From assembly GCA_009773645.1 (NCBI GenBank), contig WSYB01000003.1, forward strand, positions 1 to 64,000: 64,000 bases of DNA, given 5' to 3'. This DNA is from Geobacteraceae bacterium (GTDB taxonomy: Bacteria; Desulfobacterota; Desulfuromonadia; Geobacterales; Geobacteraceae). Of the stretch, positions 1 to 64,000 are shown piece by piece. Within the stretch, counting starts at the first letter, position 1. Every line of letters starts with the position of its first letter. The notes beneath the pieces were generated by a model. That model was not told where the DNA came from, did not search any database, and was given only the letters and a program-made list of their open reading frames with translations. Position numbers and translations under genes: made by a program.

Positions 1-121
1 CGGGATTGAACGATTCCAGTTTCACGACGACATCCGCTTCCAGGCCGGCTGTAACCCTGTACAACCGAAGGAGCGGGGTCCTTCCGATGAGTTCGGTCAG
101 GTTGTTGTAGATTTTTGTCAT
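1..121 (-). CDS. cysK: cysteine synthase, N-terminal part (cut by window edge)
   Basis: Reading leftward from an ATG at 121-119, the 40 visible residues begin [20 protein letters not shown] and continue with a KLESFNP motif. This matches the N-terminus of PLP-dependent O-acetylserine sulfhydrylases (CysK/CysM), which make cysteine from O-acetylserine and sulfide in the cytoplasm. The lysine of KLESFNP precedes the PLP lysine, which lies outside the window. The gene is truncated only by the window edge. CysK versus CysM cannot be settled from this fragment. Confidence 0.8.
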
Positions 122-164
122 GAGTTATGCTCCGATCTGTTCATAGTTCTTCTTCTAATTCCTT

Positions 165-332
165 TTAGTGGGAATGGCTGCCATCGGAAGGTCGCGCCTC
201 GTCCTCGGAGGGTTGTTGCGTCCCGTGGTGGCCAGACATGCGGTCACTGTGGTGATCACCGTGCATGAGTCCCATGCATCCCGACAGGGTAAAGACATTC
301 AGGATCAGCGCCGCGATGAGAAGCTTTTTCAT
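165..332 (-). CDS. small His-rich lipoprotein
   Basis: A 55-residue product starts MKKLLIAALILNVFTLSGC, a lipoprotein signal with the lipobox LSGC. The mature part is rich in His (HGDHH, GHH) and ends in HSH. The start is set by an AAGGAGA ribosome site seven bases upstream of the ATG at 332. No enzyme domain is visible. The His clusters suggest binding of a transition metal such as copper or nickel, which is an inference. It lies next to a second lipoprotein with the same HSH ending and near metal-binding genes, so a periplasmic metal buffer is the best guess. Confidence 0.6.
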   Translation of the reverse strand: MKKLLIAALILNVFTLSGCMGLMHGDHHSDRMSGHHGTQQPSEDEARPSDGSHSH

Positions 333-345
333 CTTGTCTCCTTTG

Positions 346-519
346 TCAGTGGGAATGGCCACCACCTGAGCTGCTGCCCCCGGTGTATCCGCGACTTTCT
401 TGCGGCCGGCTGTACTCTCCGGAGTGGTCGAAATGCTTGCCGTCGAGGAAATCGATAACGGCGCAGCCGGACAGGAGGAGAAGTCCTCCCATGAGAAGCA
501 ACATAAGCTTTCTATTCAT
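346..519 (-). CDS. small His-tailed lipoprotein
   Basis: The product is 57 residues. It begins MNRKLMLLLMGGLLLLSGC with a clear lipobox, followed by a short low-complexity mature region (His, Ser, Gly) ending GGGHSH. The ATG at 519 is preceded by AGGAGAAAGAGGT, a good ribosome site. It resembles the downstream gene (ending DGSHSH) in size and tail, so the two are probably diverged duplicates. The function is unknown. A metal-binding role is suggested only by the His tail and by the HMA and YHS genes nearby. Confidence 0.6.
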   Translation of the reverse strand: MNRKLMLLLMGGLLLLSGCAVIDFLDGKHFDHSGEYSRPQESRGYTGGSSSGGGHSH

Positions 520-551
520 ACCTCTTTCTCCTGGTTTTGCCCTGGATTTGG

Positions 552-602
552 AAAAAACGGCGCACCCCCCAACAAAGGAGTATCCAAACAAGGGGTGCGC
601 CC
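552..602 (-). terminator. intrinsic terminator after the YHS gene
   Basis: A perfect 10-bp inverted repeat GGCGCACCCC / GGGGTGCGCC (559-568 and 592-601) is followed on the minus strand by GTTTTTTCC. It sits directly downstream of the YHS-domain gene and upstream of the two lipoprotein genes. Confidence 0.75.
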
Positions 603-616
603 AAAGGTTTCGGCAC

Positions 617-766
617 TCACTCTGCGAAACGCTGCGGAGAGAGCTGGAATTTTTCGAGGCACTCCCGGCAGCAGAAATAGTAGAGCCTCTCCCGGAAAGA
701 GATAACGCCGGCGGCCTTTCGCCACTGGATCAATTCGCCGCAGACCGGGTCTCTGACGATATCCAT
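617..766 (-). CDS. YHS-domain protein
   Basis: The product is 49 residues, starting MDIVRDPVCGELI and containing YYFCCRECLEKF. This is the DPVCG ... YFC..C pattern of the YHS domain, a short treble-clef-like metal-binding module found alone or fused to copper P-type ATPases. The cysteines in DPVCG and YFCCREC are the likely ligands. The start at 766 follows AAGGGGAAT. It lies downstream of the YtkA-like gene and is followed by a terminator. The metal is not known from sequence; copper or heavy metal is likely from context. Confidence 0.75.
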   Translation of the reverse strand: MDIVRDPVCGELIQWRKAAGVISFRERLYYFCCRECLEKFQLSPQRFAE

Positions 767-792
767 GGCTATTCCCCTTGCATTCAATAAAT

Positions 793-1314
793 TTATAGTG
801 CTATCAGCATCATCGGCACCATGATGAGGAGCATAAGCCCTCCCATCCACCATCCCTTCTTGCCGAAGTGGTGGGAGAAGAAGCCGTGCTCTTCGTGGCC
901 GTTATGGCCGGCGTCCTTTGCTGCGCCGACTGAGGCTCTCACCTCGTAGTGGAGCGCTTCACCCGATTTTTGAGGGTCGGCAATGCTCACCACCACTTTG
1001 TAGTCGCCCGGCTTTTCGAAACTCCATGAATCGACGTATTCGTCGTCCAGGAGATCGACCTCTCTCTTGATTGTCGGTTCCGATGCTTCCTTCCCGTAGG
1101 CCTCCAGGGTCACCTTCCTGTCCGTGGCGGTCTGCCCGTCCTTTTCCAGCTTGAGGACAAGATCGACCTTTTTCCCGGCGACAAGTTCATCCGGCGTGAG
1201 CTTTATCAATGCTTTCAGGCCGTTTTGAGTGAAGCTCTGTTCAAGGGCAAAGGCGTTTAAGGGGAGGGCAAGTAAACAAAGGGCTGCAAAGATTGGCATC
1301 ATTTTCGTGTACAT
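793..1314 (-). CDS. YtkA-like secreted/anchored protein
   Basis: The 173-residue product has a cleavable signal ending ALPLNAFA, then a beta-rich domain of about 100 residues (KKVDLVLKLEKDG, EKPGDYKVVVSI) resembling YtkA/FixH-like periplasmic domains, a His-rich linker (HNGHEEHGFFSHHFG), and a C-terminal membrane helix (WWMGGLMLLIMVPMMLIAL). A GGAGG seven bases before the ATG at 1314 sets the start. Periplasmic YtkA-like domains are often near copper genes. The His-rich linker beside the membrane fits metal binding. The function is inferred from context only. Confidence 0.6.
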   Translation of the reverse strand: MYTKMMPIFAALCLLALPLNAFALEQSFTQNGLKALIKLTPDELVAGKKVDLVLKLEKDGQTATDRKVTLEAYGKEASEPTIKREVDLLDDEYVDSWSFEKPGDYKVVVSIADPQKSGEALHYEVRASVGAAKDAGHNGHEEHGFFSHHFGKKGWWMGGLMLLIMVPMMLIAL

Positions 1315-1449
1315 CGTAAACCTCCGGTTCTGGTTTTTTAGAGGAGATAAGCAAGGGACGCGCCAACTCAATAACATATTGAAAATCCGAAGCAACATGC
1401 TTTACACTGCTTTTATTGAAACCCGAAACGGGAAAATTCTACAACGGCC

Positions 1450-1465
1450 TGGAGAATATTCTCCA
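1450..1465. promoter_or_regulatory. 16-bp perfect palindrome, candidate operator
   Basis: TGGAGAATATTCTCCA is a perfect palindrome in the 305-bp gap between the divergent YtkA-like and HMA genes, the expected place for an operator controlling both directions. The bound regulator is unknown. Apart from this and the sigma-54-like site at 1539, nothing else is recognised in 1315-1619. Confidence 0.5.
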
Positions 1466-1538
1466 CGACAGTTTCCAGATCGGCCTCCCCGTTATTATAA
1501 GTCATGTCATTTCAGGCATTTGAGGTGACACGACGTGT

Positions 1539-1554
1539 TGGCACAGAGTTTGAT
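1539..1554 (+). promoter_or_regulatory. candidate sigma-54 promoter
   Basis: TGGCAC-N5-TTGAT matches the -24 element exactly and the -12 element with one mismatch (TTGAT for TTGCA/T). It is 66 bases before the first HMA gene. No enhancer site was identified. Confidence 0.4.
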
Positions 1555-1619
1555 AGGAATACCGCAATGCCACGCTTCCGAGTGACGGTCGGCAGTTTCG
1601 AAAAACGGAAAAGGGTAAA

Positions 1620-2027
1620 ATGAAGAAGGGTAAAATCATCAATATCGTCCTGGTCATTGCTGTTGTTGCATTGCTGACGGCCTTTGCCTTCTCCGTCCGA
1701 ATCAAGCCCACGGCGGACAATGTGGCGGTGCTGAAAACGGCCGGCATGACCTGCGGGAGTTGCGCCAACGATATCGAAAAGGCGCTCCAGGCGAAAAGGG
1801 GAGTAGCCGCGGTGGAGGTTGACGTAGATGGCGGCTGGGTGGTCGTCGGATTCGATTCGAAGAAAACCGAACTCGATGTCATCGCCTCTACGGTCGCTGG
1901 ATTAGGGTATAGGAACAGGGTCGCGGAGTTGCTGAGCGTCGAGCGGTTCAGGGCGATAACCGGCAGAGATCCCGGAACGAAGGTGAAATCGATGGGCTGC
2001 GGCGGCGGCTGCGGCAACAGAAAATGA
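1620..2027 (+). CDS. membrane-anchored HMA (heavy-metal-associated) protein
   Basis: A 135-residue protein. An N-terminal membrane helix (residues 6-24) is followed by an HMA ferredoxin-like fold with the metal site GMTCGSC (Cys45, Cys48), as in CopZ, MerP and Cu-ATPase N-domains. It ends in a Cys-rich tail CGGGCG. HMA domains normally hand Cu(I), Hg(II) or Zn(II) to a partner through the CxxC; here the domain would face the periplasm. It is first in a rightward run of five genes (HMA, HMA, DUF2318-type, ABC permease, ABC ATPase). The metal is not determined. Confidence 0.8.
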   Translation: MKKGKIINIVLVIAVVALLTAFAFSVRIKPTADNVAVLKTAGMTCGSCANDIEKALQAKRGVAAVEVDVDGGWVVVGFDSKKTELDVIASTVAGLGYRNRVAELLSVERFRAITGRDPGTKVKSMGCGGGCGNRK

Positions 2028-2041
2028 CAAAGGAGCGTTGA

Positions 2042-2476
2042 ATGATGAAAACCATGACTTGTGCGTTCAAGGTGGGAATTGCCGCGGCATTCGCACTGCT
2101 GCTCGGTGTTAGTGCCGTGTTTGCCCTCAATCCATCGGGGTCGGGCGTGCAGGCCGACTCGGTGGTGGTGCTGAAGGCGCAGGGGGTGACCTGTGGCAGC
2201 TGTGCCGGAAAGATCGAAAAGGCCCTCAAGGAAAAGCCCGGCGTGGCGTCGGTGGAGGTGGACGTGGATAGCGGACAGGTTGCTGTTGCCTACGATGCTA
2301 AGGCCGCAAAACCCGAGATTCTCGCCGAGACCGTTACAGCCCTGGGATACGGAAGCAGTATTCTCCAGAACTTTTCCGCTGAACAGTACCGAGCAACGAC
2401 GGGAAGGAATGGCGCTTCGCAGTCTCCCGCAAAAAGCGGCTGCGGCGGCGGTTGCTGCAATAAAAACAGAAACTGA
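2042..2476 (+). CDS. second secreted HMA protein
   Basis: A 144-residue paralogue of the upstream gene. It has a signal or anchor helix (residues 9-28), an HMA domain with GVTCGSC (Cys51, Cys54), and a Cys-rich end (CGGGCC). AAAGGAG lies before the start, and 14 bp separate it from the upstream gene, indicating co-transcription. After the HMA domain both proteins share a motif (SVERFRAITGR / SAEQYRATTGR). The pair looks like a tandem duplication kept for two sites or two partners. Periplasmic metal capture is inferred. Confidence 0.8.
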   Translation: MMKTMTCAFKVGIAAAFALLLGVSAVFALNPSGSGVQADSVVVLKAQGVTCGSCAGKIEKALKEKPGVASVEVDVDSGQVAVAYDAKAAKPEILAETVTALGYGSSILQNFSAEQYRATTGRNGASQSPAKSGCGGGCCNKNRN

Positions 2477-2497
2477 TTTTTCAAAAGGAGAGAAGAG

Positions 2498-3010
2498 ATG
2501 GGAAAGGCAAAAAAGAGAGAAGAGATCAGCAAGTCTGCGGCTAAATCAAACAAGTCATTGTTCAAATGGATCGCATTGACGGTAACTGCCCTGTTGCTGG
2601 GGGGCGGCGTGGTATTCGCCCTTAACATTCCGGGGCTGGGCAAGGGTGAAAAGGTAAAGCCGGTGAACGGCGCCGTCTCCATCCCGCTTTCAAAAGTGTC
2701 GGACGGCAAGGCGCACTTCTATAAATTCGCCGACGGGGGCAAGGAGATCGGCTTCTTCCTCGTTAAAGGCACGGATGGCGCTCTCCACAGCGCCTTTGAC
2801 GCCTGCGACGTCTGCTTCCGGGAGAAGAAGGGATATTTCCAGGAAGGTGACTTCATGATATGCCGAAACTGCAACAAGAAGTTCGCCATTGTCCGGATCG
2901 GCCCCCATGCCATCGGCGGCTGCAACCCTTCCTATCTGCCGCATCAGCAATCGGCGGGGAATGCCGTCATATCGGTCAACGACCTGAAAACCGGGGCGCG
3001 GTTCTTCTAG
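2498..3010 (+). CDS. DUF2318-type membrane-anchored cysteine protein
   Basis: A 170-residue protein with an N-terminal helix at about residues 22-42, then a domain with CDVC (Cys103/106), CRNC (Cys122/125) and GGCNP (Cys142). The layout and GGCNP match DUF2318, annotated in other bacteria as an Fe-S or metal-binding membrane protein. In Campylobacter-type iron uptake clusters (Ftr1/P19), a DUF2318 protein also sits beside FtsX-like permeases and an ATPase. It follows the HMA genes by 21 bp and precedes the permease. The exact cofactor is unknown. Confidence 0.7.
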   Translation: MGKAKKREEISKSAAKSNKSLFKWIALTVTALLLGGGVVFALNIPGLGKGEKVKPVNGAVSIPLSKVSDGKAHFYKFADGGKEIGFFLVKGTDGALHSAFDACDVCFREKKGYFQEGDFMICRNCNKKFAIVRIGPHAIGGCNPSYLPHQQSAGNAVISVNDLKTGARFF

Positions 3011-3011
3011 A

Positions 3012-3046
3012 ATGTTCTACGTTCAACGTTCTATGTTCAACGTTGA
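3012..3046. repeat. heptameric degenerate tandem repeat (site A)
   Basis: Five consecutive 7-mers follow the consensus AYGTTCW: ATGTTCT, ACGTTCA, ACGTTCT, ATGTTCA, ACGTTGA. The array starts just after the stop codon of the DUF2318-type gene, in the gap to the permease gene. It has the same period as the arrays at 9531, 11104, 26319, 60622, 60930 and 61401. Confidence 0.8.
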
Positions 3047-3074
3047 CAGCGAAAACCTTGAACAGGGAGTATAA

Positions 3075-4235
3075 ATGAAACTGCATAACATCTCCATCAA
3101 CAATTTACGGCGTCGCAAGGCGAAGATGGCGTTCCTCACCATCGGCCTGATGGTGGGGATCGCAACCATCGTTACCCTGGTGACCCTCACCAAATCCATG
3201 TCCAGCGATATCGAACGGAAGATGGACGAGTTCGGGGCCAACATCCTCATCACTCCCCAGAGCAACGACCTTTCCCTGAGCTATGGCGGCATAAGTCTTG
3301 GGGGTGTCACGTTCGACCAGAGAGAGATCAGGGAAGAGGACCTGGCCAAGATCACCGCGATCAAGAACAACAAAAACATCTCGGCCGTTTCTCCGAAGAT
3401 CCTCGGGGGAGTCAAGGTGGCCGACAGGGATGTACTCTTGGTCGGGGTCGATTTCGATGCCGAACTGAAGATGAAGCAGTGGTGGAAAATTTTCGGCGAT
3501 GCGCCGAAAAACGAAAACGAGGTGCTGCTCGGGAGCGATGCCGCCAAGGCCCTGAACGTCATGTCCGGCGAGGAGGTCGAGATTCGCGGGGAAAAGTTGA
3601 AGGTTTCCGGTATCCTCGATCAGACCGGCTCCCAGGATGACGCCCTCGTTTTTGCACCACTCAGGAAGGCCCAGAAACTTCTCGGAAAGGAAGGGCGAAT
3701 CACCCTCGTGGAGGTGGCGGCCCTCTGCGCCGGCTGCCCCATCGGCGACATGGTGCTCCAGATCGCCGAGAAGCTGCCCGACGCGAAGGTAAGTGCCATC
3801 CAGCAGGTGGTCGAGTCGCGCATTCATGCCCTCGACCAGTTCCGCCGCTTCTCTTACGGCGTGGCGGCAGTGGTGGTCTTCATCGGCGCTCTGATCGTCT
3901 TTGTAACCATGATGGGAAGCGTCAACGAGCGGACCACCGAGATCGGCGTCTTCCGCGCCATCGGTTTCAGGAGGAGCCACATCATGCGGATCATCCTCCT
4001 GGAAGCCCTGCTGGTGAGCTTTCTCGCCGGTCTTCTGGGATACGCCTCGGGGATGGGGGCGGCAAAGCTTGCCCTTCCGATCATGGCGGAAGGGAAGAAC
4101 GCTGCGCTGGTCTGGGATACCACTGTAACATTCGGTTCTATATCCCTTGCTCTGATTGTCGGAATACTGGCGAGCCTTTATCCGGCACTCCACGCCAGCA
4201 AGATGGATCCAACCGAAGCGCTTCGCGCATTATAA
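3075..4235 (+). CDS. ABC transporter permease, MacB/FtsX type
   Basis: A 386-residue protein with the MacB/FtsX layout: one N-terminal membrane helix (about 17-39), a large periplasmic domain (about 40-255), then three helices (about 258-280, 300-330, 350-375) ending ALRAL. The periplasmic domain contains a CAGCP pair (Cys218, Cys221), unusual for lipoprotein-type FtsX permeases and suited to metal or redox chemistry. The ATPase gene follows 10 bp downstream. MacB-type systems work by mechanotransmission rather than classic import. With HMA and DUF2318-type partners the substrate is probably a metal or metal-loaded protein (inference). Confidence 0.8.
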   Translation: MKLHNISINNLRRRKAKMAFLTIGLMVGIATIVTLVTLTKSMSSDIERKMDEFGANILITPQSNDLSLSYGGISLGGVTFDQREIREEDLAKITAIKNNKNISAVSPKILGGVKVADRDVLLVGVDFDAELKMKQWWKIFGDAPKNENEVLLGSDAAKALNVMSGEEVEIRGEKLKVSGILDQTGSQDDALVFAPLRKAQKLLGKEGRITLVEVAALCAGCPIGDMVLQIAEKLPDAKVSAIQQVVESRIHALDQFRRFSYGVAAVVVFIGALIVFVTMMGSVNERTTEIGVFRAIGFRRSHIMRIILLEALLVSFLAGLLGYASGMGAAKLALPIMAEGKNAALVWDTTVTFGSISLALIVGILASLYPALHASKMDPTEALRAL

Positions 4236-4245
4236 GAGGAAAATC

Positions 4246-4968
4246 ATGGCACTGATAGAAATCTCAAATTTGGCAAAACATTACGTAAGCGGCGAGGAGA
4301 CCGTGGAGGCGCTCCGCGGGGTCGACCTCTCGATCTCGGCGGGCGAATTCGTCTCCATCATGGGGCAGTCCGGCTCCGGGAAGAGCACCCTCCTGTCGGT
4401 TTTGGGGGGGATGAACCACCCAACAGAAGGGGAGGTGGAGATGGCCGGCGTCAAGCTTTATACTTTGCCGGGCGAAAGACTGGCGGATTTCCGCGCGCAG
4501 AACCTCGGGTTCGTCTTCCAGTCCTTCCATCTCATCCCCTATTTGACGGCGCTTGAGAACGTCATGCTGCCGCTCGCCATAGCAAAAATGAACAACCAGG
4601 AGAAGAGAGCCAAGGCGAAGGAAGCGCTCGAACAGGTCGGTCTTGCGGCAAAGGTCGATCGCCTGCCGAACCAGCTCTCAGGTGGGGAGCAGGAGCGGGT
4701 TGCCATCGCCCGGGCCGTTGTCAACAAACCGCATATACTGCTCGCCGATGAACCGACGGGCAATCTCGATTCGAAGACGAGCGACGAGGTGATGGGGCTT
4801 TTCCGAGAGCTGAACAAAAGCGGCCAGACCGTCGTCATGGTGACCCACAATCCCGAAAACTGCGCCTATACGGACAGGACTATTTTCTTGAGGGATGGGC
4901 GGGTAGTTGCTGAGAGGGAAGACGTGGCCGTTGCGGAGGTATGCACTCTGGCGTCCGGCCGGGGATAA
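4246..4968 (+). CDS. ABC transporter ATP-binding protein, MacB/LolD type
   Basis: A 240-residue protein with all the ATPase motifs: Walker A GQSGSGKST, Q-loop VFQSF, signature LSGGEQERVAIAR, Walker B ILLADEPTGNLDS and H-loop VTHN. The ATG at 4246 follows AGAGGAAAATC, 10 bp after the permease stop, so the two are translationally linked. It powers the neighbouring permease at the cytoplasmic face. Its C-terminal 15 residues are divergent from LolD. The operon ends at the terminator at 5081 after a short gene remnant. Confidence 0.9.
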   Translation: MALIEISNLAKHYVSGEETVEALRGVDLSISAGEFVSIMGQSGSGKSTLLSVLGGMNHPTEGEVEMAGVKLYTLPGERLADFRAQNLGFVFQSFHLIPYLTALENVMLPLAIAKMNNQEKRAKAKEALEQVGLAAKVDRLPNQLSGGEQERVAIARAVVNKPHILLADEPTGNLDSKTSDEVMGLFRELNKSGQTVVMVTHNPENCAYTDRTIFLRDGRVVAEREDVAVAEVCTLASGRG

Positions 4969-4973
4969 TAACG

Positions 4974-5066
4974 AACAACAACGTTCTCGTTGTGGATGAC
5001 GATAGGGACAATTTGCGCCTGCTTCCTTCAAGTCTCCACAGTTTCCGACTACCGTCAGGAGGATGA
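4974..5066 (+). pseudogene. remnant of a response-regulator receiver domain
   Basis: The frame from 4974 reads NNNVLVVDDDRDNLRLL and stops at TGA 5064-5066. VLVVDDD...NL.LL is the start of a CheY-like receiver domain, where the acidic pair binds Mg2+. No start codon precedes it, and no phospho-acceptor region follows before the terminator. It is best read as the leftover 5' end of a deleted regulator gene, perhaps one that once controlled the upstream ABC operon. Confidence 0.55.
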
Positions 5067-5080
5067 ACCTTGAAAAAGCT

Positions 5081-5118
5081 GGCCGGGCGCCGAATTATTC
5101 GGCCCCGGCCCTTTTTTT
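5081..5118 (+). terminator. strong intrinsic terminator
   Basis: A long stem made of GGCCGGG / CCCGGCC and GCCGAAT / ATTCGGC with one bulged C is followed by CTTTTTTT. It ends the metal/ABC operon. Confidence 0.9.
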
Positions 5119-5284
5119 GTGGATAGTTCGGATAGGCATTTATTGTTAAATTAAATAATCATTTAAGTTCTCCTCAGAATTACCGAAGCTAGTTAGTGAC
5201 CCAGGGAATCCCTGAGTAAGTCCTACGAAAAACCTTAGTTTTGATGAGCTTGTTTCGTCTGCCAATACAAAGGGGGAACTAACT

Positions 5285-6937
5285 ATGTCTTGGAAAAACC
5301 TGAAAGTCAGAACCAGAATGATGACGTTAATATCGGGACTCTGCATTTCCATGCTGCTTGTCGGCGTGGTGGGGTTGCTCAACATGCGGGAATTAAGCGT
5401 CGGGATAGGCGAAGCGAATGACGGTTTGCATCATGTGGCGGTGCTTTCGAAGATTGAAAAGGACTTTGTTCTCCTTCGTCTGAATTTAGTCTACATGTTG
5501 TCACTCACGGATGCAGCGAAGATTGAACAAAAAGTTGACAATGTCGGCAAACAAACCCAGACCATTAAAGAATCGCTGGCCGGGATTGAAAAAACCGACC
5601 TGGATGACAAGGAACGAGAACTTTTGAAGGAATTCAAGGAGGGGTTTGAATCATACCTGGTTCAGGGTCTTAAGCTGGCTGAGAAGGCAAAGAAGGCTCT
5701 GGGGGGCAGCAGCGCGGAGCATGCCGAAGTCGTCAATTTTGCCACTGCTTCCGTGGCCCCTCTTTATGAAAAACCGGCAAATGCGCTTGAGAAACTTGTC
5801 GAACTGAATGAAAAACAAGCGAAGGATATGTATCAGACGGACATGGCCGCCTATCACAGGGCTTTCGGCATCATGCTCGGCCTGATTCTCGCCGCCGCAA
5901 TAATAAGCATTGTATGCGGGACCCTTGTTTCCAATTCGGTTACCAAACCTCTTGCCAGAGTGGTTGACATGCTGCGCGACATCGCCCAGGGGGAGGGAGA
6001 CCTGACCAAGCGGCTGGATGCTTCCGCTAAAGATGAAATTGGCGAATTATGCACCTGGTTCAATACCTTTATCGACAAACTCCATGGGATTATCTCTCAG
6101 GTGGCGCAAAACACGGTCCAGGTGGCTTCCGCTGCCAGCCAGCTATTTTCCACCTCGGAACAGATGGCGACCGGCACCGAGGAAGTGGCGGCCCAGACGG
6201 GGACCGTGGCTGCGGCCAGCGAAGAGATGGCGGCGACCTCCTCGGAAATCGCCCAGAATTGTGGCATGGCTGCGGACGGATCCAGGCTTGCCAATGATGC
6301 AGCCCTGAAAGGCTCCACCGTGGTCGAAGAAACGGTGGCGGTCATGAATCGGATCGCCGAGCGGGTTAAAGAATCTGCCCATACGGTGGGAAGCCTGGGG
6401 GAGAGGAGCGACCAGATCGGCGCAATCATCGGCACCATCGAAGATATTGCCGACCAGACCAACCTCCTGGCTTTGAATGCGGCCATTGAAGCGGCGCGGG
6501 CCGGTGAGCAGGGACGCGGCTTTGCGGTAGTCGCCGATGAAGTGCGGGCGTTGGCAGAACGCACCACCAAGGCAACCCGCGAGATCGGGGAAATGATCAA
6601 GGCGATCCAGAACGAGACCAAGGGAGCGGTCGGTGCCATGGAAGAAGGGGTCAAAGAGGTGGAAAGGGGGACGTCTGAGGCTGCCAAGTCAGGTCAGGCT
6701 CTACGGGATATACTCGACCAAATCAATTCCGTCACCATGCAGGTAAGTCAGATCGCCACCGCAGCCGAACAGCAGACCGCCACGACCAATGAGATAACCA
6801 ACAACATCCAGCAGATCACGGAAGTAGTTCAAGAAACCTCCAACGGAGCCCATGAATCGGCCAACGCCGCCTCTCAACTGGCAAGCCTTGCGGAAGACTT
6901 GCAAAAGCTGGTAAGGCAGTTCAAGCTGGCAGCTTAA
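5285..6937 (+). CDS. methyl-accepting chemotaxis protein
   Basis: A 550-residue membrane receptor. It has helix 1 (about 13-35), a periplasmic four-helix-bundle-like sensor (about 36-190), helix 2 (about 197-220), a HAMP domain, then a long coiled-coil signalling domain. The hairpin tip carries the conserved [20 protein letters not shown] segment that binds CheA and CheW. Flanking Glu/Gln-rich heptads are the methylation helices. There is no C-terminal CheR-tethering pentapeptide. An AGGGGGA site precedes the start. The ligand is unknown. A separate cheW follows, suggesting a small signalling unit. In the 166-bp leader (5119-5284) no riboswitch was recognised. Confidence 0.95.
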
Positions 6938-6970
6938 AGGCCGTGAATAGTGAACCTAAAAACGGCAATC

Positions 6971-7110
6971 GGACACGGATTAACACGGAAAAAGCGGATT
7001 AAAACTGATAATTCAAGGAGATAACCGGTTTACTACCACAACCTTTTGGGTTAATGCTCTCAGTGGTTTAAATCCGTGAAAATCCGTATAAATCAGATTT
7101 GATCCGTGTT
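6971..7110. repeat. inverted copies of an ATCCGTG-type dispersed repeat
   Basis: The 266-bp gap between the receptor gene and cheW holds CACGGATTAACACGG (6974-6988) and, inverted, AATCCGTGAAAATCCGT (7071-7087) and GATCCGTGTT (7101-7110). Such AATCCGTG motifs look like a non-coding dispersed repeat. No gene is visible here. Confidence 0.55.
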
Positions 7111-7203
7111 CATAATGCTTTTTCTGGGTGAATCGTGAGTGGCAACGAAAACAAATTAAGCGCTATCAACTTTGAGCTTCGAGCTGTTGATAGGGAGGCA
7201 GAT

Positions 7204-7686
7204 ATGGCAACGGAACAGACGAATACCGGCGGGGTTTTGCACATGGTGGGATTCACCGTGGGGCACGAGGAGTTTTGCGTCGATATCCTGAAGGTGCAGG
7301 AGATTATCCGCATGGTGGAGATCACCCTGATGCCAAACGCCCCCGATTATGTGGATGGGGTGATAAACCTGCGCGGCACGGTTATTCCCGTGATCGATTT
7401 CAAGCGGCGTTTTCATCTGATGGATGGGGAGGAAACCGATATCCGCCACAAGCGCATTGTAGTGGTGGCGCTTAAAGGGGTGACCGTCGGATTCGTGGTG
7501 GACAAGGTTTCCCAGGTGATCAAGCTTTCCCTGGACCAGATATCCCCCACCCCCGACACCGTAAAGGGTTACGATTCGGAATTCATCAGCGGGGTGGGAC
7601 GGCTTGACAGCAGACTCCTCATTATTCTCGATCTGGAAAAGCTCTTTGCCGGAAACGAGCTTGAGGAAGTGGCCAACGCGGCCTAA
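7204..7686 (+). CDS. cheW: chemotaxis coupling protein CheW
   Basis: A 160-residue single-domain CheW. It includes the EEFCVDILKVQEI strand, the NLRGTVIPVIDF motif and GVTVGFVVDKVSQV, all typical of the double SH3-like fold that bridges receptors and CheA. The start is placed at the ATG at 7204, preceded by GGGAGG. A GTG at 7135 would add 23 non-conserved residues with no ribosome site. It follows the receptor gene and ends in a terminator, so the pair probably feeds a CheA encoded elsewhere. Confidence 0.93.
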   Translation: MATEQTNTGGVLHMVGFTVGHEEFCVDILKVQEIIRMVEITLMPNAPDYVDGVINLRGTVIPVIDFKRRFHLMDGEETDIRHKRIVVVALKGVTVGFVVDKVSQVIKLSLDQISPTPDTVKGYDSEFISGVGRLDSRLLIILDLEKLFAGNELEEVANAA

Positions 7687-7735
7687 GGAAAACATCATGT
7701 AAAACATAGTGAGACGACCGAAGTGTCGGTCCACC

Positions 7736-7773
7736 GGAGGCAGCTCTATTTGTTTAGGTCTGCCTCCTTTTTT
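7736..7773 (+). terminator. intrinsic terminator of cheW
   Basis: GGAGGCAG / CTGCCTCC 8-bp stem with a 16-nt loop, followed by six T. Confidence 0.85.
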
Positions 7774-7859
7774 GTTTATAATACTCAAGCCTTTATTGCA
7801 TGAGGGGTTGTGCAAAAGAAAAAAGGTCTACAGCACGAACTGTAAACCCTTGTAGTGTA

Positions 7860-7936
7860 TGGTCGGGATGACTGGATTTGAACCAGCGGCCCCCTGCTCC
7901 CGAAGCAGGTGCGCTACCAGGCTGCGCTACATCCCG
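7860..7936 (-). tRNA. tRNA-Pro (anticodon CGG)
   Basis: The minus strand gives a 77-nt cloverleaf. The acceptor stem is CGGGATG / CATCCCG, the D arm GCGC...GCGC, and the anticodon stem CCTGC / GCAGG around the loop TTCGGGA (anticodon CGG). The T arm is CTGG-TTCAAAT-CCAG, and the discriminator A and CCA end are encoded. It reads Pro CCG codons. Confidence 0.95.
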
Positions 7937-8002
7937 ACTCGGTTTTTATAGCCTTTTGGGGAGATTTTGTCAACAGATTAACTGAAACAGGGAACAAAAA
8001 CA

Positions 8003-8031
8003 TTGTCATAATGACCTCGAAGTGTTAAAAA
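8003..8031 (+). promoter_or_regulatory. possible sigma-70 promoter of the menaquinone operon
   Basis: TTGTCA-N17-TAAAAA, about 40 bases before the mqnL start. The -10 matches 4 of 6 positions. This is weak evidence. Confidence 0.35.
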
Positions 8032-8071
8032 ATAATGTTTGGTTGTCGTATCGGCCAACAGGGGGAATTTC

Positions 8072-9541
8072 ATGGCCTACCGGGACCTGCATGCATTCCT
8101 GGATAAGCTGGAAGAGCTGGGCGAACTCCATCGGGTGCGGGTGGAGGTGGATCCGGTGCTGGAAATAGCCGAGATTACCGACCGGATGTGCAAGTCCCCC
8201 CATGGCGGCAAGGCGCTTTTGTTTGAGCGGGTGACCGGGAGCGCATTCCCGGTAGTCACCAACATTTTCGGCTCCTATCGGCGCATCTGCGCAGCCTTGG
8301 AGATTGGGGAACTGGAGGCTCTCGCCCGGCGCATGGAGGAGCTGTTCAGGCAAGTCCCGAGCACTTCTCCGCGGGACAAGATTGCGGCCCTTCCTCAATG
8401 GGGGGAATTCTCCCGCTTTTTGCCGAAGCGTGTGACATATGGGGTGTGCAGGGAAATAATCGACCATGATCCCGATCTCGGTGCATATCCCGTCCTTACG
8501 AACTGGCCGGGAGACGGCCGGCCTGTCCACTCCGGGCGCTTTATCACTCTGCCGCTGGTATTTACCCGTGACCCGGAAACGGGAGCATTCAACTGCGGCA
8601 TGTACCGTGTTGCGGTTTTTGACGGAAGGACGGTAGGTCTCCATTGGAGCGCGAAGAGCGGAGGAGCCGGCCACTACGAGAAATACCGGGCACGTGGAGA
8701 ACGGATGCCGCTCGCCATTGCCGTGGGAGGTGACCCGGCGGTGATATACGCCGCTTCCGTGCCGTTTCCGGCGCCGATTGACGAGATGCAGATGGCCGGC
8801 TTTCTTCGACAGAGTCCGGTGGAGGTGGTGCAGTGCCTGAACAGCGAATTATGGGTCCCTGCCAATGCGGAGATGGTGTTGGAAGGATACCTTGAACCCG
8901 GGGAGATGCGCAGGGAAGGGGCGTTCGGCAACCACACCGGCTTTTACGGGATGCATGAGGATGTGCCGGTCATGCATATAACATGTATCACCCGCAGGAG
9001 AGAGATGGTTTATCCGGCGACCGTTGTCGGTCCTCCTCCCATGGAGGACTGTTACATGGCCAAGGCCAATGAGCGGCTCTTATTGCCGTTCATAAGGCTT
9101 GAGCTCCCTGAAGTTGTCGACATCAATCTTCCTTTGGAGGGGATCTTTCACGGCTGCGCCGTTGTTGCCATCAAAAAGGAGGGTCCCGGGCATGCCCGAA
9201 AGGTCATGGATGCCTTGTGGGGCAAGGGTTGGCTGGCCGCCTCACGTCTCCTGGTGATTGTCGATGCGGATGTGGATATCCATGACCTCCCCGTCACTTC
9301 CTGGCGGGTTATCAATGGTGTTGAGTGGCGGCGGGACTTGATAGTCGGAGAATCTCCATTCGATAAGGCTTTCGCAGCCCAAGGCAGTCGATACTCCGGC
9401 GGCAGGCTCGGGATAGACGCCACCCGCAAGATGCCGGGCGAGGGATTTACGGGAGAATGGCCGGAGGAGGTCAGCATGGCAGACTCTATCAAACAGTTGG
9501 TGGATAGGAGATGGCGTGAGTACGGGTTGAGTGAGGAGTGA
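8072..9541 (+). CDS. mqnL: UbiD-family decarboxylase of menaquinone synthesis
   Basis: A 489-residue UbiD-family enzyme, which uses prenylated FMN to decarboxylate an aromatic acid. Visible family motifs include the active-site region around MYRVAVFDGRTVGLHWS, the EGYLEPGEMRREGAFGNHTG block (E...E/R network) and a conserved C-terminal segment. The start at 8072 follows GGGGGAATTTC. It is followed by a UbiA-like prenyltransferase, a UbiX-like flavin prenyltransferase and the two futalosine radical-SAM genes, so it is the decarboxylase acting on prenylated dihydroxynaphthoate rather than a ubiquinone enzyme. Its last codons lie within a heptameric repeat. Confidence 0.88.
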   Translation: MAYRDLHAFLDKLEELGELHRVRVEVDPVLEIAEITDRMCKSPHGGKALLFERVTGSAFPVVTNIFGSYRRICAALEIGELEALARRMEELFRQVPSTSPRDKIAALPQWGEFSRFLPKRVTYGVCREIIDHDPDLGAYPVLTNWPGDGRPVHSGRFITLPLVFTRDPETGAFNCGMYRVAVFDGRTVGLHWSAKSGGAGHYEKYRARGERMPLAIAVGGDPAVIYAASVPFPAPIDEMQMAGFLRQSPVEVVQCLNSELWVPANAEMVLEGYLEPGEMRREGAFGNHTGFYGMHEDVPVMHITCITRRREMVYPATVVGPPPMEDCYMAKANERLLLPFIRLELPEVVDINLPLEGIFHGCAVVAIKKEGPGHARKVMDALWGKGWLAASRLLVIVDADVDIHDLPVTSWRVINGVEWRRDLIVGESPFDKAFAAQGSRYSGGRLGIDATRKMPGEGFTGEWPEEVSMADSIKQLVDRRWREYGLSEE

Positions 9542-9572
9542 GGAGTGAGGAGTGAGGAGTGAGGAGTGAGGA
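9531..9572. repeat. perfect heptameric tandem repeat at the mqnL/mqnP junction (site B)
   Basis: Six exact copies of GTGAGGA. The mqnL stop codon lies in copy 2, and copy 5 supplies the GTG start of mqnP. Each unit contains both a Shine-Dalgarno-like GAGGA and a GTG. Confidence 0.95.
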
Positions 9573-10485
9573 GAAGCCGCCCTGCGTGGACGGAGAAAAA
9601 CTGCGGATACCGGGGAAGAGTCTGATCGGGCGGGTGCGCACCTTCCTGGAGATGATCAAGTTCGCCCACACCGTATTTGCGCTCCCCTTTGCCTTTACCG
9701 GGGCGGTGCTGGCCGCCCGAGGGCTTCCCACGCTGTACCAGACCTTCTGGATACTGATGGCCATGGTTGGGGCGCGCACTGCGGCCATGGGGTTGAACCG
9801 TCTCATCGACGCCGAGATCGACGCGCAAAACCCGAGAACCAGCAACCGGGCGATTCCTGCCGGGCTCCTCAGCAAAGGGATGGTAACGGTGTTTATCGCT
9901 CTTTCCATTGCCCTGATGCTTTATGCCGCATTCAAGCTGAATCCGCTCTGTTTGTATCTGTCGCCGCTGGCCCTCTTTTTTCTGGTGCTGTACTCCTACT
10001 GCAAGCGCTTTACTGCGCTGGCCCATGTGGTGCTGGGGATCTGCCTCGCGGGCGCTCCTCTCGGCGCGTGGATAGCCATAAAGGGGGAAGTGGAACTCCC
10101 GGCGGTGCTCCTGGGGGTTGCAGTGCTGCTATGGGTGGCAGGGTTTGACATACTCTATGCGCTGCAAGACCTGGATTTTGACAGGGCCCGCGGGCTGCAC
10201 TCAATACCGGTCCGGCTTGGCATTCGGGGTTCTCTCCGGGCGGCGCGCCTCTTTCACCTGGTGATGCTCGGCATTTTAATTGCTCTCTGTCCGCTTTTGA
10301 GCCTGGGTACGTTATTTATCGCCGGACTTATTGTTACGGCCGCCCTCCTCGTGTACGAGCACTGGCTGTTGCGGCGCGGCGACCTCAGTAAACTGGACGC
10401 CGCCTTTTTCAACATGAACGGTTATATCAGTGTGACGATCTTCCTTTTTACCCTGGCCGACATCCTGAGCCGGCAAGCAGGCTGA
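9559..10485 (+). CDS. mqnP: UbiA-family prenyltransferase of menaquinone synthesis
   Basis: A 308-residue polytopic membrane protein with about eight hydrophobic helices and both Asp-rich prenyl-diphosphate motifs of the UbiA family: NRLIDAEIDAQNPRT (first, Mg2+-binding) and DLDFDRARGLHSIP (second). It attaches the polyprenyl tail to dihydroxynaphthoate in the futalosine route. The start is a GTG inside the tandem repeat. Earlier in-frame GTG codons run into a stop, so 9559 is the most upstream usable one. The N-terminal 20 residues are repeat-derived and probably non-essential; a start further in is possible. Confidence 0.88.
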   Translation: MRSEEKPPCVDGEKLRIPGKSLIGRVRTFLEMIKFAHTVFALPFAFTGAVLAARGLPTLYQTFWILMAMVGARTAAMGLNRLIDAEIDAQNPRTSNRAIPAGLLSKGMVTVFIALSIALMLYAAFKLNPLCLYLSPLALFFLVLYSYCKRFTALAHVVLGICLAGAPLGAWIAIKGEVELPAVLLGVAVLLWVAGFDILYALQDLDFDRARGLHSIPVRLGIRGSLRAARLFHLVMLGILIALCPLLSLGTLFIAGLIVTAALLVYEHWLLRRGDLSKLDAAFFNMNGYISVTIFLFTLADILSRQAG

Positions 10486-10494
10486 GGGGGGAAT

Positions 10495-11118
10495 ATGAAA
10501 AACCGCCATATAGTGCTGGCGATAACCGGCGCATCCGGCGCAATCTATGGGCTGAAACTGGGACGGGAGCTGTTGCGTGCGGGGGTGCGCGTCACCATGT
10601 TGATCACGTCCGCCGGTTTTCTGGTGCTGAAAGAAGAGTGCGGTCATGACTGGCAGGGGAGCGAGGAAACGGTAGCTGATCATCTCTTCGAATATTTTCA
10701 GGCCAGTGACCGAAACGTGGTGTTTTATGCCGAGGAGAATCTGTTTGCGCCGATTGCCAGCGGCTCCTCTGCCCCCGATGCCATGGTGATCTGCCCCTGC
10801 AGCATGGGAACCGTATCACGCATCGCCTGCGGCAATTCCGCCAACCTGTTGGAGCGGTGTGCCGATGTCATGCTGAAAGAGCGGCGCAAGCTGGTAATGG
10901 TCCCCCGTGAGACGCCGCTCAACGAGATTCATCTGGAGAACATGCTCAAGCTCTCCCGGATGGGGGTGAGGATGGTCCCGGCCATGCCCGCCTTTTACCA
11001 CAGCCCGGCATCCGTTGACGACCTGGTGAGCTTTATGGTGGGGAAGGTCCTTGATCAGCTCGGGATACCCCATCAACTGTTCCGGCGCTGGGGAGAAGAA
11101 GCCGGGATCGGGGAATAG
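10495..11118 (+). CDS. mqnM: UbiX-family flavin prenyltransferase
   Basis: A 207-residue UbiX/Pad1-type flavoprotein. It begins with a Rossmann-like AITGASGAIYGL FMN loop and contains PCSMGTVSRIACG and the MVPRETPLNEIHLENML motif. UbiX adds a dimethylallyl group to FMN, making the prenyl-FMN cofactor that UbiD enzymes need. It lies 9 bp after mqnP and one gene after mqnL, its client. A GGGGGGAAT site precedes the ATG. Its stop codon lies inside a heptameric repeat. Confidence 0.92.
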   Translation: MKNRHIVLAITGASGAIYGLKLGRELLRAGVRVTMLITSAGFLVLKEECGHDWQGSEETVADHLFEYFQASDRNVVFYAEENLFAPIASGSSAPDAMVICPCSMGTVSRIACGNSANLLERCADVMLKERRKLVMVPRETPLNEIHLENMLKLSRMGVRMVPAMPAFYHSPASVDDLVSFMVGKVLDQLGIPHQLFRRWGEEAGIGE

Positions 11119-11195
11119 GGACCAGGGACCGGTAAAGGCGTTTACTGATCCCCGATCCCCGATCCCCGGTTCCCGATTCCCGATTCCCGATTCCC
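11104..11195. repeat. inverted pair of heptameric arrays (site C)
   Basis: The left array GGGATCG, GGGAATA, GGGACCA, GGGACCG (11104-11131) faces a right array of seven units of GATYCCC (11147-11195). The arrays are roughly reverse complements, so the mRNA between mqnM and mqnE could fold into a long hairpin. The left array includes the mqnM stop codon. Confidence 0.85.
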
Positions 11196-11208
11196 GAAGA
11201 GAGGTACG

Positions 11209-12294
11209 ATGATTTCTTTTGCTTCAATATCCGAGAAGGTGCGCAGCGGCCGGCGGATCGGCGAAGACGAGGCGCTCTTTCTTTTCGAGTTCCGCGATCT
11301 CCTTGCCATTGGCGAGCTGGCCGCGTCAGTGAATGAACGGAAGAACGGCAACCGGATCTTTTTCAACGTCAACAGGCACATCAACCACACCAATATCTGC
11401 GTGAACCGCTGTAAGTTCTGCGCCTTTTCCCGTGCCGCGGACGAGCCCGGCGCCTATACCTACGACGTGGCAGAGATCAGGAATCGTGCACTGGAGGCCT
11501 TGCACCAGGGAGCGACCGAAATACACATTGTCGGCGGTCTCCACCCGGACCTCCCCTTTGAGTTCTATCTGGAGATGCTCAGGACCGTGAGATCGGTATC
11601 TCCCGATCTGCATGTAAAGGCCTTTACCGCGGTTGAGATTGATTACCTGGCGGGAATTGCCGGGCTCTCCATCCCCGAAACCCTTCTGAAGTTGAAGGAG
11701 GCGGGGCTTGGTTCCCTGCCGGGTGGCGGGGCGGAGATATTCAATGAAAAAATCCGCCGGGAGCTATGTCCGGAGAAGATTTCCGGAGAGCGCTGGCTTG
11801 ATATCATGGCGGATGTCCACAGGGCCGGACTCAAGTCGAATGCCACCATGCTGTACGGCCATCTGGAAGGCCTTGAGGACCGGATCGATCACATGCGCCG
11901 GCTGCGCGACCTGCAGGACAAAACCGGCGGTTTCCAGGTCTTTATTCCCCTTGCATTCCAGCCGGAAAACACGCCTTTCAAGCTGGAACGACGAGCCGGG
12001 TACGGCAGCGGAGTTGACGACCTGAAAACCCTGGCCATAGCCCGCATCTACCTGGACAACTTTGCCAACATCAAGGCCTACTGGGTCATGCTGGGGGAGA
12101 AGATCGCCCAGGTAGCCCTGGCCTTTGGCGTGAACGACCTGGACGGGACCGTGGTGGAAGAGCGGATCGGCCACGATGCCGGGGCGGATTCTCCCCAGGC
12201 CATGGCACGGGAGGACATTGTAAACCTAATTCGTAAGGCGGGGCGCATCCCCGTCGAGCGGGACACGCTCTACAACGCGCTGAGGGTGTACTGA
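11209..12294 (+). CDS. mqnE: aminodeoxyfutalosine synthase (radical SAM)
   Basis: A 361-residue radical-SAM enzyme with the CVNRCKFCAF cluster motif (Cys64, Cys68, Cys71), HIVGGLHPDLPFE and GSLPGGGAEIF blocks. It joins SAM-derived adenosyl radical chemistry to 3-(1-carboxyvinyl)oxybenzoate in the first committed steps of the futalosine menaquinone pathway. NRHINHTNICVNRC and the IPLAFQPENT ending separate it from MqnC. GAGAGGTACG precedes the ATG. The mqnC paralogue follows 29 bp downstream. Confidence 0.92.
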   Translation: MISFASISEKVRSGRRIGEDEALFLFEFRDLLAIGELAASVNERKNGNRIFFNVNRHINHTNICVNRCKFCAFSRAADEPGAYTYDVAEIRNRALEALHQGATEIHIVGGLHPDLPFEFYLEMLRTVRSVSPDLHVKAFTAVEIDYLAGIAGLSIPETLLKLKEAGLGSLPGGGAEIFNEKIRRELCPEKISGERWLDIMADVHRAGLKSNATMLYGHLEGLEDRIDHMRRLRDLQDKTGGFQVFIPLAFQPENTPFKLERRAGYGSGVDDLKTLAIARIYLDNFANIKAYWVMLGEKIAQVALAFGVNDLDGTVVEERIGHDAGADSPQAMAREDIVNLIRKAGRIPVERDTLYNALRVY

Positions 12295-12323
12295 ACGGCA
12301 AAAGCTTTTATGGTTAAGGAATA

Positions 12324-13388
12324 ATGCTGAAATCAATAACATCGAAAATTGACAATGGTGAAACTATCGACCGCGCCGAGGCCCTCTGGCTGTTGACGAA
12401 GGCTGATCTGCTCGCTGTCGGCAGGCTCGCCGACGGCATCCGCAAAAGGCTCCATCCGGACAACCTGGTCACCTTCGTCGTGGACAGAAACGTCAACTAC
12501 ACCAATATCTGTGAGTCAAAATGTAAGTTCTGCGCCTTTTACCGCGATGAAAAGGATCCGGGGGCCTATCTTCTGGGGGAAGAAGAGATATTCGTCAAGA
12601 TTGCCGAACTGGTGGAAAAGGGGGGGACGCAGCTCCTCATGCAGGGGGGGCTTCATTCCGGGCTCGGGATCGGGTTTTTTGAAAACCTTTTCCGCGGCAT
12701 CAAAGAGCGCTTTCCGCAGGTGCAGAACCACTCCCTCTCCCCCGCTGAAATAACCCACATTGCAGGCATCTCAAAGCTTACTATCCGGGAGACCCTGACG
12801 AGACTTAAGGATGCGGGGCTGGACTCCGTCCCCGGCGGGGGAGCTGAAATTCTGGTGGACCGGGTCCGGCAGGATATCTCGCCGAAAAAGATCGGCTGGG
12901 AGGGGTGGGCTGCGGTGATGCGCGAGGCGGCCGCGCTTTCCATGCCGACCACGGCGACCATGATGTTCGGGAGTCGCGAGCGGCCGGAAGACGTGGTGGA
13001 GCATCTGTTCAGGGTCCGCTCGCTTCAGGCGGAAGGCGGGAGTTTCACCGCCTTTATCCCCTGGACCTACCAGCCGGGAAATACCGAACTGGGAGGGAAA
13101 ACGGCGACCGGTGTGGAATACCTCAAGGTGTTGGCTCTTTCACGGATTGTTTTGGACAATGTTCCCAATATCCAGGCGAGCTGGGTGACTCAGGGGGCCA
13201 AGATGTCGCAGGTGGCTCTCTTCTTCGGTGCCAATGATCTGGGAGGGACCATGCTGGAAGAGAACGTGGTGGCTGCCGCCGGCTGTATCTTCCGCATGAC
13301 ACAGGAGGAGATGGTGGACATTATAAAGGGGGCGGGGTTTAGCGCCGCCCAGCGCACAACTCTCTACCGGGTGGTGCGTGGATTCTGA
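12324..13388 (+). CDS. mqnC: cyclic dehypoxanthinyl futalosine synthase (radical SAM)
   Basis: A 354-residue radical-SAM enzyme with CESKCKFCAF (Cys63, Cys67, Cys70). MQGGLHSGLG, GLDSVPGGGAEILVDRVR and FIPWTYQPGNT are MqnC-type blocks. It cyclises dehypoxanthine futalosine to the bicyclic naphthoate precursor. It is co-oriented with mqnE and clearly an ancient paralogue of it. mqnA, mqnB and mqnD are not in this window. Confidence 0.92.
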   Translation: MLKSITSKIDNGETIDRAEALWLLTKADLLAVGRLADGIRKRLHPDNLVTFVVDRNVNYTNICESKCKFCAFYRDEKDPGAYLLGEEEIFVKIAELVEKGGTQLLMQGGLHSGLGIGFFENLFRGIKERFPQVQNHSLSPAEITHIAGISKLTIRETLTRLKDAGLDSVPGGGAEILVDRVRQDISPKKIGWEGWAAVMREAAALSMPTTATMMFGSRERPEDVVEHLFRVRSLQAEGGSFTAFIPWTYQPGNTELGGKTATGVEYLKVLALSRIVLDNVPNIQASWVTQGAKMSQVALFFGANDLGGTMLEENVVAAAGCIFRMTQEEMVDIIKGAGFSAAQRTTLYRVVRGF

Positions 13389-13406
13389 AGGGATGGGCTG
13401 TGTATC

Positions 13407-14552
13407 GTGACTAATAAACGGAAAATGCAACCTGAAATTGTGGCATCGGTGGAAGCCTTAAGTCGCCTGGTTAAGCGTCTTGGCCGTGAGCCGCTGCTTG
13501 CCTGTGATCTGGAGGCTGATTCCCTCCACCACTATCAGGAAAGGGTCTGCCTGATACAGATCTCGACCCCTGCTGAATCGACCCTGATCGATCCGCTGGC
13601 ATTTTCGGATCTCTCCCCGCTTGCCCCGATAATGGCCGACCCTGCCATCCGCAAGGTCTTTCACGGCGCCGACTATGACATCCGTTCACTCTACCGCGAT
13701 TTCGGCATCGAAGTGCATAATCTTTTCGACACCATGGTCGCCTGCCAGCTCCTCGGTGAAAGAGAGACGGGGCTTGCAGCGGTGCTGAAAAAGCGCTTTG
13801 GGGTAGAGCTGGACAAGCGATACCAGAAGGCGGACTGGAGTAAAAGACCGCTTGCAGAGGGGATGATAGAGTATGCGGTCAAGGATACTTCGCTCCTGAT
13901 CGAGCTTTATCGTCAACTGGAAAAGGAGTTGCGGGAAAAGGGAAGGTTGTCGTGGCTGGAGGAGGAGTCCGAGCTCTTATCGAGGGTCAGGCCCGGCTTC
14001 CGCGACGGCGAGCCGTTATTCCTGCGCTTCAAGGGAGCTGCCAGGATGGAGCCGAGGACCCTTGCGGTGCTGGAGGAATTACTTCATTTCAGGGATGAGA
14101 AGGCGCGGCTGCGTGATGTCCCCCCTTTCAAGATCCTGGGAAGTGATACACTGCGCGAACTGGTGGAAAAGCAGCCCCGCAAAGCGGGTGACCTGTCAGG
14201 TATCACCGGACTTTCCCCAAAGCTGATCGAACGCTATGGCCGGGGTATTCTTGATGCCGTGGCCAGGGGGGTAGCGCTTTCGCCGGACCAGCTTCCGCAA
14301 TATCCCCGCTTGCAGCGTCCCAAAAGGGATCGGCAGCAGGAAGAGCGGTTAAAGAGGCTGAAACAGTGGCGTGAGACGAGGGCAGGGGAGTTGGGGATTG
14401 ATGCGGGGATATTGGCGAACAACACCCTGCTGGAAGCCTTGTCAGAAGCGGCTCCTGCTTCTGAGGATGGGCTGAAAGCCGTTCCAATCATGAAACAATG
14501 GCAGAGACAATTATTCGGTGCCGAGTTGACGGAACTCATGAAGCGGACGTAG
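13407..14552 (+). CDS. rnd: ribonuclease D
   Basis: A 381-residue DEDD exonuclease that trims the 3' ends of tRNA precursors. Exo I is LLACDLEADSLHHY (Asp and Glu ligands), Exo II sits in VFHGADYDIRSL, and Exo III is IEYAVKDTSLLIELY. A C-terminal HRDC domain (about 210-290) follows. A GTG start at 13407 is used here; an in-frame ATG lies at 13425. It begins 18 bp after mqnC and may be the last gene of that operon. It ends 8 bp from the convergent zinc-ribbon gene, with no clear terminator. Confidence 0.9.
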   Translation: MTNKRKMQPEIVASVEALSRLVKRLGREPLLACDLEADSLHHYQERVCLIQISTPAESTLIDPLAFSDLSPLAPIMADPAIRKVFHGADYDIRSLYRDFGIEVHNLFDTMVACQLLGERETGLAAVLKKRFGVELDKRYQKADWSKRPLAEGMIEYAVKDTSLLIELYRQLEKELREKGRLSWLEEESELLSRVRPGFRDGEPLFLRFKGAARMEPRTLAVLEELLHFRDEKARLRDVPPFKILGSDTLRELVEKQPRKAGDLSGITGLSPKLIERYGRGILDAVARGVALSPDQLPQYPRLQRPKRDRQQEERLKRLKQWRETRAGELGIDAGILANNTLLEALSEAAPASEDGLKAVPIMKQWQRQLFGAELTELMKRT

Positions 14553-14560
14553 AGAGCCTT

Positions 14561-15709
14561 TTATTGCGCCAGTTTCTCCTTTTCCATAGTGTCAACATCT
14601 CCGAACAGCGAGTCGAATTCATCTTTTGAAAGTCCCAGTGAATCGATGGCGGGCCCTTTGGCGGGGTTCGCGGGGGGGACTTCTTCTTCCAGGAAAAATT
14701 GCTCAAAGTCAAAATCTTCAACGGATGCAGCAGATTCGGTACTTTCCTCGACCAACAGCTCCTCCTGGGACGCACCCTCTTCAAATACCTGTAACTCACC
14801 AACAGCGAATTCATCTGTGGTTGCAGCCGCAACTGGCTCCAATCGGGTTCCTGTCGAGGGGGCGGATTCCAGAAAATCAGCAAAACTAACTTCCTCAACG
14901 GGGGTCCCGGTATCTGTAGACTCTATTTCCTCAGGGGTTGCGAATTCCGGCTCTTCCAGCCGGCTGCCCGTGACGGGTCCGGATTCCAGAAGCCCGGCGA
15001 GACTTTCCTCTGCGAAGGGGTTCCCGGCATCAGCGGACTCAAGCTCCCCAAAGATTGCATCCCCCGGCTCGTCCACCTGGCTGCCTGCGGCAGGTCCGGA
15101 TTCCAGAAGATCGGCAAGGCTCTTTTCTTCAAAGAGTTTCCCTGCATCAGCAGACACAAGTTCCTCAAAGATTGCAGTCGGCGGCTCCTCCACCTGGCTG
15201 CCTGCGGTGGGTCCGGATTCCAGAAGGTCGGCGAGAGTGTCGTCTGAGAGCGGATTTTCAGCATCGCCTGTTGCGGGCGTTTGGTCCTCATTTTCCCCGA
15301 TGATTTCCTCAAAGGAAAATTCACCGAATGATGCATTTGCCCCTTTTTGCGGCTCTTCAGCCGCCGCCGGAGATTGTTCCAGGTCAAAGCGGAACATCTC
15401 CGCCTCGCATTTTCCCACTGAGAGATCGGTGGCAGGATCGGAGAGGGGCTCGTCGAGCTTGGCGGCTACCGTTTCGGCAGGGGTATCCCACGTGAAGATA
15501 TCCTCTGTATTCGGTGCCGATGGGTTTTTCATGACGGATTCGGAAAAACCTGTCGTTTCGGGAGGAGCAGTATCCGGGGAAGGCCGTCTGAAGGGGAGGA
15601 TTACGGCGCGTATGCCGTGTGACTCCTTGAAGGGGACGAGGTCGTTACTGCATTTTTTGCAGCTGTCGAGGAATTCAAAACTGTTGTATCCGCACTTGGG
15701 GCATTTCAT
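14561..15709 (-). CDS. zinc-ribbon protein with long acidic 39-residue repeats
   Basis: A 382-residue protein. The N-terminus is a zinc ribbon (MKCPKCGYNSFEF...CKKC, four Cys at 3, 6, 17, 20). The rest is acidic, rich in Glu, Ser, Ala and Pro, and largely disordered in appearance. Residues 159-275 are three tandem 39-residue repeats starting LADLLESGP or similar, with a partial fourth copy to about 312. No enzyme motif is seen. The function is unknown. A scaffold that binds through repeated LAxLLESGP motifs is possible. AAGGAGTC precedes the ATG. Confidence 0.75.
   Translation of the reverse strand: MKCPKCGYNSFEFLDSCKKCSNDLVPFKESHGIRAVILPFRRPSPDTAPPETTGFSESVMKNPSAPNTEDIFTWDTPAETVAAKLDEPLSDPATDLSVGKCEAEMFRFDLEQSPAAAEEPQKGANASFGEFSFEEIIGENEDQTPATGDAENPLSDDTLADLLESGPTAGSQVEEPPTAIFEELVSADAGKLFEEKSLADLLESGPAAGSQVDEPGDAIFGELESADAGNPFAEESLAGLLESGPVTGSRLEEPEFATPEEIESTDTGTPVEEVSFADFLESAPSTGTRLEPVAAATTDEFAVGELQVFEEGASQEELLVEESTESAASVEDFDFEQFFLEEEVPPANPAKGPAIDSLGLSKDEFDSLFGDVDTMEKEKLAQ
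14885..15235. repeat. three 117-bp tandem repeats inside the zinc-ribbon gene
   Basis: The coding repeat (39 codons) is visible at DNA level, for example GATTCCAGAAGATCGGCAAG around 15102 and its near-identical copy 117 bp away. Copy number could vary in frame by recombination. Confidence 0.8.
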
Positions 15710-15819
15710 AGGACCGACTCCTTTTTGTGACGTTGTTTAAGGTTATCGGCTGTTGTGCTGAAAACTTTACCCCGGAATTTTTGGGACGCATCCGATGAGT
15801 TCCTTCCCTTGACGTGCCC

Positions 15820-16560
15820 TCATCCGATATCCCCCCAGTAAAACTGCAGAATTGCCAGGATGACGAGGCTGGCGGTTTCCGTTCTGACTATCCGTTTTCC
15901 TAAGGATATGGGGCAGAAGCCGTTTTCCCTGGCGGCCTCCGCCTCTTCCGAAGAAAGCCCCCCTTCGGGGCCGACGATCACGGCGATGCTTTCCGGATGA
16001 GGAATGGAGGCCAGGGCTTCCTTAAGCCGGTTGGTCCGTTCTTCTTCCCACAACAGGAGCTTGACGGGATTGCGCGCCTGACACAGCACCGCTGCGAGGT
16101 CCCCGGCCAGGGAAACCCGCGGGATTGAAGTCCGCTGTGACTGTCGTGCCGCCTCTTGCGCTATGCGTTGCCAGCGGGCAACCCGTTCTTCCGCCTGCTC
16201 CCCGCGGACCCTGGTAACGGAACGGGCTGCCAAGAAGGGAACGATCTCCGCTACCCCCAGTTCCGTGGACTTCTGGACAATCAGGTCCATTTTGTCCCCC
16301 TTTGGCAGCCCCTGGTAAAGGGTGATCCGGGGGCCGGATTCGGCTGCCTGCGCAGGGCGGGTCTCTCCAAGGGCGATAATCAAGCTTTCCCGGTCAATCC
16401 GTTGGATAACGCCTTCTGCCTCTTGCCCTTCTCCGTTGGCGAGAAGGAGACGGGCGCCTGCTTTGAGACGCAACACCTTTACCATGTGCCGAAACGTGTC
16501 TCCGGTTATCGTTACGGCATTGCCGGTAAAGGTATGTGAGGGGATGAAAAAGCGCCGCAA
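15820..16560 (-). CDS. rsmE: 16S rRNA m3U1498 methyltransferase
   Basis: About 246 residues of the SPOUT-class RsmE family, which methylates U1498 of 16S rRNA using SAM. Family marks are the N-terminal RRFFIP, LYQGLPKGDKMDLIVQKSTELG, and the knot region VIVGPEGGLSSEE...LGKRIVRTETA. A TTG start at 16560 gives the family-typical beginning MRRFFIP and has GGGAG upstream. A GTG at 16596 would add 12 residues and overlap prmA. It lies directly after prmA, as is common. Confidence 0.9.
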   Translation of the reverse strand: MRRFFIPSHTFTGNAVTITGDTFRHMVKVLRLKAGARLLLANGEGQEAEGVIQRIDRESLIIALGETRPAQAAESGPRITLYQGLPKGDKMDLIVQKSTELGVAEIVPFLAARSVTRVRGEQAEERVARWQRIAQEAARQSQRTSIPRVSLAGDLAAVLCQARNPVKLLLWEEERTNRLKEALASIPHPESIAVIVGPEGGLSSEEAEAARENGFCPISLGKRIVRTETASLVILAILQFYWGDIG

Positions 16561-16562
16561 TC

Positions 16563-17504
16563 TCAGCGCTCCCGCAGATAGCTGAGACAGCTCCACTCAG
16601 CCTCCCTGGCGGTTTCCACCAGGGTGAGGCCGTATCCGGCGAATCCTCCCATAACGAACTCCTCCTTTTCGGTCAGAATGCCGGAGAGGATCAAAATCCC
16701 GCCCGCCCGGACCCTCTGGACCAGTTCGGGTCCCAGCCTGACCAGTTCTTCGGCAAGGATATTGGCCAGCACGATGTCGAAGCTTCCCGCGACTTCCTCA
16801 AGCGGTAACGTGGCAACCGTTACATCACCCTCGATACGGTTTAACGCCAGGTTTTCCTGTGCAACAGCGACGGCTCCGGGGTCGATATCTATGGCAACTA
16901 CTCTGGTGGCGCCGAATTTTACCGCCGCTATGCTGAGTATTCCGGAGCCGGTCCCCACATCGAGTATGGTCTCCGGCTGCCGCTGTCCCGGTTTGTCGAA
17001 GGGGTGTTCAAAAAAGAATATCCGTTCCAGCGACTCCAGACAGAGTTTGGTGGTGGCGTGCGTGCCGGTGCCGAAGGCCTGGCCCGGGTCCAGCTCGATA
17101 ACGACATCACCGCTGGCAGGGGAAAACTCCTCCCATGTCGGTTTGATCACCAGCTTATGGCCTATGCGGGAGGGTTTAAAATGCCTTTTCCAGTTGTTGG
17201 CCCAGTCCTCTTCCTTTAGATAGGTGATTATGGGGGGGCGGAAGAGAAAGCCGGGAAACGACGGCCCGATTTCGGCGAGGTAAGCGGAAATTGCCGCCAC
17301 TTTTCCTTCCAGCTCCGTGCCGGCCGGGAAATAGGCCTTAACCGTTTTGGTCGGAGAATCTTCAACGGTTTCCAGTGAAAAGGTGTCGAGAGAGAGATTT
17401 TCGATGCTGACCCCGCTCCCGGAGAGTTCCACCAGAAATTCCGCCAGGGGATCGACCATGGCGGCGGGGATTTCACAGGAGACTTCAGCCCATGCAATGC
17501 TCAT
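16563..17504 (-). CDS. prmA: ribosomal protein L11 methyltransferase
   Basis: A 313-residue PrmA. The N-terminal substrate-recognition domain binds L11; the C-terminal class I SAM-dependent methyltransferase has motif I ILDVGTGSGILSIAA, motif II VVAIDIDPGAV and the catalytic NILAEEL. DPGQAFGTGTHATTKL is the PrmA signature loop. Its stop is 2-3 bp from the rsmE start, so the two rRNA/ribosome-modification genes form one leftward unit. Confidence 0.93.
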   Translation of the reverse strand: MSIAWAEVSCEIPAAMVDPLAEFLVELSGSGVSIENLSLDTFSLETVEDSPTKTVKAYFPAGTELEGKVAAISAYLAEIGPSFPGFLFRPPIITYLKEEDWANNWKRHFKPSRIGHKLVIKPTWEEFSPASGDVVIELDPGQAFGTGTHATTKLCLESLERIFFFEHPFDKPGQRQPETILDVGTGSGILSIAAVKFGATRVVAIDIDPGAVAVAQENLALNRIEGDVTVATLPLEEVAGSFDIVLANILAEELVRLGPELVQRVRAGGILILSGILTEKEEFVMGGFAGYGLTLVETAREAEWSCLSYLRER

Positions 17505-17586
17505 TATAATTCTCCAGGGTGAGGCGGTAAGTAAGCCGACCGAGGCGCTAACCTACCAGAACAAAAAGGTAAAGGCAATAAAAACC

Positions 17587-17615
17587 TTGACAAAAATGGG
17601 GCCGGTATGTATTTT
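17587..17615 (+). promoter_or_regulatory. sigma-70-type promoter for the M20 peptidase gene
   Basis: TTGACA-N17-TATTTT. The -35 is a full match, the -10 is 4 of 6. Transcription would start near 17622, leaving a very short leader to the ATG at 17636. Confidence 0.5.
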
Positions 17616-17635
17616 CATTAAAAATATTTTCTGTC

Positions 17636-18817
17636 ATGTGGGGTTGGCCGTTGGATATCGTTGCGGTAAAAAAAGCCATAGAGGGGCTGGTTGAACAGAG
17701 GCGGGATGAACTTACCGCAATTGCCCGGGAACTGTACCTCTTTCCCGAAACCGGGCTCCGGGAATACCGGGCTTCGGCACTTTTGACCGATCTGCTGGGA
17801 AAGGAAGGGTTTGCTGTGGAACGCAGCATCGCCGGGCTGGAAACCGCATTCCGTGCGGTTTATGGAACGGAAGGTCCCGGCATAGCCATCCTGGCCGAAA
17901 TGGATGCCCTTCCTGAAATGGGACACGCCTGCGGTCACAATATTATAGCAGCCGCCGCAGTCGGCGCCGCCGTTGCCCTGCGCCACTCACTTCCTCAAGG
18001 CGCGGCTCGTGTCATCGTGTTGGGGGCGCCGGCGGAGGAATTGGGGATCGGGAAGGTTGAACTGATTCGGAACGGATATTTCGAAGGGGTGGATTTTGCC
18101 ATGATGGTCCACCCTTCCTCCAAGAGGCAGGTTATCAAGAAGTATCTGGGGCTTGCCAAGCTGGGGTTCACCTTTCACGGAAGGGCCGCCCATGCGGCAG
18201 CCTATCCTGAGGAAGGGATAAACGCCCTGGATGGGGTTATTCAGACCTTTAACGGAATTAATGCGTTGCGCCAGCATCTGCGCCAGGATGTACGGGTCCA
18301 TGGCATAATCACCGAAGGGGGGATCGCCCCCAATATCATCCCGGAGAGAGCCGCATGTCACTTTTATGTCAGGGCCGACGACCTTGCGGAGGTCGAATCG
18401 GTGAAAGGCCGGGTCATTGCCTGTGCGGAAGGAGCAGCCAAGGCAGCGGGGTGCCGTCTGCAGGTTGATGAAAACGAACGGGTGCTGGCTCCCCTGAAGA
18501 TCAATTATAGCTTTTACCGACTCTATTCGGCCCAGCTCGCATACCTGGGACTCGAGGAATCAGCCGCCCCAGCCGACAAAAACAGAGGCTCTTCGGACAT
18601 CGGCAACGTTTCTCAGGTAGTGCCGACCATTCATCCCCATGTTCCCATCGGCCAGGGCATCCACATCCATTGCGAGGATTTTGCCAGAGCCACGGTTTCA
18701 GAACAGGGGAGAATGGCGGTTCTGGAGGGAGCGGTTGCTTTGGCTTTGACTGCGGCCGATCTTGCGGCCTCCCCTGGGGAACGTGAGAAAATTACGAATG
18801 AATTTAATAATTCATGA
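17636..18817 (+). CDS. M20-family metallopeptidase/amidohydrolase
   Basis: A 393-residue M20 peptidase-like protein. The metal-binding residues sit in LAEMDALPEMGHACGHN, APAEELGIGKVELI (Glu-Glu) and the MVHPSSK region, with a dimerisation domain between (FHGRAAHAA). This is closest to the M20D amidohydrolase group (aminobenzoyl-glutamate or N-acyl amino acid hydrolases). The substrate is not predictable. The start is uncertain: a TTG at 17651 has GGGG upstream and fits the promoter position better than the ATG at 17636. Confidence 0.85.
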   Translation: MWGWPLDIVAVKKAIEGLVEQRRDELTAIARELYLFPETGLREYRASALLTDLLGKEGFAVERSIAGLETAFRAVYGTEGPGIAILAEMDALPEMGHACGHNIIAAAAVGAAVALRHSLPQGAARVIVLGAPAEELGIGKVELIRNGYFEGVDFAMMVHPSSKRQVIKKYLGLAKLGFTFHGRAAHAAAYPEEGINALDGVIQTFNGINALRQHLRQDVRVHGIITEGGIAPNIIPERAACHFYVRADDLAEVESVKGRVIACAEGAAKAAGCRLQVDENERVLAPLKINYSFYRLYSAQLAYLGLEESAAPADKNRGSSDIGNVSQVVPTIHPHVPIGQGIHIHCEDFARATVSEQGRMAVLEGAVALALTAADLAASPGEREKITNEFNNS

Positions 18818-18826
18818 GAAAATTAT

Positions 18827-18854
18827 TTGCCGTGCGGGAAAAGAATGGTATATT
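18827..18854 (+). promoter_or_regulatory. possible sigma-70 promoter for the PSRP gene
   Basis: TTGCCG-N16-TATATT about 40 bases before the start codon at 18893. Confidence 0.4.
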
Positions 18855-18892
18855 AATGAACTAAGATTATAGTTTGTTGTTCAGGGGACCTG

Positions 18893-19705
18893 ATGAGCCA
18901 GCATCTCTATCTTTTTTCAGACGCGACCGGTGAAACCGTGGAACGGGTGGTACGCGCCGTCCTGTCGCAATTCAGGGATGTGGATATAAAGCTCCACCGT
19001 TCAAGCGGGCTGAGAACCCGCGCCGATGTGCTTCAAGCCATCATTGGGCCCGTAAGTCAACCGGGGCTCATCGTATACACCCTGGTGAATCCGGAACTCG
19101 CCCAATTTTTACGGAACGAGGTGGAAGCCCACGGTCTGGAAGCGGTGGATCTCATAAGTCCGCTTCTTTACAAGCTGTCCGATCTGTTTGAGATGCCCCC
19201 CCAGGAGGAACCGGGTCTTCTTCACCAGATCAGCTCCGAATACTATAAGAGGGTGGAGGCCGTTAACTTCACCGTCAAACAGGACGACGGCCAGGATCTG
19301 CGGAACCTTTACAGGGCCGACATTGTTCTGGTGGGGGTCTCCAGGACCTCCAAGACGCCCCTTTCCATTTATCTCGCCCATAAGGGCTACAAGGTAGCTA
19401 ATATCCCGCTGGTAAAGGGAATAAACCCGCCCAGGGAGCTGTTCGAGGTGGAGCCGAACAGGGTTGTGGGGCTCATCATCGAAGCTGAGAGGCTTGTGGA
19501 GCTGCGAGCAGCCAGACTTCGCCAGCTGCGTCAAAGCCCGCGGGGAAGTTACGCGGATTATGAGGAAGTGGTTGAGGAGTTGGAGGCATGTCGCCGATTT
19601 TTTAAGGATCACCCGGAATGGCAGGTTATTGATGTGACTAATAAGTCGGTGGAGGAGTCTGCTGCCGAGATATTGAAGAGGCAGAACAGCGGTTTGGCTG
19701 GTTAG
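18893..19705 (+). CDS. pyruvate,phosphate dikinase / PEP synthase regulatory protein
   Basis: A 270-residue DUF299-family protein, a bifunctional ADP-dependent kinase and Pi-dependent pyrophosphorylase that switches PPDK or PEP synthase off and on. It starts with [13 protein letters not shown] and has a P-loop-like [16 protein letters not shown], both diagnostic. It sets the direction of carbon flow at PEP/pyruvate, important for an acetate-using anaerobe. Target (PPDK or PpsA) is not in the window. AGGGGACCTG precedes the ATG. Confidence 0.92.
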
Positions 19706-19761
19706 CATCGTCCAGTCGGCAGGTTTATTGAAGACAATACATTTGTAAAGGAGCAATTGAC

Positions 19762-20436
19762 ATGAGAATTCTAGTGGTGGAAGACGAGAAAAAGGTGGCG
19801 AGTTTCATCAAACGCGGTCTTGAAGAGGAGAAGTATGAGGTCGAGACGGCCGGTGACGGTGAAGAGGGGTTGAAAATGGCCCTGGAAAAGCCGTATGATC
19901 TGATTGTCCTGGACTGGATGCTTCCCAAGAAGGATGGTCTGAGTGTTCTCAAGGAAATGCGGGGGAAAAAGAACGCGACGCCGGTGTTGATGCTTACTGC
20001 CAAAGATACGGTGGAAGACATTGTAGCCGGGCTCGAGTCCGGCTCCGACGATTATCTGACCAAACCGTTCGCCTTCGCGGAACTTCTCGCAAGGGTCAGG
20101 GCACTTCTGCGCAGGAGTGAGATGGACAGAGGCGCAGAGATCCGCTTTGCGGATCTGCGCATCGATCCGGTAACCCACAAGGTTTGGCGCAAAGACCGGG
20201 AGATAGACCTTACCGCCAAGGAATACGGGCTTCTGGAGTACTTCATGCGCAACCCGAACCAGGTGTTGACGAGGACCATGATAGCCGATCACGTATGGGA
20301 CTACACGTTCGACAGTTTTACCAACATTATCGACGTGTATGTCAACTATCTGCGTAAAAAGATCGACCGTGACGCAGACAAAAAACTCATTCATACCGTA
20401 AGGGGGGTCGGCTATATCCTCAAAGAGGAGGATTGA
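19762..20436 (+). CDS. OmpR-family response regulator
   Basis: A 224-residue regulator. The receiver domain has the acidic pair Glu-Asp (VVEDE), phospho-acceptor Asp51 (LIVLDWMLPKKDG), Thr and Lys (MLTAKD, YLTKPFAF). The C-terminal winged-helix DNA-binding domain (about 125-222) ends TVRGVGYIL. AAGGAGCAATTGAC precedes the start. The kinase gene starts 4 bp after the stop. The adjacent HtrA gene suggests an envelope-stress target (inference). Confidence 0.95.
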   Translation: MRILVVEDEKKVASFIKRGLEEEKYEVETAGDGEEGLKMALEKPYDLIVLDWMLPKKDGLSVLKEMRGKKNATPVLMLTAKDTVEDIVAGLESGSDDYLTKPFAFAELLARVRALLRRSEMDRGAEIRFADLRIDPVTHKVWRKDREIDLTAKEYGLLEYFMRNPNQVLTRTMIADHVWDYTFDSFTNIIDVYVNYLRKKIDRDADKKLIHTVRGVGYILKEED

Positions 20437-20440
20437 TTAG

Positions 20441-21859
20441 TTGATCTTCAAGTCAATCCGTTTTACTTTGACACTCTGGTACTCTGTGACGTTGGCGGTT
20501 ATCCTGGTACTATTCAGTTCATTTTTGTATCTGACCATCAGGAAACAACTGTACGCGGAGACTGAGCGGGAACTGCTCACCATAGCAGAATCCGTGGCCA
20601 GTCCCACCCTGGAGCCCTTTCGGAGCTCGGCACCTTCCGTTATGGATCAGGTTCTGGAAGACTTTATCGGTCCGAAGATCACAGGGAAGTTTGTCCAGAT
20701 ACTTGACAGCAGCGGGAAGGTTTATTCCCGTTCCAAGAACCTCAAAGAGTACACGTTTCCTCTGACCAGATCCGCCCTGCAGGGAGCCCGCCTCGGCAAG
20801 ATATCCTATGAAACCGCTAAGGCTCCGGGTCTTCACTCGATCCGGAGCATTGCCTTTCCCCTCTTTAACGAAGGGAGGCTGACCTGGGTAGTCCAGATCG
20901 GCTCTTCATTGGAGAGCGCGACCGATACCCTCGACAAGATCCTTCTGGTTTTCTACATATCCATACCTTTGTCCCTGCTCCTCCTTTGCTACGGAGGCTG
21001 GTTCCTGGCCGGCCGCGCTCTGAAGCCGGTAGACCTCATCACCAGGAGCGCCCGGAAGATCACCGCGGAAAATCTGAGCCACCGGCTGGAGGTGATCAAC
21101 CCGAAAGATGAGATCGGGCGGCTGGCTGAGACCTTTAACAGCACCCTTGCCAGATTGGAGAACTCCTTTAAAAGGACCAGACAGTTTTCCGCCGACGTTT
21201 CCCATGAGCTCCGCACACCTCTTACCATTCTGCGCGGCGAGACGGAGGTGGGTCTTAAGTGGGCAAAGGAGCCTGAAGAGTTTCGTGAACTTCTCCAAAG
21301 CAATCTGGATGAGGTTAAGAGGATGTCGGATATCATTGAATATCTCCTCGATCTCTCCAGATTGGAGGAAGGGGAGCTTCCCATGAACCTGCAGGAAGTG
21401 GATTTGCAGGAGTTGCTTCTCGATCTGATGCCGCATGCGAAACTCCTTGCCGAGAAAAGGGGAGTGACCCTCACTTTTACAGGGAACAGCCCTGTTTTTG
21501 TGAAAGGTGACCAGTTGCGGCTCAGGCAGGTTTTTCTCAACCTGCTGGATAATGCCGTGAAATATACCCAAGCTGGAGGAGAGGTCGAGCTTTCCCTGGC
21601 GAGCGACCCGGGTTACGCAAAGGTTACGGTGGCGGATACCGGACCCGGGATTCCGGCGGAGGACCTGCCGTACATCTTCGACCGCTTTTATCGTGTTGAC
21701 AAGGCCAGGAACCGCGCCCATGGAGGAACCGGTCTCGGTCTTTCCCTTGTCAAATCCCTTACCGAGGCCCATGGCGGAAAGATAGAGGTGACAAGCGAGC
21801 CGGGTAAGGGAAGTGTTTTTACCGTTTACCTCCCCCTGTCGTCCACGGAAATTCAGTGA
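20441..21859 (+). CDS. membrane sensor histidine kinase
   Basis: A 472-residue kinase. Transmembrane helix 1 (about 10-32), a periplasmic sensor of about 130 residues, helix 2 (about 166-190), HAMP, then HisKA with His255 in SADVSHELRTPL, and HATPase_c with N-box FLNLLDNAVKY, DTGPGIPAED and GGTGLGLSLVK. A TTG start at 20441 follows GAGGAGGATTGAT. It phosphorylates the regulator encoded just upstream. The domain layout resembles the CusS/heavy-metal-sensor group, but the ligand is unknown. Confidence 0.95.
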   Translation: MIFKSIRFTLTLWYSVTLAVILVLFSSFLYLTIRKQLYAETERELLTIAESVASPTLEPFRSSAPSVMDQVLEDFIGPKITGKFVQILDSSGKVYSRSKNLKEYTFPLTRSALQGARLGKISYETAKAPGLHSIRSIAFPLFNEGRLTWVVQIGSSLESATDTLDKILLVFYISIPLSLLLLCYGGWFLAGRALKPVDLITRSARKITAENLSHRLEVINPKDEIGRLAETFNSTLARLENSFKRTRQFSADVSHELRTPLTILRGETEVGLKWAKEPEEFRELLQSNLDEVKRMSDIIEYLLDLSRLEEGELPMNLQEVDLQELLLDLMPHAKLLAEKRGVTLTFTGNSPVFVKGDQLRLRQVFLNLLDNAVKYTQAGGEVELSLASDPGYAKVTVADTGPGIPAEDLPYIFDRFYRVDKARNRAHGGTGLGLSLVKSLTEAHGGKIEVTSEPGKGSVFTVYLPLSSTEIQ

Positions 21860-21893
21860 CCCCCTCCCATTGAAAGAAGACCGTTTTTACCGG

Positions 21894-21922
21894 TTGACAA
21901 CCCTCGATTCCGTTATTACATT
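21894..21922 (+). promoter_or_regulatory. sigma-70-type promoter for htrA
   Basis: TTGACA-N17-TACATT, 30 bases before the htrA start at 21952. It allows htrA expression apart from the two-component operon. Confidence 0.55.
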
Positions 21923-21951
21923 TAACAGGACTTTTTTTAACGGAGGTAGTC

Positions 21952-23352
21952 ATGCAAGGACAAACCGTACGAGTGTTGAAGCTTTTTCTGTTTGCCGTCG
22001 TAACGACATCCCTGTTGACCGGCGGCGCGTTTGCCGCTTCATTCGGGCCCGATTTTTCCGAGCTTGCGAAAAAACTGAAGCCGACGGTCGTCAACATCAG
22101 CACCGCGAAGACCATAAGGCCCCAGAAACCATTTATCCGTCGTCCTCCCAGCCCCTTCGGCGCCGACCCTTTTGAGGATTTCTTTGAACGGTTCTTTGAG
22201 AACCAGCCGCAGCGCTCCTATAAGGAAAGAAGCCTCGGGTCCGGTTTCGTCATTAATGACGAGGGATACATCCTGACCAATAACCATGTGGTGGCCGGGG
22301 CCGATGAGATCAAGGTCAAACTCTCCGACGGCCGCGAATTCAAGGGTGAAATAAAGGGGCTCGATCAAAAGCTCGACCTTGCCCTCCTCAAGATTGACGC
22401 TAAAGACCATCTCCCGGTTGCCCCCCTGGGGGACAGCGACCAGATCAAGGTGGGTGAATGGGTGATGGCGATCGGAAACCCGTTCGGCTTGGGGCAGACC
22501 GTAACCGCCGGGATTGTCAGCGCCACCGGGAGGGTCATCGGCAGCGGCCCGTACGATGACTTTATTCAGACCGACGCTTCCATCAACCCCGGCAATTCGG
22601 GAGGGCCGCTGATCAATGCCAACGGTGAGGTCATAGGGATCAATACCGCCATTGTGGCAAGTGGACAGGGGATAGGTTTTGCCATCCCGGTCAACATGGC
22701 AAAGAGCATCATCACACAGCTGAAAGAACAGGGGAAAGTGACGCGGGGATGGCTGGGGGTCCAGGTGCAGATCGTAACCCCGGAACTGGCCCGCTCTTTC
22801 GGCATGGAGGGGGAGCACGGCGCCCTTGTCGCTGAAGTCATGAAGGATGGCCCTGCCGAAAAGGCCGGGCTGAAAAACGGCGATATCATCCTTGAGTACG
22901 ACGGGAAAAAGGTCCATGAGATGAACGAGCTTCCCCGGCTGGTGGCGGCGACCCCGGTCGGGAACAAGGTCCGGGTCAAGTTCCTGAGGGAAGGAAAACA
23001 GGAAGAGGTGACGGTAGAGATCGAACGACTCAAGGATAGTGAGGGGGAGGCGCAATCGGCCGCGGTCGCGGACAAGCTGGGGATAACGGTCGGTGAATTG
23101 AACAAGGAGTTGGCGCCAAAACTGGGGCTAAAGGAGACCAAAGGGGTAGTCGTTACCGAGGTAAAACCCGGCAGTGCCGCTGAAGAAGCGGGGATTGCCA
23201 GGGGGGACATCGTCAGGGAGATTAGCGGCGCAAAGATCACGGTGATAGCGGAGTATGAAAAGGCCGTTTCTGCACTGAAAAAGGGGGACGTAATAAGGCT
23301 TCTCCTGCGCCGCGGTGACGGCTCACTCTACGTGGCGCTGAAGGTTGATTAG
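21952..23352 (+). CDS. periplasmic serine protease, HtrA/DegP (Do) family
   Basis: A 466-residue protease-chaperone. Signal peptide to about Ala28, trypsin-like domain with triad His112 (TNNHVV), Asp142 (LDLALLKI) and Ser216 (NPGNSGGPL), then two PDZ domains (about 270-355 and 375-460). This is full length for DegP/DegQ types. It degrades or refolds misfolded envelope proteins. ACGGAGGT precedes the start. It is placed right after a two-component pair with its own promoter and terminator. Confidence 0.95.
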   Translation: MQGQTVRVLKLFLFAVVTTSLLTGGAFAASFGPDFSELAKKLKPTVVNISTAKTIRPQKPFIRRPPSPFGADPFEDFFERFFENQPQRSYKERSLGSGFVINDEGYILTNNHVVAGADEIKVKLSDGREFKGEIKGLDQKLDLALLKIDAKDHLPVAPLGDSDQIKVGEWVMAIGNPFGLGQTVTAGIVSATGRVIGSGPYDDFIQTDASINPGNSGGPLINANGEVIGINTAIVASGQGIGFAIPVNMAKSIITQLKEQGKVTRGWLGVQVQIVTPELARSFGMEGEHGALVAEVMKDGPAEKAGLKNGDIILEYDGKKVHEMNELPRLVAATPVGNKVRVKFLREGKQEEVTVEIERLKDSEGEAQSAAVADKLGITVGELNKELAPKLGLKETKGVVVTEVKPGSAAEEAGIARGDIVREISGAKITVIAEYEKAVSALKKGDVIRLLLRRGDGSLYVALKVD

Positions 23353-23383
23353 GCAGATTTTGCACCAGTTGGTTTGAGACAAG

Positions 23384-23417
23384 GGCCGCTTTCCTTGATG
23401 GAAGCGGCCTGTGTTTT
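23384..23417 (+). terminator. intrinsic terminator of htrA
   Basis: GGCCGCTTTCC / GGAAGCGGCC stem with a 5-nt loop, followed by a T-rich tract. Confidence 0.85.
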
Positions 23418-23517
23418 TTGATTTCTTGTTATTCCCATTCCAGATAAGCCTCGGATGTTGCGCAGGTTTTCGGTTGAACGGAATTTACGAAACGATATGC
23501 TTAGAGGGGAGATTAGC

Positions 23518-24231
23518 TCAATCCTCGATCTCCAAAAATTGCAGCAGGCGCTCCATTGAGCTGTTCACCACCTGCTCTTCTCTGACCCCGAATAGCTCCA
23601 GCACCTTGACCGCGTCTTCGAACATGCCGACCCCCTGGGCGATATGGGCGTCGCTCCCGACCACTACCGGCGCGCCGTAGCGGGCGAGCAGAGAGGCCAG
23701 CTCTTCGCAGTTGGGCCTGCTCCCCTTCCGGCTTACGGAAAAGGAGGCGTTGTTTATTTCCAGGGCGGTCCCTGTTGCCAGAGAGGCCTTTACCACCTCT
23801 TCGTAGTGCACCGGGAAAACCGGGTTGCCGGGGTGGGAAATGGCTTTGATGAGGGGATTGGCCATTGCGTTTATTATGGCTTCGGTATTTCGGTCGGTTC
23901 CCTGATCATCAAAGTCGTACCCTTCGTGGAGGCCGGCCATGACGAAGTCGAGTTTCTGGAGGTACGGCTCCGGCAGGTCGATGCCTCCTTTCTCGGTCAT
24001 GATGTTCGCCTCGACCCCGAGGAAAATGCGCACTCCGTTTATGTGCCGCGGGATAAAACGCATGGCGCCGAAATGATAGAGATGGGGACCGCCGGGGAGG
24101 GCCGGACCGTGGTCGGTCAGGGCCATCGCGGCAAGTCCCTTCTGCGATGCCGCCAGGGCAAGTTCGTTCACGGTGGAGTAGGCATGGCCCGACGCCAAGG
24201 TATGGGTGTGCATGTCCGCGATGATGTTCAT
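23518..24231 (-). CDS. PHP-domain phosphoesterase, YcdX type
   Basis: A 237-residue PHP-domain hydrolase with the four family motifs: DMHTHTLASGHA, ALTDHG, GVEANI and SHPGNPVF, closing with VVVGSDAH. The histidines and aspartates bind a trinuclear metal centre. YcdX-type PHP proteins are phosphatases; the physiological substrate is not known. It is a single leftward gene, converging with htrA. Full family length. Confidence 0.88.
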   Translation of the reverse strand: MNIIADMHTHTLASGHAYSTVNELALAASQKGLAAMALTDHGPALPGGPHLYHFGAMRFIPRHINGVRIFLGVEANIMTEKGGIDLPEPYLQKLDFVMAGLHEGYDFDDQGTDRNTEAIINAMANPLIKAISHPGNPVFPVHYEEVVKASLATGTALEINNASFSVSRKGSRPNCEELASLLARYGAPVVVGSDAHIAQGVGMFEDAVKVLELFGVREEQVVNSSMERLLQFLEIED

Positions 24232-24327
24232 GCCGGTACTATTTCATAGGGCGGGGGAAATGTCAATGTCCCTTGCCTGCGGGTTTTAAACGGCATAGAA
24301 TATTTCGGCGGCAATTAAATATCTCAA

Positions 24328-24382
24328 TGTAGGGGCGGCGCTTGCTCCGCCCGATCGGGGCGCGGCGAGCAGCGCCCCTACA
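24328..24382. repeat. TGTAGGGGCG palindromic element, copy 1
   Basis: Terminal inverted repeats TGTAGGGGCG / CGCCCCTACA bound a 55-bp GC-rich hairpin element, 22 bp before pepA. A second element with identical ends is at 62957. The rest of the gap 24232-24404 shows nothing else. Confidence 0.8.
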
Positions 24383-24404
24383 GCTTTAATCAGGAGGTTG
24401 AACA

Positions 24405-25889
24405 ATGGAATTCAAGGTCACAATCGCAGATCCTCTGGAACACCCCTGCCGGGCCCTGGTGGTGGGATGTTTTGAAGGCGAGGTCAGGACTCCTCTGCTG
24501 AGCCGGCTGGACGAGAGTCTGGGTGGCTGCCTCACCGGTTTTTATGAGCGGCGGGAATTTACCGGCAAGCTGAACAAAACCAGGCTGGTGCATACCCTGG
24601 GGCGCCTGCCGGCAGAACAGATTCTGTTCGTTGGGCTCGGCAAACAGGATGAACTGACCAGGGACAAGGTCAGGCAGGCTGCAGGGACGGCCATGCAGTC
24701 GCTGCGCCCTTCCGGGGTAAGAAGCATCAGCACGCTTCTCCACATGACAGACGGCGGCACGAACGAAATGCTTCAGGCTGCGGTGGAAGGCGCCCTGCTG
24801 GGCGGTTATTCCTTCAATCGCTATAAAACCAAAGATGAAGACCCGACGTCCATTGAAGAGGTGACGCTGCTGTTTCCGGACACCGCCGCGGCAAGCCGGG
24901 GGGAATCGGTTGTAAACGAGGCGCAGACCCTCTGCAATGCCGCCCTGTTAGCCCGTGACCTCGTTTCCCAGCCGGCAAACGTCGCCACTCCGGCCTATCT
25001 TGCGGAAAATGCGCTGGAAATGTGCGGCAAATATGGAATCACGTGCCGCATAATGGAGCGGGACGATATGGAGCGAAATGCTATGGAGGCGCTCCTGGCC
25101 GTCGCCAAAGGGTCTCAGCAACCGCCGAAGTTTATCATCCTGGAGTACCTGCCCGCCGGAAAAGAAATAAGTCCTACGGTTCTGGTGGGAAAGGGGGTCA
25201 CATTTGATTCCGGGGGCATTTCTCTGAAACCCCGCGAAGGGATGGAGAAGATGAAAAGCGACATGGCCGGCGCTGCCGCTGTTTTGGGGACGCTGCAGGC
25301 GGTTGCGGCGCTGAAGCTCCCCCTGAATCTGGTCGGACTCATTCCGACGGCCGAAAATCTCCCGGGCGGAAATGCCTACAAGCCCGGCGACCTGATCCGC
25401 TCCATGTCGGGCCAGACCATAGAGGTTGTCAACACCGATGCCGAAGGGCGGCTCCTCCTGTGTGATGCGCTTCACTATGCGCAGAGATACGACCCTGCGG
25501 CGATCATCGACGTGGCGACGCTGACCGGTGCTTGCGTAGTTGCCTTGGGGGATGTGGTTACAGGACTGATGGGAAACGATGAAAGCTTGAAGAGCGCCAT
25601 AAAAAAGGCGGGCGATGCAAGCGGGGAAAGGGTATGGGAACTACCGCTCTGGGAGGAGTATGGGGAGATCATGAAGAGCGATATCGCGGACATGAAGAAT
25701 GCGGGAGGTCCGGGTGCGGGGACGATATCGGCAGGGGGGTTTCTCCAGCAGTTTGTCGGCAAAGTACCGTGGGTACACCTGGACATTGCCGGAACCGCCT
25801 GGGAGGAGAAGGGGAGGCCGTACCTCCCGAAGGGAGCGACCGGCGTGGGGGTGAGGCTCCTGGTTGAGTACCTGCGGGAGCTCGCGTAG
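24405..25889 (+). CDS. pepA: leucyl aminopeptidase (M17 family)
   Basis: A 494-residue cytosolic aminopeptidase. The catalytic domain has the two-metal site in VGKGVTFDSGGISLKP (Lys, Asp), the KSDMAGAAA Asp and the signature NTDAEGRLLL. M17 enzymes form hexamers and remove N-terminal Leu and other residues in peptide turnover. Some also act as DNA-binding proteins in Xer recombination or regulation; nothing here tests that. AGGAGG precedes the ATG. Confidence 0.95.
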   Translation: MEFKVTIADPLEHPCRALVVGCFEGEVRTPLLSRLDESLGGCLTGFYERREFTGKLNKTRLVHTLGRLPAEQILFVGLGKQDELTRDKVRQAAGTAMQSLRPSGVRSISTLLHMTDGGTNEMLQAAVEGALLGGYSFNRYKTKDEDPTSIEEVTLLFPDTAAASRGESVVNEAQTLCNAALLARDLVSQPANVATPAYLAENALEMCGKYGITCRIMERDDMERNAMEALLAVAKGSQQPPKFIILEYLPAGKEISPTVLVGKGVTFDSGGISLKPREGMEKMKSDMAGAAAVLGTLQAVAALKLPLNLVGLIPTAENLPGGNAYKPGDLIRSMSGQTIEVVNTDAEGRLLLCDALHYAQRYDPAAIIDVATLTGACVVALGDVVTGLMGNDESLKSAIKKAGDASGERVWELPLWEEYGEIMKSDIADMKNAGGPGAGTISAGGFLQQFVGKVPWVHLDIAGTAWEEKGRPYLPKGATGVGVRLLVEYLRELA

Positions 25890-25925
25890 GATCGATTCGG
25901 GGGCCGGCACTGCGTCGCAAAATGG

Positions 25926-25961
25926 AAAAAGGGGATGGGCCAGACGGCGCATCCCCTTTTT
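25926..25961. terminator. bidirectional terminator between pepA and atpE
   Basis: AAAAAGGGGATG ... CATCCCCTTTTT: the stem has a T run on either strand, so it serves both convergent genes. Confidence 0.9.
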
Positions 25962-25984
25962 AGTCGTTACTGGTAAAACGGTTC

Positions 25985-26260
25985 TTACTTGGCCACGGTC
26001 TCGATCGCCTTCATGGCGATTTCCTTGTAGGGGTTGGCGAACAGGATGATCAGACAAACGACCAGGGCGTAGATGGCGAGGGACTCGATCATCGCCAAGC
26101 CGATCATCATGGTGGTGAGGATCTTGCCGGAAGCACCTGGATTCCGAGAAACGCCTTCGACCGCACTCTTGACGGCGAGACCCTGACCGATACCGGTACC
26201 TAATGTTCCGAGCGCCATGCCGATACCGGCGGCCAGAACGCACATCGTGAAAAAGCTCAT
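25985..26260 (-). CDS. atpE: ATP synthase F0 subunit c
   Basis: A 91-residue two-helix proteolipid that forms the rotor ring. Helix 1 has GTGIGQGLA (Gln26), helix 2 has the ion-binding Glu59 followed by Ser60 and Tyr64 (MIESLAIY). These match Gln32, Glu65, Ser66 and Tyr70 of the Na+-dependent Ilyobacter tartaricus c subunit; Thr67 is replaced by Leu. The ion may therefore be Na+ or H+. It is the last gene of the leftward atpZ-atpI-atpB-atpE operon. The F1 genes are not nearby. Confidence 0.95.
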   Translation of the reverse strand: MSFFTMCVLAAGIGMALGTLGTGIGQGLAVKSAVEGVSRNPGASGKILTTMMIGLAMIESLAIYALVVCLIILFANPYKEIAMKAIETVAK

Positions 26261-26318
26261 CTTTACTTCCTCCTCATTGTTGTTGTTTTCCTAAATAGTA
26301 TAGGAATTGAAATCAGTA

Positions 26319-26378
26319 AATGGTGAATGGTGAAAAGTGAAAAAACCCGCAGTTAACCGGTTACCGGTCCCCGGTCAC
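26319..26378. repeat. heptameric tandem repeats between atpB and atpE (site D)
   Basis: Two short arrays: AATGGTG, AATGGTG, AAAAGTG (26319-26339) and CGGTTAC, CGGTCCC, CGGTCAC (26358-26378), in the 123-bp gap between atpB and atpE. Confidence 0.6.
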
Positions 26379-26383
26379 GTCCT

Positions 26384-27073
26384 TTAGTGTGCCTCCTCCA
26401 GGGAGCCCTGAATATAGATCATTGCCAGGAGCATGAAGACGAACGCCTGGATGAAAGAGACCAGCACCCCCATGAGCATCATGGGGAGCGGCACCAGAAA
26501 CGGCGCCAGACCGAAGAAGATCATCAGCACAAGTTCGTGACCGTTCATGTTGCCGAACAGACGCAGGGTCAGGGAGATCACGCGGCTGAAATGCCCGATC
26601 ACTTCAATGAAAAACATCATCGGAGCCAGCCAGATGATGGGCCCCATGAAGTGCTTGACGTACTTGATCCCATGTTCCTTTACCCCCACTACGTGGGTGG
26701 TGACAAAAACGATAACGGCGCAGGCCGCGGTGGTGTTGATATTTGCGGTCGGGGGAAAGAAGCCGGGAACCAGCCCGATCAGGTTGGAAATCAGGATGAA
26801 CACGGCAAGCGTCGCGATCAGCGGGAAGAACGGTTTGCCATGTTCCCCCATGGTTTCATTTATCATGTTCTCAATGCCGCTGATCACTACTTCCATGAAA
26901 TTCTGCACCCCTCCGGGGACGGTCTTGAGCCCCTTGGCGGCCAGCACGGAGACGGTAAGCAGGAGCGCGATGATGAGCCACGTATAGGCGATGGCGTCCG
27001 CGCCCGCCTCGGTGATGTGCAGGGGCTCCAGAAGCTTGCGGAAAAACTGCAGGAACAGAAACGGGTGAACCAT
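26384..27073 (-). CDS. atpB: ATP synthase F0 subunit a
   Basis: A 229-residue membrane protein with five to six helices forming the stator half-channels beside the c ring. The essential Arg is in the helix [14 protein letters not shown], and the C-terminal helix runs [32 protein letters not shown] precedes the start, so it is strongly translated. It follows atpI by 5 bp. Confidence 0.95.
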
Positions 27074-27078
27074 TGTAA

Positions 27079-27465
27079 CTAACCTCCTTTGAGGGTCAAC
27101 TTATAGAATGCCAGGGCGATGATGTTTATCACCAACACCGAGAGCCCCACTAACAGGCCGATTATATGGACTCCGGCATAGGCTATCAGGATCCAGATCA
27201 CAAGCGCCATGACAGCCAGGCGCACGAAATATCTTACCTGGGCGAACCGCCCCGCCTTTCCGGCGGGGAGCAGGAGCACCCGTTTGATGATGCTTGACAG
27301 CCAGTAAAAATTGGCGATTGCCAGTACCCCCCCTGCCAGCACGCTTGCGGCGAACTTGAGGGAGACGCAAACCGCCCCGCCCAGGGCAAGAAGCGCCAGC
27401 AGAATCCAACTGCCGATGATGATAGAGGTAAAGATGTTATCTTCGTTTATCTTTACCAGATTCAT
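27079..27465 (-). CDS. atpI: ATP synthase subunit I (assembly factor)
   Basis: A 128-residue hydrophobic protein with four predicted helices (about 13-30, 34-53, 75-95, 98-121). Position between atpZ and atpB and this topology match AtpI, which helps c-ring assembly or Mg2+ supply. Sequence conservation in this family is low, so the call rests on context and topology. Its start overlaps the atpZ end by 29 bp. Confidence 0.75.
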
Positions 27466-27682
27466 CTCGCTTTATTTCTCTTCCGGCTATTATGTATATA
27501 TTGCGAAAACCGGCGGCGATCCCAAAAAAAAGAAAGATGAAGAAAAACCAGGGCTTCGTTCCCAGCCATTCATCAAGCTTGAGCCCGATAAAGACGCCGA
27601 TGGCGATTGCCAGCGCCACGGATATCCCCATGCTTGAAACAAGCCCGAGGGTCTTTATGAGACTCTTTTTGTTTTCGTCCAT
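27437..27682 (-). CDS. atpZ: AtpZ-like F0 accessory membrane protein
   Basis: An 81-residue protein with two helices (about 13-33 and 42-64) and a charged C-terminus. The GVFIGLKLDEWLGTKPWFFF segment is characteristic of AtpZ/AtpI-like proteins encoded ahead of F0 genes, thought to bind Ca2+/Mg2+ or aid assembly. The ATG at 27682 is chosen; a GTG at 27688 adds two residues. It is the first gene of the operon, just after the promoter. Confidence 0.75.
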   Translation of the reverse strand: MDENKKSLIKTLGLVSSMGISVALAIAIGVFIGLKLDEWLGTKPWFFFIFLFFGIAAGFRNIYIIAGREIKRDESGKDKRR

Positions 27683-27727
27683 CAACACTCTGCAGTAAAG
27701 CCGGGGGGCAAGCGTTAAAACCCGAAT

Positions 27728-27757
27728 TTAATAGCACAACACCCCAATGAATGTCAA
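27728..27757 (-). promoter_or_regulatory. sigma-70-type promoter of the atp operon
   Basis: On the minus strand TTGACA (27757-27752), 18 bp, TATTAA (27733-27728). It lies between the hemL stop and atpZ, so the atp genes need not depend on hemL transcription. Confidence 0.55.
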
Positions 27758-27779
27758 CCCAATTTGTGGCCCCTTTTGA

Positions 27780-29063
27780 TCAGAGGGATGTGAAAGCCGA
27801 GCGCGCCGCTGCGATTGTCCGTTCCAGGTCGTAATCGGAGTGAGCGATGGAGACAAAGGCGGTTTCAAACTGGGAAGGCGCCAGATATATGCCGGCTTCC
27901 AGCATGGCGAGGAAATATTTTGCAAAGGCCTTGGTGTCGCAGGCGGCGGCCGTCGTCCAGTCGTGAACTTCTCCCTTGGTGAAGAATGCGCAGAACATGC
28001 TCCCCACCCTGGTGGAGTAAATCGGGTAACCGGCATCCCTGGCCGCCTGGGCAATGCCGTTGGCGAGAAAGGCGCTCTTTTCCTCAAGCTTCCGATAGAA
28101 TCCGTCCTCCTGGAGAAGTTTCAGGGTCTCGATACCGGCGGTCATCGCCAGGGGATTGCCGGAGAGAGTCCCGGCCTGGTATACTCCGCCCGATGGAGAG
28201 AGGAGCTGCATGATTTCCTTTTTGCCGCCGAATGCACCGACCGGGAGCCCGCCGCCGATGATTTTCCCGAGGGTGGTCATGTCGGGTGTAACGCCGAACA
28301 GCTCCTGGGCGCCGCCGTAGGCGACCCGAAAGCCGGTCATTACCTCATCAAATATCAGGACGATTCCCTCCTCGGTGCAGATGGCGCGCAATCCTTCCAG
28401 AAATCCTTCATGGGGGGGGATGGTCCCCATGTTGCCGGCAATGGGTTCGACGATGATGCAGGCGACGTCTCCCTTGTTCTGGGCGATGAGGGTCTTTACC
28501 GATGTGAGATCGTTGAATTCGGCGGTCAAGGTGTGTCTGGCGAAATCCGCCGGGACGCCGGGAGAATCGGGGACGCCGAAGGTGGCGGCGCCGGACCCCG
28601 CCTTTACGAGCAGTGAATCGGCATGACCATGGTAACAGCCGGAGAACTTCAGGATCTTGTCGCGACCCGTGTAGCCGCGGGCCAGGCGGATGGCGCTCAT
28701 GGTCGCCTCTGTGCCGGAACTTACCATGCGCACCATTTCAATGGAAGGAACCGCCTTTATCACCATCTCCGCCAGGGTTATTTCAAGCTCGGTGGGGGCG
28801 CCGAAGCTGCTGCCGTTTTCTACGGCCGCCTTGACCGCCGCGACCACCTTCGGATGGCAATGGCCGAGAATCATCGGCCCCCAGGAGCCGACGTAGTCGA
28901 TGAATTCATTGTCGTCCACGTCGTATATTCTGGAGCCGGCCGCCTTTTTTATGAACAAAGGATTGGCGCCGACGGATTTGAACGCACGCACAGGACTGTT
29001 TACGCCTCCGGGAATAGAATTCTGCGCTTCCTTGAAACATTGAACGGACCGGCTGTTTTTCAT
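27780..29063 (-). CDS. hemL: glutamate-1-semialdehyde 2,1-aminomutase
   Basis: A 427-residue PLP enzyme of the C5 haem pathway, converting glutamate-1-semialdehyde to 5-aminolevulinate. Marks are [27 protein letters not shown], the DEVMTGFR Asp that contacts PLP, and the Schiff-base Lys267 in [14 protein letters not shown]. Full length. Geobacter-type bacteria need much haem for multihaem cytochromes, and hemL-nuo adjacency is typical of them. GGAGGAGCACAG precedes the start. Confidence 0.96.
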
Positions 29064-29113
29064 TTCTGTGCTCCTCCATCTTACTGGCCATATAGTTGTG
29101 AAATCAATGGGTT

Positions 29114-29141
29114 ATTATCATACAAACGCAAGCTGTGTCAA
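29114..29141 (-). promoter_or_regulatory. sigma-70-type promoter of hemL
   Basis: Minus strand TTGACA (29141-29136), 16 bp, GATAAT (29119-29114): 6/6 and 5/6 matches, 50 bases before hemL. Confidence 0.65.
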
Positions 29142-29234
29142 GGGAATAAGCTCGGAGTTCCGGCAAGCGTAAGACAATGTAATTAATCACCGGAATTACG
29201 GTAAAAAATAAAAAATAATTAGAATTTTTTTTTC

Positions 29235-29263
29235 TTGACAAAGTTTTAGAAATGAAATAGATT
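29235..29263 (+). promoter_or_regulatory. sigma-70-type promoter of the nuo operon
   Basis: TTGACA-N17-TAGATT, about 130 bases before nuoA. The start of transcription would be near 29270, right at the GTATAC palindrome. Confidence 0.6.
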
Positions 29264-29274
29264 TCGGTCCGGTT

Positions 29275-29287
29275 GTATACAGTATAC
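29275..29287. promoter_or_regulatory. GTATAC-a-GTATAC palindrome, candidate operator of nuo
   Basis: GTATACAGTATAC, two GTATAC half sites around one A, immediately downstream of the predicted -10. The TTGTATAC-type symmetry resembles GntR-family operators. A repressor here would block initiation of nuo. Confidence 0.5.
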
Positions 29288-29392
29288 GTTATGCAGAGTG
29301 CCCTAAAGAAGCGGGCCTCCGGCGAAACCGTTCGAAAAAAATCAAACGGGCCGCTGAAAAATAAATCAAAATATACCCGGAGGATATGAAAG

Positions 29393-29749
29393 ATGCTAGG
29401 TGCCTATCTGCCAATCTTGCTGCTGGTTGTGATTTCAATTTGCTTCGGACTTGGCGCGCTGGTTTTGTCATCATTCGTAGGCCCGAAAAAGCCGTCGAAA
29501 GTGAAGCTGCAACCGTACGAATGCGGCTGTGAACCGGTCGGGTCGGCGAGAGAGCGTTTTTCTATCAAGTTTTACCTCATCGCCATGCTGTTCATCCTGT
29601 TTGATATTGAGGCGGTTTTTCTCTATCCCTGGTCCATCCTCTTCAAAAAACTGGGGATGTTCGGCCTGGCTGAGATGGGGGTCTTCATCGCTATTCTGTT
29701 GGTGGGTTATATCTACATCTGGAAAAAAGGAGCATTGGAATGGGAGTAG
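29393..29749 (+). CDS. nuoA: NADH-quinone oxidoreductase subunit A
   Basis: A 118-residue membrane subunit with three helices and the conserved [16 protein letters not shown] loop, which lies at the quinone-site interface. It starts the 14-gene nuo operon for complex I, which couples NADH oxidation to menaquinone reduction and ion pumping. GGAGGATATGAAAG precedes the ATG. Its end overlaps nuoB by 10 bp. Confidence 0.96.
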
Positions 29750-30252
29750 ATCAGCCATTGGGAGATAACATCATCACCACATCGTTGGATGCTCTGGTCA
29801 ACTGGAGCCGCAAATCCTCGATATGGCCCATGACGTTCGGGTTGGCCTGCTGTGCCATTGAGATGATGGCAACCGGCGCATCAAGTCATGATCTTGACCG
29901 GTTCGGAATCATATTCCGCGCGTCACCCAGGCAGGCAGACTGCATCATAATTGCCGGCACGGTTACCAAGAAGATGCTGCCGGTCATCAAGACGGTCTAT
30001 GAGCAGATGCCGGAACCGAAATGGGTCGTGGCGATGGGGGCATGCGCATGCTCCGGCGGAGTTTTTGATACCTACAGCGTCGTTCAGGGCATAGACGAAG
30101 CCTTGCCGGTTGACGTCTATATTCCCGGCTGCCCTCCTCGGCCTGAGGCCCTGCTGTACGGCCTTATCAAGCTCCGGGAGAAAATCATGAAGGAGAAGAA
30201 TTCCTTCGGCAACGCCATCGGTCTCGGCGAAAGGCTGGAACCCGCCGCTTAG
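29740..30252 (+). CDS. nuoB: NADH-quinone oxidoreductase subunit B
   Basis: A 170-residue peripheral-arm subunit that holds cluster N2, the last Fe-S centre before quinone. Cluster ligands are in [10 protein letters not shown] (two adjacent Cys), GACACSGG and PGCPPRPEA. It overlaps nuoA, giving translational coupling. Full length. Confidence 0.97.
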
Positions 30253-30282
30253 GTTTGATACATCAATACCAAAGGAAAAGGT

Positions 30283-30777
30283 ATGACGGATATGGCTGAA
30301 AACAATCGTGCGGTGATAAAACTCAAAGAAAAGTACGCGTCTTCGATCCTCGATATCAAAGAGTTTCGTGGCGAAGTGACCGTGACCATCAAAAAAGAAG
30401 ATGTGATCGAGGTCTGCAAGTTTTTGAAAGAGAACCTCCAGTACAACCTCCTGACCGATGTGACCGCGGTTGACTATCTGGGAAATGACCCGCGTTTCAT
30501 GGTAGTCTACAACCTTTACTCCATACCCAACAAGGACCGTCTCAGGCTGAAGGCGCCGGTTGCCGAGTCCGACACGACCATCGACTCCGTTGTTCCGGTA
30601 TGGACGACTGCCAACTGGCTGGAGCGTGAAACATACGACCTGTTAGGCATCAAGTTCAATAACCACCCCGACCTGCGCAGAATTTTGATGACCGACGACT
30701 GGGTCGGCCATCCTCTCCGTAAGGATTACCCTCTGCAGGGGCCTGGCCGCGAGCCTTACAAAGGGCGGCTGTCGTAA
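30283..30777 (+). CDS. nuoC: NADH-quinone oxidoreductase subunit C
   Basis: A 164-residue 30-kDa-type subunit of the peripheral arm. The signature ERETYDLLGIKFNNHPDLRRI and the HPLRKDYPL ending are present. It is separate from nuoD, unlike the fused NuoCD of enterobacteria. Start choice: ATG 30283 after AAGGAAAAGGT; an ATG at 30292 is also possible. Confidence 0.96.
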   Translation: MTDMAENNRAVIKLKEKYASSILDIKEFRGEVTVTIKKEDVIEVCKFLKENLQYNLLTDVTAVDYLGNDPRFMVVYNLYSIPNKDRLRLKAPVAESDTTIDSVVPVWTTANWLERETYDLLGIKFNNHPDLRRILMTDDWVGHPLRKDYPLQGPGREPYKGRLS

Positions 30778-30821
30778 CCGTAAACTGAACTGGTTATATT
30801 TCCAATTAATAGAGGCGATCA

Positions 30822-31994
30822 ATGGCTAACACAGAGACTATGACATTGAACATGGGGCCGCAACACCCCAGTACCCACGGAGTTTTGAGGCTTGTCGTCG
30901 AACTGGATGGCGAGGTGATTCAGTCCATTACCCCCCATATTGGATACCTGCACCGCGGAGTGGAGAAGCTGTCGGAACATCGTACCTATCACCAGACACT
31001 TCCCCTGACCGACCGGCTTGATTATCTGGCTCCCATGCACAACAACCTGGGATACGTACTGGCAGTGGAAAAGCTGCTCGACCTTGAGGTGCCTGAGAGG
31101 GCGCAGACCATCCGGGTAATAATGGCTGAGCTGACCCGTATAATGTCGCACCTTGTCTGGCTTGCGTGTCACGCCCTGGATATCGGCGCCATGACCGTCT
31201 TCATTTACTGCTTCCGTGAGCGGGAAGAGATCATGAACATCTATGAGAAGATCTCCGGTGCGCGCATGACCACAAATTACTTCAGGATCGGCGGGCTGTC
31301 AAAGGATGTGTATGAGGGGTTTGAAGCCGATGTGCGGAAGATCATCGATACATTCCCCGGTTTCTTCGATCAATATGAGGGTCTGCTGACCAAAAACACC
31401 ATCTGGTTGAACAGGACAATCGGCAACGGGGTAATCTCCGCTGAGGATGCCATTGATTACGGGATTACCGGGCCGGCCCTGCGCGGATCCGGCGTGGATT
31501 GGGACTTGAGAAGGGATAATCCCTACAGCGGTTATGAAAAATACTCCTTCAAGGTGCCGGTGGGTGAAAAGTGCGATACCTTCGATCGTTACAAGGTACG
31601 GCTCATAGAAATGCGGGAGGCCGTCAAGATCCTCCGTCAGGCCCTCGACTCGCTGAAGCCTGGTCCGATACTGGCCGATGATCCGCAGGTCTGCTATCCG
31701 CCGAAGGAAGCGGTTTATAATACCATCGAAGGGCTCATCCACCACTTCAAGATCGCCAGTGAGGGTTTTCCTGCGCCTGAGGGGGAAATTTACCTGGGGG
31801 TTGAGAATCCCAAGGGAGAGCTTGGCTACTACATCGTCAGCGACGGCGGGACGAAGCCCTATCGGATGAAAATCAGGTCACCGTCATTCGTAAATCTGCA
31901 GTCCATGGAGAAAATGTGCAAAGGGGCCATGATTGCCGACTTGATAGCCGTCATCGGGACGCTCGACATCGTTCTCGGTGAAATAGACAGATAA
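30822..31994 (+). CDS. nuoD: NADH-quinone oxidoreductase subunit D
   Basis: A 390-residue 49-kDa-type subunit, related to the large subunit of NiFe hydrogenases but without the metal cysteines. NMGPQHPSTHGVLRL near the start forms part of the quinone pocket (His and Tyr). It lies 44 bp after nuoC. Full family length. Confidence 0.97.
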   Translation: MANTETMTLNMGPQHPSTHGVLRLVVELDGEVIQSITPHIGYLHRGVEKLSEHRTYHQTLPLTDRLDYLAPMHNNLGYVLAVEKLLDLEVPERAQTIRVIMAELTRIMSHLVWLACHALDIGAMTVFIYCFREREEIMNIYEKISGARMTTNYFRIGGLSKDVYEGFEADVRKIIDTFPGFFDQYEGLLTKNTIWLNRTIGNGVISAEDAIDYGITGPALRGSGVDWDLRRDNPYSGYEKYSFKVPVGEKCDTFDRYKVRLIEMREAVKILRQALDSLKPGPILADDPQVCYPPKEAVYNTIEGLIHHFKIASEGFPAPEGEIYLGVENPKGELGYYIVSDGGTKPYRMKIRSPSFVNLQSMEKMCKGAMIADLIAVIGTLDIVLGEIDR

Positions 31995-32020
31995 AGGATG
32001 AACAAAAGGAGACGGCATCC

Positions 32021-32530
32021 ATGAGCAACGCTCCAGCCGAACAGACACCGACAGAAGAAATAGATCTGGCAGCCGCCAATCACATCATTGACAAATATCT
32101 GACCCTGCACGGCAATCTCATGCCGGTTTTGCAGGGGATCCAGGATGAGTACGGATATGTGCCCAAGCCGACCATCGACCTGGTTGCCGAAAGGCTGAAC
32201 GTCTATCCGAGCCAGATTTTCGGTGTTCTTACCTTTTACGCACAGTTCCACCTCAAACCACGCGGCAGGTACATCATCAGGGTCTGCGTCGGCACCGCCT
32301 GCCACGTGCAGGGAGCCAGCCGTATTGTGGAAACCTTTTTCGACAAGCTCCACATCGGTCATGCGGAAACCTCGCCGGACCTCCGCTATACCTTTGAAAA
32401 GGTTGCCTGCCTCGGCGCCTGCGGCATGGCGCCGCTGGCCATGGTCAATGATGCCACCTACGGTTCGATGACGGTGCAGAAGGTGGAGCAAATCATTGCC
32501 GACTACAACCAGAGGCCGATGAAAAAGTAG
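32021..32530 (+). CDS. nuoE: NADH-quinone oxidoreductase subunit E
   Basis: A 169-residue thioredoxin-like 24-kDa subunit. The N1a [2Fe-2S] ligands are CVGTACHVQGA and CLGACGMAP. It works beside NuoF at the NADH end of the arm. AAGGAGACGGCATCC precedes the start. Confidence 0.96.
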   Translation: MSNAPAEQTPTEEIDLAAANHIIDKYLTLHGNLMPVLQGIQDEYGYVPKPTIDLVAERLNVYPSQIFGVLTFYAQFHLKPRGRYIIRVCVGTACHVQGASRIVETFFDKLHIGHAETSPDLRYTFEKVACLGACGMAPLAMVNDATYGSMTVQKVEQIIADYNQRPMKK

Positions 32531-32561
32531 CTCGAAACTTTCCAGTAGGGGACAATTCGTC

Positions 32562-34343
32562 ATGAGCGAAAACGCAGCGATAAAAATTCTGATCTGCCAG
32601 GGAACCGGCGGGGTTTCGATGGGCGCCAAAGAGGTTGAGGCGGCATTCGTAAAGGTGATCGAAGAGAAAGGTGTCAACGCCGTCGTCGGCAAGCGCTGCG
32701 ATGTCATCAAGACCGGCTGCCGTGGCCTCTGCGCCAACGACGTCCTCGTCGATATCATCACCCCTGAGCAGGGCCGGGTCACCTATGACTTCGTCAAGGC
32801 GGAAGAGGTCGAGAAGATCATCGATGAGCACATCGTCAACAAGACGGTCATGGAGAAACGGAAGGCCAAGGAATACTACAATAAGTTTGTCGATCAGCAG
32901 ATGCGCGTGGTCATGACCGGGTGCGGTCAGATCGACCCGGAAAGCCTCGATGCCTATCTCGAGGAGGATGGGTTCAAGGCGATCGAGAAGTGCGTCAAGA
33001 CCATGAAACCCGCCGAGGTCACCGAAGAAGTCAAAAAGTCAGGGCTGAGGGGCCGTGGGGGCGGCGGCTTCCCGACCGGCATGAAGTGGTCGTTCTGCGC
33101 GGCAACCCCCGGCAAACTGAAGTACCTGATCTGCAACGCCGACGAGGGCGACCCCGGCGCCTTCATGGACCGCTCGATCCTTGAGGGTGACCCCTACTGC
33201 GTCATCGAAGGGATGATGATCGCCGCTTACGCCATCGGTTGCACCGACGGTTACGTCTATGTGCGCGCCGAATATCCCCTTGCCATTGAGCGTCTCCAGA
33301 AGGCCCTCGATGTCTGTTACGAAAAGGGTTATCTGGGGAAGAACATCCGCGGGTGGGGCTTTGACTTCGATATGCGGATCAAGAAGGGTGCCGGCGCCTT
33401 CGTGTGCGGTGAGGAGACTGCCCTCATGGCGTCCATCGAAGGCGAGCGCGGCATGCCGCGTCCCCGACCGCCGTTCCCTGCCGTCAAAGGGCTCTGGGGC
33501 AAACCAACCAATATCAACAACGTGGAGACCTTCGCCAACGTCCGTCATATCATCATCAAAGGTGCCGATTGGTACGCATCGCTCGGCACCGACACCACCA
33601 AGGGGACCAAGATATTTGCCGTCACCGGCAAGGTGAAGCATACGGGTCTTGTCGAAGTCCCGGCCGGCATGACGGTCCGATCGGTCATCTATGACGTCTG
33701 CGGCGGCATCGCCAACAACCGCAAGTTCAAGGCGGTCCAGGCCGGCGGTCCTTCCGGCGGCTGTATACCCGCAGAGGTCCTCGATACGCCGGTCGACTAC
33801 GACTCTCTCATCAAGGCGGGCGCCATGATGGGGTCCGGCGGTCTGGTCGTCATGGACGAGACCACCTGCATGGTGGACGTTGCCCGGTTCTTCCTCACCT
33901 TCACCAGGATGGAGTCGTGCGGCAAGTGTGTCCCCTGCCGGATCGGCCTGAAAGCCATGCTCGATATCCTTGAAAAGATCACCGAAGGACGGGGCGTGCC
34001 CAGCGACATCGAAACCCTGCTGGAGATGGGAGCTACCATCAAGAAGGCTTCCCTCTGCGGCTTGGGTCAGACGGCGCCCAACCCGATCCTCTCTACGGTA
34101 AAATACTTCCGGCATGAGTACGAAGCCCACATCAATGAGAAGCGCTGCCCGTCCAACTGCTGCAAGGAATTGCTGCTGTGGCAGGTGATCGAAGAGAAGT
34201 GCGTCAAGTGCGGTGCGTGTCTCAAGGCCTGTCCGGTTGACGCCATCGTCTGGGAAAAGGGTCAGATAGCGTATCTGGATAAGGAAAAGTGTACCAAGTG
34301 CAAGTCCTGCTATGACGCCTGCCGCTTCATGGCCATCGAGTAG
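32562..34343 (+). CDS. nuoF: NADH-quinone oxidoreductase subunit F, extended form
   Basis: A 593-residue NADH/FMN subunit, longer than the usual 420-450. An N-terminal thioredoxin-like [2Fe-2S]-type domain (Cys12, 46, 53, 57) precedes the 51-kDa core with the FMN/NADH loop GRGGGGFPTG (about 164-173) and the N3 motif CGKCVPCRIG (about 450). A C-terminal 2x[4Fe-4S] ferredoxin domain follows (CVKCGACLKACP, CTKCKSCYDACRF). This layout is like HndC/HydB-type subunits of hydrogenases and of delta-proteobacterial complex I. The extra clusters could accept electrons from other partners. Confidence 0.95.
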   Translation: MSENAAIKILICQGTGGVSMGAKEVEAAFVKVIEEKGVNAVVGKRCDVIKTGCRGLCANDVLVDIITPEQGRVTYDFVKAEEVEKIIDEHIVNKTVMEKRKAKEYYNKFVDQQMRVVMTGCGQIDPESLDAYLEEDGFKAIEKCVKTMKPAEVTEEVKKSGLRGRGGGGFPTGMKWSFCAATPGKLKYLICNADEGDPGAFMDRSILEGDPYCVIEGMMIAAYAIGCTDGYVYVRAEYPLAIERLQKALDVCYEKGYLGKNIRGWGFDFDMRIKKGAGAFVCGEETALMASIEGERGMPRPRPPFPAVKGLWGKPTNINNVETFANVRHIIIKGADWYASLGTDTTKGTKIFAVTGKVKHTGLVEVPAGMTVRSVIYDVCGGIANNRKFKAVQAGGPSGGCIPAEVLDTPVDYDSLIKAGAMMGSGGLVVMDETTCMVDVARFFLTFTRMESCGKCVPCRIGLKAMLDILEKITEGRGVPSDIETLLEMGATIKKASLCGLGQTAPNPILSTVKYFRHEYEAHINEKRCPSNCCKELLLWQVIEEKCVKCGACLKACPVDAIVWEKGQIAYLDKEKCTKCKSCYDACRFMAIE

Positions 34344-34366
34344 AGAAAGATCGCTCCGGTTTGCAT

Positions 34367-34486
34367 TCGGATGTAGAACAAGGCGGCTAGGAGGAGGCGA
34401 CGGAGGCATACATGATTGGTATGTCGGGGAGCTGACGACGAAGCCGGCGCAGTTATACGAACGAAGGTGAATCGGAATACATCCGA
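34367..34486. repeat. palindromic intergenic element between nuoF and nuoG
   Basis: A 120-bp element bounded by TCGGATGTA / TACATCCGA, with an inner hairpin CATAC ... GTATG (34407-34423). It fills most of the 161-bp nuoF-nuoG gap, while most other nuo gaps are under 50 bp. It looks like a REP/MITE-type insertion within the operon. Confidence 0.65.
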
Positions 34487-34504
34487 GGGAGAACAGAGGT
34501 CAAG

Positions 34505-36994
34505 ATGGTAAATCTTACAATCGATGATAAACAGGTGACGGTACCTAAAGACGCTACCATTTATGATGCGGCCAAGGCTGCCGGCATAAGAATACCCATA
34601 CTCTGTCATGATAAGAAACTTCATCCGTTCGGCGGCTGCCGCATGTGTCTGGTTGAAGTCGAGCAGATGAAGGGGCGTCAGATCCCGGCCTGCACCACTC
34701 CGGTGACCGAGGGGATGATCGTCAGGACCTCGACCCCCGATATTATTCAGGCGCGGAAGATGGTTCTCGAGCTGCTCCTCCTCAAGCATCCGATCGACTG
34801 TCCGGTATGTGATGCGGCGGGCGACTGCGATCTGCAGAACCTGACCTACGAATACAAGGTGAACGCCAACCGGTTTACAGACGAGAAGTTCCAGCACAAA
34901 ATCGATTACGAGAACCCGCTGATCGAGCGCGACATGAACCGCTGCATCCATTGCGGCAAGTGTGCGCGGATCTGTGATGAGATCGTCTCATACGGTGCCT
35001 ACTCCTTCCTGAATCGCGGTCTCGAGGCCAAGATAGGGACGGAATTCGATGGCCCGCTCAACTGCGAATTCTGCGGCTCCTGCGTCTCGGTCTGCCCGGT
35101 CGGCGCGCTCCTGTCCCGTCCTTTCAAGTTCAAGGCGCGCTGGTGGGCTCTTAGCAAGACGAAGACGGTATGCTCCTACTGCGGCACCGGTTGCCAGCTT
35201 ACCCTTGGGATCAAGGACGGAAAGGTCCTGACCACCATTTACGACGAGAATCAGGGGTTCCACAACGGGCAGCTCTGCACCAGGGGACGGTGGGGCTACC
35301 AGTTCGTCAACAGCGATAAGCGTCTGACTACTCCGCTCATAAGGAAAAACGGCAAGCTTGTGCAGGCAAGCTGGGAAGAGGCGCTTTCCGCGGTCAAGGA
35401 GCGCTTGTTCAGTGCTAAAACCGCAGGGGGCGAGTCGGCTGCCTGTCTCGTCACCCCCAGACTGACCAACGAAGAGCTATTTGTGTTGAAGAAGCTGTTC
35501 AACGTGGCGCTTGGCTCGCAGAATATCGATCATTCCGCCGGGTATGCCCACAACGCATTGTCCGCCGGTGCTCTTGAAAGCCTGGGATATGCCGCCTCGC
35601 CCTCCACCATCGCCGACATACAGAAGACGAATCTGTTGCTCGTAGTCAAGAGCGACGCCTATGAGACCCATCCGGTGCTCGGTTTCGAGATAAATCTGGG
35701 GGTCAAGCGTAAAGGGGTCGACCTGCGCGTCGTTTCCGACAAACGCGGCAAGCTGTCCCGGCTCCCCGATGCTACGACCTATGTGCATAAGCCCGGCAGT
35801 GAGGTCCTTCTTTTCAATGCCATGGCCAGGGTGATAATCGGTGAAAACCTGGTGGATGCCGGAGCATCGTCAATCAGCGGCCTGGCTGAGCTGAAGAACA
35901 GCCTGCAGGGATATGCGCCGGAAAAGGTTGCGGAAGCCTGCGGCATGTCTGCCGATGAAATAATCGTTCTGGCGCGGGATTACGCCAAGGCGGAAAAGGC
36001 GCTCATCATGCTTCCCCTGGGGCTCGGGTATCCCGGCCACGGCAAGGATCTGGCTCAGGCTCTCATCAATCTGGCGCTTCTCACCGGCAAGATCGGCAAG
36101 GAAGGGTGCGGCGTCCTGATCATGGGAGAGAAAAACAACAGCCAGGGTGCCGTTGACATGGGTGTCTATCCCGCCAAGGGGGGGAAGGATGCGGTCGCCA
36201 TACTTGACGGCTGCGCTGCCGGTACCGTGAAAACACTCTATGTTGTCGGGGAGAACCCGGTGGTCTCCTATCCCAACAGGAAAGCGGTCGAGGCAGCACT
36301 CGACAAGGTGGAGTTCCTCATAGTACAGGACCTCTTCCTGACCGAAACCGCGGAAAAAGCTCATGTTGTACTTCCGGCATGTTCGTTTGCCGAGAAAGAC
36401 GGCACTTTTACAAGCGTGGGCAAAGTCATCCAGCGTGTCAACCGGGCCATTGCTCCGGTAGGCTTGTCACGCAGCGATTTCGAGATTCTGAATGCTCTAT
36501 ATGCGGCATGCGCGAATACCCAGCCTTACGCCGATGTGGCAGCGGTGTTTGCAGAGATATCGGAGAACGTTCCCGCATACAAGGGGATCAGTTATGCGGG
36601 GCTGGGTGAAAATGGCGTCATCTGGCCGGCAGGGGGGACTCCGCGCTTCGTTCCGGCAGAAGGGGGCGCTGTGCAGGGAGAGTCCGGCAAATATGCACTC
36701 TTGACGGGGAGCGCGCTCAACCACTGCGGCACGCTCTCCCGGTTCGGCGAAGGGCCGATGTACGTCTGCCCCGCCGGTTATGCCGAGCTCAGTTATACCG
36801 ACGCGTCGGCCCTGAAAGTAAAGAATGACGACCTTCTCACGCTTAAGTCGGCTTCCGGTGAGGTCAGGCTGAAAGCCAAGGTCAGCGCACGCATGCCGCA
36901 GGGGGTCATTTTTGCGCCGTATCATTTCGGAGAAGAGTCCGTTAATACGCTGACGACGGGTGCTCCGGTAACCTGGGTAAACGTCAGTAAATAA
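34505..36994 (+). CDS. nuoG: NADH-quinone oxidoreductase subunit G, molybdopterin-type
   Basis: An 829-residue subunit. The N-terminal [2Fe-2S] domain (CHDKKLHPFGGCRMCLVEV), the His-Cys3 segment (CPVCDAAGDCDLQ) and two [4Fe-4S] sets (CIHCGKCARICDE, CEFCGSCVSVCPVGAL) are followed by a molybdopterin-oxidoreductase fold with its own CSYCGTGCQL cluster motif at about residue 223. The large domain is of formate-dehydrogenase type and probably no longer catalytic, as in other NuoG. AGAGGTCAAG precedes the start. Confidence 0.96.
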   Translation: MVNLTIDDKQVTVPKDATIYDAAKAAGIRIPILCHDKKLHPFGGCRMCLVEVEQMKGRQIPACTTPVTEGMIVRTSTPDIIQARKMVLELLLLKHPIDCPVCDAAGDCDLQNLTYEYKVNANRFTDEKFQHKIDYENPLIERDMNRCIHCGKCARICDEIVSYGAYSFLNRGLEAKIGTEFDGPLNCEFCGSCVSVCPVGALLSRPFKFKARWWALSKTKTVCSYCGTGCQLTLGIKDGKVLTTIYDENQGFHNGQLCTRGRWGYQFVNSDKRLTTPLIRKNGKLVQASWEEALSAVKERLFSAKTAGGESAACLVTPRLTNEELFVLKKLFNVALGSQNIDHSAGYAHNALSAGALESLGYAASPSTIADIQKTNLLLVVKSDAYETHPVLGFEINLGVKRKGVDLRVVSDKRGKLSRLPDATTYVHKPGSEVLLFNAMARVIIGENLVDAGASSISGLAELKNSLQGYAPEKVAEACGMSADEIIVLARDYAKAEKALIMLPLGLGYPGHGKDLAQALINLALLTGKIGKEGCGVLIMGEKNNSQGAVDMGVYPAKGGKDAVAILDGCAAGTVKTLYVVGENPVVSYPNRKAVEAALDKVEFLIVQDLFLTETAEKAHVVLPACSFAEKDGTFTSVGKVIQRVNRAIAPVGLSRSDFEILNALYAACANTQPYADVAAVFAEISENVPAYKGISYAGLGENGVIWPAGGTPRFVPAEGGAVQGESGKYALLTGSALNHCGTLSRFGEGPMYVCPAGYAELSYTDASALKVKNDDLLTLKSASGEVRLKAKVSARMPQGVIFAPYHFGEESVNTLTTGAPVTWVNVSK

Positions 36995-37044
36995 CCATCA
37001 ATAAATAATAGAGCTACTCTAAAACAAGAGGGGAAGAGGAGCAA

Positions 37045-38091
37045 ATGGGATACGAAATATTAGGATTGCCGCTGATCTATTATCTCGCCATGCTGGGCAA
37101 AGTAATTGTAGTCTTTCTTTTTGTTCTGCTCACGGTTGCCTATGCGACGTACGCCGAGCGAAAGATAATCGGCCACATGCAGGTGAGGCTTGGCCCTATG
37201 GAAACCGCTTGGCATGGTCTGCTGCAGCCGATTGCCGACGGCCTGAAGCTGTTCTTCAAGGAAGAGATAATTCCTTCCCAGGCGAGCAAACTCGTTTTCC
37301 TCCTATCGCCGTTTATCGCTCTGGTACCGGCCTTCATCGCCTTTGCAGTCATTCCCTTCGGCGACACCATCGAGATTGCGGGCTACAAGATCCCCCTCCA
37401 GATTGCCGCCTATTATGACACCGCCGCAGGAAAGGTGATAGACGTCAATGTCGGCGTGCTCTATATTCTCGCCATGGCGGGGATGGGCGTCTACGGTATA
37501 GTTCTGGCCGGTTGGTCATCAAACAATAAATATTCGCTTCTGGGCGGGCTGCGTTCAGCCGCGCAGGTGATATCCTATGAACTGGCCGCGAGTTTCGCCC
37601 TTGTTGCGGTGTTCATGCTGTCCGAATCCCTTTCTCTTCAAAAAATAGTAGCCGACCAGGCCGGCGTTTTCGGGTGGTATGTCTGGAAGCAGCCGCTGGC
37701 ATTCATCCTCTTCTGTATATGCTCGGTCGCGGAAACAAACCGTACCCCCTTCGACCTTCCTGAAGCGGAAAACGAACTGGTAGCGGGATTCGGCACCGAA
37801 TACTCCAGTATGAAGTACGCCATGTTCTTCATGGCTGAGTATGCCAACATGGTCACCGTCAGCGCAGTTGCGGCAACCTTCTTCCTGGGCGGCTGGCAGG
37901 GACCGACTCCCTGGCCGATCCTCAACTTTGTCGCCAAGGTGTATTTCTTCATGTTCTGCTTTATCTGGATCAGGGCCACTTACCCCAGATACCGTTACGA
38001 CCAGCTCATGCGTCTCGGCTGGAAAGTTTTCCTGCCGCTTGCACTGCTCAATATTGTCGTGACGGGCATTGTTGTTACGCTTTTTAAATAG
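37045..38091 (+). CDS. nuoH: NADH-quinone oxidoreductase subunit H
   Basis: A 348-residue membrane subunit with eight helices that links the peripheral and membrane arms and forms the quinone entry. VRLGPMETAWHGLLQPIADGLK and AETNRTPFDLPEAENELVAG are the hallmark segments; the acidic residues in the latter belong to the first proton-path site. GGGGAAGAGGAGCAA precedes the start. Confidence 0.97.
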   Translation: MGYEILGLPLIYYLAMLGKVIVVFLFVLLTVAYATYAERKIIGHMQVRLGPMETAWHGLLQPIADGLKLFFKEEIIPSQASKLVFLLSPFIALVPAFIAFAVIPFGDTIEIAGYKIPLQIAAYYDTAAGKVIDVNVGVLYILAMAGMGVYGIVLAGWSSNNKYSLLGGLRSAAQVISYELAASFALVAVFMLSESLSLQKIVADQAGVFGWYVWKQPLAFILFCICSVAETNRTPFDLPEAENELVAGFGTEYSSMKYAMFFMAEYANMVTVSAVAATFFLGGWQGPTPWPILNFVAKVYFFMFCFIWIRATYPRYRYDQLMRLGWKVFLPLALLNIVVTGIVVTLFK

Positions 38092-38118
38092 TTCAAAACT
38101 ACCGCAGAGGATATCGCC

Positions 38119-38517
38119 ATGATAATGCCATTGCTTCAGGGACTCAAAATAACTTTCTCCCACATGTTTAAAAAAACTATCACTCTCCAGTATCCCCATG
38201 AGAGACCGAACATACCGCCGGGGTTCAGAGGGTTGCACGCCCTCAACGTATCCCATGACAAGGCAAAATGTGTTGCCTGTTACCTCTGCCCCACCGTATG
38301 CCCGGCCAAGTGCATTACCGTGGAGGCCGGTGAGGACGCCAATCACGACAAGTACGCCGCCAAATATGAAATTGACATGCTCCGCTGTATCTTCTGCGGG
38401 TACTGTGTCGAAGCCTGCCCGGTAGATGCCATCAGAATGACCGATACCTTCGAGCTGGCCAATATGAAGCGGGCGGATTTTGTCTTTACGAAAGAAACAC
38501 TCTTAGAAAAGAAATAA
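38119..38517 (+). CDS. nuoI: NADH-quinone oxidoreductase subunit I
   Basis: A 132-residue 2x[4Fe-4S] ferredoxin-like subunit holding clusters N6a and N6b. The motifs are CVACYLCPTVCP and CIFCGYCVEACP. It passes electrons from NuoG toward NuoB. The family is usually 130-180 residues, so this is a short form. Confidence 0.97.
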   Translation: MIMPLLQGLKITFSHMFKKTITLQYPHERPNIPPGFRGLHALNVSHDKAKCVACYLCPTVCPAKCITVEAGEDANHDKYAAKYEIDMLRCIFCGYCVEACPVDAIRMTDTFELANMKRADFVFTKETLLEKK

Positions 38518-38528
38518 AGGAGCAGTCA

Positions 38529-39035
38529 ATGCTAGAATCGTTATTCTTTCTCATCGTGGCAGCGGTGGCCGTCCTCTCCGGCATTCTGGTCATAACGTGC
38601 AAGAACCCGATCAACAGCGCCCTGTCGCTTATCCTGACGTTCTTCTGCGTCGCGACTTTCTACGTGATGCTGGAAGCGCCGTTCATGGCAGCCGTCCAGG
38701 TCATCGTATATGCCGGCGCGATCATGGTTCTGATTGTATTTGTCATCATGCTCTTGAACATCAAGACAGAAACCGACAAACGAACCTCCCATGCGGTTCT
38801 CATCAGCTCGATCATCGGGTTGTTCGTCCTCTTCGAGACCATCTACTTCCTGAACAGAAGCTCCCTTACCGGAAGTAAAGGGCTAATGGACAGCGCGATG
38901 ATAAAAAGTGTCGGCCATACTGAGATAATCGGGAAAGCGCTCTTTACGGATTTTCTCCTCCCGTTTGAAATAACATCGTTGCTGCTGTTAGTCGCCATCG
39001 TCGGCGCAGTTGTCGTGTCAAAGAGAAAAATATAA
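38529..39035 (+). CDS. nuoJ: NADH-quinone oxidoreductase subunit J
   Basis: A 168-residue membrane subunit with five helices. ICRRDHGS-like shadows in other frames aside, the frame is clear from its helices and from the conserved [20 protein letters not shown] segment, the pi-bulge helix involved in coupling. AAGGAGCAGTCA precedes the ATG. Confidence 0.96.
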
Positions 39036-39054
39036 GAATCAAGGGGTGATTGAA

Positions 39055-39357
39055 ATGGTATCCTTGCACAGCTATCTCATACTGAGCGCAATACTGTTCT
39101 CCATAGGAACGATCGGCGTGCTGACCAGAAGAAACGCCATCGTCATCTTCATGTGCGTGGAATTGATGTTGAATGCGGTAAACCTTACCTTCGTCGCATT
39201 TTCGAGATATCTCGGCAACGTCGACGGGCAGATCTTCGTCTTCTTCGTCATGACCGTCGCGGCTTGCGAAGCTGCGGTCGGTCTGGCGCTGATGATCGCC
39301 TTCTTCAAAAACAAAGAGTCCATTGATGTTGAGGATGTGAATCTCCTGAAGTGGTAA
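39055..39357 (+). CDS. nuoK: NADH-quinone oxidoreductase subunit K
   Basis: A 100-residue membrane subunit with three helices. The conserved Glu residues lie in [11 protein letters not shown] and [12 protein letters not shown], both part of the proton path. The ATG at 39055 gives the family-typical start and follows AAGGGGTGATTGAA, so an upstream in-frame start is not used. Confidence 0.96.
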
Positions 39358-39403
39358 CACTCGGTCTGAACGTTCATGAATCATAAAACAGAAGGAGTCT
39401 GGA

Positions 39404-41410
39404 ATGTTTGATAATGTATGGCTTATACCCCTCTTTCCACTAATCGGTTTTTTGATTAACGGTCTGTTTGGAAAGGCGATCAAGGAAGAGAAAGTCATAG
39501 GCGGGATAGGCGCACTCATGGTGTTCTGCTCGTTCGTGGTGGCGTCCATGACGCTGTTCAAAATGATTTCCCTGCCGGGTCACGAGCGGGTACACAACGT
39601 CACGCTCTTCACCTGGATCAAGTCCGGGACATTCCAGGCTGATATCGCATTCCTTATCGATCCTCTCTCCTGTGTCATGCTCATGGTGGTGACCGGGGTG
39701 GGCTTCCTGATCCATGTTTACTCCATCGGCTACATGCACGGTGAGGAAGGTTTCTATCGCTTCTTTGCGTATCTGAACCTGTTCACGTTCTCGATGCTCC
39801 TGCTGGTGATGGGGAACAACCTCCTCCTCATGTTCGTCGGTTGGGAGGGTGTCGGTCTCTGCTCCTATCTCCTCATCGGGTATTATTTCCACAAGAAATC
39901 GGCAGGAGACGCCGGTAAGAAGGCGTTCGTCATGAACCGGGTAGGGGACTTCGGATTCCTGCTCGGTCTGTTCACACTGTACTGGTATATGGGAAGCAAG
40001 CACGGTATCTGGACCATCCAGTTTACCGAACTTGCCAAGCATGCGGAACTGTACCCGGTTGGCGGTGTTGTGACGGCACTTACCCTGTTCTTCTTCCTCG
40101 GGGCTACCGGTAAATCGGCCCAGATACCTCTCTACACATGGTTGCCTGACGCGATGGAAGGTCCGACCCCTGTTTCCGCCCTCATCCATGCGGCCACCAT
40201 GGTCACGGCCGGTGTCTATATGATAGGGCGCATGAACTTCCTGTTCATCAAGGCGCCTGAAACCATGATGGTTGTGGCTATTATCGGCGCCGCCACCGCA
40301 TTATTCGCCGCTACAATCGGTACGGCCCAGAACGATATCAAACGCGTGCTGGCCTATTCCACCGTGTCCCAGCTCGGTTACATGTTTCTGGCCATGGGTG
40401 TCGGCGCATTTGCCGCCGGTATTTTCCATCTGATGACTCATGCATTCTTCAAGGCCTGTCTGTTCCTTGGGTCCGGCGCGGTCATACATTCCATGCACCA
40501 TGCCTTGCACCACGCACATTCCCATGATGACCCCCAGGATATGCGCAACATGGGCGGGCTTAAATCAAAGATGCCGATGACGTTCCTGACGTTCCTGCTG
40601 GCTACCATAGCCATTGCCGGTATCCCGGGCTTTGCAGGGTTCTTCAGTAAGGACGAGATACTCTGGCAGGCGTTTGCCAATCCCCACCACGGTACGCTCA
40701 ATTTCGCTTTGTGGGGCTGCGGCGCCATAGCGGCCGGCTTGACGGCTTTCTATATGTTCCGTCTCGTGTTCATGACGTTCTTCGGTGACTGCAGGATCAA
40801 TCCAAAATGCAAGGACCATCTCCATGAATCACCGATGGTTATCGTGTTCCCGCTGATCGTTCTGGCGTTTCTCTCGGTCGTCGGCGGCTATATCGGCATG
40901 CCGAAGATCATCGGTGAGCTGTTAGGCGGCATCCCCAACTATTTTGAACACTTTCTGGCGCCTGTCTTCGAATTCTCGGAAGAGTACGTCAAGTCCCAAG
41001 CCCATGCCACGGCTCACCACAGCCTTGTGCTTGAGTGGGGCCTGATGGGTGTCTCGGTGGTCATCGCGCTGGTCGGCATCTCCATCGCATTTGTGCTGTA
41101 CATCGCAAGCCCGTCTCTGCCGGCCAAATTCACCGCGGCTTTCCCCGCCTTGCACAGGGCTGTCTACAACAAGTGGTACATTGACGAACTGTATGATTTT
41201 CTCTTCGTCAATCCGTGCAAGGCCTTGGGTAATTTCCTCTGGAAAGGCTTTGACGTGGTGGTGGTTGACGGTATCGTCGACGGGGTTGGGAAGTCCGTCC
41301 TGGGTATCAGCGCTGCGCTCAAGAACCTTCAGTCCGGTTACGTCCATAACTACGCACTCAGCATGGCGCTTGGCGTTGTCGTGATCATTGCCTTTTACCT
41401 ATTCCGCTAA
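39404..41410 (+). CDS. nuoL: NADH-quinone oxidoreductase subunit L
   Basis: A 668-residue antiporter-like subunit with about 16 helices. FVGWEGVGLCSYLLIG and YTWLPDAMEGPTPVSALIHA are the family marks, with the essential Glu and Lys residues of an ion half-channel. The long lateral helix is in the C-terminal region. It is the distal pump of the membrane arm. GGAGTCTGG precedes the start. Confidence 0.97.
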   Translation: MFDNVWLIPLFPLIGFLINGLFGKAIKEEKVIGGIGALMVFCSFVVASMTLFKMISLPGHERVHNVTLFTWIKSGTFQADIAFLIDPLSCVMLMVVTGVGFLIHVYSIGYMHGEEGFYRFFAYLNLFTFSMLLLVMGNNLLLMFVGWEGVGLCSYLLIGYYFHKKSAGDAGKKAFVMNRVGDFGFLLGLFTLYWYMGSKHGIWTIQFTELAKHAELYPVGGVVTALTLFFFLGATGKSAQIPLYTWLPDAMEGPTPVSALIHAATMVTAGVYMIGRMNFLFIKAPETMMVVAIIGAATALFAATIGTAQNDIKRVLAYSTVSQLGYMFLAMGVGAFAAGIFHLMTHAFFKACLFLGSGAVIHSMHHALHHAHSHDDPQDMRNMGGLKSKMPMTFLTFLLATIAIAGIPGFAGFFSKDEILWQAFANPHHGTLNFALWGCGAIAAGLTAFYMFRLVFMTFFGDCRINPKCKDHLHESPMVIVFPLIVLAFLSVVGGYIGMPKIIGELLGGIPNYFEHFLAPVFEFSEEYVKSQAHATAHHSLVLEWGLMGVSVVIALVGISIAFVLYIASPSLPAKFTAAFPALHRAVYNKWYIDELYDFLFVNPCKALGNFLWKGFDVVVVDGIVDGVGKSVLGISAALKNLQSGYVHNYALSMALGVVVIIAFYLFR

Positions 41411-41452
41411 AAATTAGAGTAATCTCTTCACAGATTAAAAGGAGCAGATTCA

Positions 41453-43024
41453 ATGAACGATACCATCCTTAGCCTGACGACCTTTCTCCCATTGTTAGGG
41501 GTTCTGCTGCTGTTGTTTATTCCGAAGAACAGTCACGGCCTGCAAAGGGGATTGGCCCTCGGCGTAACTCTGGTCACCTTCCTGGTTTCACTGCCGCTGG
41601 TTACCGGCTTTGTGACAAACGCCGAATTCCAGTTCGTCCAGAACATCCCGTGGATCAAGGCAGGCCCCTTCCAGATGAACTATCATGTGGGAATAGACGG
41701 TATCAGCATCTGGCTGGTGATTCTGACCACCTTCATCATGCCGATTGCCGTCCTGTCAACCTGGACCGCGGTTGAGGAAAAGGTGAAGGAGTACATGATC
41801 TGCCTCCTTCTGCTGGAAGTTGGGATGCTGGGCGCATTCGTGTCCCTCGACTTGTTCCTCTTCTACATTTTCTGGGAACTCATGCTGATTCCCATGTACT
41901 TCATCATCGGTATCTGGGGGGGGAAACAGAAGATCTACGCGGCGATCAAGTTCTTCATTTACACCATGGCCGGTTCCGTCCTCATGCTGATCGCTCTGAT
42001 CGCCCTTTACTTCATGGGTCTCAAGGCCGGCTACACCGATTTCAGCATCGTGAATTTCTACAGGCTCCCCATTGACCCGGCCATTCAGACATGGATGTTC
42101 CTGGCATTCGCCTTTGCGTTTGCCATCAAGGTACCCCTCTTTCCGTTTCACACCTGGTTGCCCCTTGCCCACACAGAGGCGCCGACCGCCGGTTCGGTCA
42201 TACTTGCCGCCATCCTCCTGAAAATGGGTACGTACGGGTATGTCAGGTTCGCCATGCCCCTCTTCCCGGACGCGTCGGCACAATTCACTCCGCTGATCGC
42301 GACCCTGTCGGTGATCGGCATTATCTACGCCGCACTGGTCGCCATGGTTCAGGAGGACGTGAAGAAGCTGGTCGCCTATTCCTCGGTGGCCCATCTGGGC
42401 TTTGTCATGCTCGGAGTGTTTGCCCTCAACCAGCAGGGGGTTGCCGGCGGAATGCTGCAGATGTTGAATCACGGTATATCCACGGGGGCGCTGTTCCTTA
42501 TCGTCGGCTTCATTTATGAACGCCGGCACACCAGGCTTATTACAGACTTCGGCGGACTTGCCAAACAGATGCCGATCTTTGCCACTATCTTCATGATCGT
42601 TACCCTCTCGTCCATCGGTCTTCCCGGAACCAACGGCTTCGTCGGTGAATTTCTCGTCCTGATCGGCGCCTTCGAGAGTGATCTCAGATGGTATGCCATT
42701 ATCGCTTCCAGCGGTGTTATTCTCTCTGCCGTCTATATGCTCTGGATGTTCCAGAGGGTCATGTTCGGCGAGCTCACCAACCCGAAAAACCAGACCTTGA
42801 GCGACTTGAACGCCAGAGAGATCGCCATCATGGTTCCGCTGGTCGTCATGATCTTTGTCATGGGGGTCTATCCGAACCCCTTTATCGACAAGATGGCACC
42901 GGCCATTGAAAAGACGATCCAGATGAGCAAGGCGAAGCAGCAGGTTACCGTTGCGGTTCAGCCGGCGCCGGTTGTGCCGCAGGCAGTACCGGCTGCCGGC
43001 CAGTCACCAGTTGAAATCAAGTAG
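41453..43024 (+). CDS. nuoM: NADH-quinone oxidoreductase subunit M
   Basis: A 523-residue antiporter-like subunit with 14 helices. FYIFWELMLIPMYFIIG holds the channel Glu, and HTWLPLAHTEAPTAGSVILA is the TM7-8 signature. A 20-residue Ala/Pro/Val-rich tail (PAPVVPQAVPAAG) follows the last helix and is not typical of the family. AAAGGAGCAGATTCA precedes the start. Confidence 0.97.
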   Translation: MNDTILSLTTFLPLLGVLLLLFIPKNSHGLQRGLALGVTLVTFLVSLPLVTGFVTNAEFQFVQNIPWIKAGPFQMNYHVGIDGISIWLVILTTFIMPIAVLSTWTAVEEKVKEYMICLLLLEVGMLGAFVSLDLFLFYIFWELMLIPMYFIIGIWGGKQKIYAAIKFFIYTMAGSVLMLIALIALYFMGLKAGYTDFSIVNFYRLPIDPAIQTWMFLAFAFAFAIKVPLFPFHTWLPLAHTEAPTAGSVILAAILLKMGTYGYVRFAMPLFPDASAQFTPLIATLSVIGIIYAALVAMVQEDVKKLVAYSSVAHLGFVMLGVFALNQQGVAGGMLQMLNHGISTGALFLIVGFIYERRHTRLITDFGGLAKQMPIFATIFMIVTLSSIGLPGTNGFVGEFLVLIGAFESDLRWYAIIASSGVILSAVYMLWMFQRVMFGELTNPKNQTLSDLNAREIAIMVPLVVMIFVMGVYPNPFIDKMAPAIEKTIQMSKAKQQVTVAVQPAPVVPQAVPAAGQSPVEIK

Positions 43025-43059
43025 AACTGTTTCAGAATAGCCACCGGAGGATATATTAG

Positions 43060-44514
43060 ATGGAAACAATTGCAATGCCAGCCATTAATTTCGCCGCGAT
43101 CATGCCTGAGACAATTCTGTCGGTCATTGCCATGGCACTGCTCCTCATCAACGTGTTTGTCCCCAGTGAGCAGAAGGCCTATCTCGGCTATTTGAGTCTG
43201 ATCGGCATAGTCGTGACGTTCTTCACCGTCATCGGCGGCTGGGGTACCCCGCAGGAGGGCTTCAACGGATCGGTCATGCAGGACAACTTCGCTCTGTTCT
43301 TCAAGGGGATCTTCCTGGTTTCAGCGGCGCTCTCCATACTAATCTCCGATCAGTATATGAAGCGCGAGGAGTGCAACCACGGCGAGCTCTATCCGCTCAT
43401 CCTCCTGGCCACCTGCGGCATGATGCTTATGGCCTCCGGTACCGACCTGATGACGATATTCCTGGGGCTCGAACTCTTGTCCGTTTCACTCTACGTCTTG
43501 GCGGGATTCCAACGGGACAGCCTGAAATCCAACGAGGCGGGACTTAAATACTTCCTGCTGGGCGCCTTTTCCACCGGGTTCCTCCTTTACGGCATGGCCT
43601 TAATCTATGGCGCAACCGGAACCACACGAATTGCGGCCATAGCCTCGTATGTCGCCCAGAACAGTCTGGCCGGCAGTAATCTGATGCTCCTGATCGGCAT
43701 GGTTCTCATGGCGGTGGGATTTTCCTTCAAGATAGCCGCGGCGCCGTTCCACATGTGGACCCCGGATGTATATGAAGGGGCGCCGACGCCGATGACCGCC
43801 TTCATGTCAGTGGGGCCGAAGGCCGCAGGTTTTGCCGCATTTGTCAGGGTGTTCGTCATTGCGCTGCCGACCTTACGGGCCGACTGGGCCGATCTCCTCT
43901 GGGTACTGGCGGTCCTGACCATGACCGTGGGTAACATCACCGCTCTGTATCAGAAAAACATCAAGAGAATGCTCGCCTATTCGTCCATCGCCCATGCCGG
44001 CTACGTGCTGGTCGGCTTCGTTGCCGGCAACGCAGTGGGGACCGCCGGTATCATGTTCTACATGCTTTCGTACGCCTTCATGAACATCGGCGCCTTTGCC
44101 ATCATCGTTCTGGTCGGTAAAAAGGGTGAGCCGAACAACAACGTGGAGGACTATGCCGGCTTTGGCTTCAAGCATCCGCTTCTGGCCGTCTGCATGTCGA
44201 TCTTCCTCTTCTCGCTTGCGGGTATTCCGCCGGCAGCGGGTTTCATCGGCAAGTTTTACCTCTTCTCCGGCGCCATCCAGGCCGGTTACATCTGGCTGGC
44301 GATCATCGGCGTGCTGAACAGTGCCGCCTCCGTTTACTATTACCTGCGCGTCATGGTCTTCATGTACATGAAGGACCCGGTCGAGGAATTCGACTGGCTC
44401 AAGGTTTCACCGGCAATAGCCCTCTGCCTCATTATCGCGGTTGCCGGCGTGCTGATTCCGGGTATTGTGCCGGGTTATCTCCTTGAGCTTGCCCAGAAGG
44501 CCGTGCTGCTCTAG
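43060..44514 (+). CDS. nuoN: NADH-quinone oxidoreductase subunit N
   Basis: A 484-residue antiporter-like subunit with 14 helices. LGLELLSVSLYVLAGF and PFHMWTPDVYEGAPTP are the family marks. It is the pump nearest to NuoK and the last gene of the operon, followed by the terminator at 44541. CCGGAGGATATATTAG precedes the start. Confidence 0.97.
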   Translation: METIAMPAINFAAIMPETILSVIAMALLLINVFVPSEQKAYLGYLSLIGIVVTFFTVIGGWGTPQEGFNGSVMQDNFALFFKGIFLVSAALSILISDQYMKREECNHGELYPLILLATCGMMLMASGTDLMTIFLGLELLSVSLYVLAGFQRDSLKSNEAGLKYFLLGAFSTGFLLYGMALIYGATGTTRIAAIASYVAQNSLAGSNLMLLIGMVLMAVGFSFKIAAAPFHMWTPDVYEGAPTPMTAFMSVGPKAAGFAAFVRVFVIALPTLRADWADLLWVLAVLTMTVGNITALYQKNIKRMLAYSSIAHAGYVLVGFVAGNAVGTAGIMFYMLSYAFMNIGAFAIIVLVGKKGEPNNNVEDYAGFGFKHPLLAVCMSIFLFSLAGIPPAAGFIGKFYLFSGAIQAGYIWLAIIGVLNSAASVYYYLRVMVFMYMKDPVEEFDWLKVSPAIALCLIIAVAGVLIPGIVPGYLLELAQKAVLL

Positions 44515-44540
44515 TGCGTGATCGATCCATGTAACACAAT

Positions 44541-44572
44541 AAGCCCCTCTGATATTATCAGAGGGGCTTTTC
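44541..44572 (+). terminator. intrinsic terminator of the nuo operon
   Basis: AAGCCCCTCTGAT / ATCAGAGGGGCTTTT, a 12-bp near-perfect stem with a short loop and T run, 27 bp after the nuoN stop. Confidence 0.92.
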
Positions 44573-44604
44573 ATCTTCGTGCGCCCTGCCGGCCGCACAA
44601 AAAA

Positions 44605-44637
44605 GAAGCCGTTTCCCCTGATGGGGAAGCGGCTTTT
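44605..44637 (-). terminator. terminator of the yjfB-like gene
   Basis: GCCGCTTCCCC / GGGGAAACGGC stem on the minus strand followed by TTCTTTTTT. It can also act rightward as a second nuo terminator. Between 44640 and 44738 a few small inverted repeats occur (for example TGCAAA / TTTGCA) with no recognised RNA. Confidence 0.8.
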
Positions 44638-44738
44638 AGCAGGCTGCAAAGGTTTTGGTTTTGCAGTCTCAGCGGGACGTCTAGCCCGCGGTGAAACGAA
44701 GGACCGTTCAACGGTTGGCTTCTTCTGCACCAGGTTAT

Positions 44739-44930
44739 TCAGGCGTAGGTGGAAAACCCCGCCTCTTCCGCACCCTTTGCGGGAGGGACAGTTGTTGCGT
44801 TCTTGGCAAGTGTATCCGCCACCTGCTTTTCGGTGTCTGCCGCCTGTTTTATGGCGGCAATCCCCAATTGATATTCACTCATCTGTTCTTTTACAGCGCT
44901 GGCCTGGCTTGCAACGGAGCTAATTTCCAT
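44739..44930 (-). CDS. YjfB-family putative motility protein
   Basis: A 63-residue helical protein starting MEISSVASQASAVKEQM, the typical MxISSxAS start of the YjfB/putative motility family. A coiled-coil-like helix follows. The ATG at 44930 has GAGGTG four bases upstream; an extension to 44996 would add a Cys-rich stretch without a ribosome site. The role is unknown but the family is linked to flagellar gene sets. Confidence 0.7.
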   Translation of the reverse strand: MEISSVASQASAVKEQMSEYQLGIAAIKQAADTEKQVADTLAKNATTVPPAKGAEEAGFSTYA

Positions 44931-45060
44931 ATTCACCTCACAACAGCAGCCTGAATTACAGGTAAAGCATGGTTCATCATCAAACCTTTTCGACAAAATT
45001 CTCTATTTCTTTAACGCATTTTCCCGGTGGCCTCGCAGAACTCACACTGGAAGGAGTGAT

Positions 45061-46131
45061 ATGGATACGAAGATGACGCAATCTGAACTGCTCACCCAGA
45101 TCCAGCGCAGAAACGAGGAGCTTTCCATCATGATGGAGATCGGCACGGCCCTAACCTCTAGCCTCGACCTCCAGGAAGTCCTGACGATGATCATGGGGAA
45201 GGTGAGCACGCTTCTCAAGCCGAAGTTCTGGTCGCTTCTGCTGGTGGACCGGGAAACGGAGGAGCTCTATTTCGAGATTGCGGTCTCGCCGGTCGCTGCA
45301 AAGCTGAAAAAGGTCCGATTGAAGATAGGTGAGGGGATAGCCGGATGGGTTGCCGCCAACGGTCAGCCGCTCCTCATTGCCGATGCCCGGCAGGACGAGA
45401 GATTCGTCAGGTACGGGGACCTGAAGGTCTCCTTCACGACCCGCTCGGTGATCTGCGTCCCCCTGAAGGTCAAAGATCGGGTCCTGGGCGTCATCGAGCT
45501 GATCAACAGCTTCGAAGATGTCCGCTACGGCGAAGCCGATCTCATGGTGCTCTCGGCCATCGCGGACTTTGCGGCCATCGCCATTGAGAATGCCCGCAAC
45601 TATGAGCGGGTGAGCGAACTGGCCATCACCGACGACCTGACCGGACTATACAATGCCCGTCATTTCAACAGGATTGCCGACCGGGAGGTGGCCCATGCAG
45701 CGCGGTACGGGCACCCCCTTTCCCTGGTGTTCTTCGACATCGACCGCTTCAAGAGGGTAAACGACGCCCACGGCCACCTGGTGGGGAGCAGGGTGCTGGC
45801 GGAGACAGGAGGGCTCATCAAGCGGTACACCCGGTCTGTGGATTATGCCGCCCGGTTCGGCGGGGATGAATTTATGGTGCTCCTGCCGAACACCCCCAAA
45901 GCGGGGGCGCTGGTGGTGGTTTCCCATCTCAGGGACATACTCAGGGCACACCGCTTCCGGGCCGATAACGGCAAGGAGATCCGGATAACGGCGAGCTTCG
46001 GCATCGCTTCCTATCCCGACGATGCCAAGAGCAAGACGGAACTGCTTCGCCTGGCCGACGAGGCTATGTACGCCGTAAAAGGGACAAGCCGGGACGGAAT
46101 CCAGCTGTCCGAGCGGCGAGGGAAGAAATGA
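45061..46131 (+). CDS. GAF-GGDEF nucleotide cyclase, predicted hybrid (cGAMP/c-di-GMP) type
   Basis: A 356-residue cytoplasmic protein: short coiled coil, GAF sensor domain (about 20-175), GGDEF domain (about 185-350). The active site is RFGGDEF (267-271), with an inhibitory-site RSVD (258-261) five residues before it. In the substrate pocket the usual NDxxGHxxGD reads NDAHGHLVGS: Ser243 replaces the guanine-contacting Asp. In Geobacter hybrid-promiscuous GGDEFs this Asp-to-Ser change accompanies 3',3'-cyclic GMP-AMP synthesis. The product is thus predicted, not proven. AAGGAGTGAT precedes the start. Confidence 0.88.
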   Translation: MDTKMTQSELLTQIQRRNEELSIMMEIGTALTSSLDLQEVLTMIMGKVSTLLKPKFWSLLLVDRETEELYFEIAVSPVAAKLKKVRLKIGEGIAGWVAANGQPLLIADARQDERFVRYGDLKVSFTTRSVICVPLKVKDRVLGVIELINSFEDVRYGEADLMVLSAIADFAAIAIENARNYERVSELAITDDLTGLYNARHFNRIADREVAHAARYGHPLSLVFFDIDRFKRVNDAHGHLVGSRVLAETGGLIKRYTRSVDYAARFGGDEFMVLLPNTPKAGALVVVSHLRDILRAHRFRADNGKEIRITASFGIASYPDDAKSKTELLRLADEAMYAVKGTSRDGIQLSERRGKK

Positions 46132-46319
46132 CCCGAAATTGCGCTATCACAGAGTCGCTGAGGACACAGAGACACACCAAAGAGTTGTGGGTGTACCCGC
46201 AAAAACCCGCAAGGCTGGTACGCGATCAATGCGGGCCGGCGGCTGGTCGCCGGTCAGCGGGCGCGCTGTCATGAAGGCAGTGACGGTACTGCGCCTATTA
46301 CACTGCTGGAGGGGATGAC

Positions 46320-46907
46320 ATGCATAACACGCTCGAACTGCTGTTCGGCTCACGGACCAGGGCCAACCTCCTCGGCTGGTTTTTCGGCCACACGGAGGAG
46401 ACCGGCAACGCCCGACAGCTGGCAGAGGTGCTGCAGGAGGATGCCGCTGACTTAGGCCGGGAAATGGCGCTGCTGGAGGAGGCGGAAATCCTCCGGTCGA
46501 GCCGTAAGGGTACCCTCAAGCACTACCGGGCCAATACCAGCTGCCCGTTCTACCAGGAGCTGAAGGGGCTGGTGCTGAAGACCGCCGGCGCTGCCGGCCA
46601 GCTAAGGAGCGCACTCCGCGCCCTTGACGGGGTCAGCTATGCCCTCGTCTACGGTCCCTATGCCGAGGGGGAGGAAGAGGCCCACAGCGACATCGAGGTC
46701 ATGATCATCGGCGACATCGACCTGCCCCGGCTGGATATTCTCATGGAAGAGCTGGAAAAGAACCTCGGCAGGACCATCCACTATGTGGTCTATGAGCCGC
46801 AGGAATTCGCGGCTAAAAAACAGGCGAAGAACGGTTTTATCATGGAGGTGCTCCAGGGGCAGACGATCATGCTCGCGGGGGACCGGGATGCCCTTTCTGC
46901 GGCCTGA
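46320..46907 (+). CDS. winged-helix protein fused to a degenerate nucleotidyltransferase
   Basis: A 195-residue protein. Residues 1-75 look like an ArsR-type winged helix (ARQLAEVLQEDAADLGREM, then a wing RKGTLKHYRA). Residues about 100-190 resemble a minimal nucleotidyltransferase, but the usual GSxxxG...SDxD is YGPYAEG...HSDIE: Pro113 replaces Ser and Glu126 the second Asp, so activity is doubtful. Such proteins often pair with HEPN proteins; a broken HEPN gene lies 2.4 kb away. TGGAGGGGATGAC precedes the start. Confidence 0.65.
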   Translation: MHNTLELLFGSRTRANLLGWFFGHTEETGNARQLAEVLQEDAADLGREMALLEEAEILRSSRKGTLKHYRANTSCPFYQELKGLVLKTAGAAGQLRSALRALDGVSYALVYGPYAEGEEEAHSDIEVMIIGDIDLPRLDILMEELEKNLGRTIHYVVYEPQEFAAKKQAKNGFIMEVLQGQTIMLAGDRDALSAA

Positions 46908-47018
46908 GACCCTACCACCCTTCATCTTGCAATCTTGCATGCCTGACCCTACAGCCTCTCTCTACAGCCCCTCTATATGTGCTATTTTCGAGAACGTGCC
47001 CTAAACCCTGAAGATATG

Positions 47019-47047
47019 TTGAAAGGTGACCACATTTCATATATAAT
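47019..47047 (+). promoter_or_regulatory. sigma-70 promoter of the Phd/PIN module
   Basis: TTGAAA-N17-TATAAT: 5/6 and 6/6 matches, ending 33 bases before the antitoxin start. Confidence 0.7.
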
Positions 47048-47079
47048 AATAACTACTTTTTGAGTGTCGGGAGTTAATC

Positions 47080-47340
47080 ATGCTAACTGTAGGTATAAAG
47101 GAACTGAAGGCAAAGCTGAGCAGCTATGTGGAGAAGGTCGGTGCAGGCGAAGAGGTTGTGGTGACGGATCATGGCAAGGAGGTTGCGCTCCTGGTTCCGA
47201 TTTCCAAGGAGCGACAGGCTGTGAGAGCCCTGATGGATTCCGGCAAAGTGCAGTGGTCCGGGGGGAAGCCGAAAGGGACCTCCGGCGTCAGGACAAAAGG
47301 GAAGCCGCTGGCCGACACAGTTCTGGAGGAGCGCCGGTGA
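47080..47340 (+). CDS. Phd/YefM-family antitoxin
   Basis: An 86-residue antitoxin of the prevent-host-death type. The N-terminal domain (TVGIKELKAKLSSYVEKV...VVVTDHGKEVALLVPI) binds DNA, and the C-terminal tail, rich in Lys and Gly, would block the toxin. It overlaps the PIN toxin start by 4 bp (GTGA), the classic coupling. It probably represses the promoter just upstream. Confidence 0.85.
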   Translation: MLTVGIKELKAKLSSYVEKVGAGEEVVVTDHGKEVALLVPISKERQAVRALMDSGKVQWSGGKPKGTSGVRTKGKPLADTVLEERR

Positions 47341-47780
47341 TCATTTACCTCGATACCAGCAGTCTCGTTAAACTTTACGTGGATGAGGCATATTCGGACA
47401 GCGTCAGGGAGTGGACAGCAGAAGCGGAAGTAATCGCCACGTGCAGAGTAGCGCACCCGGAAACGCTTTCAGTCTTGACGAGGCGCTATAACAGTGGCGA
47501 CATCGCTAAAAGGGAGTACGAGAAGGTGGCGCATGTCTTTGCCGGGGAGTGGGGGAGTTATGCCGCACTCGATTTCGACGAGATCGAGGCGGGGCGGCTC
47601 GTGAAAAAATACGGCCTGCGCGGATTCGACGGGGTACATCTGGCCTCTGCGAAGCTTCTTGCCTCGGTCGATGCAAATGTTCAAGTTGCCTTTTCTTCCT
47701 TTGACGAAAGGCTTAACAACGCCGCGCGGAGGGAGGGATTTGTGGTCCTGGCGGCTGGCGAAGAATTGAGTTTGAAATGA
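47337..47780 (+). CDS. PIN-domain toxin (VapC type)
   Basis: A 147-residue PIN nuclease with its acidic site spread over IIYLDTSSLVKLY (first Asp), the Glu of VAHPETLSVL, GFDGVHLASA and SSFDERL. PIN toxins cut tRNA or mRNA. The GTG start at 47337 lies in the antitoxin stop. All active-site acids appear present, so it is probably functional with its Phd-type antitoxin. Confidence 0.85.
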   Translation: MIIYLDTSSLVKLYVDEAYSDSVREWTAEAEVIATCRVAHPETLSVLTRRYNSGDIAKREYEKVAHVFAGEWGSYAALDFDEIEAGRLVKKYGLRGFDGVHLASAKLLASVDANVQVAFSSFDERLNNAARREGFVVLAAGEELSLK

Positions 47781-47790
47781 CCAGTCCCGT

Positions 47791-47807
47791 GTCCGGGGCT
47801 GACCCCT
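47791..47807. repeat. 17-bp direct repeat, left copy
   Basis: TGTCCGGGGCTGACCCC occurs exactly here and at 51441-51457, bracketing 3.6 kb of toxin-antitoxin genes. Confidence 0.75.
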
Positions 47808-47844
47808 CTGATCGCCCTGGAGATGTACTTAGCGAATATATTTT

Positions 47845-47873
47845 TTGCTTATGACCCGGCACTTTGCTATTAT
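47845..47873 (+). promoter_or_regulatory. sigma-70 promoter of the hicB-hicA module
   Basis: TTGCTT-N17-TATTAT, ending 24 bases before hicB. Confidence 0.55.
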
Positions 47874-47896
47874 TGTCCTCAACAAAGGAGTTCACT

Positions 47897-48103
47897 ATGA
47901 ACGAAATTTTTTTCCTTGTTGAAGAAGCCCCAGAGGGAGGCTACGCGGCCAAGGCGCTCGGGGAATCTATTTTCACCGAGGCAGATACCCTCGAAGAACT
48001 CCACGCCAATGTGCGGGATGCGGTTCGGTGCCACTTCGACGAAGGGAAAGTGCCGAAGATGATCCGCCTGCACTTTGTCCACGAAGAAGTCCTCGCAGTA
48101 TGA
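47897..48103 (+). CDS. HicB-like antitoxin
   Basis: A 68-residue protein of the short HicB type (FFLVEEAPEGGYAAKALG, TEADTLEELHANVRDAV, HFDE), a partial RNase H fold that neutralises HicA. AAAGGAG precedes the ATG. The stop overlaps the downstream hicA start (ATGA). Order antitoxin-toxin is one of the two HicBA layouts. Confidence 0.85.
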   Translation: MNEIFFLVEEAPEGGYAAKALGESIFTEADTLEELHANVRDAVRCHFDEGKVPKMIRLHFVHEEVLAV

Positions 48104-48342
48104 AGCTGCCGCGTGACATCACCGGCAATGACTTGGCAAAGGCACTCGTCAAGCTCGGTTATCATGTCACCCGTTAGACCGGCAGTCACATCAGGCTTTC
48201 TGCAGTTGAAAACGGCGAACATCACATCACCGTACCCGCCCACAATCCCCTGAAAATAGGGACCCTGGCAGGAATTCTTTCCGATATCGAATCCCATCAC
48301 AAGCTAACGCGAGAAGAGTTGTTGAAGCGTCTTTTCTCTTGA
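48100..48342 (+). pseudogene. HicA-like toxin broken by one nonsense codon
   Basis: The frame MKLPRDITGNDLAKALVKLG... continues past an internal TAG at 48175-48177 into TGSHIRL, HHITVPAHNPLKIGTL and a normal end at 48342 (80 codons). HicA normally reads TRQTGSHIRL, so the TAG stands where CAG (Gln) is expected. Only one base is changed, just before the catalytic His region. The toxin is therefore probably off, leaving an orphan antitoxin, unless the stop is a sequencing error or is read through. Confidence 0.85.
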
Positions 48343-48388
48343 AGGCCCAGTCGAATTTTCGCTTCGATTTCCTGAGTCCGACAAGCTC

Positions 48389-49084
48389 CTAGCGCCGGTT
48401 GCCGAGGAGCCGCAGCAGCATCAGGAAGAGGTTGATGAAGTCGAGGTACAGGGTGAGGGCGCCAAGAATGGCCGGCTTGCGGCCTTCCGCGCTGGTTGCG
48501 GCCATGGCCTTGATCTTCTGCGTGTCGTAGGCGGTCAGCCCGGTGAAGACGATCACCCCCACGGCAGAGATGACCCAGGAGACGGCGCTGCTCTGGGTGA
48601 AGATATTGACCAGCGAGGCGATCACCACGCCGATCAGCCCCATGAAGAGGAAGCTCCCCCAGCCGGTCAGGTCGCGCCTGGTCAGATAGCCGTAGGCGCT
48701 CATGGCGCCGAACGTGGCGGCAGTGATGACGAAGGTGGAGGCGACCGATTCGGCGGTGTAGACGGCGAAGATGACGGACATGGTGATGCCGTTCAGGGCG
48801 GCGTAGAGGATGAACAAAAGTGACGCCATGGCGGCGCTCAGCCTGTTGATGGCGCCGGAGATGGCGACCACCAGGCCGAGTTCGCCGAGAATCAGGCCGT
48901 AGAAGACCAGCCGGTTGCCGAACACGGCATTGAGGATGGCCGGCGAGGAGACGGTGACCATGGCCATAAGCGCGGTGACCAGGAGGCCGCCGCCCATCCA
49001 GGCGTAGACCTGACGGATCAGCGTGTTACGGTCGATGGCGACTTGGTCGGCGGTGCGGGGGTAGTTTATTTTGAACTGGTCCAT
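48389..49084 (-). CDS. Bax inhibitor-1 family membrane protein
   Basis: A 231-residue protein with seven hydrophobic helices and the BI-1/YbhL/YccA signature around VFTGLTAYDTQKIK near the sixth helix; the conserved Asp pair works in pH-gated Ca2+ leak in characterised members. The C-terminus is LYLDFINLFLMLLRLLGNRR. Its bacterial role is not well known. It is an ordinary gene within an otherwise accessory stretch. Confidence 0.9.
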   Translation of the reverse strand: MDQFKINYPRTADQVAIDRNTLIRQVYAWMGGGLLVTALMAMVTVSSPAILNAVFGNRLVFYGLILGELGLVVAISGAINRLSAAMASLLFILYAALNGITMSVIFAVYTAESVASTFVITAATFGAMSAYGYLTRRDLTGWGSFLFMGLIGVVIASLVNIFTQSSAVSWVISAVGVIVFTGLTAYDTQKIKAMAATSAEGRKPAILGALTLYLDFINLFLMLLRLLGNRR

Positions 49085-49162
49085 GAGGATGTTCCTTTCG
49101 TTGTGAAGTTTTTAGCAAGATGTGATGTAAAGGTCCAAATGTCAAGCCAAACCTGAGTTTTC

Positions 49163-49315
49163 TCATCGGCTCTCGACAATATTCCAGGTTTCCGTTCTGA
49201 AGTCATACACTACTTTGGCCTTCCGCTCCCGCAGCTGGCGCAGGACCTGTTCGATCCTGCTTTCCAGGGAGCATTCCTCATTCGCCCATTCCCTGGTGAC
49301 AAACTCCGACAGCAT
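49163..49315 (-). CDS. short unknown ORF
   Basis: Fifty residues starting MLSEFVTREWANEECS, followed by an amphipathic helix rich in Arg and Glu. It starts exactly where the broken HEPN sequence of the other strand begins, so it may itself be a truncated piece. No family is recognised. It could be a non-coding remnant. Confidence 0.3.
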   Translation of the reverse strand: MLSEFVTREWANEECSLESRIEQVLRQLRERKAKVVYDFRTETWNIVESR

Positions 49316-49657
49316 GTTCCGGCGACCTGCTGCAAATCGTCGAACGCGATCTTGAGGACTGCCAGGCTTCCGCTGTTTCCATCGACTGGCAATTCGGCAT
49401 TGCCTACAACGCCGCGCTCAAGCTCTGCACAATCTTGCTGCACGCGGAGGGCTACAGGGCGGAGAAGAACCTCCAGCACTACACTCCCGCTGATTCTCGG
49501 GGCGGGCAGGAAAGGGGACGCCGATTTTCTCGATTCCTGCCGGAGCAAACGCAACGTCGTCGAGTATGACAGGATAGGGGCGGTCAGTTCCGCGGAGGTT
49601 GTCGATCTGGTTGAACTGGTGAAGGAACTGCGGGAAGAGGTTCTGAAGTGGTTGCGA
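49316..49657 (+). pseudogene. broken HEPN-domain gene
   Basis: One frame reads LLQIVERDLEDCQ, then AYNAALKLCTILLHAEG, typical of HEPN toxin or DNA-uptake-type helical proteins. Near 49483-49488 the frame shifts and continues as LILGAGRKGDADFLDSCRSK, RNVVEYDRIG, EVVDLVELVKELREEV. RNVVEYD is close to the HEPN RxxxxH/RNxxxY site. There is no start codon and a stop lies in frame just upstream at 49297, so both ends and the frame are lost. It probably once paired with a nucleotidyltransferase antitoxin. Confidence 0.75.
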
Positions 49658-50084
49658 ACAAGTGGGAAACTCCCGCAAGGAGGAAATAGTCATGACTTGT
49701 TTTGAATGCGGCGGCGAAATCATTCGCAAGATGACATCATTTATCATGTACGATACGGACCATAAACCCGTTCTATTCGAGGATGTTGAAGCGGGCGAGT
49801 GCACACAGTGCGGTGAAAAATACTTGGACGGCCATACCGTCGAGAAAATCGAAAAAATCCTGGAAGGCGGCGCAAGCGGCAGCACAAGAGAGATCAAGGT
49901 GCCGGTGATTTCCCTTGCCGCCTGAAAAACCACATCTCACCTCATGTCAGTTATAGGACGCAGTCCTTGAAGAATCCGGCTTGATCGAACGCGACAGCAA
50001 GAACCATGTTCTCGCCCCTATGAAAAGCTGACGATCGCGTTGCCGCTGACGGCATGACTTTGGAGATGGAAGGGGTCCTCGCAA
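49658..50084. repeat. 427-bp direct duplication, copy 1
   Basis: Aligns without gaps to 50887-51313 with few mismatches. It carries a YgiT-type antitoxin gene and the same downstream non-coding sequence. The left edge cuts into the HEPN pseudogene. Confidence 0.9.
49692..49925 (+). CDS. YgiT/MqsA-type zinc-finger antitoxin, copy 1
   Basis: A 77-residue protein. MTCFECGG and GECTQCGEKYLDG give a CxxC...CxxC zinc site of the MqsA/YgiT N-terminal type. GGAGGAAATAGTC precedes the ATG. Its usual toxin partner (DUF4258-like) is missing except for its last few codons (KWETPARRK, 49661-49690), so this is an orphan antitoxin. It differs from copy 2 by Met versus Thr at residue 14. Confidence 0.8.
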   Translation: MTCFECGGEIIRKMTSFIMYDTDHKPVLFEDVEAGECTQCGEKYLDGHTVEKIEKILEGGASGSTREIKVPVISLAA

Positions 50085-50092
50085 ACAGGCAA

Positions 50093-50347
50093 TCAGGAAA
50101 TCAGTCGGTCGTACTCCGTGTGAGTGCCAATCCAGAACCAGACAATTCCGTCTGGAGCCGAGACCCCAAGCGCCCGGTATCGCAGCCCCACTCTCACCGA
50201 CCAGAATCGGCTTATCTGCTTGAAGTGAAGTGAGGGGTGCCGAGGGTTTTGCTTCAAAAGTTCGAAATTGGAATCGGCAAGTTCCCGAACGGGTAGCGGG
50301 AGGACTTCGTAACACTCCCAGAATCGTGGCGATGCATAGTGGTTCAC
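50093..50347 (-). CDS. RelE/ParE-like toxin
   Basis: An 84-residue protein reading MNHYASPRFWECYEVLP, with FKQISRFWSVRVGLRYRALG and DGIVWFWIGTHTEYDRL, matching a ParE/RelE-like toxin group. The GTG start at 50347 overlaps the upstream antitoxin stop by 4 bp (GTGA); an ATG at 50359 would add four residues. Order antitoxin-toxin, both leftward. It appears intact. Confidence 0.8.
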   Translation of the reverse strand: MNHYASPRFWECYEVLPLPVRELADSNFELLKQNPRHPSLHFKQISRFWSVRVGLRYRALGVSAPDGIVWFWIGTHTEYDRLIS

Positions 50348-50547
50348 AGGCGCTTGCATTGGCCCTTGTCGTAATGCTCAAGTGCTTCCGCTGCCAGTTC
50401 GTTCAGCTTGCCTGCATGCACGTCCCGTGTGAATTGTTCGTCCCAATGGGCGGCATCGAATTTCGTGAACCAGGAACGAAAAGTGCGCAGATCAGTCTCC
50501 GAAAGGGTGGAAATCTGCTCTTCAATTTTTTTGACCACATTTGCCAT
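50344..50547 (-). CDS. antitoxin of the RelE/ParE-like pair
   Basis: A 67-residue helical protein (MANVVKKIEEQISTLSETDL, FDAAHWDEQFTRDVHAGKLN, ALEHYDKGQ). The WDEQFxRDVxxGKL segment is typical of the small antitoxins encoded ahead of such toxins. No clear DNA-binding fold is visible. It lies between the two 427-bp duplications. Confidence 0.8.
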   Translation of the reverse strand: MANVVKKIEEQISTLSETDLRTFRSWFTKFDAAHWDEQFTRDVHAGKLNELAAEALEHYDKGQCKRL

Positions 50548-50757
50548 GACAACTCTCTCGGTAATGTTTATTTGATGGGTGACTGATGATGAAATATTAA
50601 ACCATATCGGGTATCGCTATCAAGCGAATAGTTTCAGCGAATAGTTTCGGCATACACAAGGGATCTTCTGCGGAGACGCTGGATCTTTCTGAGAAGGAGG
50701 AGATTTAAAAAGCCTCTGGCAACCTAGCGTTCTATTGTCAACAATAAAGATTTGACC

Positions 50758-50806
50758 CTATATGCTCTCCTATATGCTCTCTATATGCTCTGACCCTATA
50801 TGCTCT
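50758..50806. repeat. CTATATGCTCT short repeats
   Basis: Four copies of CTATATGCTCT at 50758, 50770, 50781 and 50796 with variable spacers, in the gap between the RelE module and the toxin remnant. The gap 50548-50757 holds no gene that I can see. Confidence 0.75.
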
Positions 50807-50810
50807 CCCG

Positions 50811-50924
50811 GGCAAGGATCTGCATGTGGTATGCGGTATTGCTGACGATATTCTCTGGATCATTACCATCTACGAACCGACACCCGACAAGTGGGAAACT
50901 CCCGCAAGGAGGAAACAGTCATGA
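50811..50924 (+). pseudogene. C-terminal remnant of a DUF4258-like toxin
   Basis: The frame from 50811 reads GKDLHVVCGIADDILWIITI and then YEPTPDKWETPARRK to a TGA at 50922-50924 that overlaps the next start (ATGA). ADDxLWIITxYEPxPDxWE is the C-terminal end of the toxin usually encoded before YgiT-type antitoxins. The N-terminal part is replaced by the CTATATGCTCT repeats. Confidence 0.7.
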
Positions 50925-51313
50925 CTTGTTTTGAATGCGGCGGCGAAATCATTCGCAAGACGACATCATTTATCATGTACGATACGGACCATAAACCCGT
51001 TCTATTCGAGGATGTTGAAGCGGGCGAGTGCACGCAGTGCGGTGAAAAATACCTGGACGGCCATACCGTCGAGAAAATTGAAAAAATCCTGGAAGGCGGC
51101 GCAAGCGGCAGCACAAGAGAGATCAAGGTGCCGGTGATTTCCCTTGCCGCCTGAAAAACCACATCTCACCTCATGTCATTTAAAGGACGCAGTCCTTGAA
51201 GAATCCGGCTTGATCGAACGCGACAGCAAGAACCATGTTCTCGCCCCTATGAAAAGCTGACGATCGAGTTGCCGCTGACGGCATAACCCTGGAGACGGAA
51301 GGGGTCCTCGCAA
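50887..51313. repeat. 427-bp direct duplication, copy 2
   Basis: Second copy of the 49658-50084 segment, offset 1229 bp. The tract after the antitoxin encodes a short frame DAVLEESGLIERDSKNHVLA in both copies, which I do not recognise. Confidence 0.9.
50921..51154 (+). CDS. YgiT/MqsA-type zinc-finger antitoxin, copy 2
   Basis: A 77-residue near-identical copy of the gene at 49692 (Thr for Met at residue 14). Zinc ligands CFEC and CTQC. It keeps the original coupling with its partner (ATGA overlap with the toxin remnant), so this copy is probably the ancestral one and the 49692 gene the derived one. Both are orphans now. Confidence 0.8.
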   Translation: MTCFECGGEIIRKTTSFIMYDTDHKPVLFEDVEAGECTQCGEKYLDGHTVEKIEKILEGGASGSTREIKVPVISLAA

Positions 51314-51359
51314 GCCGGCGAGGAAAGGAGGCCGGAAACTTTGGCCTCCACAAAGACGA

Positions 51360-51390
51360 AAGGCGCGGAGCCAATTCCCCGCGCCTTTTT
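51360..51390 (+). terminator. intrinsic terminator
   Basis: GGCGCGG / CCGCGCC stem, 10-nt loop, five T. It is the first terminator after the second antitoxin. The rest of 51155-51484 holds the end of the duplication and the 17-bp repeat; no gene is seen. Confidence 0.75.
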
Positions 51391-51440
51391 CAATTCCAAT
51401 CCTTTTCTGCGTTTTGCAGGGACAAACTCATTTTGTCCCT

Positions 51441-51457
51441 TGTCCGGGGCTGACCCC
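51441..51457. repeat. 17-bp direct repeat, right copy
   Basis: TGTCCGGGGCTGACCCC, identical to 47791-47807. Confidence 0.75.
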
Positions 51458-51484
51458 ATTGTTTGCCCCGGAAGTTAGTTGGGG

Positions 51485-54352
51485 TTAGCGGAACGTAACC
51501 GGGGCAGCATACTGCCTCCAATGATCATAACAAAAACCGCGCGGATCAGAACAACCGCCAATTGTATTGTACTCCTCGAGTGTGACAACAATGCAGTAAG
51601 TCCCTGGAGGCGGATTTTGTCCTGAAACCGAGCTTGATACCGGGGATGTATTATAGGCGCCGACGTACACTTGGTTCGGACTATACGCTCCGGGTCCGGT
51701 GAAATTCGGAGTAAATGTTCCAAGAACATAGGAATTTGTTATCGTACCGCCTGAAAAGGAATAAGGTACAGCCCACAGTTGTGCGCGAAGCGAACCAGAA
51801 TAACTGCCTGTTGGTAAATTGAATATGTTTTGATAGTATACCTCCCATGTCAACGTCGCTGTTTCCGTGGCATTAGCAGCAGTTGTGCTCAATTGGTATG
51901 AAGTAGTACCAGTGAATTGGATACCATTATGGCTGACGCCGCTACTCTGCTGACAAACAAGGGAAGAATTTATCATTGTGAGGTAAAAATTCTTCCCGGA
52001 CTGATTGGAGCCAACATAATATGCAGGGTTGGTGTAGGTCTCATAGCCAGTTTTGGAGACGGAGAAAGCATATGTGCCGGCGGGGATGCCGGTAATGGAG
52101 AACGTGCCGGCGCTGCTGGTTGTTGCTGTCCTACCTGCAATCGAGACAGTTACACCGGGTAGTGCTGGTCCGGAGTTGCTTTCCGCATGGATTGTGCCGC
52201 TAATAGAATAAGTCGTAGTCGGTTGGGTCAAGTAGAAATTAAGGGCGGTCTGATTGGAGCCAAGATAATATGCGGGATTGGTATAGGTGTCATAGCCAGA
52301 TTTGAATACCGAAAATGCATACGTGCCGGCGGTGATGCCGGTGATGGAGAACGTGCCGGTGCTGCTGGTGGTAGCGGTCTTGCCTGCAATCGAGACTGTT
52401 GCCCCGGATAGCACAGGGCCAGTATTGTTTCCGGAATGAATCGTTCCGCTTAAAGAATAAGTTTCTTGAGTCGCTGTTGCAGTAAAGTTCTGATTAATTA
52501 CATCGGCCCCATTGACCGTCAGGTTGTCAATACTGGAAGGTGTAAAATTATGACCTGTCTTTGCGGCTGATATGGAATAAGTACCATTTGTTGAGTTGGG
52601 AAAAGCATAATTACCATTTGCATCTGTTACCGTGGAATTAGAAGCTGCCCCACCCAAAGTAACCGTGACCCCTGATAACCCAGCGCCATTTAATGTTACT
52701 TTGCCGGAAATAGCAAAACTGTTTTGAACCTGGGATGCGAGGGGGAAGGGTTCACCCACAACAACAATGACAGTCTCCATGGCTGTAGCTGATGTCAACA
52801 TCTGCCCTATGCGGTCTACGACCTTGCCACCACTGCTTATTTTGCCGGGCACGTCAATTAATGAACCGGCGATTATCTTTCCAACCTTTCCAAACATATT
52901 TGGTAAGCCAACTTGAGCAACATTACTTGCTGTTTCCTTGAACATCGCCATTAGTACGTCACTTGCTACTGCTACGACATCCTTCATTTTTGGATTATCA
53001 GCCTGCACGATAGCATTGACTTTATCGGTAGCTACATTCAATCCTGCTTTTATTGCAGTATCGAGTGGTACGTTCTTTATATCGACAAAAACACTCAGCG
53101 AATCCAATGAAGCCGTAGTTAAGTTGTTAATTATTGATCTGGTATCCATTGTTGATCCGTTGGAAACCTGCCCTCTGACGAATGATTTTAAATCTTTATC
53201 TCCCCATGCCCCGCTATATGATCTAATAAGATAGACCCCATCCTCAGTTGCCGATACGGAAACTGCTTTTTTGGCAGGATTACCAAATAGAACAGAAGAT
53301 ATTCCGTCAGAAGTAAGTTCTAATACATCGAAGTATCTGAAATAACTCTTTGCAGGAGCTTCTAGCCTCCCGAGGACATTAGCCCTTTCATTTTGATATA
53401 AGGTGCGACTGGCTGAAGCCTTTAATTGGAAATCATTGGAAGATGCAAACTGAGAAGAGTCTAGCTTCATTACTTCAGCAAGCCAATCTACACCGCCAAT
53501 ATTCTTGCATCCCTCAGTGATGTCATACACAGAACCGTTCTTGGTTGCACTTACAGTTATATAATCTTGATAAGAGTAATATGGAGTGGCTGAGGATGTT
53601 ACAGCAGCAGCTAACACGCTCGAATAGTTATTTTTGGGAAGTTGTAAAATTCTGGTAGGTGAAGATAGTAGTGAATTACTCTTTAAACCTTTTTGAGCAG
53701 CCGGTTGCTGCGACGCTAAAGTATTTAATACACTTTGAACCGAAGCAACTAAAGCCTGTTGCAGCCCAGTATCACTTAGAGGATCACTATTTACAAAAAC
53801 GTTATCTATAATAGTGGCAAGTTTGGCTACTTGTGTATCAGTCTCGATTACACTTATGATTTGTGCAGCCTTAACTGGGTCATTAGTCAATAAATATGGG
53901 GTAATAAAGACTAAACTGACAGCTGTTGTTTTTGAGTTGAGGCTTATGGTGGTATTGTTTGAAGTTGCCGCACCCACTGCTGTCAGGCTTAATACCTGTT
54001 TTGCTGTGGCGGCTGTAGAAGAGGAAGATGAACTCGTTGCCACAATATTCATTAATCCGAAATCTTTGCCGCTAGGCATGGCTGCAACGACACTAACTCC
54101 ATCATTATAAACTTCAGTTGAAAAGCTTCCCTGTTCGGAAACCGATGTTGATTTGCCAAGGCTAACCACAGACAAGGATGATGGTTTCACACCAGTTGGA
54201 GCAGAAATAGTCCCAGTAATTGCGGTGTTTGTACTTGCAGTGGGAACTCCACCAGCTCCCGTAGGGCCTCCGCCCCCGCCTCCTCCGCAGCCGGCTATAA
54301 AGAGGACAGAAAAAGTCAGAACAAGTGCAATAAAACCTTTTAGCTTTGCCAT
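51485..54352 (-). CDS. large secreted lipoprotein with carboxypeptidase-regulatory-like repeats
   Basis: A 955-residue lipoprotein: signal and lipobox FIAGC followed by a poly-Gly spacer. The N-terminal half is Ser/Thr/Ala-rich without a known enzyme motif. Residues about 548-792 are three beta-sandwich domains of the carboxypeptidase-regulatory type (GTFSITGI..GTYAFSV), the last two being near-identical 83-residue repeats. The C-terminal 160 residues carry several Cys. It is probably an outer-membrane or surface protein. GGGAGGGAAT precedes the ATG. The base composition is visibly lower in GC than in neighbours. Confidence 0.75.
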   Translation of the reverse strand: MAKLKGFIALVLTFSVLFIAGCGGGGGGGPTGAGGVPTASTNTAITGTISAPTGVKPSSLSVVSLGKSTSVSEQGSFSTEVYNDGVSVVAAMPSGKDFGLMNIVATSSSSSSTAATAKQVLSLTAVGAATSNNTTISLNSKTTAVSLVFITPYLLTNDPVKAAQIISVIETDTQVAKLATIIDNVFVNSDPLSDTGLQQALVASVQSVLNTLASQQPAAQKGLKSNSLLSSPTRILQLPKNNYSSVLAAAVTSSATPYYSYQDYITVSATKNGSVYDITEGCKNIGGVDWLAEVMKLDSSQFASSNDFQLKASASRTLYQNERANVLGRLEAPAKSYFRYFDVLELTSDGISSVLFGNPAKKAVSVSATEDGVYLIRSYSGAWGDKDLKSFVRGQVSNGSTMDTRSIINNLTTASLDSLSVFVDIKNVPLDTAIKAGLNVATDKVNAIVQADNPKMKDVVAVASDVLMAMFKETASNVAQVGLPNMFGKVGKIIAGSLIDVPGKISSGGKVVDRIGQMLTSATAMETVIVVVGEPFPLASQVQNSFAISGKVTLNGAGLSGVTVTLGGAASNSTVTDANGNYAFPNSTNGTYSISAAKTGHNFTPSSIDNLTVNGADVINQNFTATATQETYSLSGTIHSGNNTGPVLSGATVSIAGKTATTSSTGTFSITGITAGTYAFSVFKSGYDTYTNPAYYLGSNQTALNFYLTQPTTTYSISGTIHAESNSGPALPGVTVSIAGRTATTSSAGTFSITGIPAGTYAFSVSKTGYETYTNPAYYVGSNQSGKNFYLTMINSSLVCQQSSGVSHNGIQFTGTTSYQLSTTAANATETATLTWEVYYQNIFNLPTGSYSGSLRAQLWAVPYSFSGGTITNSYVLGTFTPNFTGPGAYSPNQVYVGAYNTSPVSSSVSGQNPPPGTYCIVVTLEEYNTIGGCSDPRGFCYDHWRQYAAPVTFR

Positions 54353-54471
54353 ATTCCCTCCCTGTAAGAATCAACGTAATGTGACATTTTTGAGTGAAAT
54401 CGGGACATTCCTATATCAAGAAAGATCCTGTTTTGTTGCAAATGTTTATAAATCTCAAGAAGCTTCGGTCT

Positions 54472-54505
54472 TAAAAAATTGAGAGCCGCAATCAATGTGG
54501 CTCTC
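54472..54505 (-). terminator. hairpin with T run ahead of the 955-residue lipoprotein gene
   Basis: GAGAGCC / GGCTCTC followed on the minus strand by AATTTTTTAAG, about 120 bases before the start at 54352. It may end transcription from upstream or act as an attenuator. Confidence 0.6.
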
Positions 54506-54566
54506 CGATAACAATGAAGGGATGCATTTTTGTGAAAACTGTATTGCTTTTTAATTATGTGCGAAT

Positions 54567-54601
54567 AAAAAAAGGGAGGCGCCGCACTTTACGACCCTCC
54601 C
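54567..54601 (-). terminator. intrinsic terminator of the TRL-like gene
   Basis: GGGAGG / CCTCCC stem followed on the minus strand by seven T, 39 bases after the TRL-like stop. Confidence 0.75.
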
Positions 54602-54639
54602 TGTAAGGCGAACGGCACTTTTCTGAAATTTACTGCTTC

Positions 54640-54960
54640 TTATTCCCCGTGAACTTTCGTCGTATATTCAACGTAAATGCCGAGAACGTTCTTGACTTTT
54701 GAATCAACAAAATGAATTTTCTTTATGCCACCATTTTTCATCGCAGTTTCAATGCTGCAATCCCCTGTTGCGATTCCAAGTATGGCCTCACATGTTGAAG
54801 TACCGGTCTTTGACCCGGCAATGTTTGAAGTAGCCATTTCGGGTCCGGTAGTATTTGTGTAGATACCCCCAATGATCGGTGCTTTCATCCCCGTTGCACA
54901 ACCGCCAAGAAAAGCAGCCGATATTGCCATTACCAAACCATACAAAATACGTTTTTTCAT
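54640..54960 (-). CDS. TRL-like family lipoprotein
   Basis: A 106-residue lipoprotein: signal MKKRILYGLVMAISAAFLGG with lipobox GGCA, then GGIYTNTTGPEMATSN and GDCSIETAMKNGGI, which match the small TRL-like family of secreted proteins of unknown function. AGGAGGC precedes the start. It is a single gene with its own terminator. Confidence 0.7.
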   Translation of the reverse strand: MKKRILYGLVMAISAAFLGGCATGMKAPIIGGIYTNTTGPEMATSNIAGSKTGTSTCEAILGIATGDCSIETAMKNGGIKKIHFVDSKVKNVLGIYVEYTTKVHGE

Positions 54961-55184
54961 GAAAACAAGCCTCCTTTACAATTATAATCAATTAGATTAA
55001 AAGCCTTTCGCCATCATAAAATCTGATAACTACACATGATATAAACAAATTGCTTTGCTGTTTCGACAGTAATTAAGTACACTTATGCAATTAACAAAAT
55101 GTGTCAGAAGTTGAGACCCTTCAGGTTAGGTTCCAACTAGTTCCTCATCCGTTTCCAGATGGAAACGAGTTTAATATCCTGATT

Positions 55185-55544
55185 TTATAGCTGGTCAATT
55201 TTAGCGCGTATAGCTTTTATAGCACTATCAGGATTAGTTCTAGTTCCTGCACCATGCATGTACACAGAATCCTTATTGAACTCAATAAATAGTTGATCAG
55301 TACCATTTGGAGTCATCAAGGCAAAGTACAATTTGCCTTTCCAGTCGTTATATTGAGATGGTTTTATTTCTGAAGTAAGTTGACTAAAGCCATTATTTGC
55401 TGCTTCTTCAAGTACAATCTTTTTAATTATTTCGTATTTGTTTTTTACCAAATCAGTCTTTAATTCCGCCCTATCATGGCCTAAAGTTATACATCCTGTA
55501 ACAAACAATAAAATTGACAACATTAAAAATACTATTTTTTTCAT
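55185..55544 (-). CDS. small lipoprotein of unknown function
   Basis: A 119-residue protein with signal MKKIVFLMLSILLFVTGC (lipobox VTGC) and a charged mixed alpha/beta domain. AAGGAGGA five bases before the ATG at 55544 sets the start; an upstream ATG is not used. It lies 24 bp downstream of the 528-residue lipoprotein gene in the same direction, so the two may be one transcript. No family recognised. The gap 54961-55184 shows nothing. Confidence 0.6.
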   Translation of the reverse strand: MKKIVFLMLSILLFVTGCITLGHDRAELKTDLVKNKYEIIKKIVLEEAANNGFSQLTSEIKPSQYNDWKGKLYFALMTPNGTDQLFIEFNKDSVYMHGAGTRTNPDSAIKAIRAKIDQL

Positions 55545-55568
55545 TTTACTCCTCCTTGTATTCAAATT

Positions 55569-57155
55569 TCATCTTCTAGTAAATGTAGCACGATAACTTG
55601 GATCTAGAATGTTAACTGAATAAAAACTATTAGTACTGCTTATATTCATTGTTCCAACTAATATGTCTGGATTTGAAGTGGAACGTGTTAAATCTATTTT
55701 GGCAATGGTTACATATTGCCCATCATCTTCAAAATATATTTTTACTTTTGAATTGTCAGGGGTTGCATTTATCCAGAGAGAACCAATATTATGCCCGTCA
55801 GCAACCATTTTTCCATTATTTGAAAAAACCGGATAATATAGAGTCCCAGAATATTGGTTCACCAATTCGTAATCGATGTCTAATTGGTTACTTTCTACTA
55901 ACTGGTTTATTGTAAACTTAAATTCTTTTGGCCCATACCATGTTCCAATAAGTGAATTGCTATTATTATCCGATTTGTTAATAATTACCGTTGCCGTTGC
56001 GCTCTTGCTTGTGTCAGCCGCGCTGGCAGCCTTGACGTGATACGTCCCCGCAGTTGCCGGGGCGGTATAGACGCCGGCAGAAGTAATGCTCCCACCATTC
56101 GTCTCAACTACGCTCCACGTAACCTGGGAATTGCTGGTGCCGGTCACTGTGGCGGTGAATGTCTTGCTTCCATTCGTCGGTACGTTGGCGGAGGGCGGAT
56201 CTATATTGACATTCACCGATTGTCCGGTAACGACCTCTACCGTGGCTTCCGCCGGCAGGCTCGGGTTGGCGTCGCTCACTACCTTCACGTGATAAACCCC
56301 TTCAGTTGCGGGAGCAGTATAGACACCGGCGTCGGTGATCGTACCGCCGCCCGTCTCAACAACGCTCAAGATCACCTTTTTGTTGGCGGACCTCTTTACG
56401 TCGGCAGTGAAGCTCATCGTTTGATTTATCTTCACCTTTGCATAGATGGGCGAAATGACGGCCCTTATCGGCGGGATTGGGATTTTGGTTGGGTCGGGAG
56501 TCCACTTATCGGGAGCGTTCGGCGGGCCGGTGACGATGACGTCATCTGTAGCTTTATTCCTGACGGTAACGGTCCCTCCGGTGACCTCCACTTTCACCAT
56601 GTCCAGCACTTCATCGAGGCCTGTATGGTTGGCGGTAAAAGTGTCAGTGAGGGGGTTCGCCTTGGCGGCGTCGTATAAGGCGAGCAGAGGCTGAAGTTTG
56701 GTTTGAATGTCCGTAACGGATGCAGGAAGCTTGTCAGCTATGGCCTTGAGGATTCCCGCGCTGGGGGTGGCATAAACGGTGGCCGGGTCGAGCCCTCCCG
56801 AAGCCATGGCAACCGCGAGGTTCGCCAGCGGGTTGATGTTGGTGGTGCCGGCGCCGGTGGCGAAAGAGTGCAGGGTGTAATTGGCAGTTCCGACTGTACC
56901 TGTCGCCTTGAGAATGAACGGTGGGGTAAGACCGCCGACATCGAATGAGAACGTGCCGTCAGCAGCAATCGTAGCCGTAAGTTCTTTGGCCGGGCTCGCC
57001 GCGTCTTTGATCTTTACCGTCCCGACCAGCGGCGCTCCTGCCGCCGCCACCCCTGATACCGTACCGCCTCCTCCCCCTCCGCCACCCCCTCCGCAACCGG
57101 TCATGGCGGAGACGAGTGTCACAACAAGTAACCATACCCAAAAACCCCTCTTCAT
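55569..57155 (-). CDS. secreted lipoprotein with two Ig-like domains
   Basis: A 528-residue lipoprotein: signal and lipobox MTGC with a poly-Gly spacer of about ten residues. A carboxypeptidase-regulatory-like domain (about 30-90) and a helical segment follow. Two bacterial Ig-like domains (about 235-395) share VETxGGxITxAGVYTAPATxGxYHVK. A C-terminal domain of about 120 residues (IGTWYGPKEF...) resembles lipocalin-like endings. It is probably surface-exposed. GAGGAGGAATGGT precedes the ATG. The upstream leader has a short peptide and a terminator. Confidence 0.75.
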   Translation of the reverse strand: MKRGFWVWLLVVTLVSAMTGCGGGGGGGGGGTVSGVAAAGAPLVGTVKIKDAASPAKELTATIAADGTFSFDVGGLTPPFILKATGTVGTANYTLHSFATGAGTTNINPLANLAVAMASGGLDPATVYATPSAGILKAIADKLPASVTDIQTKLQPLLALYDAAKANPLTDTFTANHTGLDEVLDMVKVEVTGGTVTVRNKATDDVIVTGPPNAPDKWTPDPTKIPIPPIRAVISPIYAKVKINQTMSFTADVKRSANKKVILSVVETGGGTITDAGVYTAPATEGVYHVKVVSDANPSLPAEATVEVVTGQSVNVNIDPPSANVPTNGSKTFTATVTGTSNSQVTWSVVETNGGSITSAGVYTAPATAGTYHVKAASAADTSKSATATVIINKSDNNSNSLIGTWYGPKEFKFTINQLVESNQLDIDYELVNQYSGTLYYPVFSNNGKMVADGHNIGSLWINATPDNSKVKIYFEDDGQYVTIAKIDLTRSTSNPDILVGTMNISSTNSFYSVNILDPSYRATFTRR

Positions 57156-57185
57156 ACCATTCCTCCTCGATTACCAATTTTCCTT

Positions 57186-57223
57186 ACAAAAAACGGCGCC
57201 CGGAAAGATTCCGAAACGCCGTT
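57186..57223 (-). terminator. intrinsic terminator in the leader of the 528-residue lipoprotein gene
   Basis: AACGGCG / CGCCGTT outer stem and CGGAA / TTCCG inner stem, then TTTTTTG on the minus strand, ending about 30 bases before the gene start. Placed between a leader peptide and the gene, it fits an attenuator. Confidence 0.75.
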
Positions 57224-57230
57224 GTCTCTG

Positions 57231-57296
57231 TCAGCTCTGATGAATGCAGATCAGGTGCCGGTTGTTGGAACAGGCCGGGCCGGGTTCATTATCCAT
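57231..57296 (-). CDS. candidate 21-residue leader peptide
   Basis: A short frame reads MDNEPGPACSNNRHLICIHQ and ends one Ser later. GAGGTG lies eight bases before the ATG at 57296. It sits 8 nt before a terminator hairpin and about 80 nt before the lipoprotein gene. Two Cys and two His stand out, but no run of a single amino acid marks a classic attenuator. Translation is not proven. Confidence 0.4.
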   Translation of the reverse strand: MDNEPGPACSNNRHLICIHQS

Positions 57297-57450
57297 TGCA
57301 AACACCTCGTCAATGCCGGCCGCATTCCAAACCTGTGAACAATCCGGCATTTTTTATCATTTACAAATTAACATCCACTTACGGATGTCTGTATACACTT
57401 AATACGTGTAACTGTCAAGACAATTGTCGCACGTTGAGCATGGTGGTTAA

Positions 57451-57846
57451 ATGCGGAAAATCTCTGCTATATTGGCCGCCATGCCGGAGAAGAAAATAAT
57501 CACGAGCGAAGAGATAGGAAAAGCGATCAGGAAACGGAGGAAGGAGCTGGGTATTTCTCAGGAGCGCCTTGCCGAGATCCTGGATGTGTCGTACCAGCAG
57601 GTGCAGCGGTACGAGAACGGCATGAACAAGCTCAACGTCGAAAATATCCAGGTGATCGCCGATGCCTTATCCGTTCCGGTAACATTTTTCTTCACAACCG
57701 GCTACCCGCAAGGTGTCGCAGAACCTCCGCTGCCGTATGCGCCCCCCGAGGAAAAGACCCTCCTCAAGCATTTCCGAAAAATCGCGGACCACAATGACAA
57801 GCTGCTGGTCATCAACATCGCCCGCCTCGCCGCAAAGAAACCCTGA
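57451..57846 (+). CDS. XRE-family transcriptional regulator
   Basis: A 131-residue protein with a Cro/C1-type helix-turn-helix (about 21-75: IRKRRKELGISQERLAEIL, VSYQQVQRYENG) and a C-terminal helical tail. The ATG at 57451 has GGTGG upstream; the ATG at 57481 gives the more typical N-terminus. It is an orphan regulator, not part of a visible antitoxin pair. Confidence 0.85.
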   Translation: MRKISAILAAMPEKKIITSEEIGKAIRKRRKELGISQERLAEILDVSYQQVQRYENGMNKLNVENIQVIADALSVPVTFFFTTGYPQGVAEPPLPYAPPEEKTLLKHFRKIADHNDKLLVINIARLAAKKP

Positions 57847-57935
57847 CCTGTAGCCTGAATGTCCGTTACTCTCTAGCCCGCTTTTCCCCTCTTCAATCTC
57901 ATTTAAAAAGTATACATGTTTTCTTATTTCTGATA

Positions 57936-57949
57936 TTCTGAATTCAGAA
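57936..57949. promoter_or_regulatory. TTCTGAATTCAGAA palindrome
   Basis: A perfect 14-bp palindrome 18 bases before the AbrB-type antitoxin start, a likely operator for autoregulation of the module. Confidence 0.5.
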
Positions 57950-57967
57950 AAATTCTGGAGGTGCGCA

Positions 57968-58255
57968 ATGAAGGCGCAAGAGACGTGTGTGACGGAGATA
58001 CGGGAGCGCGGCCAGTTGACCATTCCCAAAAAAATCCGCGAGATGAGCCATCTGGAAGAGGGACAGAAAGTTTCCATTATCCCCTTGGGTGACGCCATTA
58101 TCATCTCTCCCAAGAAGCTTGAACTTGACGAGGCCCGCAATCAGATAAAAAAGATCGTCAAGGCGACCGGGCTTTCGGTCGAGGATGTGTTGAGCGGCCT
58201 TAATGAGGAAAGGGCCGCCCTTTTCGGAGAACTCTATGGCAAAAAACGCCGTTAG
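57968..58255 (+). CDS. AbrB/SpoVT-type antitoxin
   Basis: A 95-residue protein. The N-terminal swapped-hairpin domain TEIRERGQLTIPKKIREM binds DNA. The C-terminal helices (LELDEARNQIKKIVKATG) bind the toxin. CTGGAGGTGCGCA precedes the start. It overlaps the PIN gene by 20 bp. Confidence 0.88.
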   Translation: MKAQETCVTEIRERGQLTIPKKIREMSHLEEGQKVSIIPLGDAIIISPKKLELDEARNQIKKIVKATGLSVEDVLSGLNEERAALFGELYGKKRR

Positions 58256-58712
58256 GGTTTTTCTCGATTCCAACGTCATCCTTTCCGGCCTTTTTTCCGA
58301 CAAGGGCGCACCGCGTATCATCCTTGATCTGTTAAGCCTCAGATTGTCCGCAATTGCCGGTTTGACAGGGGAGTACAACATTATCGAAATTGAAAGAAAC
58401 CTGACCTGCAAGATGCCTAAGGTCATCCCCGTATACAAGCGCTATTTTGCGAAATTGAACATGAAAATTGTTCCGCTTCCCTCCAAGGCGGAAGTTGAGA
58501 AATATACAGGACATATTGCGGATAAGGATGTGCCGGTGCTGGTTTCGGCAATCAACGGCAGGGCCGATTACCTCGTGACCGGGGATAAAAAGGATTTCGG
58601 CAAGATCAAAAAGGGTGATAACTATCCATTCAAGATAGTCAGCCCGGCAGAATTCCTGGACAGCATCGCACCTGAAATCCTCAAGACTGTTATCGCAAAG
58701 GAACCCGCATGA
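58236..58712 (+). CDS. PIN-domain toxin
   Basis: A 158-residue PIN nuclease: first Asp in VRVFLDSNVILSGLFS, then HIADKDVPVLVSAI and ADYLVTGDKKDF, the usual acidic site. The VFLDSNVILSG start and DYLVTGDKKDF are typical of the toxin group paired with AbrB-type antitoxins. Its end overlaps the helicase start (ATGA), so module and helicase are likely co-transcribed. Confidence 0.88.
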   Translation: MAKNAVRVFLDSNVILSGLFSDKGAPRIILDLLSLRLSAIAGLTGEYNIIEIERNLTCKMPKVIPVYKRYFAKLNMKIVPLPSKAEVEKYTGHIADKDVPVLVSAINGRADYLVTGDKKDFGKIKKGDNYPFKIVSPAEFLDSIAPEILKTVIAKEPA

Positions 58713-60931
58713 ACCTCCTCAAAAACCTCAACCCTCCCCAGAAAGAGGCGGTCCTCCATGGTGAGGGACCGCTTCTGATTCTGGCCGGGGCAGGCTCCGG
58801 CAAGACCCGGGTCATTGTCCACCGCATCGCTTACCTCATCAGGCAAAAGGGGGTGCCACCCTGGCAGATCCTGGCGGTGACCTTTACCAACAAGGCGGCC
58901 GGGGAGATGCGGGATCGGGTGGAGCGGCTCGTGGGCCCGGGCGACCTTCCGCTCATCTCCACCTTCCATTCGGCATGCGCCCGAATCCTCCGCCGGGAGA
59001 TCCGGCACCTGGGGTATGACGGCAATTTTGCCATTTACGACGACAAGGACGCGGAAAAACTCCTGAAGGAGATCATTGCCGAACTCAACATGGATGAGAA
59101 GAAATTCCCGGCCAAGTCGCTGGCCGCAGCCATCGACGGCTATAAGAACATGGGACAGGCTCCGGAAGATGTGCCGACGGGCGATTTCTTCCAGGATAAA
59201 CTGGCACAGGTGTATGCAGCCTACCAGGAGCGGCTCAAACGGTGCAATGCCCTGGATTTCGGTGATCTTCTGCTCCTCACCGTCAGGCTGTTCGAGTCCG
59301 CACCGGAAGTGCTGACACGTTATCAGGAGCGCTATCGGTGGATTCTGGTGGACGAATACCAGGACACCAACCCGGTCCAGTACCGGCTGGTAAAGCTTCT
59401 GGCCGGGGAACGGAAAAATCTCTGTGTGGTGGGGGACGACGACCAGTCCATCTACCGCTGGCGCGGCGCCGACATCAGGAACATCCTCGACTTCGAGAAG
59501 GATTTCCACGGGGTAAAGGTGGTAAAGCTGGAACAGAACTACCGCTCCACCCGGACCATTCTCACCGCCGCCGGGAAGGTGGTGGAGAAAAACCGCGGGC
59601 GGAAACGGAAGACCCTCTGGACCGATAACCCGGAGGGGGAACCGATCGATTACCGCCGCCTGGCGGACGAGCGGGATGAGGCGCGCTTTGTCTGCCGGGA
59701 GATCGAGCGGCATGCCCGCAAGGGGGGGAGCCTTTCCGACGTGGCGGTCTTCTACCGGACCAATGCCCAGTCGCGGGTGGTGGAGGACGCCATGGTGGCG
59801 GACGGCATCCCCTACCACATGGTGGGGGGGATGCGGTTCTACGAGCGGCTGGAGATCAAGGACATCCTTGCCTACCTGAAGGTGCTGGACAACCCGGCGG
59901 ATGAAGTGGCCCTGAAACGGATCATCAATACGCCTCCCCGCGGGATCGGCCATGCCACGGTGGACAAGATCGCGGATCTGGCAAACCGTCAGGGGATCTC
60001 GTTCTATGATGCCCTGCGGACTGCGGCGACGGGCGGACTCCTGGCTGCGGGTCCGCAGGGAAAGATCGCCGGCTTCGTCCAGCTGCTGGAGCGGTTCAAG
60101 CATCTTGCGGGCACGGTGCCCCTTTCCGAGTTGGCCTCCCATATTATTCAAGAGTCCGGTTACGCGGGGAGGCTTTCCGATGAGCGAAGCGAAGAGGCGC
60201 TGGACCGGCTGGCCAACCTCCAGGAGCTCCTCTCCGCCCTGGGAGAGTTCGAGCGGACAAACGAGGAGAGGACCCTGTCCGCATTTCTCGAACAGGTGGC
60301 GCTCATCTCGGATCTGGAGCGGGGGGAGCAGGGAAGGGAATCGGCGACCCTCATGACCCTCCACTCGGCGAAGGGACTGGAGTATCCGCTGGTCTTCATG
60401 ATCGGGATGGAGGAGCGTCTCTTTCCCCATGTGCGGGCGCTGGACGACCCGGAACAGATGGAGGAAGAGCGCCGCCTCTGCTACGTGGGGATGACCAGGG
60501 CCAGGGAACGGCTCTATCTCACAAACACCCACCGCCGCCGCATCTTCGGCCAGGAGCAGTTCAACCATCCCTCCCGCTTTATCGGCGACATCCCGAAGGA
60601 TCTGCTCGACGTTCATGAACCGGGGATCGGAATTCGGGAAATGGGGACCGGGGACTGGGGACCGGAGGAACCATTACAAGCACCGGAACCTTTCCGTCAC
60701 AACCTGGCGGCGGTTTTCGACACGGAACCCGATTTTCCCAACGAGGTGCGGGTGGTGCCTGAGGAGTCCGAGGATATCCATATCGGCATGAAAGTCCGTC
60801 ACGCCAAATTCGGGGTCGGCGCCATCCGCAAGATCGAGGGGCGGGGGGATGAACAGAAGGTCATCGTCTGGTTCAACACGGTCGGCCCGAAGAAGCTTTT
60901 GGTCCGGTTTGCGAGACTGGAACGGGTCTAG
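58709..60931 (+). CDS. DNA helicase UvrD/PcrA
   Basis: A 740-residue superfamily 1A 3'-5' helicase for repair and replication. Walker A GAGSGKT (27-33), motif II VDEYQDTNP, motif III GDDDQSIYRWRGAD, motif V TLMTLHSAKGLEYP, motif VI VGMTRARERLYL. The C-terminal part holds a Tudor-like RNAP-binding fold (about 690-738). Residues about 638-652 (GIREMGTGDWGP) are encoded by a heptameric DNA repeat in the linker before it. ATGA overlap with the PIN gene suggests coupled translation. Confidence 0.94.
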   Translation: MNLLKNLNPPQKEAVLHGEGPLLILAGAGSGKTRVIVHRIAYLIRQKGVPPWQILAVTFTNKAAGEMRDRVERLVGPGDLPLISTFHSACARILRREIRHLGYDGNFAIYDDKDAEKLLKEIIAELNMDEKKFPAKSLAAAIDGYKNMGQAPEDVPTGDFFQDKLAQVYAAYQERLKRCNALDFGDLLLLTVRLFESAPEVLTRYQERYRWILVDEYQDTNPVQYRLVKLLAGERKNLCVVGDDDQSIYRWRGADIRNILDFEKDFHGVKVVKLEQNYRSTRTILTAAGKVVEKNRGRKRKTLWTDNPEGEPIDYRRLADERDEARFVCREIERHARKGGSLSDVAVFYRTNAQSRVVEDAMVADGIPYHMVGGMRFYERLEIKDILAYLKVLDNPADEVALKRIINTPPRGIGHATVDKIADLANRQGISFYDALRTAATGGLLAAGPQGKIAGFVQLLERFKHLAGTVPLSELASHIIQESGYAGRLSDERSEEALDRLANLQELLSALGEFERTNEERTLSAFLEQVALISDLERGEQGRESATLMTLHSAKGLEYPLVFMIGMEERLFPHVRALDDPEQMEEERRLCYVGMTRARERLYLTNTHRRRIFGQEQFNHPSRFIGDIPKDLLDVHEPGIGIREMGTGDWGPEEPLQAPEPFRHNLAAVFDTEPDFPNEVRVVPEESEDIHIGMKVRHAKFGVGAIRKIEGRGDEQKVIVWFNTVGPKKLLVRFARLERV
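60622..60663. repeat. heptameric repeat inside the helicase gene (site E)
   Basis: GGGGATC, GGAATTC, GGGAAAT, GGGGACC, GGGGACT, GGGGACC: six 7-mers, 42 bp, so 14 codons and no frame change. Same unit type as the left array at 11104. Confidence 0.8.
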
Positions 60932-61014
60932 GCGAGGGGCTAAGGGCGAAAGGCTAAGGGTTTTAAATCTTTGCTTTTTATGACTTCCTTTAGCCCTTAG
61001 CCCCTAGCCCTTGG
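60930..61014. repeat. inverted heptameric arrays between the helicase gene and gatC (site F)
   Basis: Left AGGCGAG, GGGCTAA, GGGCGAA, AGGCTAA (60930-60957); right CCTTTAG, CCCTTAG, CCCCTAG, CCCTTGG (60987-61014). The arms are near reverse complements and would form a hairpin of about 28 bp. The left array includes the last base of the helicase stop codon. Confidence 0.85.
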
Positions 61015-61105
61015 CCTTGCCTTATTCCTCCGTTCATGCTACATATATTCACTTCTCAATTGAAATTCACGTCTGAATACTCCCTTTTAATTCTGGAGAA
61101 AATAA

Positions 61106-61393
61106 ATGAAGATAACAAAGGCCGAAGTTGAGCATGTGGCACGGCTGGCCCGGCTGGAGCTGACCGAGCAGGAAGTGGAGACGTTCACCGGCCAGATGGA
61201 TGCCATCCTTGCCTATGTGGACAAACTGAACGGGCTTGAGACCGCCGGCATCATCCCCACCGCCCATGCAGTACCGATGGAAAACGCCTTCCGACAGGAC
61301 GAGGTGGCGCCCTCCATCGGCATCGACAATGCGCTGGCCAACGCCCCGGACCGTGCGGATAACTTTTTCCGGGTGCCGAAGGTCATCGAATAA
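61106..61393 (+). CDS. gatC: Asp-tRNA(Asn)/Glu-tRNA(Gln) amidotransferase subunit C
   Basis: A 95-residue GatC, with EVEHVARLARLELTEQE, MDAILAYVDKLNGLET and FRVPKVIE at the end. It wraps GatA and GatB together. CTGGAGAAAATAA precedes the start. It precedes gatA and gatB in the same direction, but with repeat arrays in both gaps. Confidence 0.96.
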   Translation: MKITKAEVEHVARLARLELTEQEVETFTGQMDAILAYVDKLNGLETAGIIPTAHAVPMENAFRQDEVAPSIGIDNALANAPDRADNFFRVPKVIE

Positions 61394-61400
61394 AGCCCAT

Positions 61401-61468
61401 GGGCTGACGGCGCAAGGCTAAGGGCTAAGGGTTATTAATTCCTTTGGCCTTTAGCCCTTTGCCTTTAG
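61401..61468. repeat. inverted heptameric arrays between gatC and gatA (site G)
   Basis: Left GGGCTGA, CGGCGCA, AGGCTAA, GGGCTAA (61401-61428); right CCTTTGG, CCTTTAG, CCCTTTG, CCTTTAG (61441-61468). Again the arms are complementary. Confidence 0.85.
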
Positions 61469-61494
61469 CCAAGTGGGCGTCACGGAGTCTTTAC

Positions 61495-62952
61495 ATGGAA
61501 TTGCACGAACTGACCATCCACGAATTGCACCAGAAACTAAAAAAGCGGGAAGTCTCCTCCGTAGAGGCGACGAAAGCGGTCCTTGCCCGCATCGAGCAGG
61601 TGGAGCCGCATGTGAACGCCTTCATCACCGTGACCACAGATGAGGCCCTGAAGAGTGCGGAAGAGGCGGATAAACGGATCGCCGCCGGTGAGATCGACAC
61701 TCTGACCGGCATCCCGGTGGCCCTGAAGGACATCTTCCTGACCAGGGGGATCAGGACCACCTGCGGGTCGAGGATTTTGGAAAACTTCGTCGCCCCCTAC
61801 GATGCCACGAGCTGGGCACGGCTCAAGGAGCACGGCGCAGTCCTAGTCGGCAAGCTCAACCAGGACGAGTTCGCCATGGGCTCTTCCTGTGAGTCCAGTG
61901 CCTTTGGGGTTACGCGGAACCCCTGGAACCTGGAGTGCACTCCCGGCGGCTCCTCCGGCGGCTCGGCAGCGGCAATAGCCGCCCGACAGGCCACGGCTAC
62001 GTTGGGGACCGACACCGGCGGCTCCATCCGCCAGCCCGCTTCCCACTGCGGATGCGTCGGCTTAAAGCCCACCTACGGGCGGGTCTCCCGTTACGGGGTG
62101 ATAGCCTATGCCTCGTCCCTCGACCAGGTAGGGCCGGTTACCCGCGACGTGACCGACTGCGCCGTTCTCCTGGGCGCGGTGGCCGGCTACGACCCCCTGG
62201 ATTCCACCAGCGTCAACCTGCCGGTGCCGGATTACACAAAATCCCTCGTGAGCGACGTCAAGGGGGTGAAGGTCGGCCTTCCCAAAGAATATTACATCGC
62301 AGGGCTCGATCCCGACGTGAAGGCGGTCATGGAGAGCGCCATTGCGACTTATAGCAAGCTGGGCGCTGAATTTGTCGAGATATCCCTTCCCCATACCGAC
62401 TATGCGGTGGCCACCTACTATCTGGTTGCCACTGCCGAGGCAAGCTCCAATCTTGCCCGCTACGACGGGGTCCGATTCGGGCACCGTTCCTCCGCGGCGA
62501 AAAGCCTCATTGAGATGTTTGCTAAAAGCCGCGCCGAGGGGTTCGGTCCGGAGGTGAAGCGCCGCATCATGCTCGGCACCTACGCCCTTTCTTCCGGCTA
62601 CTATGACGCCTACTATCTCAAGGCACAAAAGGTGCGCACCCTGATCATGCAGGACTTCCTGACGGCGTTCGAGAATGTGGATGTTATCCTTACCCCGGTC
62701 GCTCCGACCCCTGCCTTCAGGATCGGCGAGAAGGTGAACGACCCGCTCCAGATGTACCTGTCGGACATCTTCACCATTCCGGTCAACCTGGCGGGAACCT
62801 GCGGCATCTCCGTTCCTGCGGGATTCAGCACGGGGGGGCTTCCCATCGGCCTGCAGCTGATCGGGAGGCCGTTCGGCGAAGAGACGATCCTCCGTGCCGC
62901 CTACGCCTTTGAGCAGGCGACGGAGTGGCATAGGCAAAAGGCGAAGATATAA
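61495..62952 (+). CDS. gatA: Asp-tRNA(Asn)/Glu-tRNA(Gln) amidotransferase subunit A
   Basis: A 485-residue amidase that releases ammonia from glutamine. Triad: Lys78 (PVALKDIF), the cis-Ser in [12 protein letters not shown], and Ser177 ([11 protein letters not shown]). The ATG at 61495 gives the family-typical start; an in-frame upstream ATG would add 17 residues encoded by the repeat array. GatCAB makes Gln-tRNA and/or Asn-tRNA by the indirect route. Confidence 0.96.
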
Positions 62953-62956
62953 ACTA

Positions 62957-63005
62957 TGTAGGGGCGCGGTTGCCGCGCCCAGGGCGGGGTAACCCCGCCC
63001 CTACA
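62957..63005. repeat. TGTAGGGGCG palindromic element, copy 2
   Basis: Ends TGTAGGGGCG / CGCCCCTACA, 49 bp, 21 bp before gatB. Same termini as the element at 24328. Confidence 0.8.
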
Positions 63006-63026
63006 ATCGTTCACCGGAGATTTTCC

Positions 63027-64000
63027 ATGAAATACCAGGCGGTAATCGGACTTGAAGTCCACGTCCAGCTCCTCACCAACACGAAGATATTCTGCGGCTG
63101 CTCGACAAAATTCGGCGCCACTCCCAATTCCCAGACCTGCCCTGTCTGTCTCGGCATGCCGGGAGCGCTGCCGGTGCTGAACAAGAAGGTGGTGGAATAC
63201 GCCATCCGGGCGGGGTTGGCCACCAACTGCGGCATCGCACCGAAAAGCGTCTTTGCCCGCAAGAACTACTTCTACCCCGACCTCCCCAAGGGTTACCAGA
63301 TCAGCCAGTACGAGCTGCCAATCTGTCTGAGCGGCCACCTGGACATCGAGGTGGACGGAGACGTAAAGCGGATCGGTATTACCCGCATTCACATGGAGGA
63401 GGATGCCGGCAAACTGGTGCACGCCGATGTGCCGGGGGCGGGGGACGCTTCCTGTGTGGATCTCAACCGCGCCTGCACGCCGCTTCTGGAGATCGTCTCC
63501 GAACCCGACATCCGGAGTGCCGACGAGGCGGTCGCCTATCTCAAGAAGCTGCACCAGATCGTGGTGTATCTCGGCATCTGCGACGGCAACATGGAAGAGG
63601 GGAGCTTCCGCTGCGACGCAAACGTTTCGGTGATGCCGGTCGGTTCGGACACGTTCGGCACGCGCACCGAAACCAAGAACGTCAACTCGTTCCGGTTCGT
63701 CAAACAGGCGATCGAGTACGAAATCGAGCGCCAGATCGACCTGATCGAAGAGGGAGGAAAGGTCATCCAGGAAACCCGGCTGTTCGACCCGAACACGGGG
63801 GTGACACGCTCCATGCGGGGCAAGGAGGAGGCCCACGACTACCGCTACTTTCCCGACCCGGATCTGGTGCCGCTGGTGATCAGCAACGACTGGGTGGAGG
63901 ACGTGCGCCTCTCGCTCCCCGAACTTCCCGAGGCAAAGTTCCGCCGCTACCAGGATGAGCTGGGGCTCACTGCCTACGACGCCGAGGTGCTCACTGCCGA
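63027..64000 (+). CDS. gatB: Asp-tRNA(Asn)/Glu-tRNA(Gln) amidotransferase subunit B (cut by window edge)
   Basis: The first 324 residues of GatB, the tRNA-binding and kinase subunit. Marks are [19 protein letters not shown], the zinc or structural Cys set ([16 protein letters not shown]), [17 protein letters not shown] and [16 protein letters not shown]. The gene runs past the right edge (family about 480). CCGGAGATTTTCC precedes the start. Confidence 0.96.

Follow-up and report, generated by a model that had tools for sequence, protein, structure and literature searches.

Which nucleotide signal does a GAF-GGDEF protein make if a serine takes the place of the aspartate that contacts guanine in canonical diguanylate cyclases? 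The question is raised by a gene in contig WSYB01000003.1 of a Geobacteraceae bacterium, the first 64,000 nt of which were analysed (the window). Its sequence makes the gene, which comes from a relative of Geobacter, look like one for an apparently soluble enzyme whose product is the rare signal cGAMP and not the usual c-di-GMP. The share of hybrid-promiscuous (Hypr) enzymes among GGDEF domains is quoted as 0.17% in the consulted part of PMC9140294.

The ORF begins with an ATG preceded by GGAAGGAG and encodes 356 aa (Table 1). On this protein, Pfam recognizes a GAF domain (1.8e-19, GAF families spanning residues 35-177), a GGDEF domain (2.9e-41) and no domain besides these two, which bears out the initial annotation that GGDEF is joined to GAF. 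The stretch NDAHGHLVGS at residues 234-243, from which that annotation had started, is present in the ORF translation. An I-site had been proposed as well: RSVD is located five residues ahead of the GGDEF motif, and its Arg258 and Asp261 are invariant in alignment A1. Five residues are the usual spacing between an I-site and GGDEF.

Table 1. Features of the GAF-GGDEF gene (window positions)
Feature	Position	Strand	Basis
GAF-GGDEF gene, 356 aa, predicted Hypr cGAMP synthase	45061..46131	+	ORF reading and Pfam
Ribosome-binding site GGAAGGAG	45049..45056	+	read in sequence
GAF domain, residues 36-175; best match Lcd1 GAF (5w10)	45166..45585	+	Pfam, sequence and fold search
GGDEF domain, residues 188-344; best PDB sequence match GacA (6d9m)	45622..46092	+	Pfam, phmmer
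Ala199 codon, cross-dimer position (Tyr304 of GmGacA; Arg in most canonical enzymes)	45655..45657	+	
Ser243 codon AGC, position of PleD Asp344 / GmGacA Ser348	45787..45789	+	
I-site RSVD, residues 258-261	45832..45843	+	
GGDEF motif, residues 267-271	45859..45873	+	

Across the window, Rfam at gathering thresholds found one tRNA only, and no GEMM riboswitch near the gene. Downstream, positions 46320-47777 contain a weak match to a Polbeta-like nucleotidyltransferase (below the Pfam cut-off), followed by a PhdYefM antitoxin and a PIN-domain gene. A conserved gene neighbour was sought over 38 sources, namely the window and 37 loci of Desulfuromonadia type (ORFs of at least 90 aa, longest kept). 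Other families recur in at most six of them, a survey that could miss a partner gene because the ORF filter dropped the GAF-GGDEF gene itself in 4 of the 38 sources and many contigs are short.

In the consulted part of PMC6456294, Hypr enzymes are marked by Ser or Thr at position 348 and by GGDE[F/Y] as the only motif that accompanies this Ser/Thr. Those that make mostly cGAMP carry Tyr, Ser, Ala or Gln at position 304, not Arg. The protein studied here has Ser243 at the position of PleD Asp344, GGDEF instead of GGEEF, and Ala199 at the cross-dimer position. The initial annotation had noted neither residue 199 nor the Lcd1-type GAF described below. Its GGDEF domain was compared with GSU1658/GacA and PleD, as the initial annotation had proposed. 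The GGDEF domain of Geobacter GacA (6d9m) is the top PDB sequence match of the protein (phmmer, 6.8e-43), PleD (1w25) matches at 3.8e-28, and Ser243 is placed on the Ser of 6d9m: the residue is Ser, not Asp. With an AlphaFold2 model (mean pLDDT 81.8, pTM 0.52), a fold search retrieved 6d9m (Z 26.8, rmsd 1.9, 168 residues) level with 3ign (Z 26.8, rmsd 1.4, 166 residues) and PleD entries just behind, so that the fold alone cannot pick between a Hypr and a canonical enzyme.

The source genome contains 23 GGDEF matches. Among the 21 that align well, 19 have Asp and two have Ser at the specificity site, the latter being the GAF-GGDEF gene and L016. Two poorly aligned domains outside these 21 have Asp (L022) and Ser (L023). 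The absence of Arg at 199 does not identify a Hypr enzyme on its own, as four of the 19 Asp-bearing domains also lack Arg (L004 N, L008 A, L012 Q, L014 L). The GGDEF domain under study is 49% identical to that of L016 and 29-41% identical to the other 19 well-aligned domains. L016 consists of a Response_reg (Rec) and a GGDEF domain and is the GacA orthologue. That the GAF-GGDEF gene itself is the GSU1658/GacA orthologue was considered and rejected, since it has no receiver domain and the genome carries L016 separately. The GSU1937-type features HAMP and GGDDF are likewise absent from the GAF-GGDEF protein and present in L023 (G000:C33:63245-64558), which combines them with Ser; a few relatives of L023 have an in-frame stop. 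L016 and L023 are thus the Hypr candidates of this genome besides the GAF-GGDEF gene, as far as sequence can tell.

The GAF domain points to a different relative. Searched alone against PDB sequences, it matches 5w10 at 2e-34, then GAFs of PDE5, CyaB2 and PDE10 at 1e-19 to 3e-19; the five best matches are all cyclic-nucleotide-type GAFs. The title of 5w10 is "Lcd1 GAF domain in complex with cAMP", and cAMP activates Lcd1 through this domain (PMC8846402, consulted in part). In comparisons with 24 members of the clade, the Lcd1 fragment yields matches of 6e-30 to 9e-44; it matches GAFs outside the clade, its Gly-bearing relatives and the Lcd1-like group at 7.6e-19 or weaker. By analogy, the GAF most likely binds a cyclic mononucleotide such as cAMP, a proposal with less support than that for the product. 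The chances are about even that it does not, and that it accepts another ligand or serves dimerization only. K and E of the NKFDE motif are absent: the five positions are N149, S150, Y156, D160 and L161. Mapping of the CyaB2 contacts (PMC4411481, consulted in part) onto the GAF yields F56, S58, I73, D120 and V123, with F56 and V123 at the positions of CyaB2 Arg291 and Asn359, and D120 is replaced by Ala in 10 of the 22 sequences of set D. In a fold search with a model of the GAF (pLDDT 83.1, pTM 0.79), 5w10 ranks first (Z 20.8, rmsd 2.6, 169 aligned, 36% identity) but two PtsP GAFs tie with it at Z 20.7. Against this stand the PDB sequence matches and the fact that Lcd1, reported to be cAMP-activated, lacks K and E too (N R F D L at the five positions). 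Furthermore, S58, I73 and D120 match and are common to Lcd1, which also shares W57, N149, D160 and L161.

Both specificity positions were followed through the relatives. The Ser is more than a chance occurrence: position 243 is Ser in 16/16 (L044-L059, of which L059 is partial), 22/22 (L153-L174) and 57/61 (L073-L133) aligned sequences; these sets overlap in part, and some genomes are common to several. The last set comprises the 61 nearest named relatives, L073-L152 being the best 80 of 524. Its remaining members have Gly (three) or an unreadable residue (L133, broken frame, set aside), and their position 199 is Ala in 37, Ser in 14, Gly in 7 and Val in 3, never Arg. In the next 19 relatives (L134-L152), position 243 is Asp in 18 and Asn in one, and position 199 is Arg in 17, Phe in one and His in one. 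Thus, both positions switch at the clade border. The I-site Asp is Cys in 7 of the 61, and L104 has no I-site. The three Gly-bearing records (L126, L127 and L130; labelled Edwardsbacteria, UBP2 or uncultured bacterium) combine GGDEY with Ser at 199, and a third specificity is possible for them on sequence grounds; L130 was left out of alignment A2.

That Ser243, GGDEF and Ala199 are present and kept across the clade supports the Hypr reading of the initial annotation as a prediction. The protein is probably a cytosolic dimeric Hypr enzyme with 3',3'-cGAMP as its main product. A rather improbable alternative is that it is mainly a diguanylate cyclase, in which Ser broadens substrate use and cGAMP is not the physiological product. 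Ser alone is insufficient for Hypr activity, because GSU3350 with a D-to-S change was active but made purely c-di-GMP. In addition, Hypr enzymes make c-di-GMP too, the Arg-bearing ones more of it (PMC6456294, same part). However, residue 199 is Ala here, cGAMP is the reported main product of Hypr enzymes with Ala at this position, and both positions, 243 and 199, are naturally conserved in the clade. Loss of catalysis, which would leave a nucleotide or c-di-GMP sensor, is very unlikely: engineered Ser/GGEEF combinations are inactive (PMC6456294, same part) and clade member L075 has GGGEF, but the GAF-GGDEF gene encodes GGDEF, and all 16 sequences of A1 have D226, D228, K231, N234, D235, D269 and E270 in common.

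A quick tree places the GGDEF domains of the GAF clade in one group with GacA and the three Gly-bearing records (SH-aLRT 96). When the four specificity columns are removed, the Ser-bearing rows still lie on one side of a branch, with a support of 42/0, and the GAF clade has 88/49. A single origin of Ser is not claimed because of the 42/0 value. With this support, and with the GGDEF domain grouping with GacA and the GAF with Lcd1, two origins are both possible: either a GAF of the Lcd1 type was fused to the GGDEF domain of a Hypr enzyme, or Asp changed to Ser and Arg to a small residue as a pair in an Lcd1-like ancestor.

Among 141 genomes of the order, the GAF-GGDEF protein is matched in 45 (E <=1e-70), GacA in 123 (1e-80) and a GSU1937-like protein in 110 (1e-50). 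The initial annotation had linked such enzymes to GEMM-Ib riboswitches. At position 20, GEMM-I riboswitches have G for c-di-GMP and A for cGAMP (PMC9481103), and this nucleotide is a selectivity factor rather than a hard filter (PMC9262584; both consulted in part). It was read at the fixed Rfam position 11, equated with nucleotide 20 of Vc2; GAGCAAACC is not G20. The source genome has 19 GEMM-I matches, 13 with A20 (all ACU) and six with G20. The 13 cGAMP-type riboswitches exist in the same genome as the enzyme; the tie is indirect, since this genome has the two further Hypr candidates.

Genome G040 (one contig, 99% complete) is a simpler case: it has no GacA match, is absent from the 110 GSU1937-like matches, and Ser occurs in 1 of its 22 GGDEF matches, the GAF-GGDEF enzyme. 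Its three GEMM-I matches comprise one each of the A20-ACU, A20-AGC and G20 forms. Eight genomes carry the enzyme and lack GacA; GEMM-I was read in seven of them (G060 left out). A20-ACU was found in three (G040, G050, G133) and in none of G118, G129, G137 and G138. Three controls that match none of the three enzymes have A20-ACU in 0/8 (G112), 0/18 (G114) and 4/9 (G075) cases. Co-occurrence was rejected as proof, as A20-ACU is found in 3/7 carriers versus 1/3 controls. With four of seven carriers lacking A20-ACU and one of three controls having four, the riboswitches fit the Hypr reading without testing it.

Some riboswitch loci deserve mention on their own. In G040, an A20-ACU (cGAMP-type) GEMM-I at C1:1681643-1681719 (L240) and a G20 (c-di-GMP-type) one at 1681831-1681917 (L214) are arranged in tandem, 111 nt apart, upstream of an ORF that encodes a protein with a bacterial Ig domain. 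G133 has a tandem of A20-ACU (C11:38267-38343, L237) and G20 (38067-38145, L215) GEMM-I, 121 nt apart. At the loci of G112 and G114 (L294-L328), nucleotide 20 is G, A, C and once U, and the forms include C20 and A20-AGC. A20-ACU GEMM-I elements precede LysM-like lipoprotein genes, similar by eye, in two genera (L036 in the source genome, L223 in G050).

If the protein is a Hypr enzyme, Ser243 would allow either GTP or ATP to be accepted in each half-site. Asp269 would keep Mg2+ at the distance required by Ser, and Ala199 instead of Arg would remove the guanine bias. By analogy with characterized relatives, the enzyme would be dimeric, release mainly 3',3'-cGAMP and some c-di-GMP, and be inhibited by c-di-GMP at the RSVD I-site. 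The GAF would set the activity of the dimer on binding a small ligand. With less support, the cGAMP made may join the pool read by the 13 A20-type GEMM-I riboswitches of the genome. A relay in which cAMP or another cyclic mononucleotide at the GAF turns on cGAMP synthesis and c-di-GMP at the I-site turns it off is conceivable, but tentative. A cAMP-binding GAF on a cGAMP enzyme was not found described in the titles and abstracts searched, which does not exclude prior mention.

The reported cGAMP sources of G. sulfurreducens are GacA with a receiver input and GSU1937 with a membrane HAMP. If it is a soluble and GAF-gated source, the present enzyme, with matches in 45 of the 141 searched genomes of the order, would bring a cytosolic small-molecule input into cGAMP signalling, and G040 with its sole Ser-GGDEF protein offers a non-redundant test case. 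The Lcd1-type GAF is the unexpected part. If it binds cAMP, two messenger systems converge on one protein; if the relay is true, a single soluble enzyme of 356 aa brings three nucleotide signals together in metal-reducing and myxobacterial lineages.

GacA (GSU1658 / Gmet_1914, 6d9m) shares with the protein the Hypr GGDEF domain, Ser, GGDE[F/Y] and a non-Arg residue at 304, but carries a receiver domain in place of the GAF, and Tyr304 in place of Ala199. GSU1937, the second Hypr protein of G. sulfurreducens, has Ser at the specificity site, too, and its deletion lowers the signal of a cGAMP reporter (PMC8835794); in contrast, it is a membrane HAMP protein with GGDDF, a type that the source genome carries separately (L023). 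In the consulted part of the same paper, Ser is present only in GacA and GSU1937 among 28 GGDEF proteins of G. sulfurreducens, so the GAF-GGDEF Hypr type is absent there. Lcd1, the cAMP-activated diguanylate cyclase of Leptospira, has the same GAF-GGDEF order and a GAF 38% identical over 167 residues. It differs in making c-di-GMP (PMC8846402, same part), and the Lcd1-like relatives L134-L152 have the canonical Asp (18 of 19, one Asn) and mostly Arg at 199, as opposed to Ser243 and Ala199.

The closest parallel comes from another phylum. Among the best 80 of 524 relatives, the clade reaches Myxococcaceae including Myxococcus xanthus, whose L119 is 48% identical over 349 residues and shares the GAF-GGDEF order, Ser, GGDEF and Ala at 199. 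M. xanthus genome AM003 has 18 GGDEF matches, 16 of them assessable (the position cannot be assessed in L187 and L192), and Ser occurs only in L182 (GGDEY) and L184, which corresponds to L119. According to the consulted part of PMC8844925, M. xanthus GacA and GacB are Hypr proteins that synthesize cGAMP in vitro, and neither of them has an important role in growth or development. Provided that AM003 has the same set, L119 would be GacA or GacB, by elimination and not by accession. Read from Met47, L119 has 365 aa. For MXAN2643, residues 11-355 were deleted and a length of 265 is printed (PMC4877007, consulted in part), which is taken as a misprint of 365. An M. xanthus enzyme with the same GAF-GGDEF architecture has probably already been assayed.
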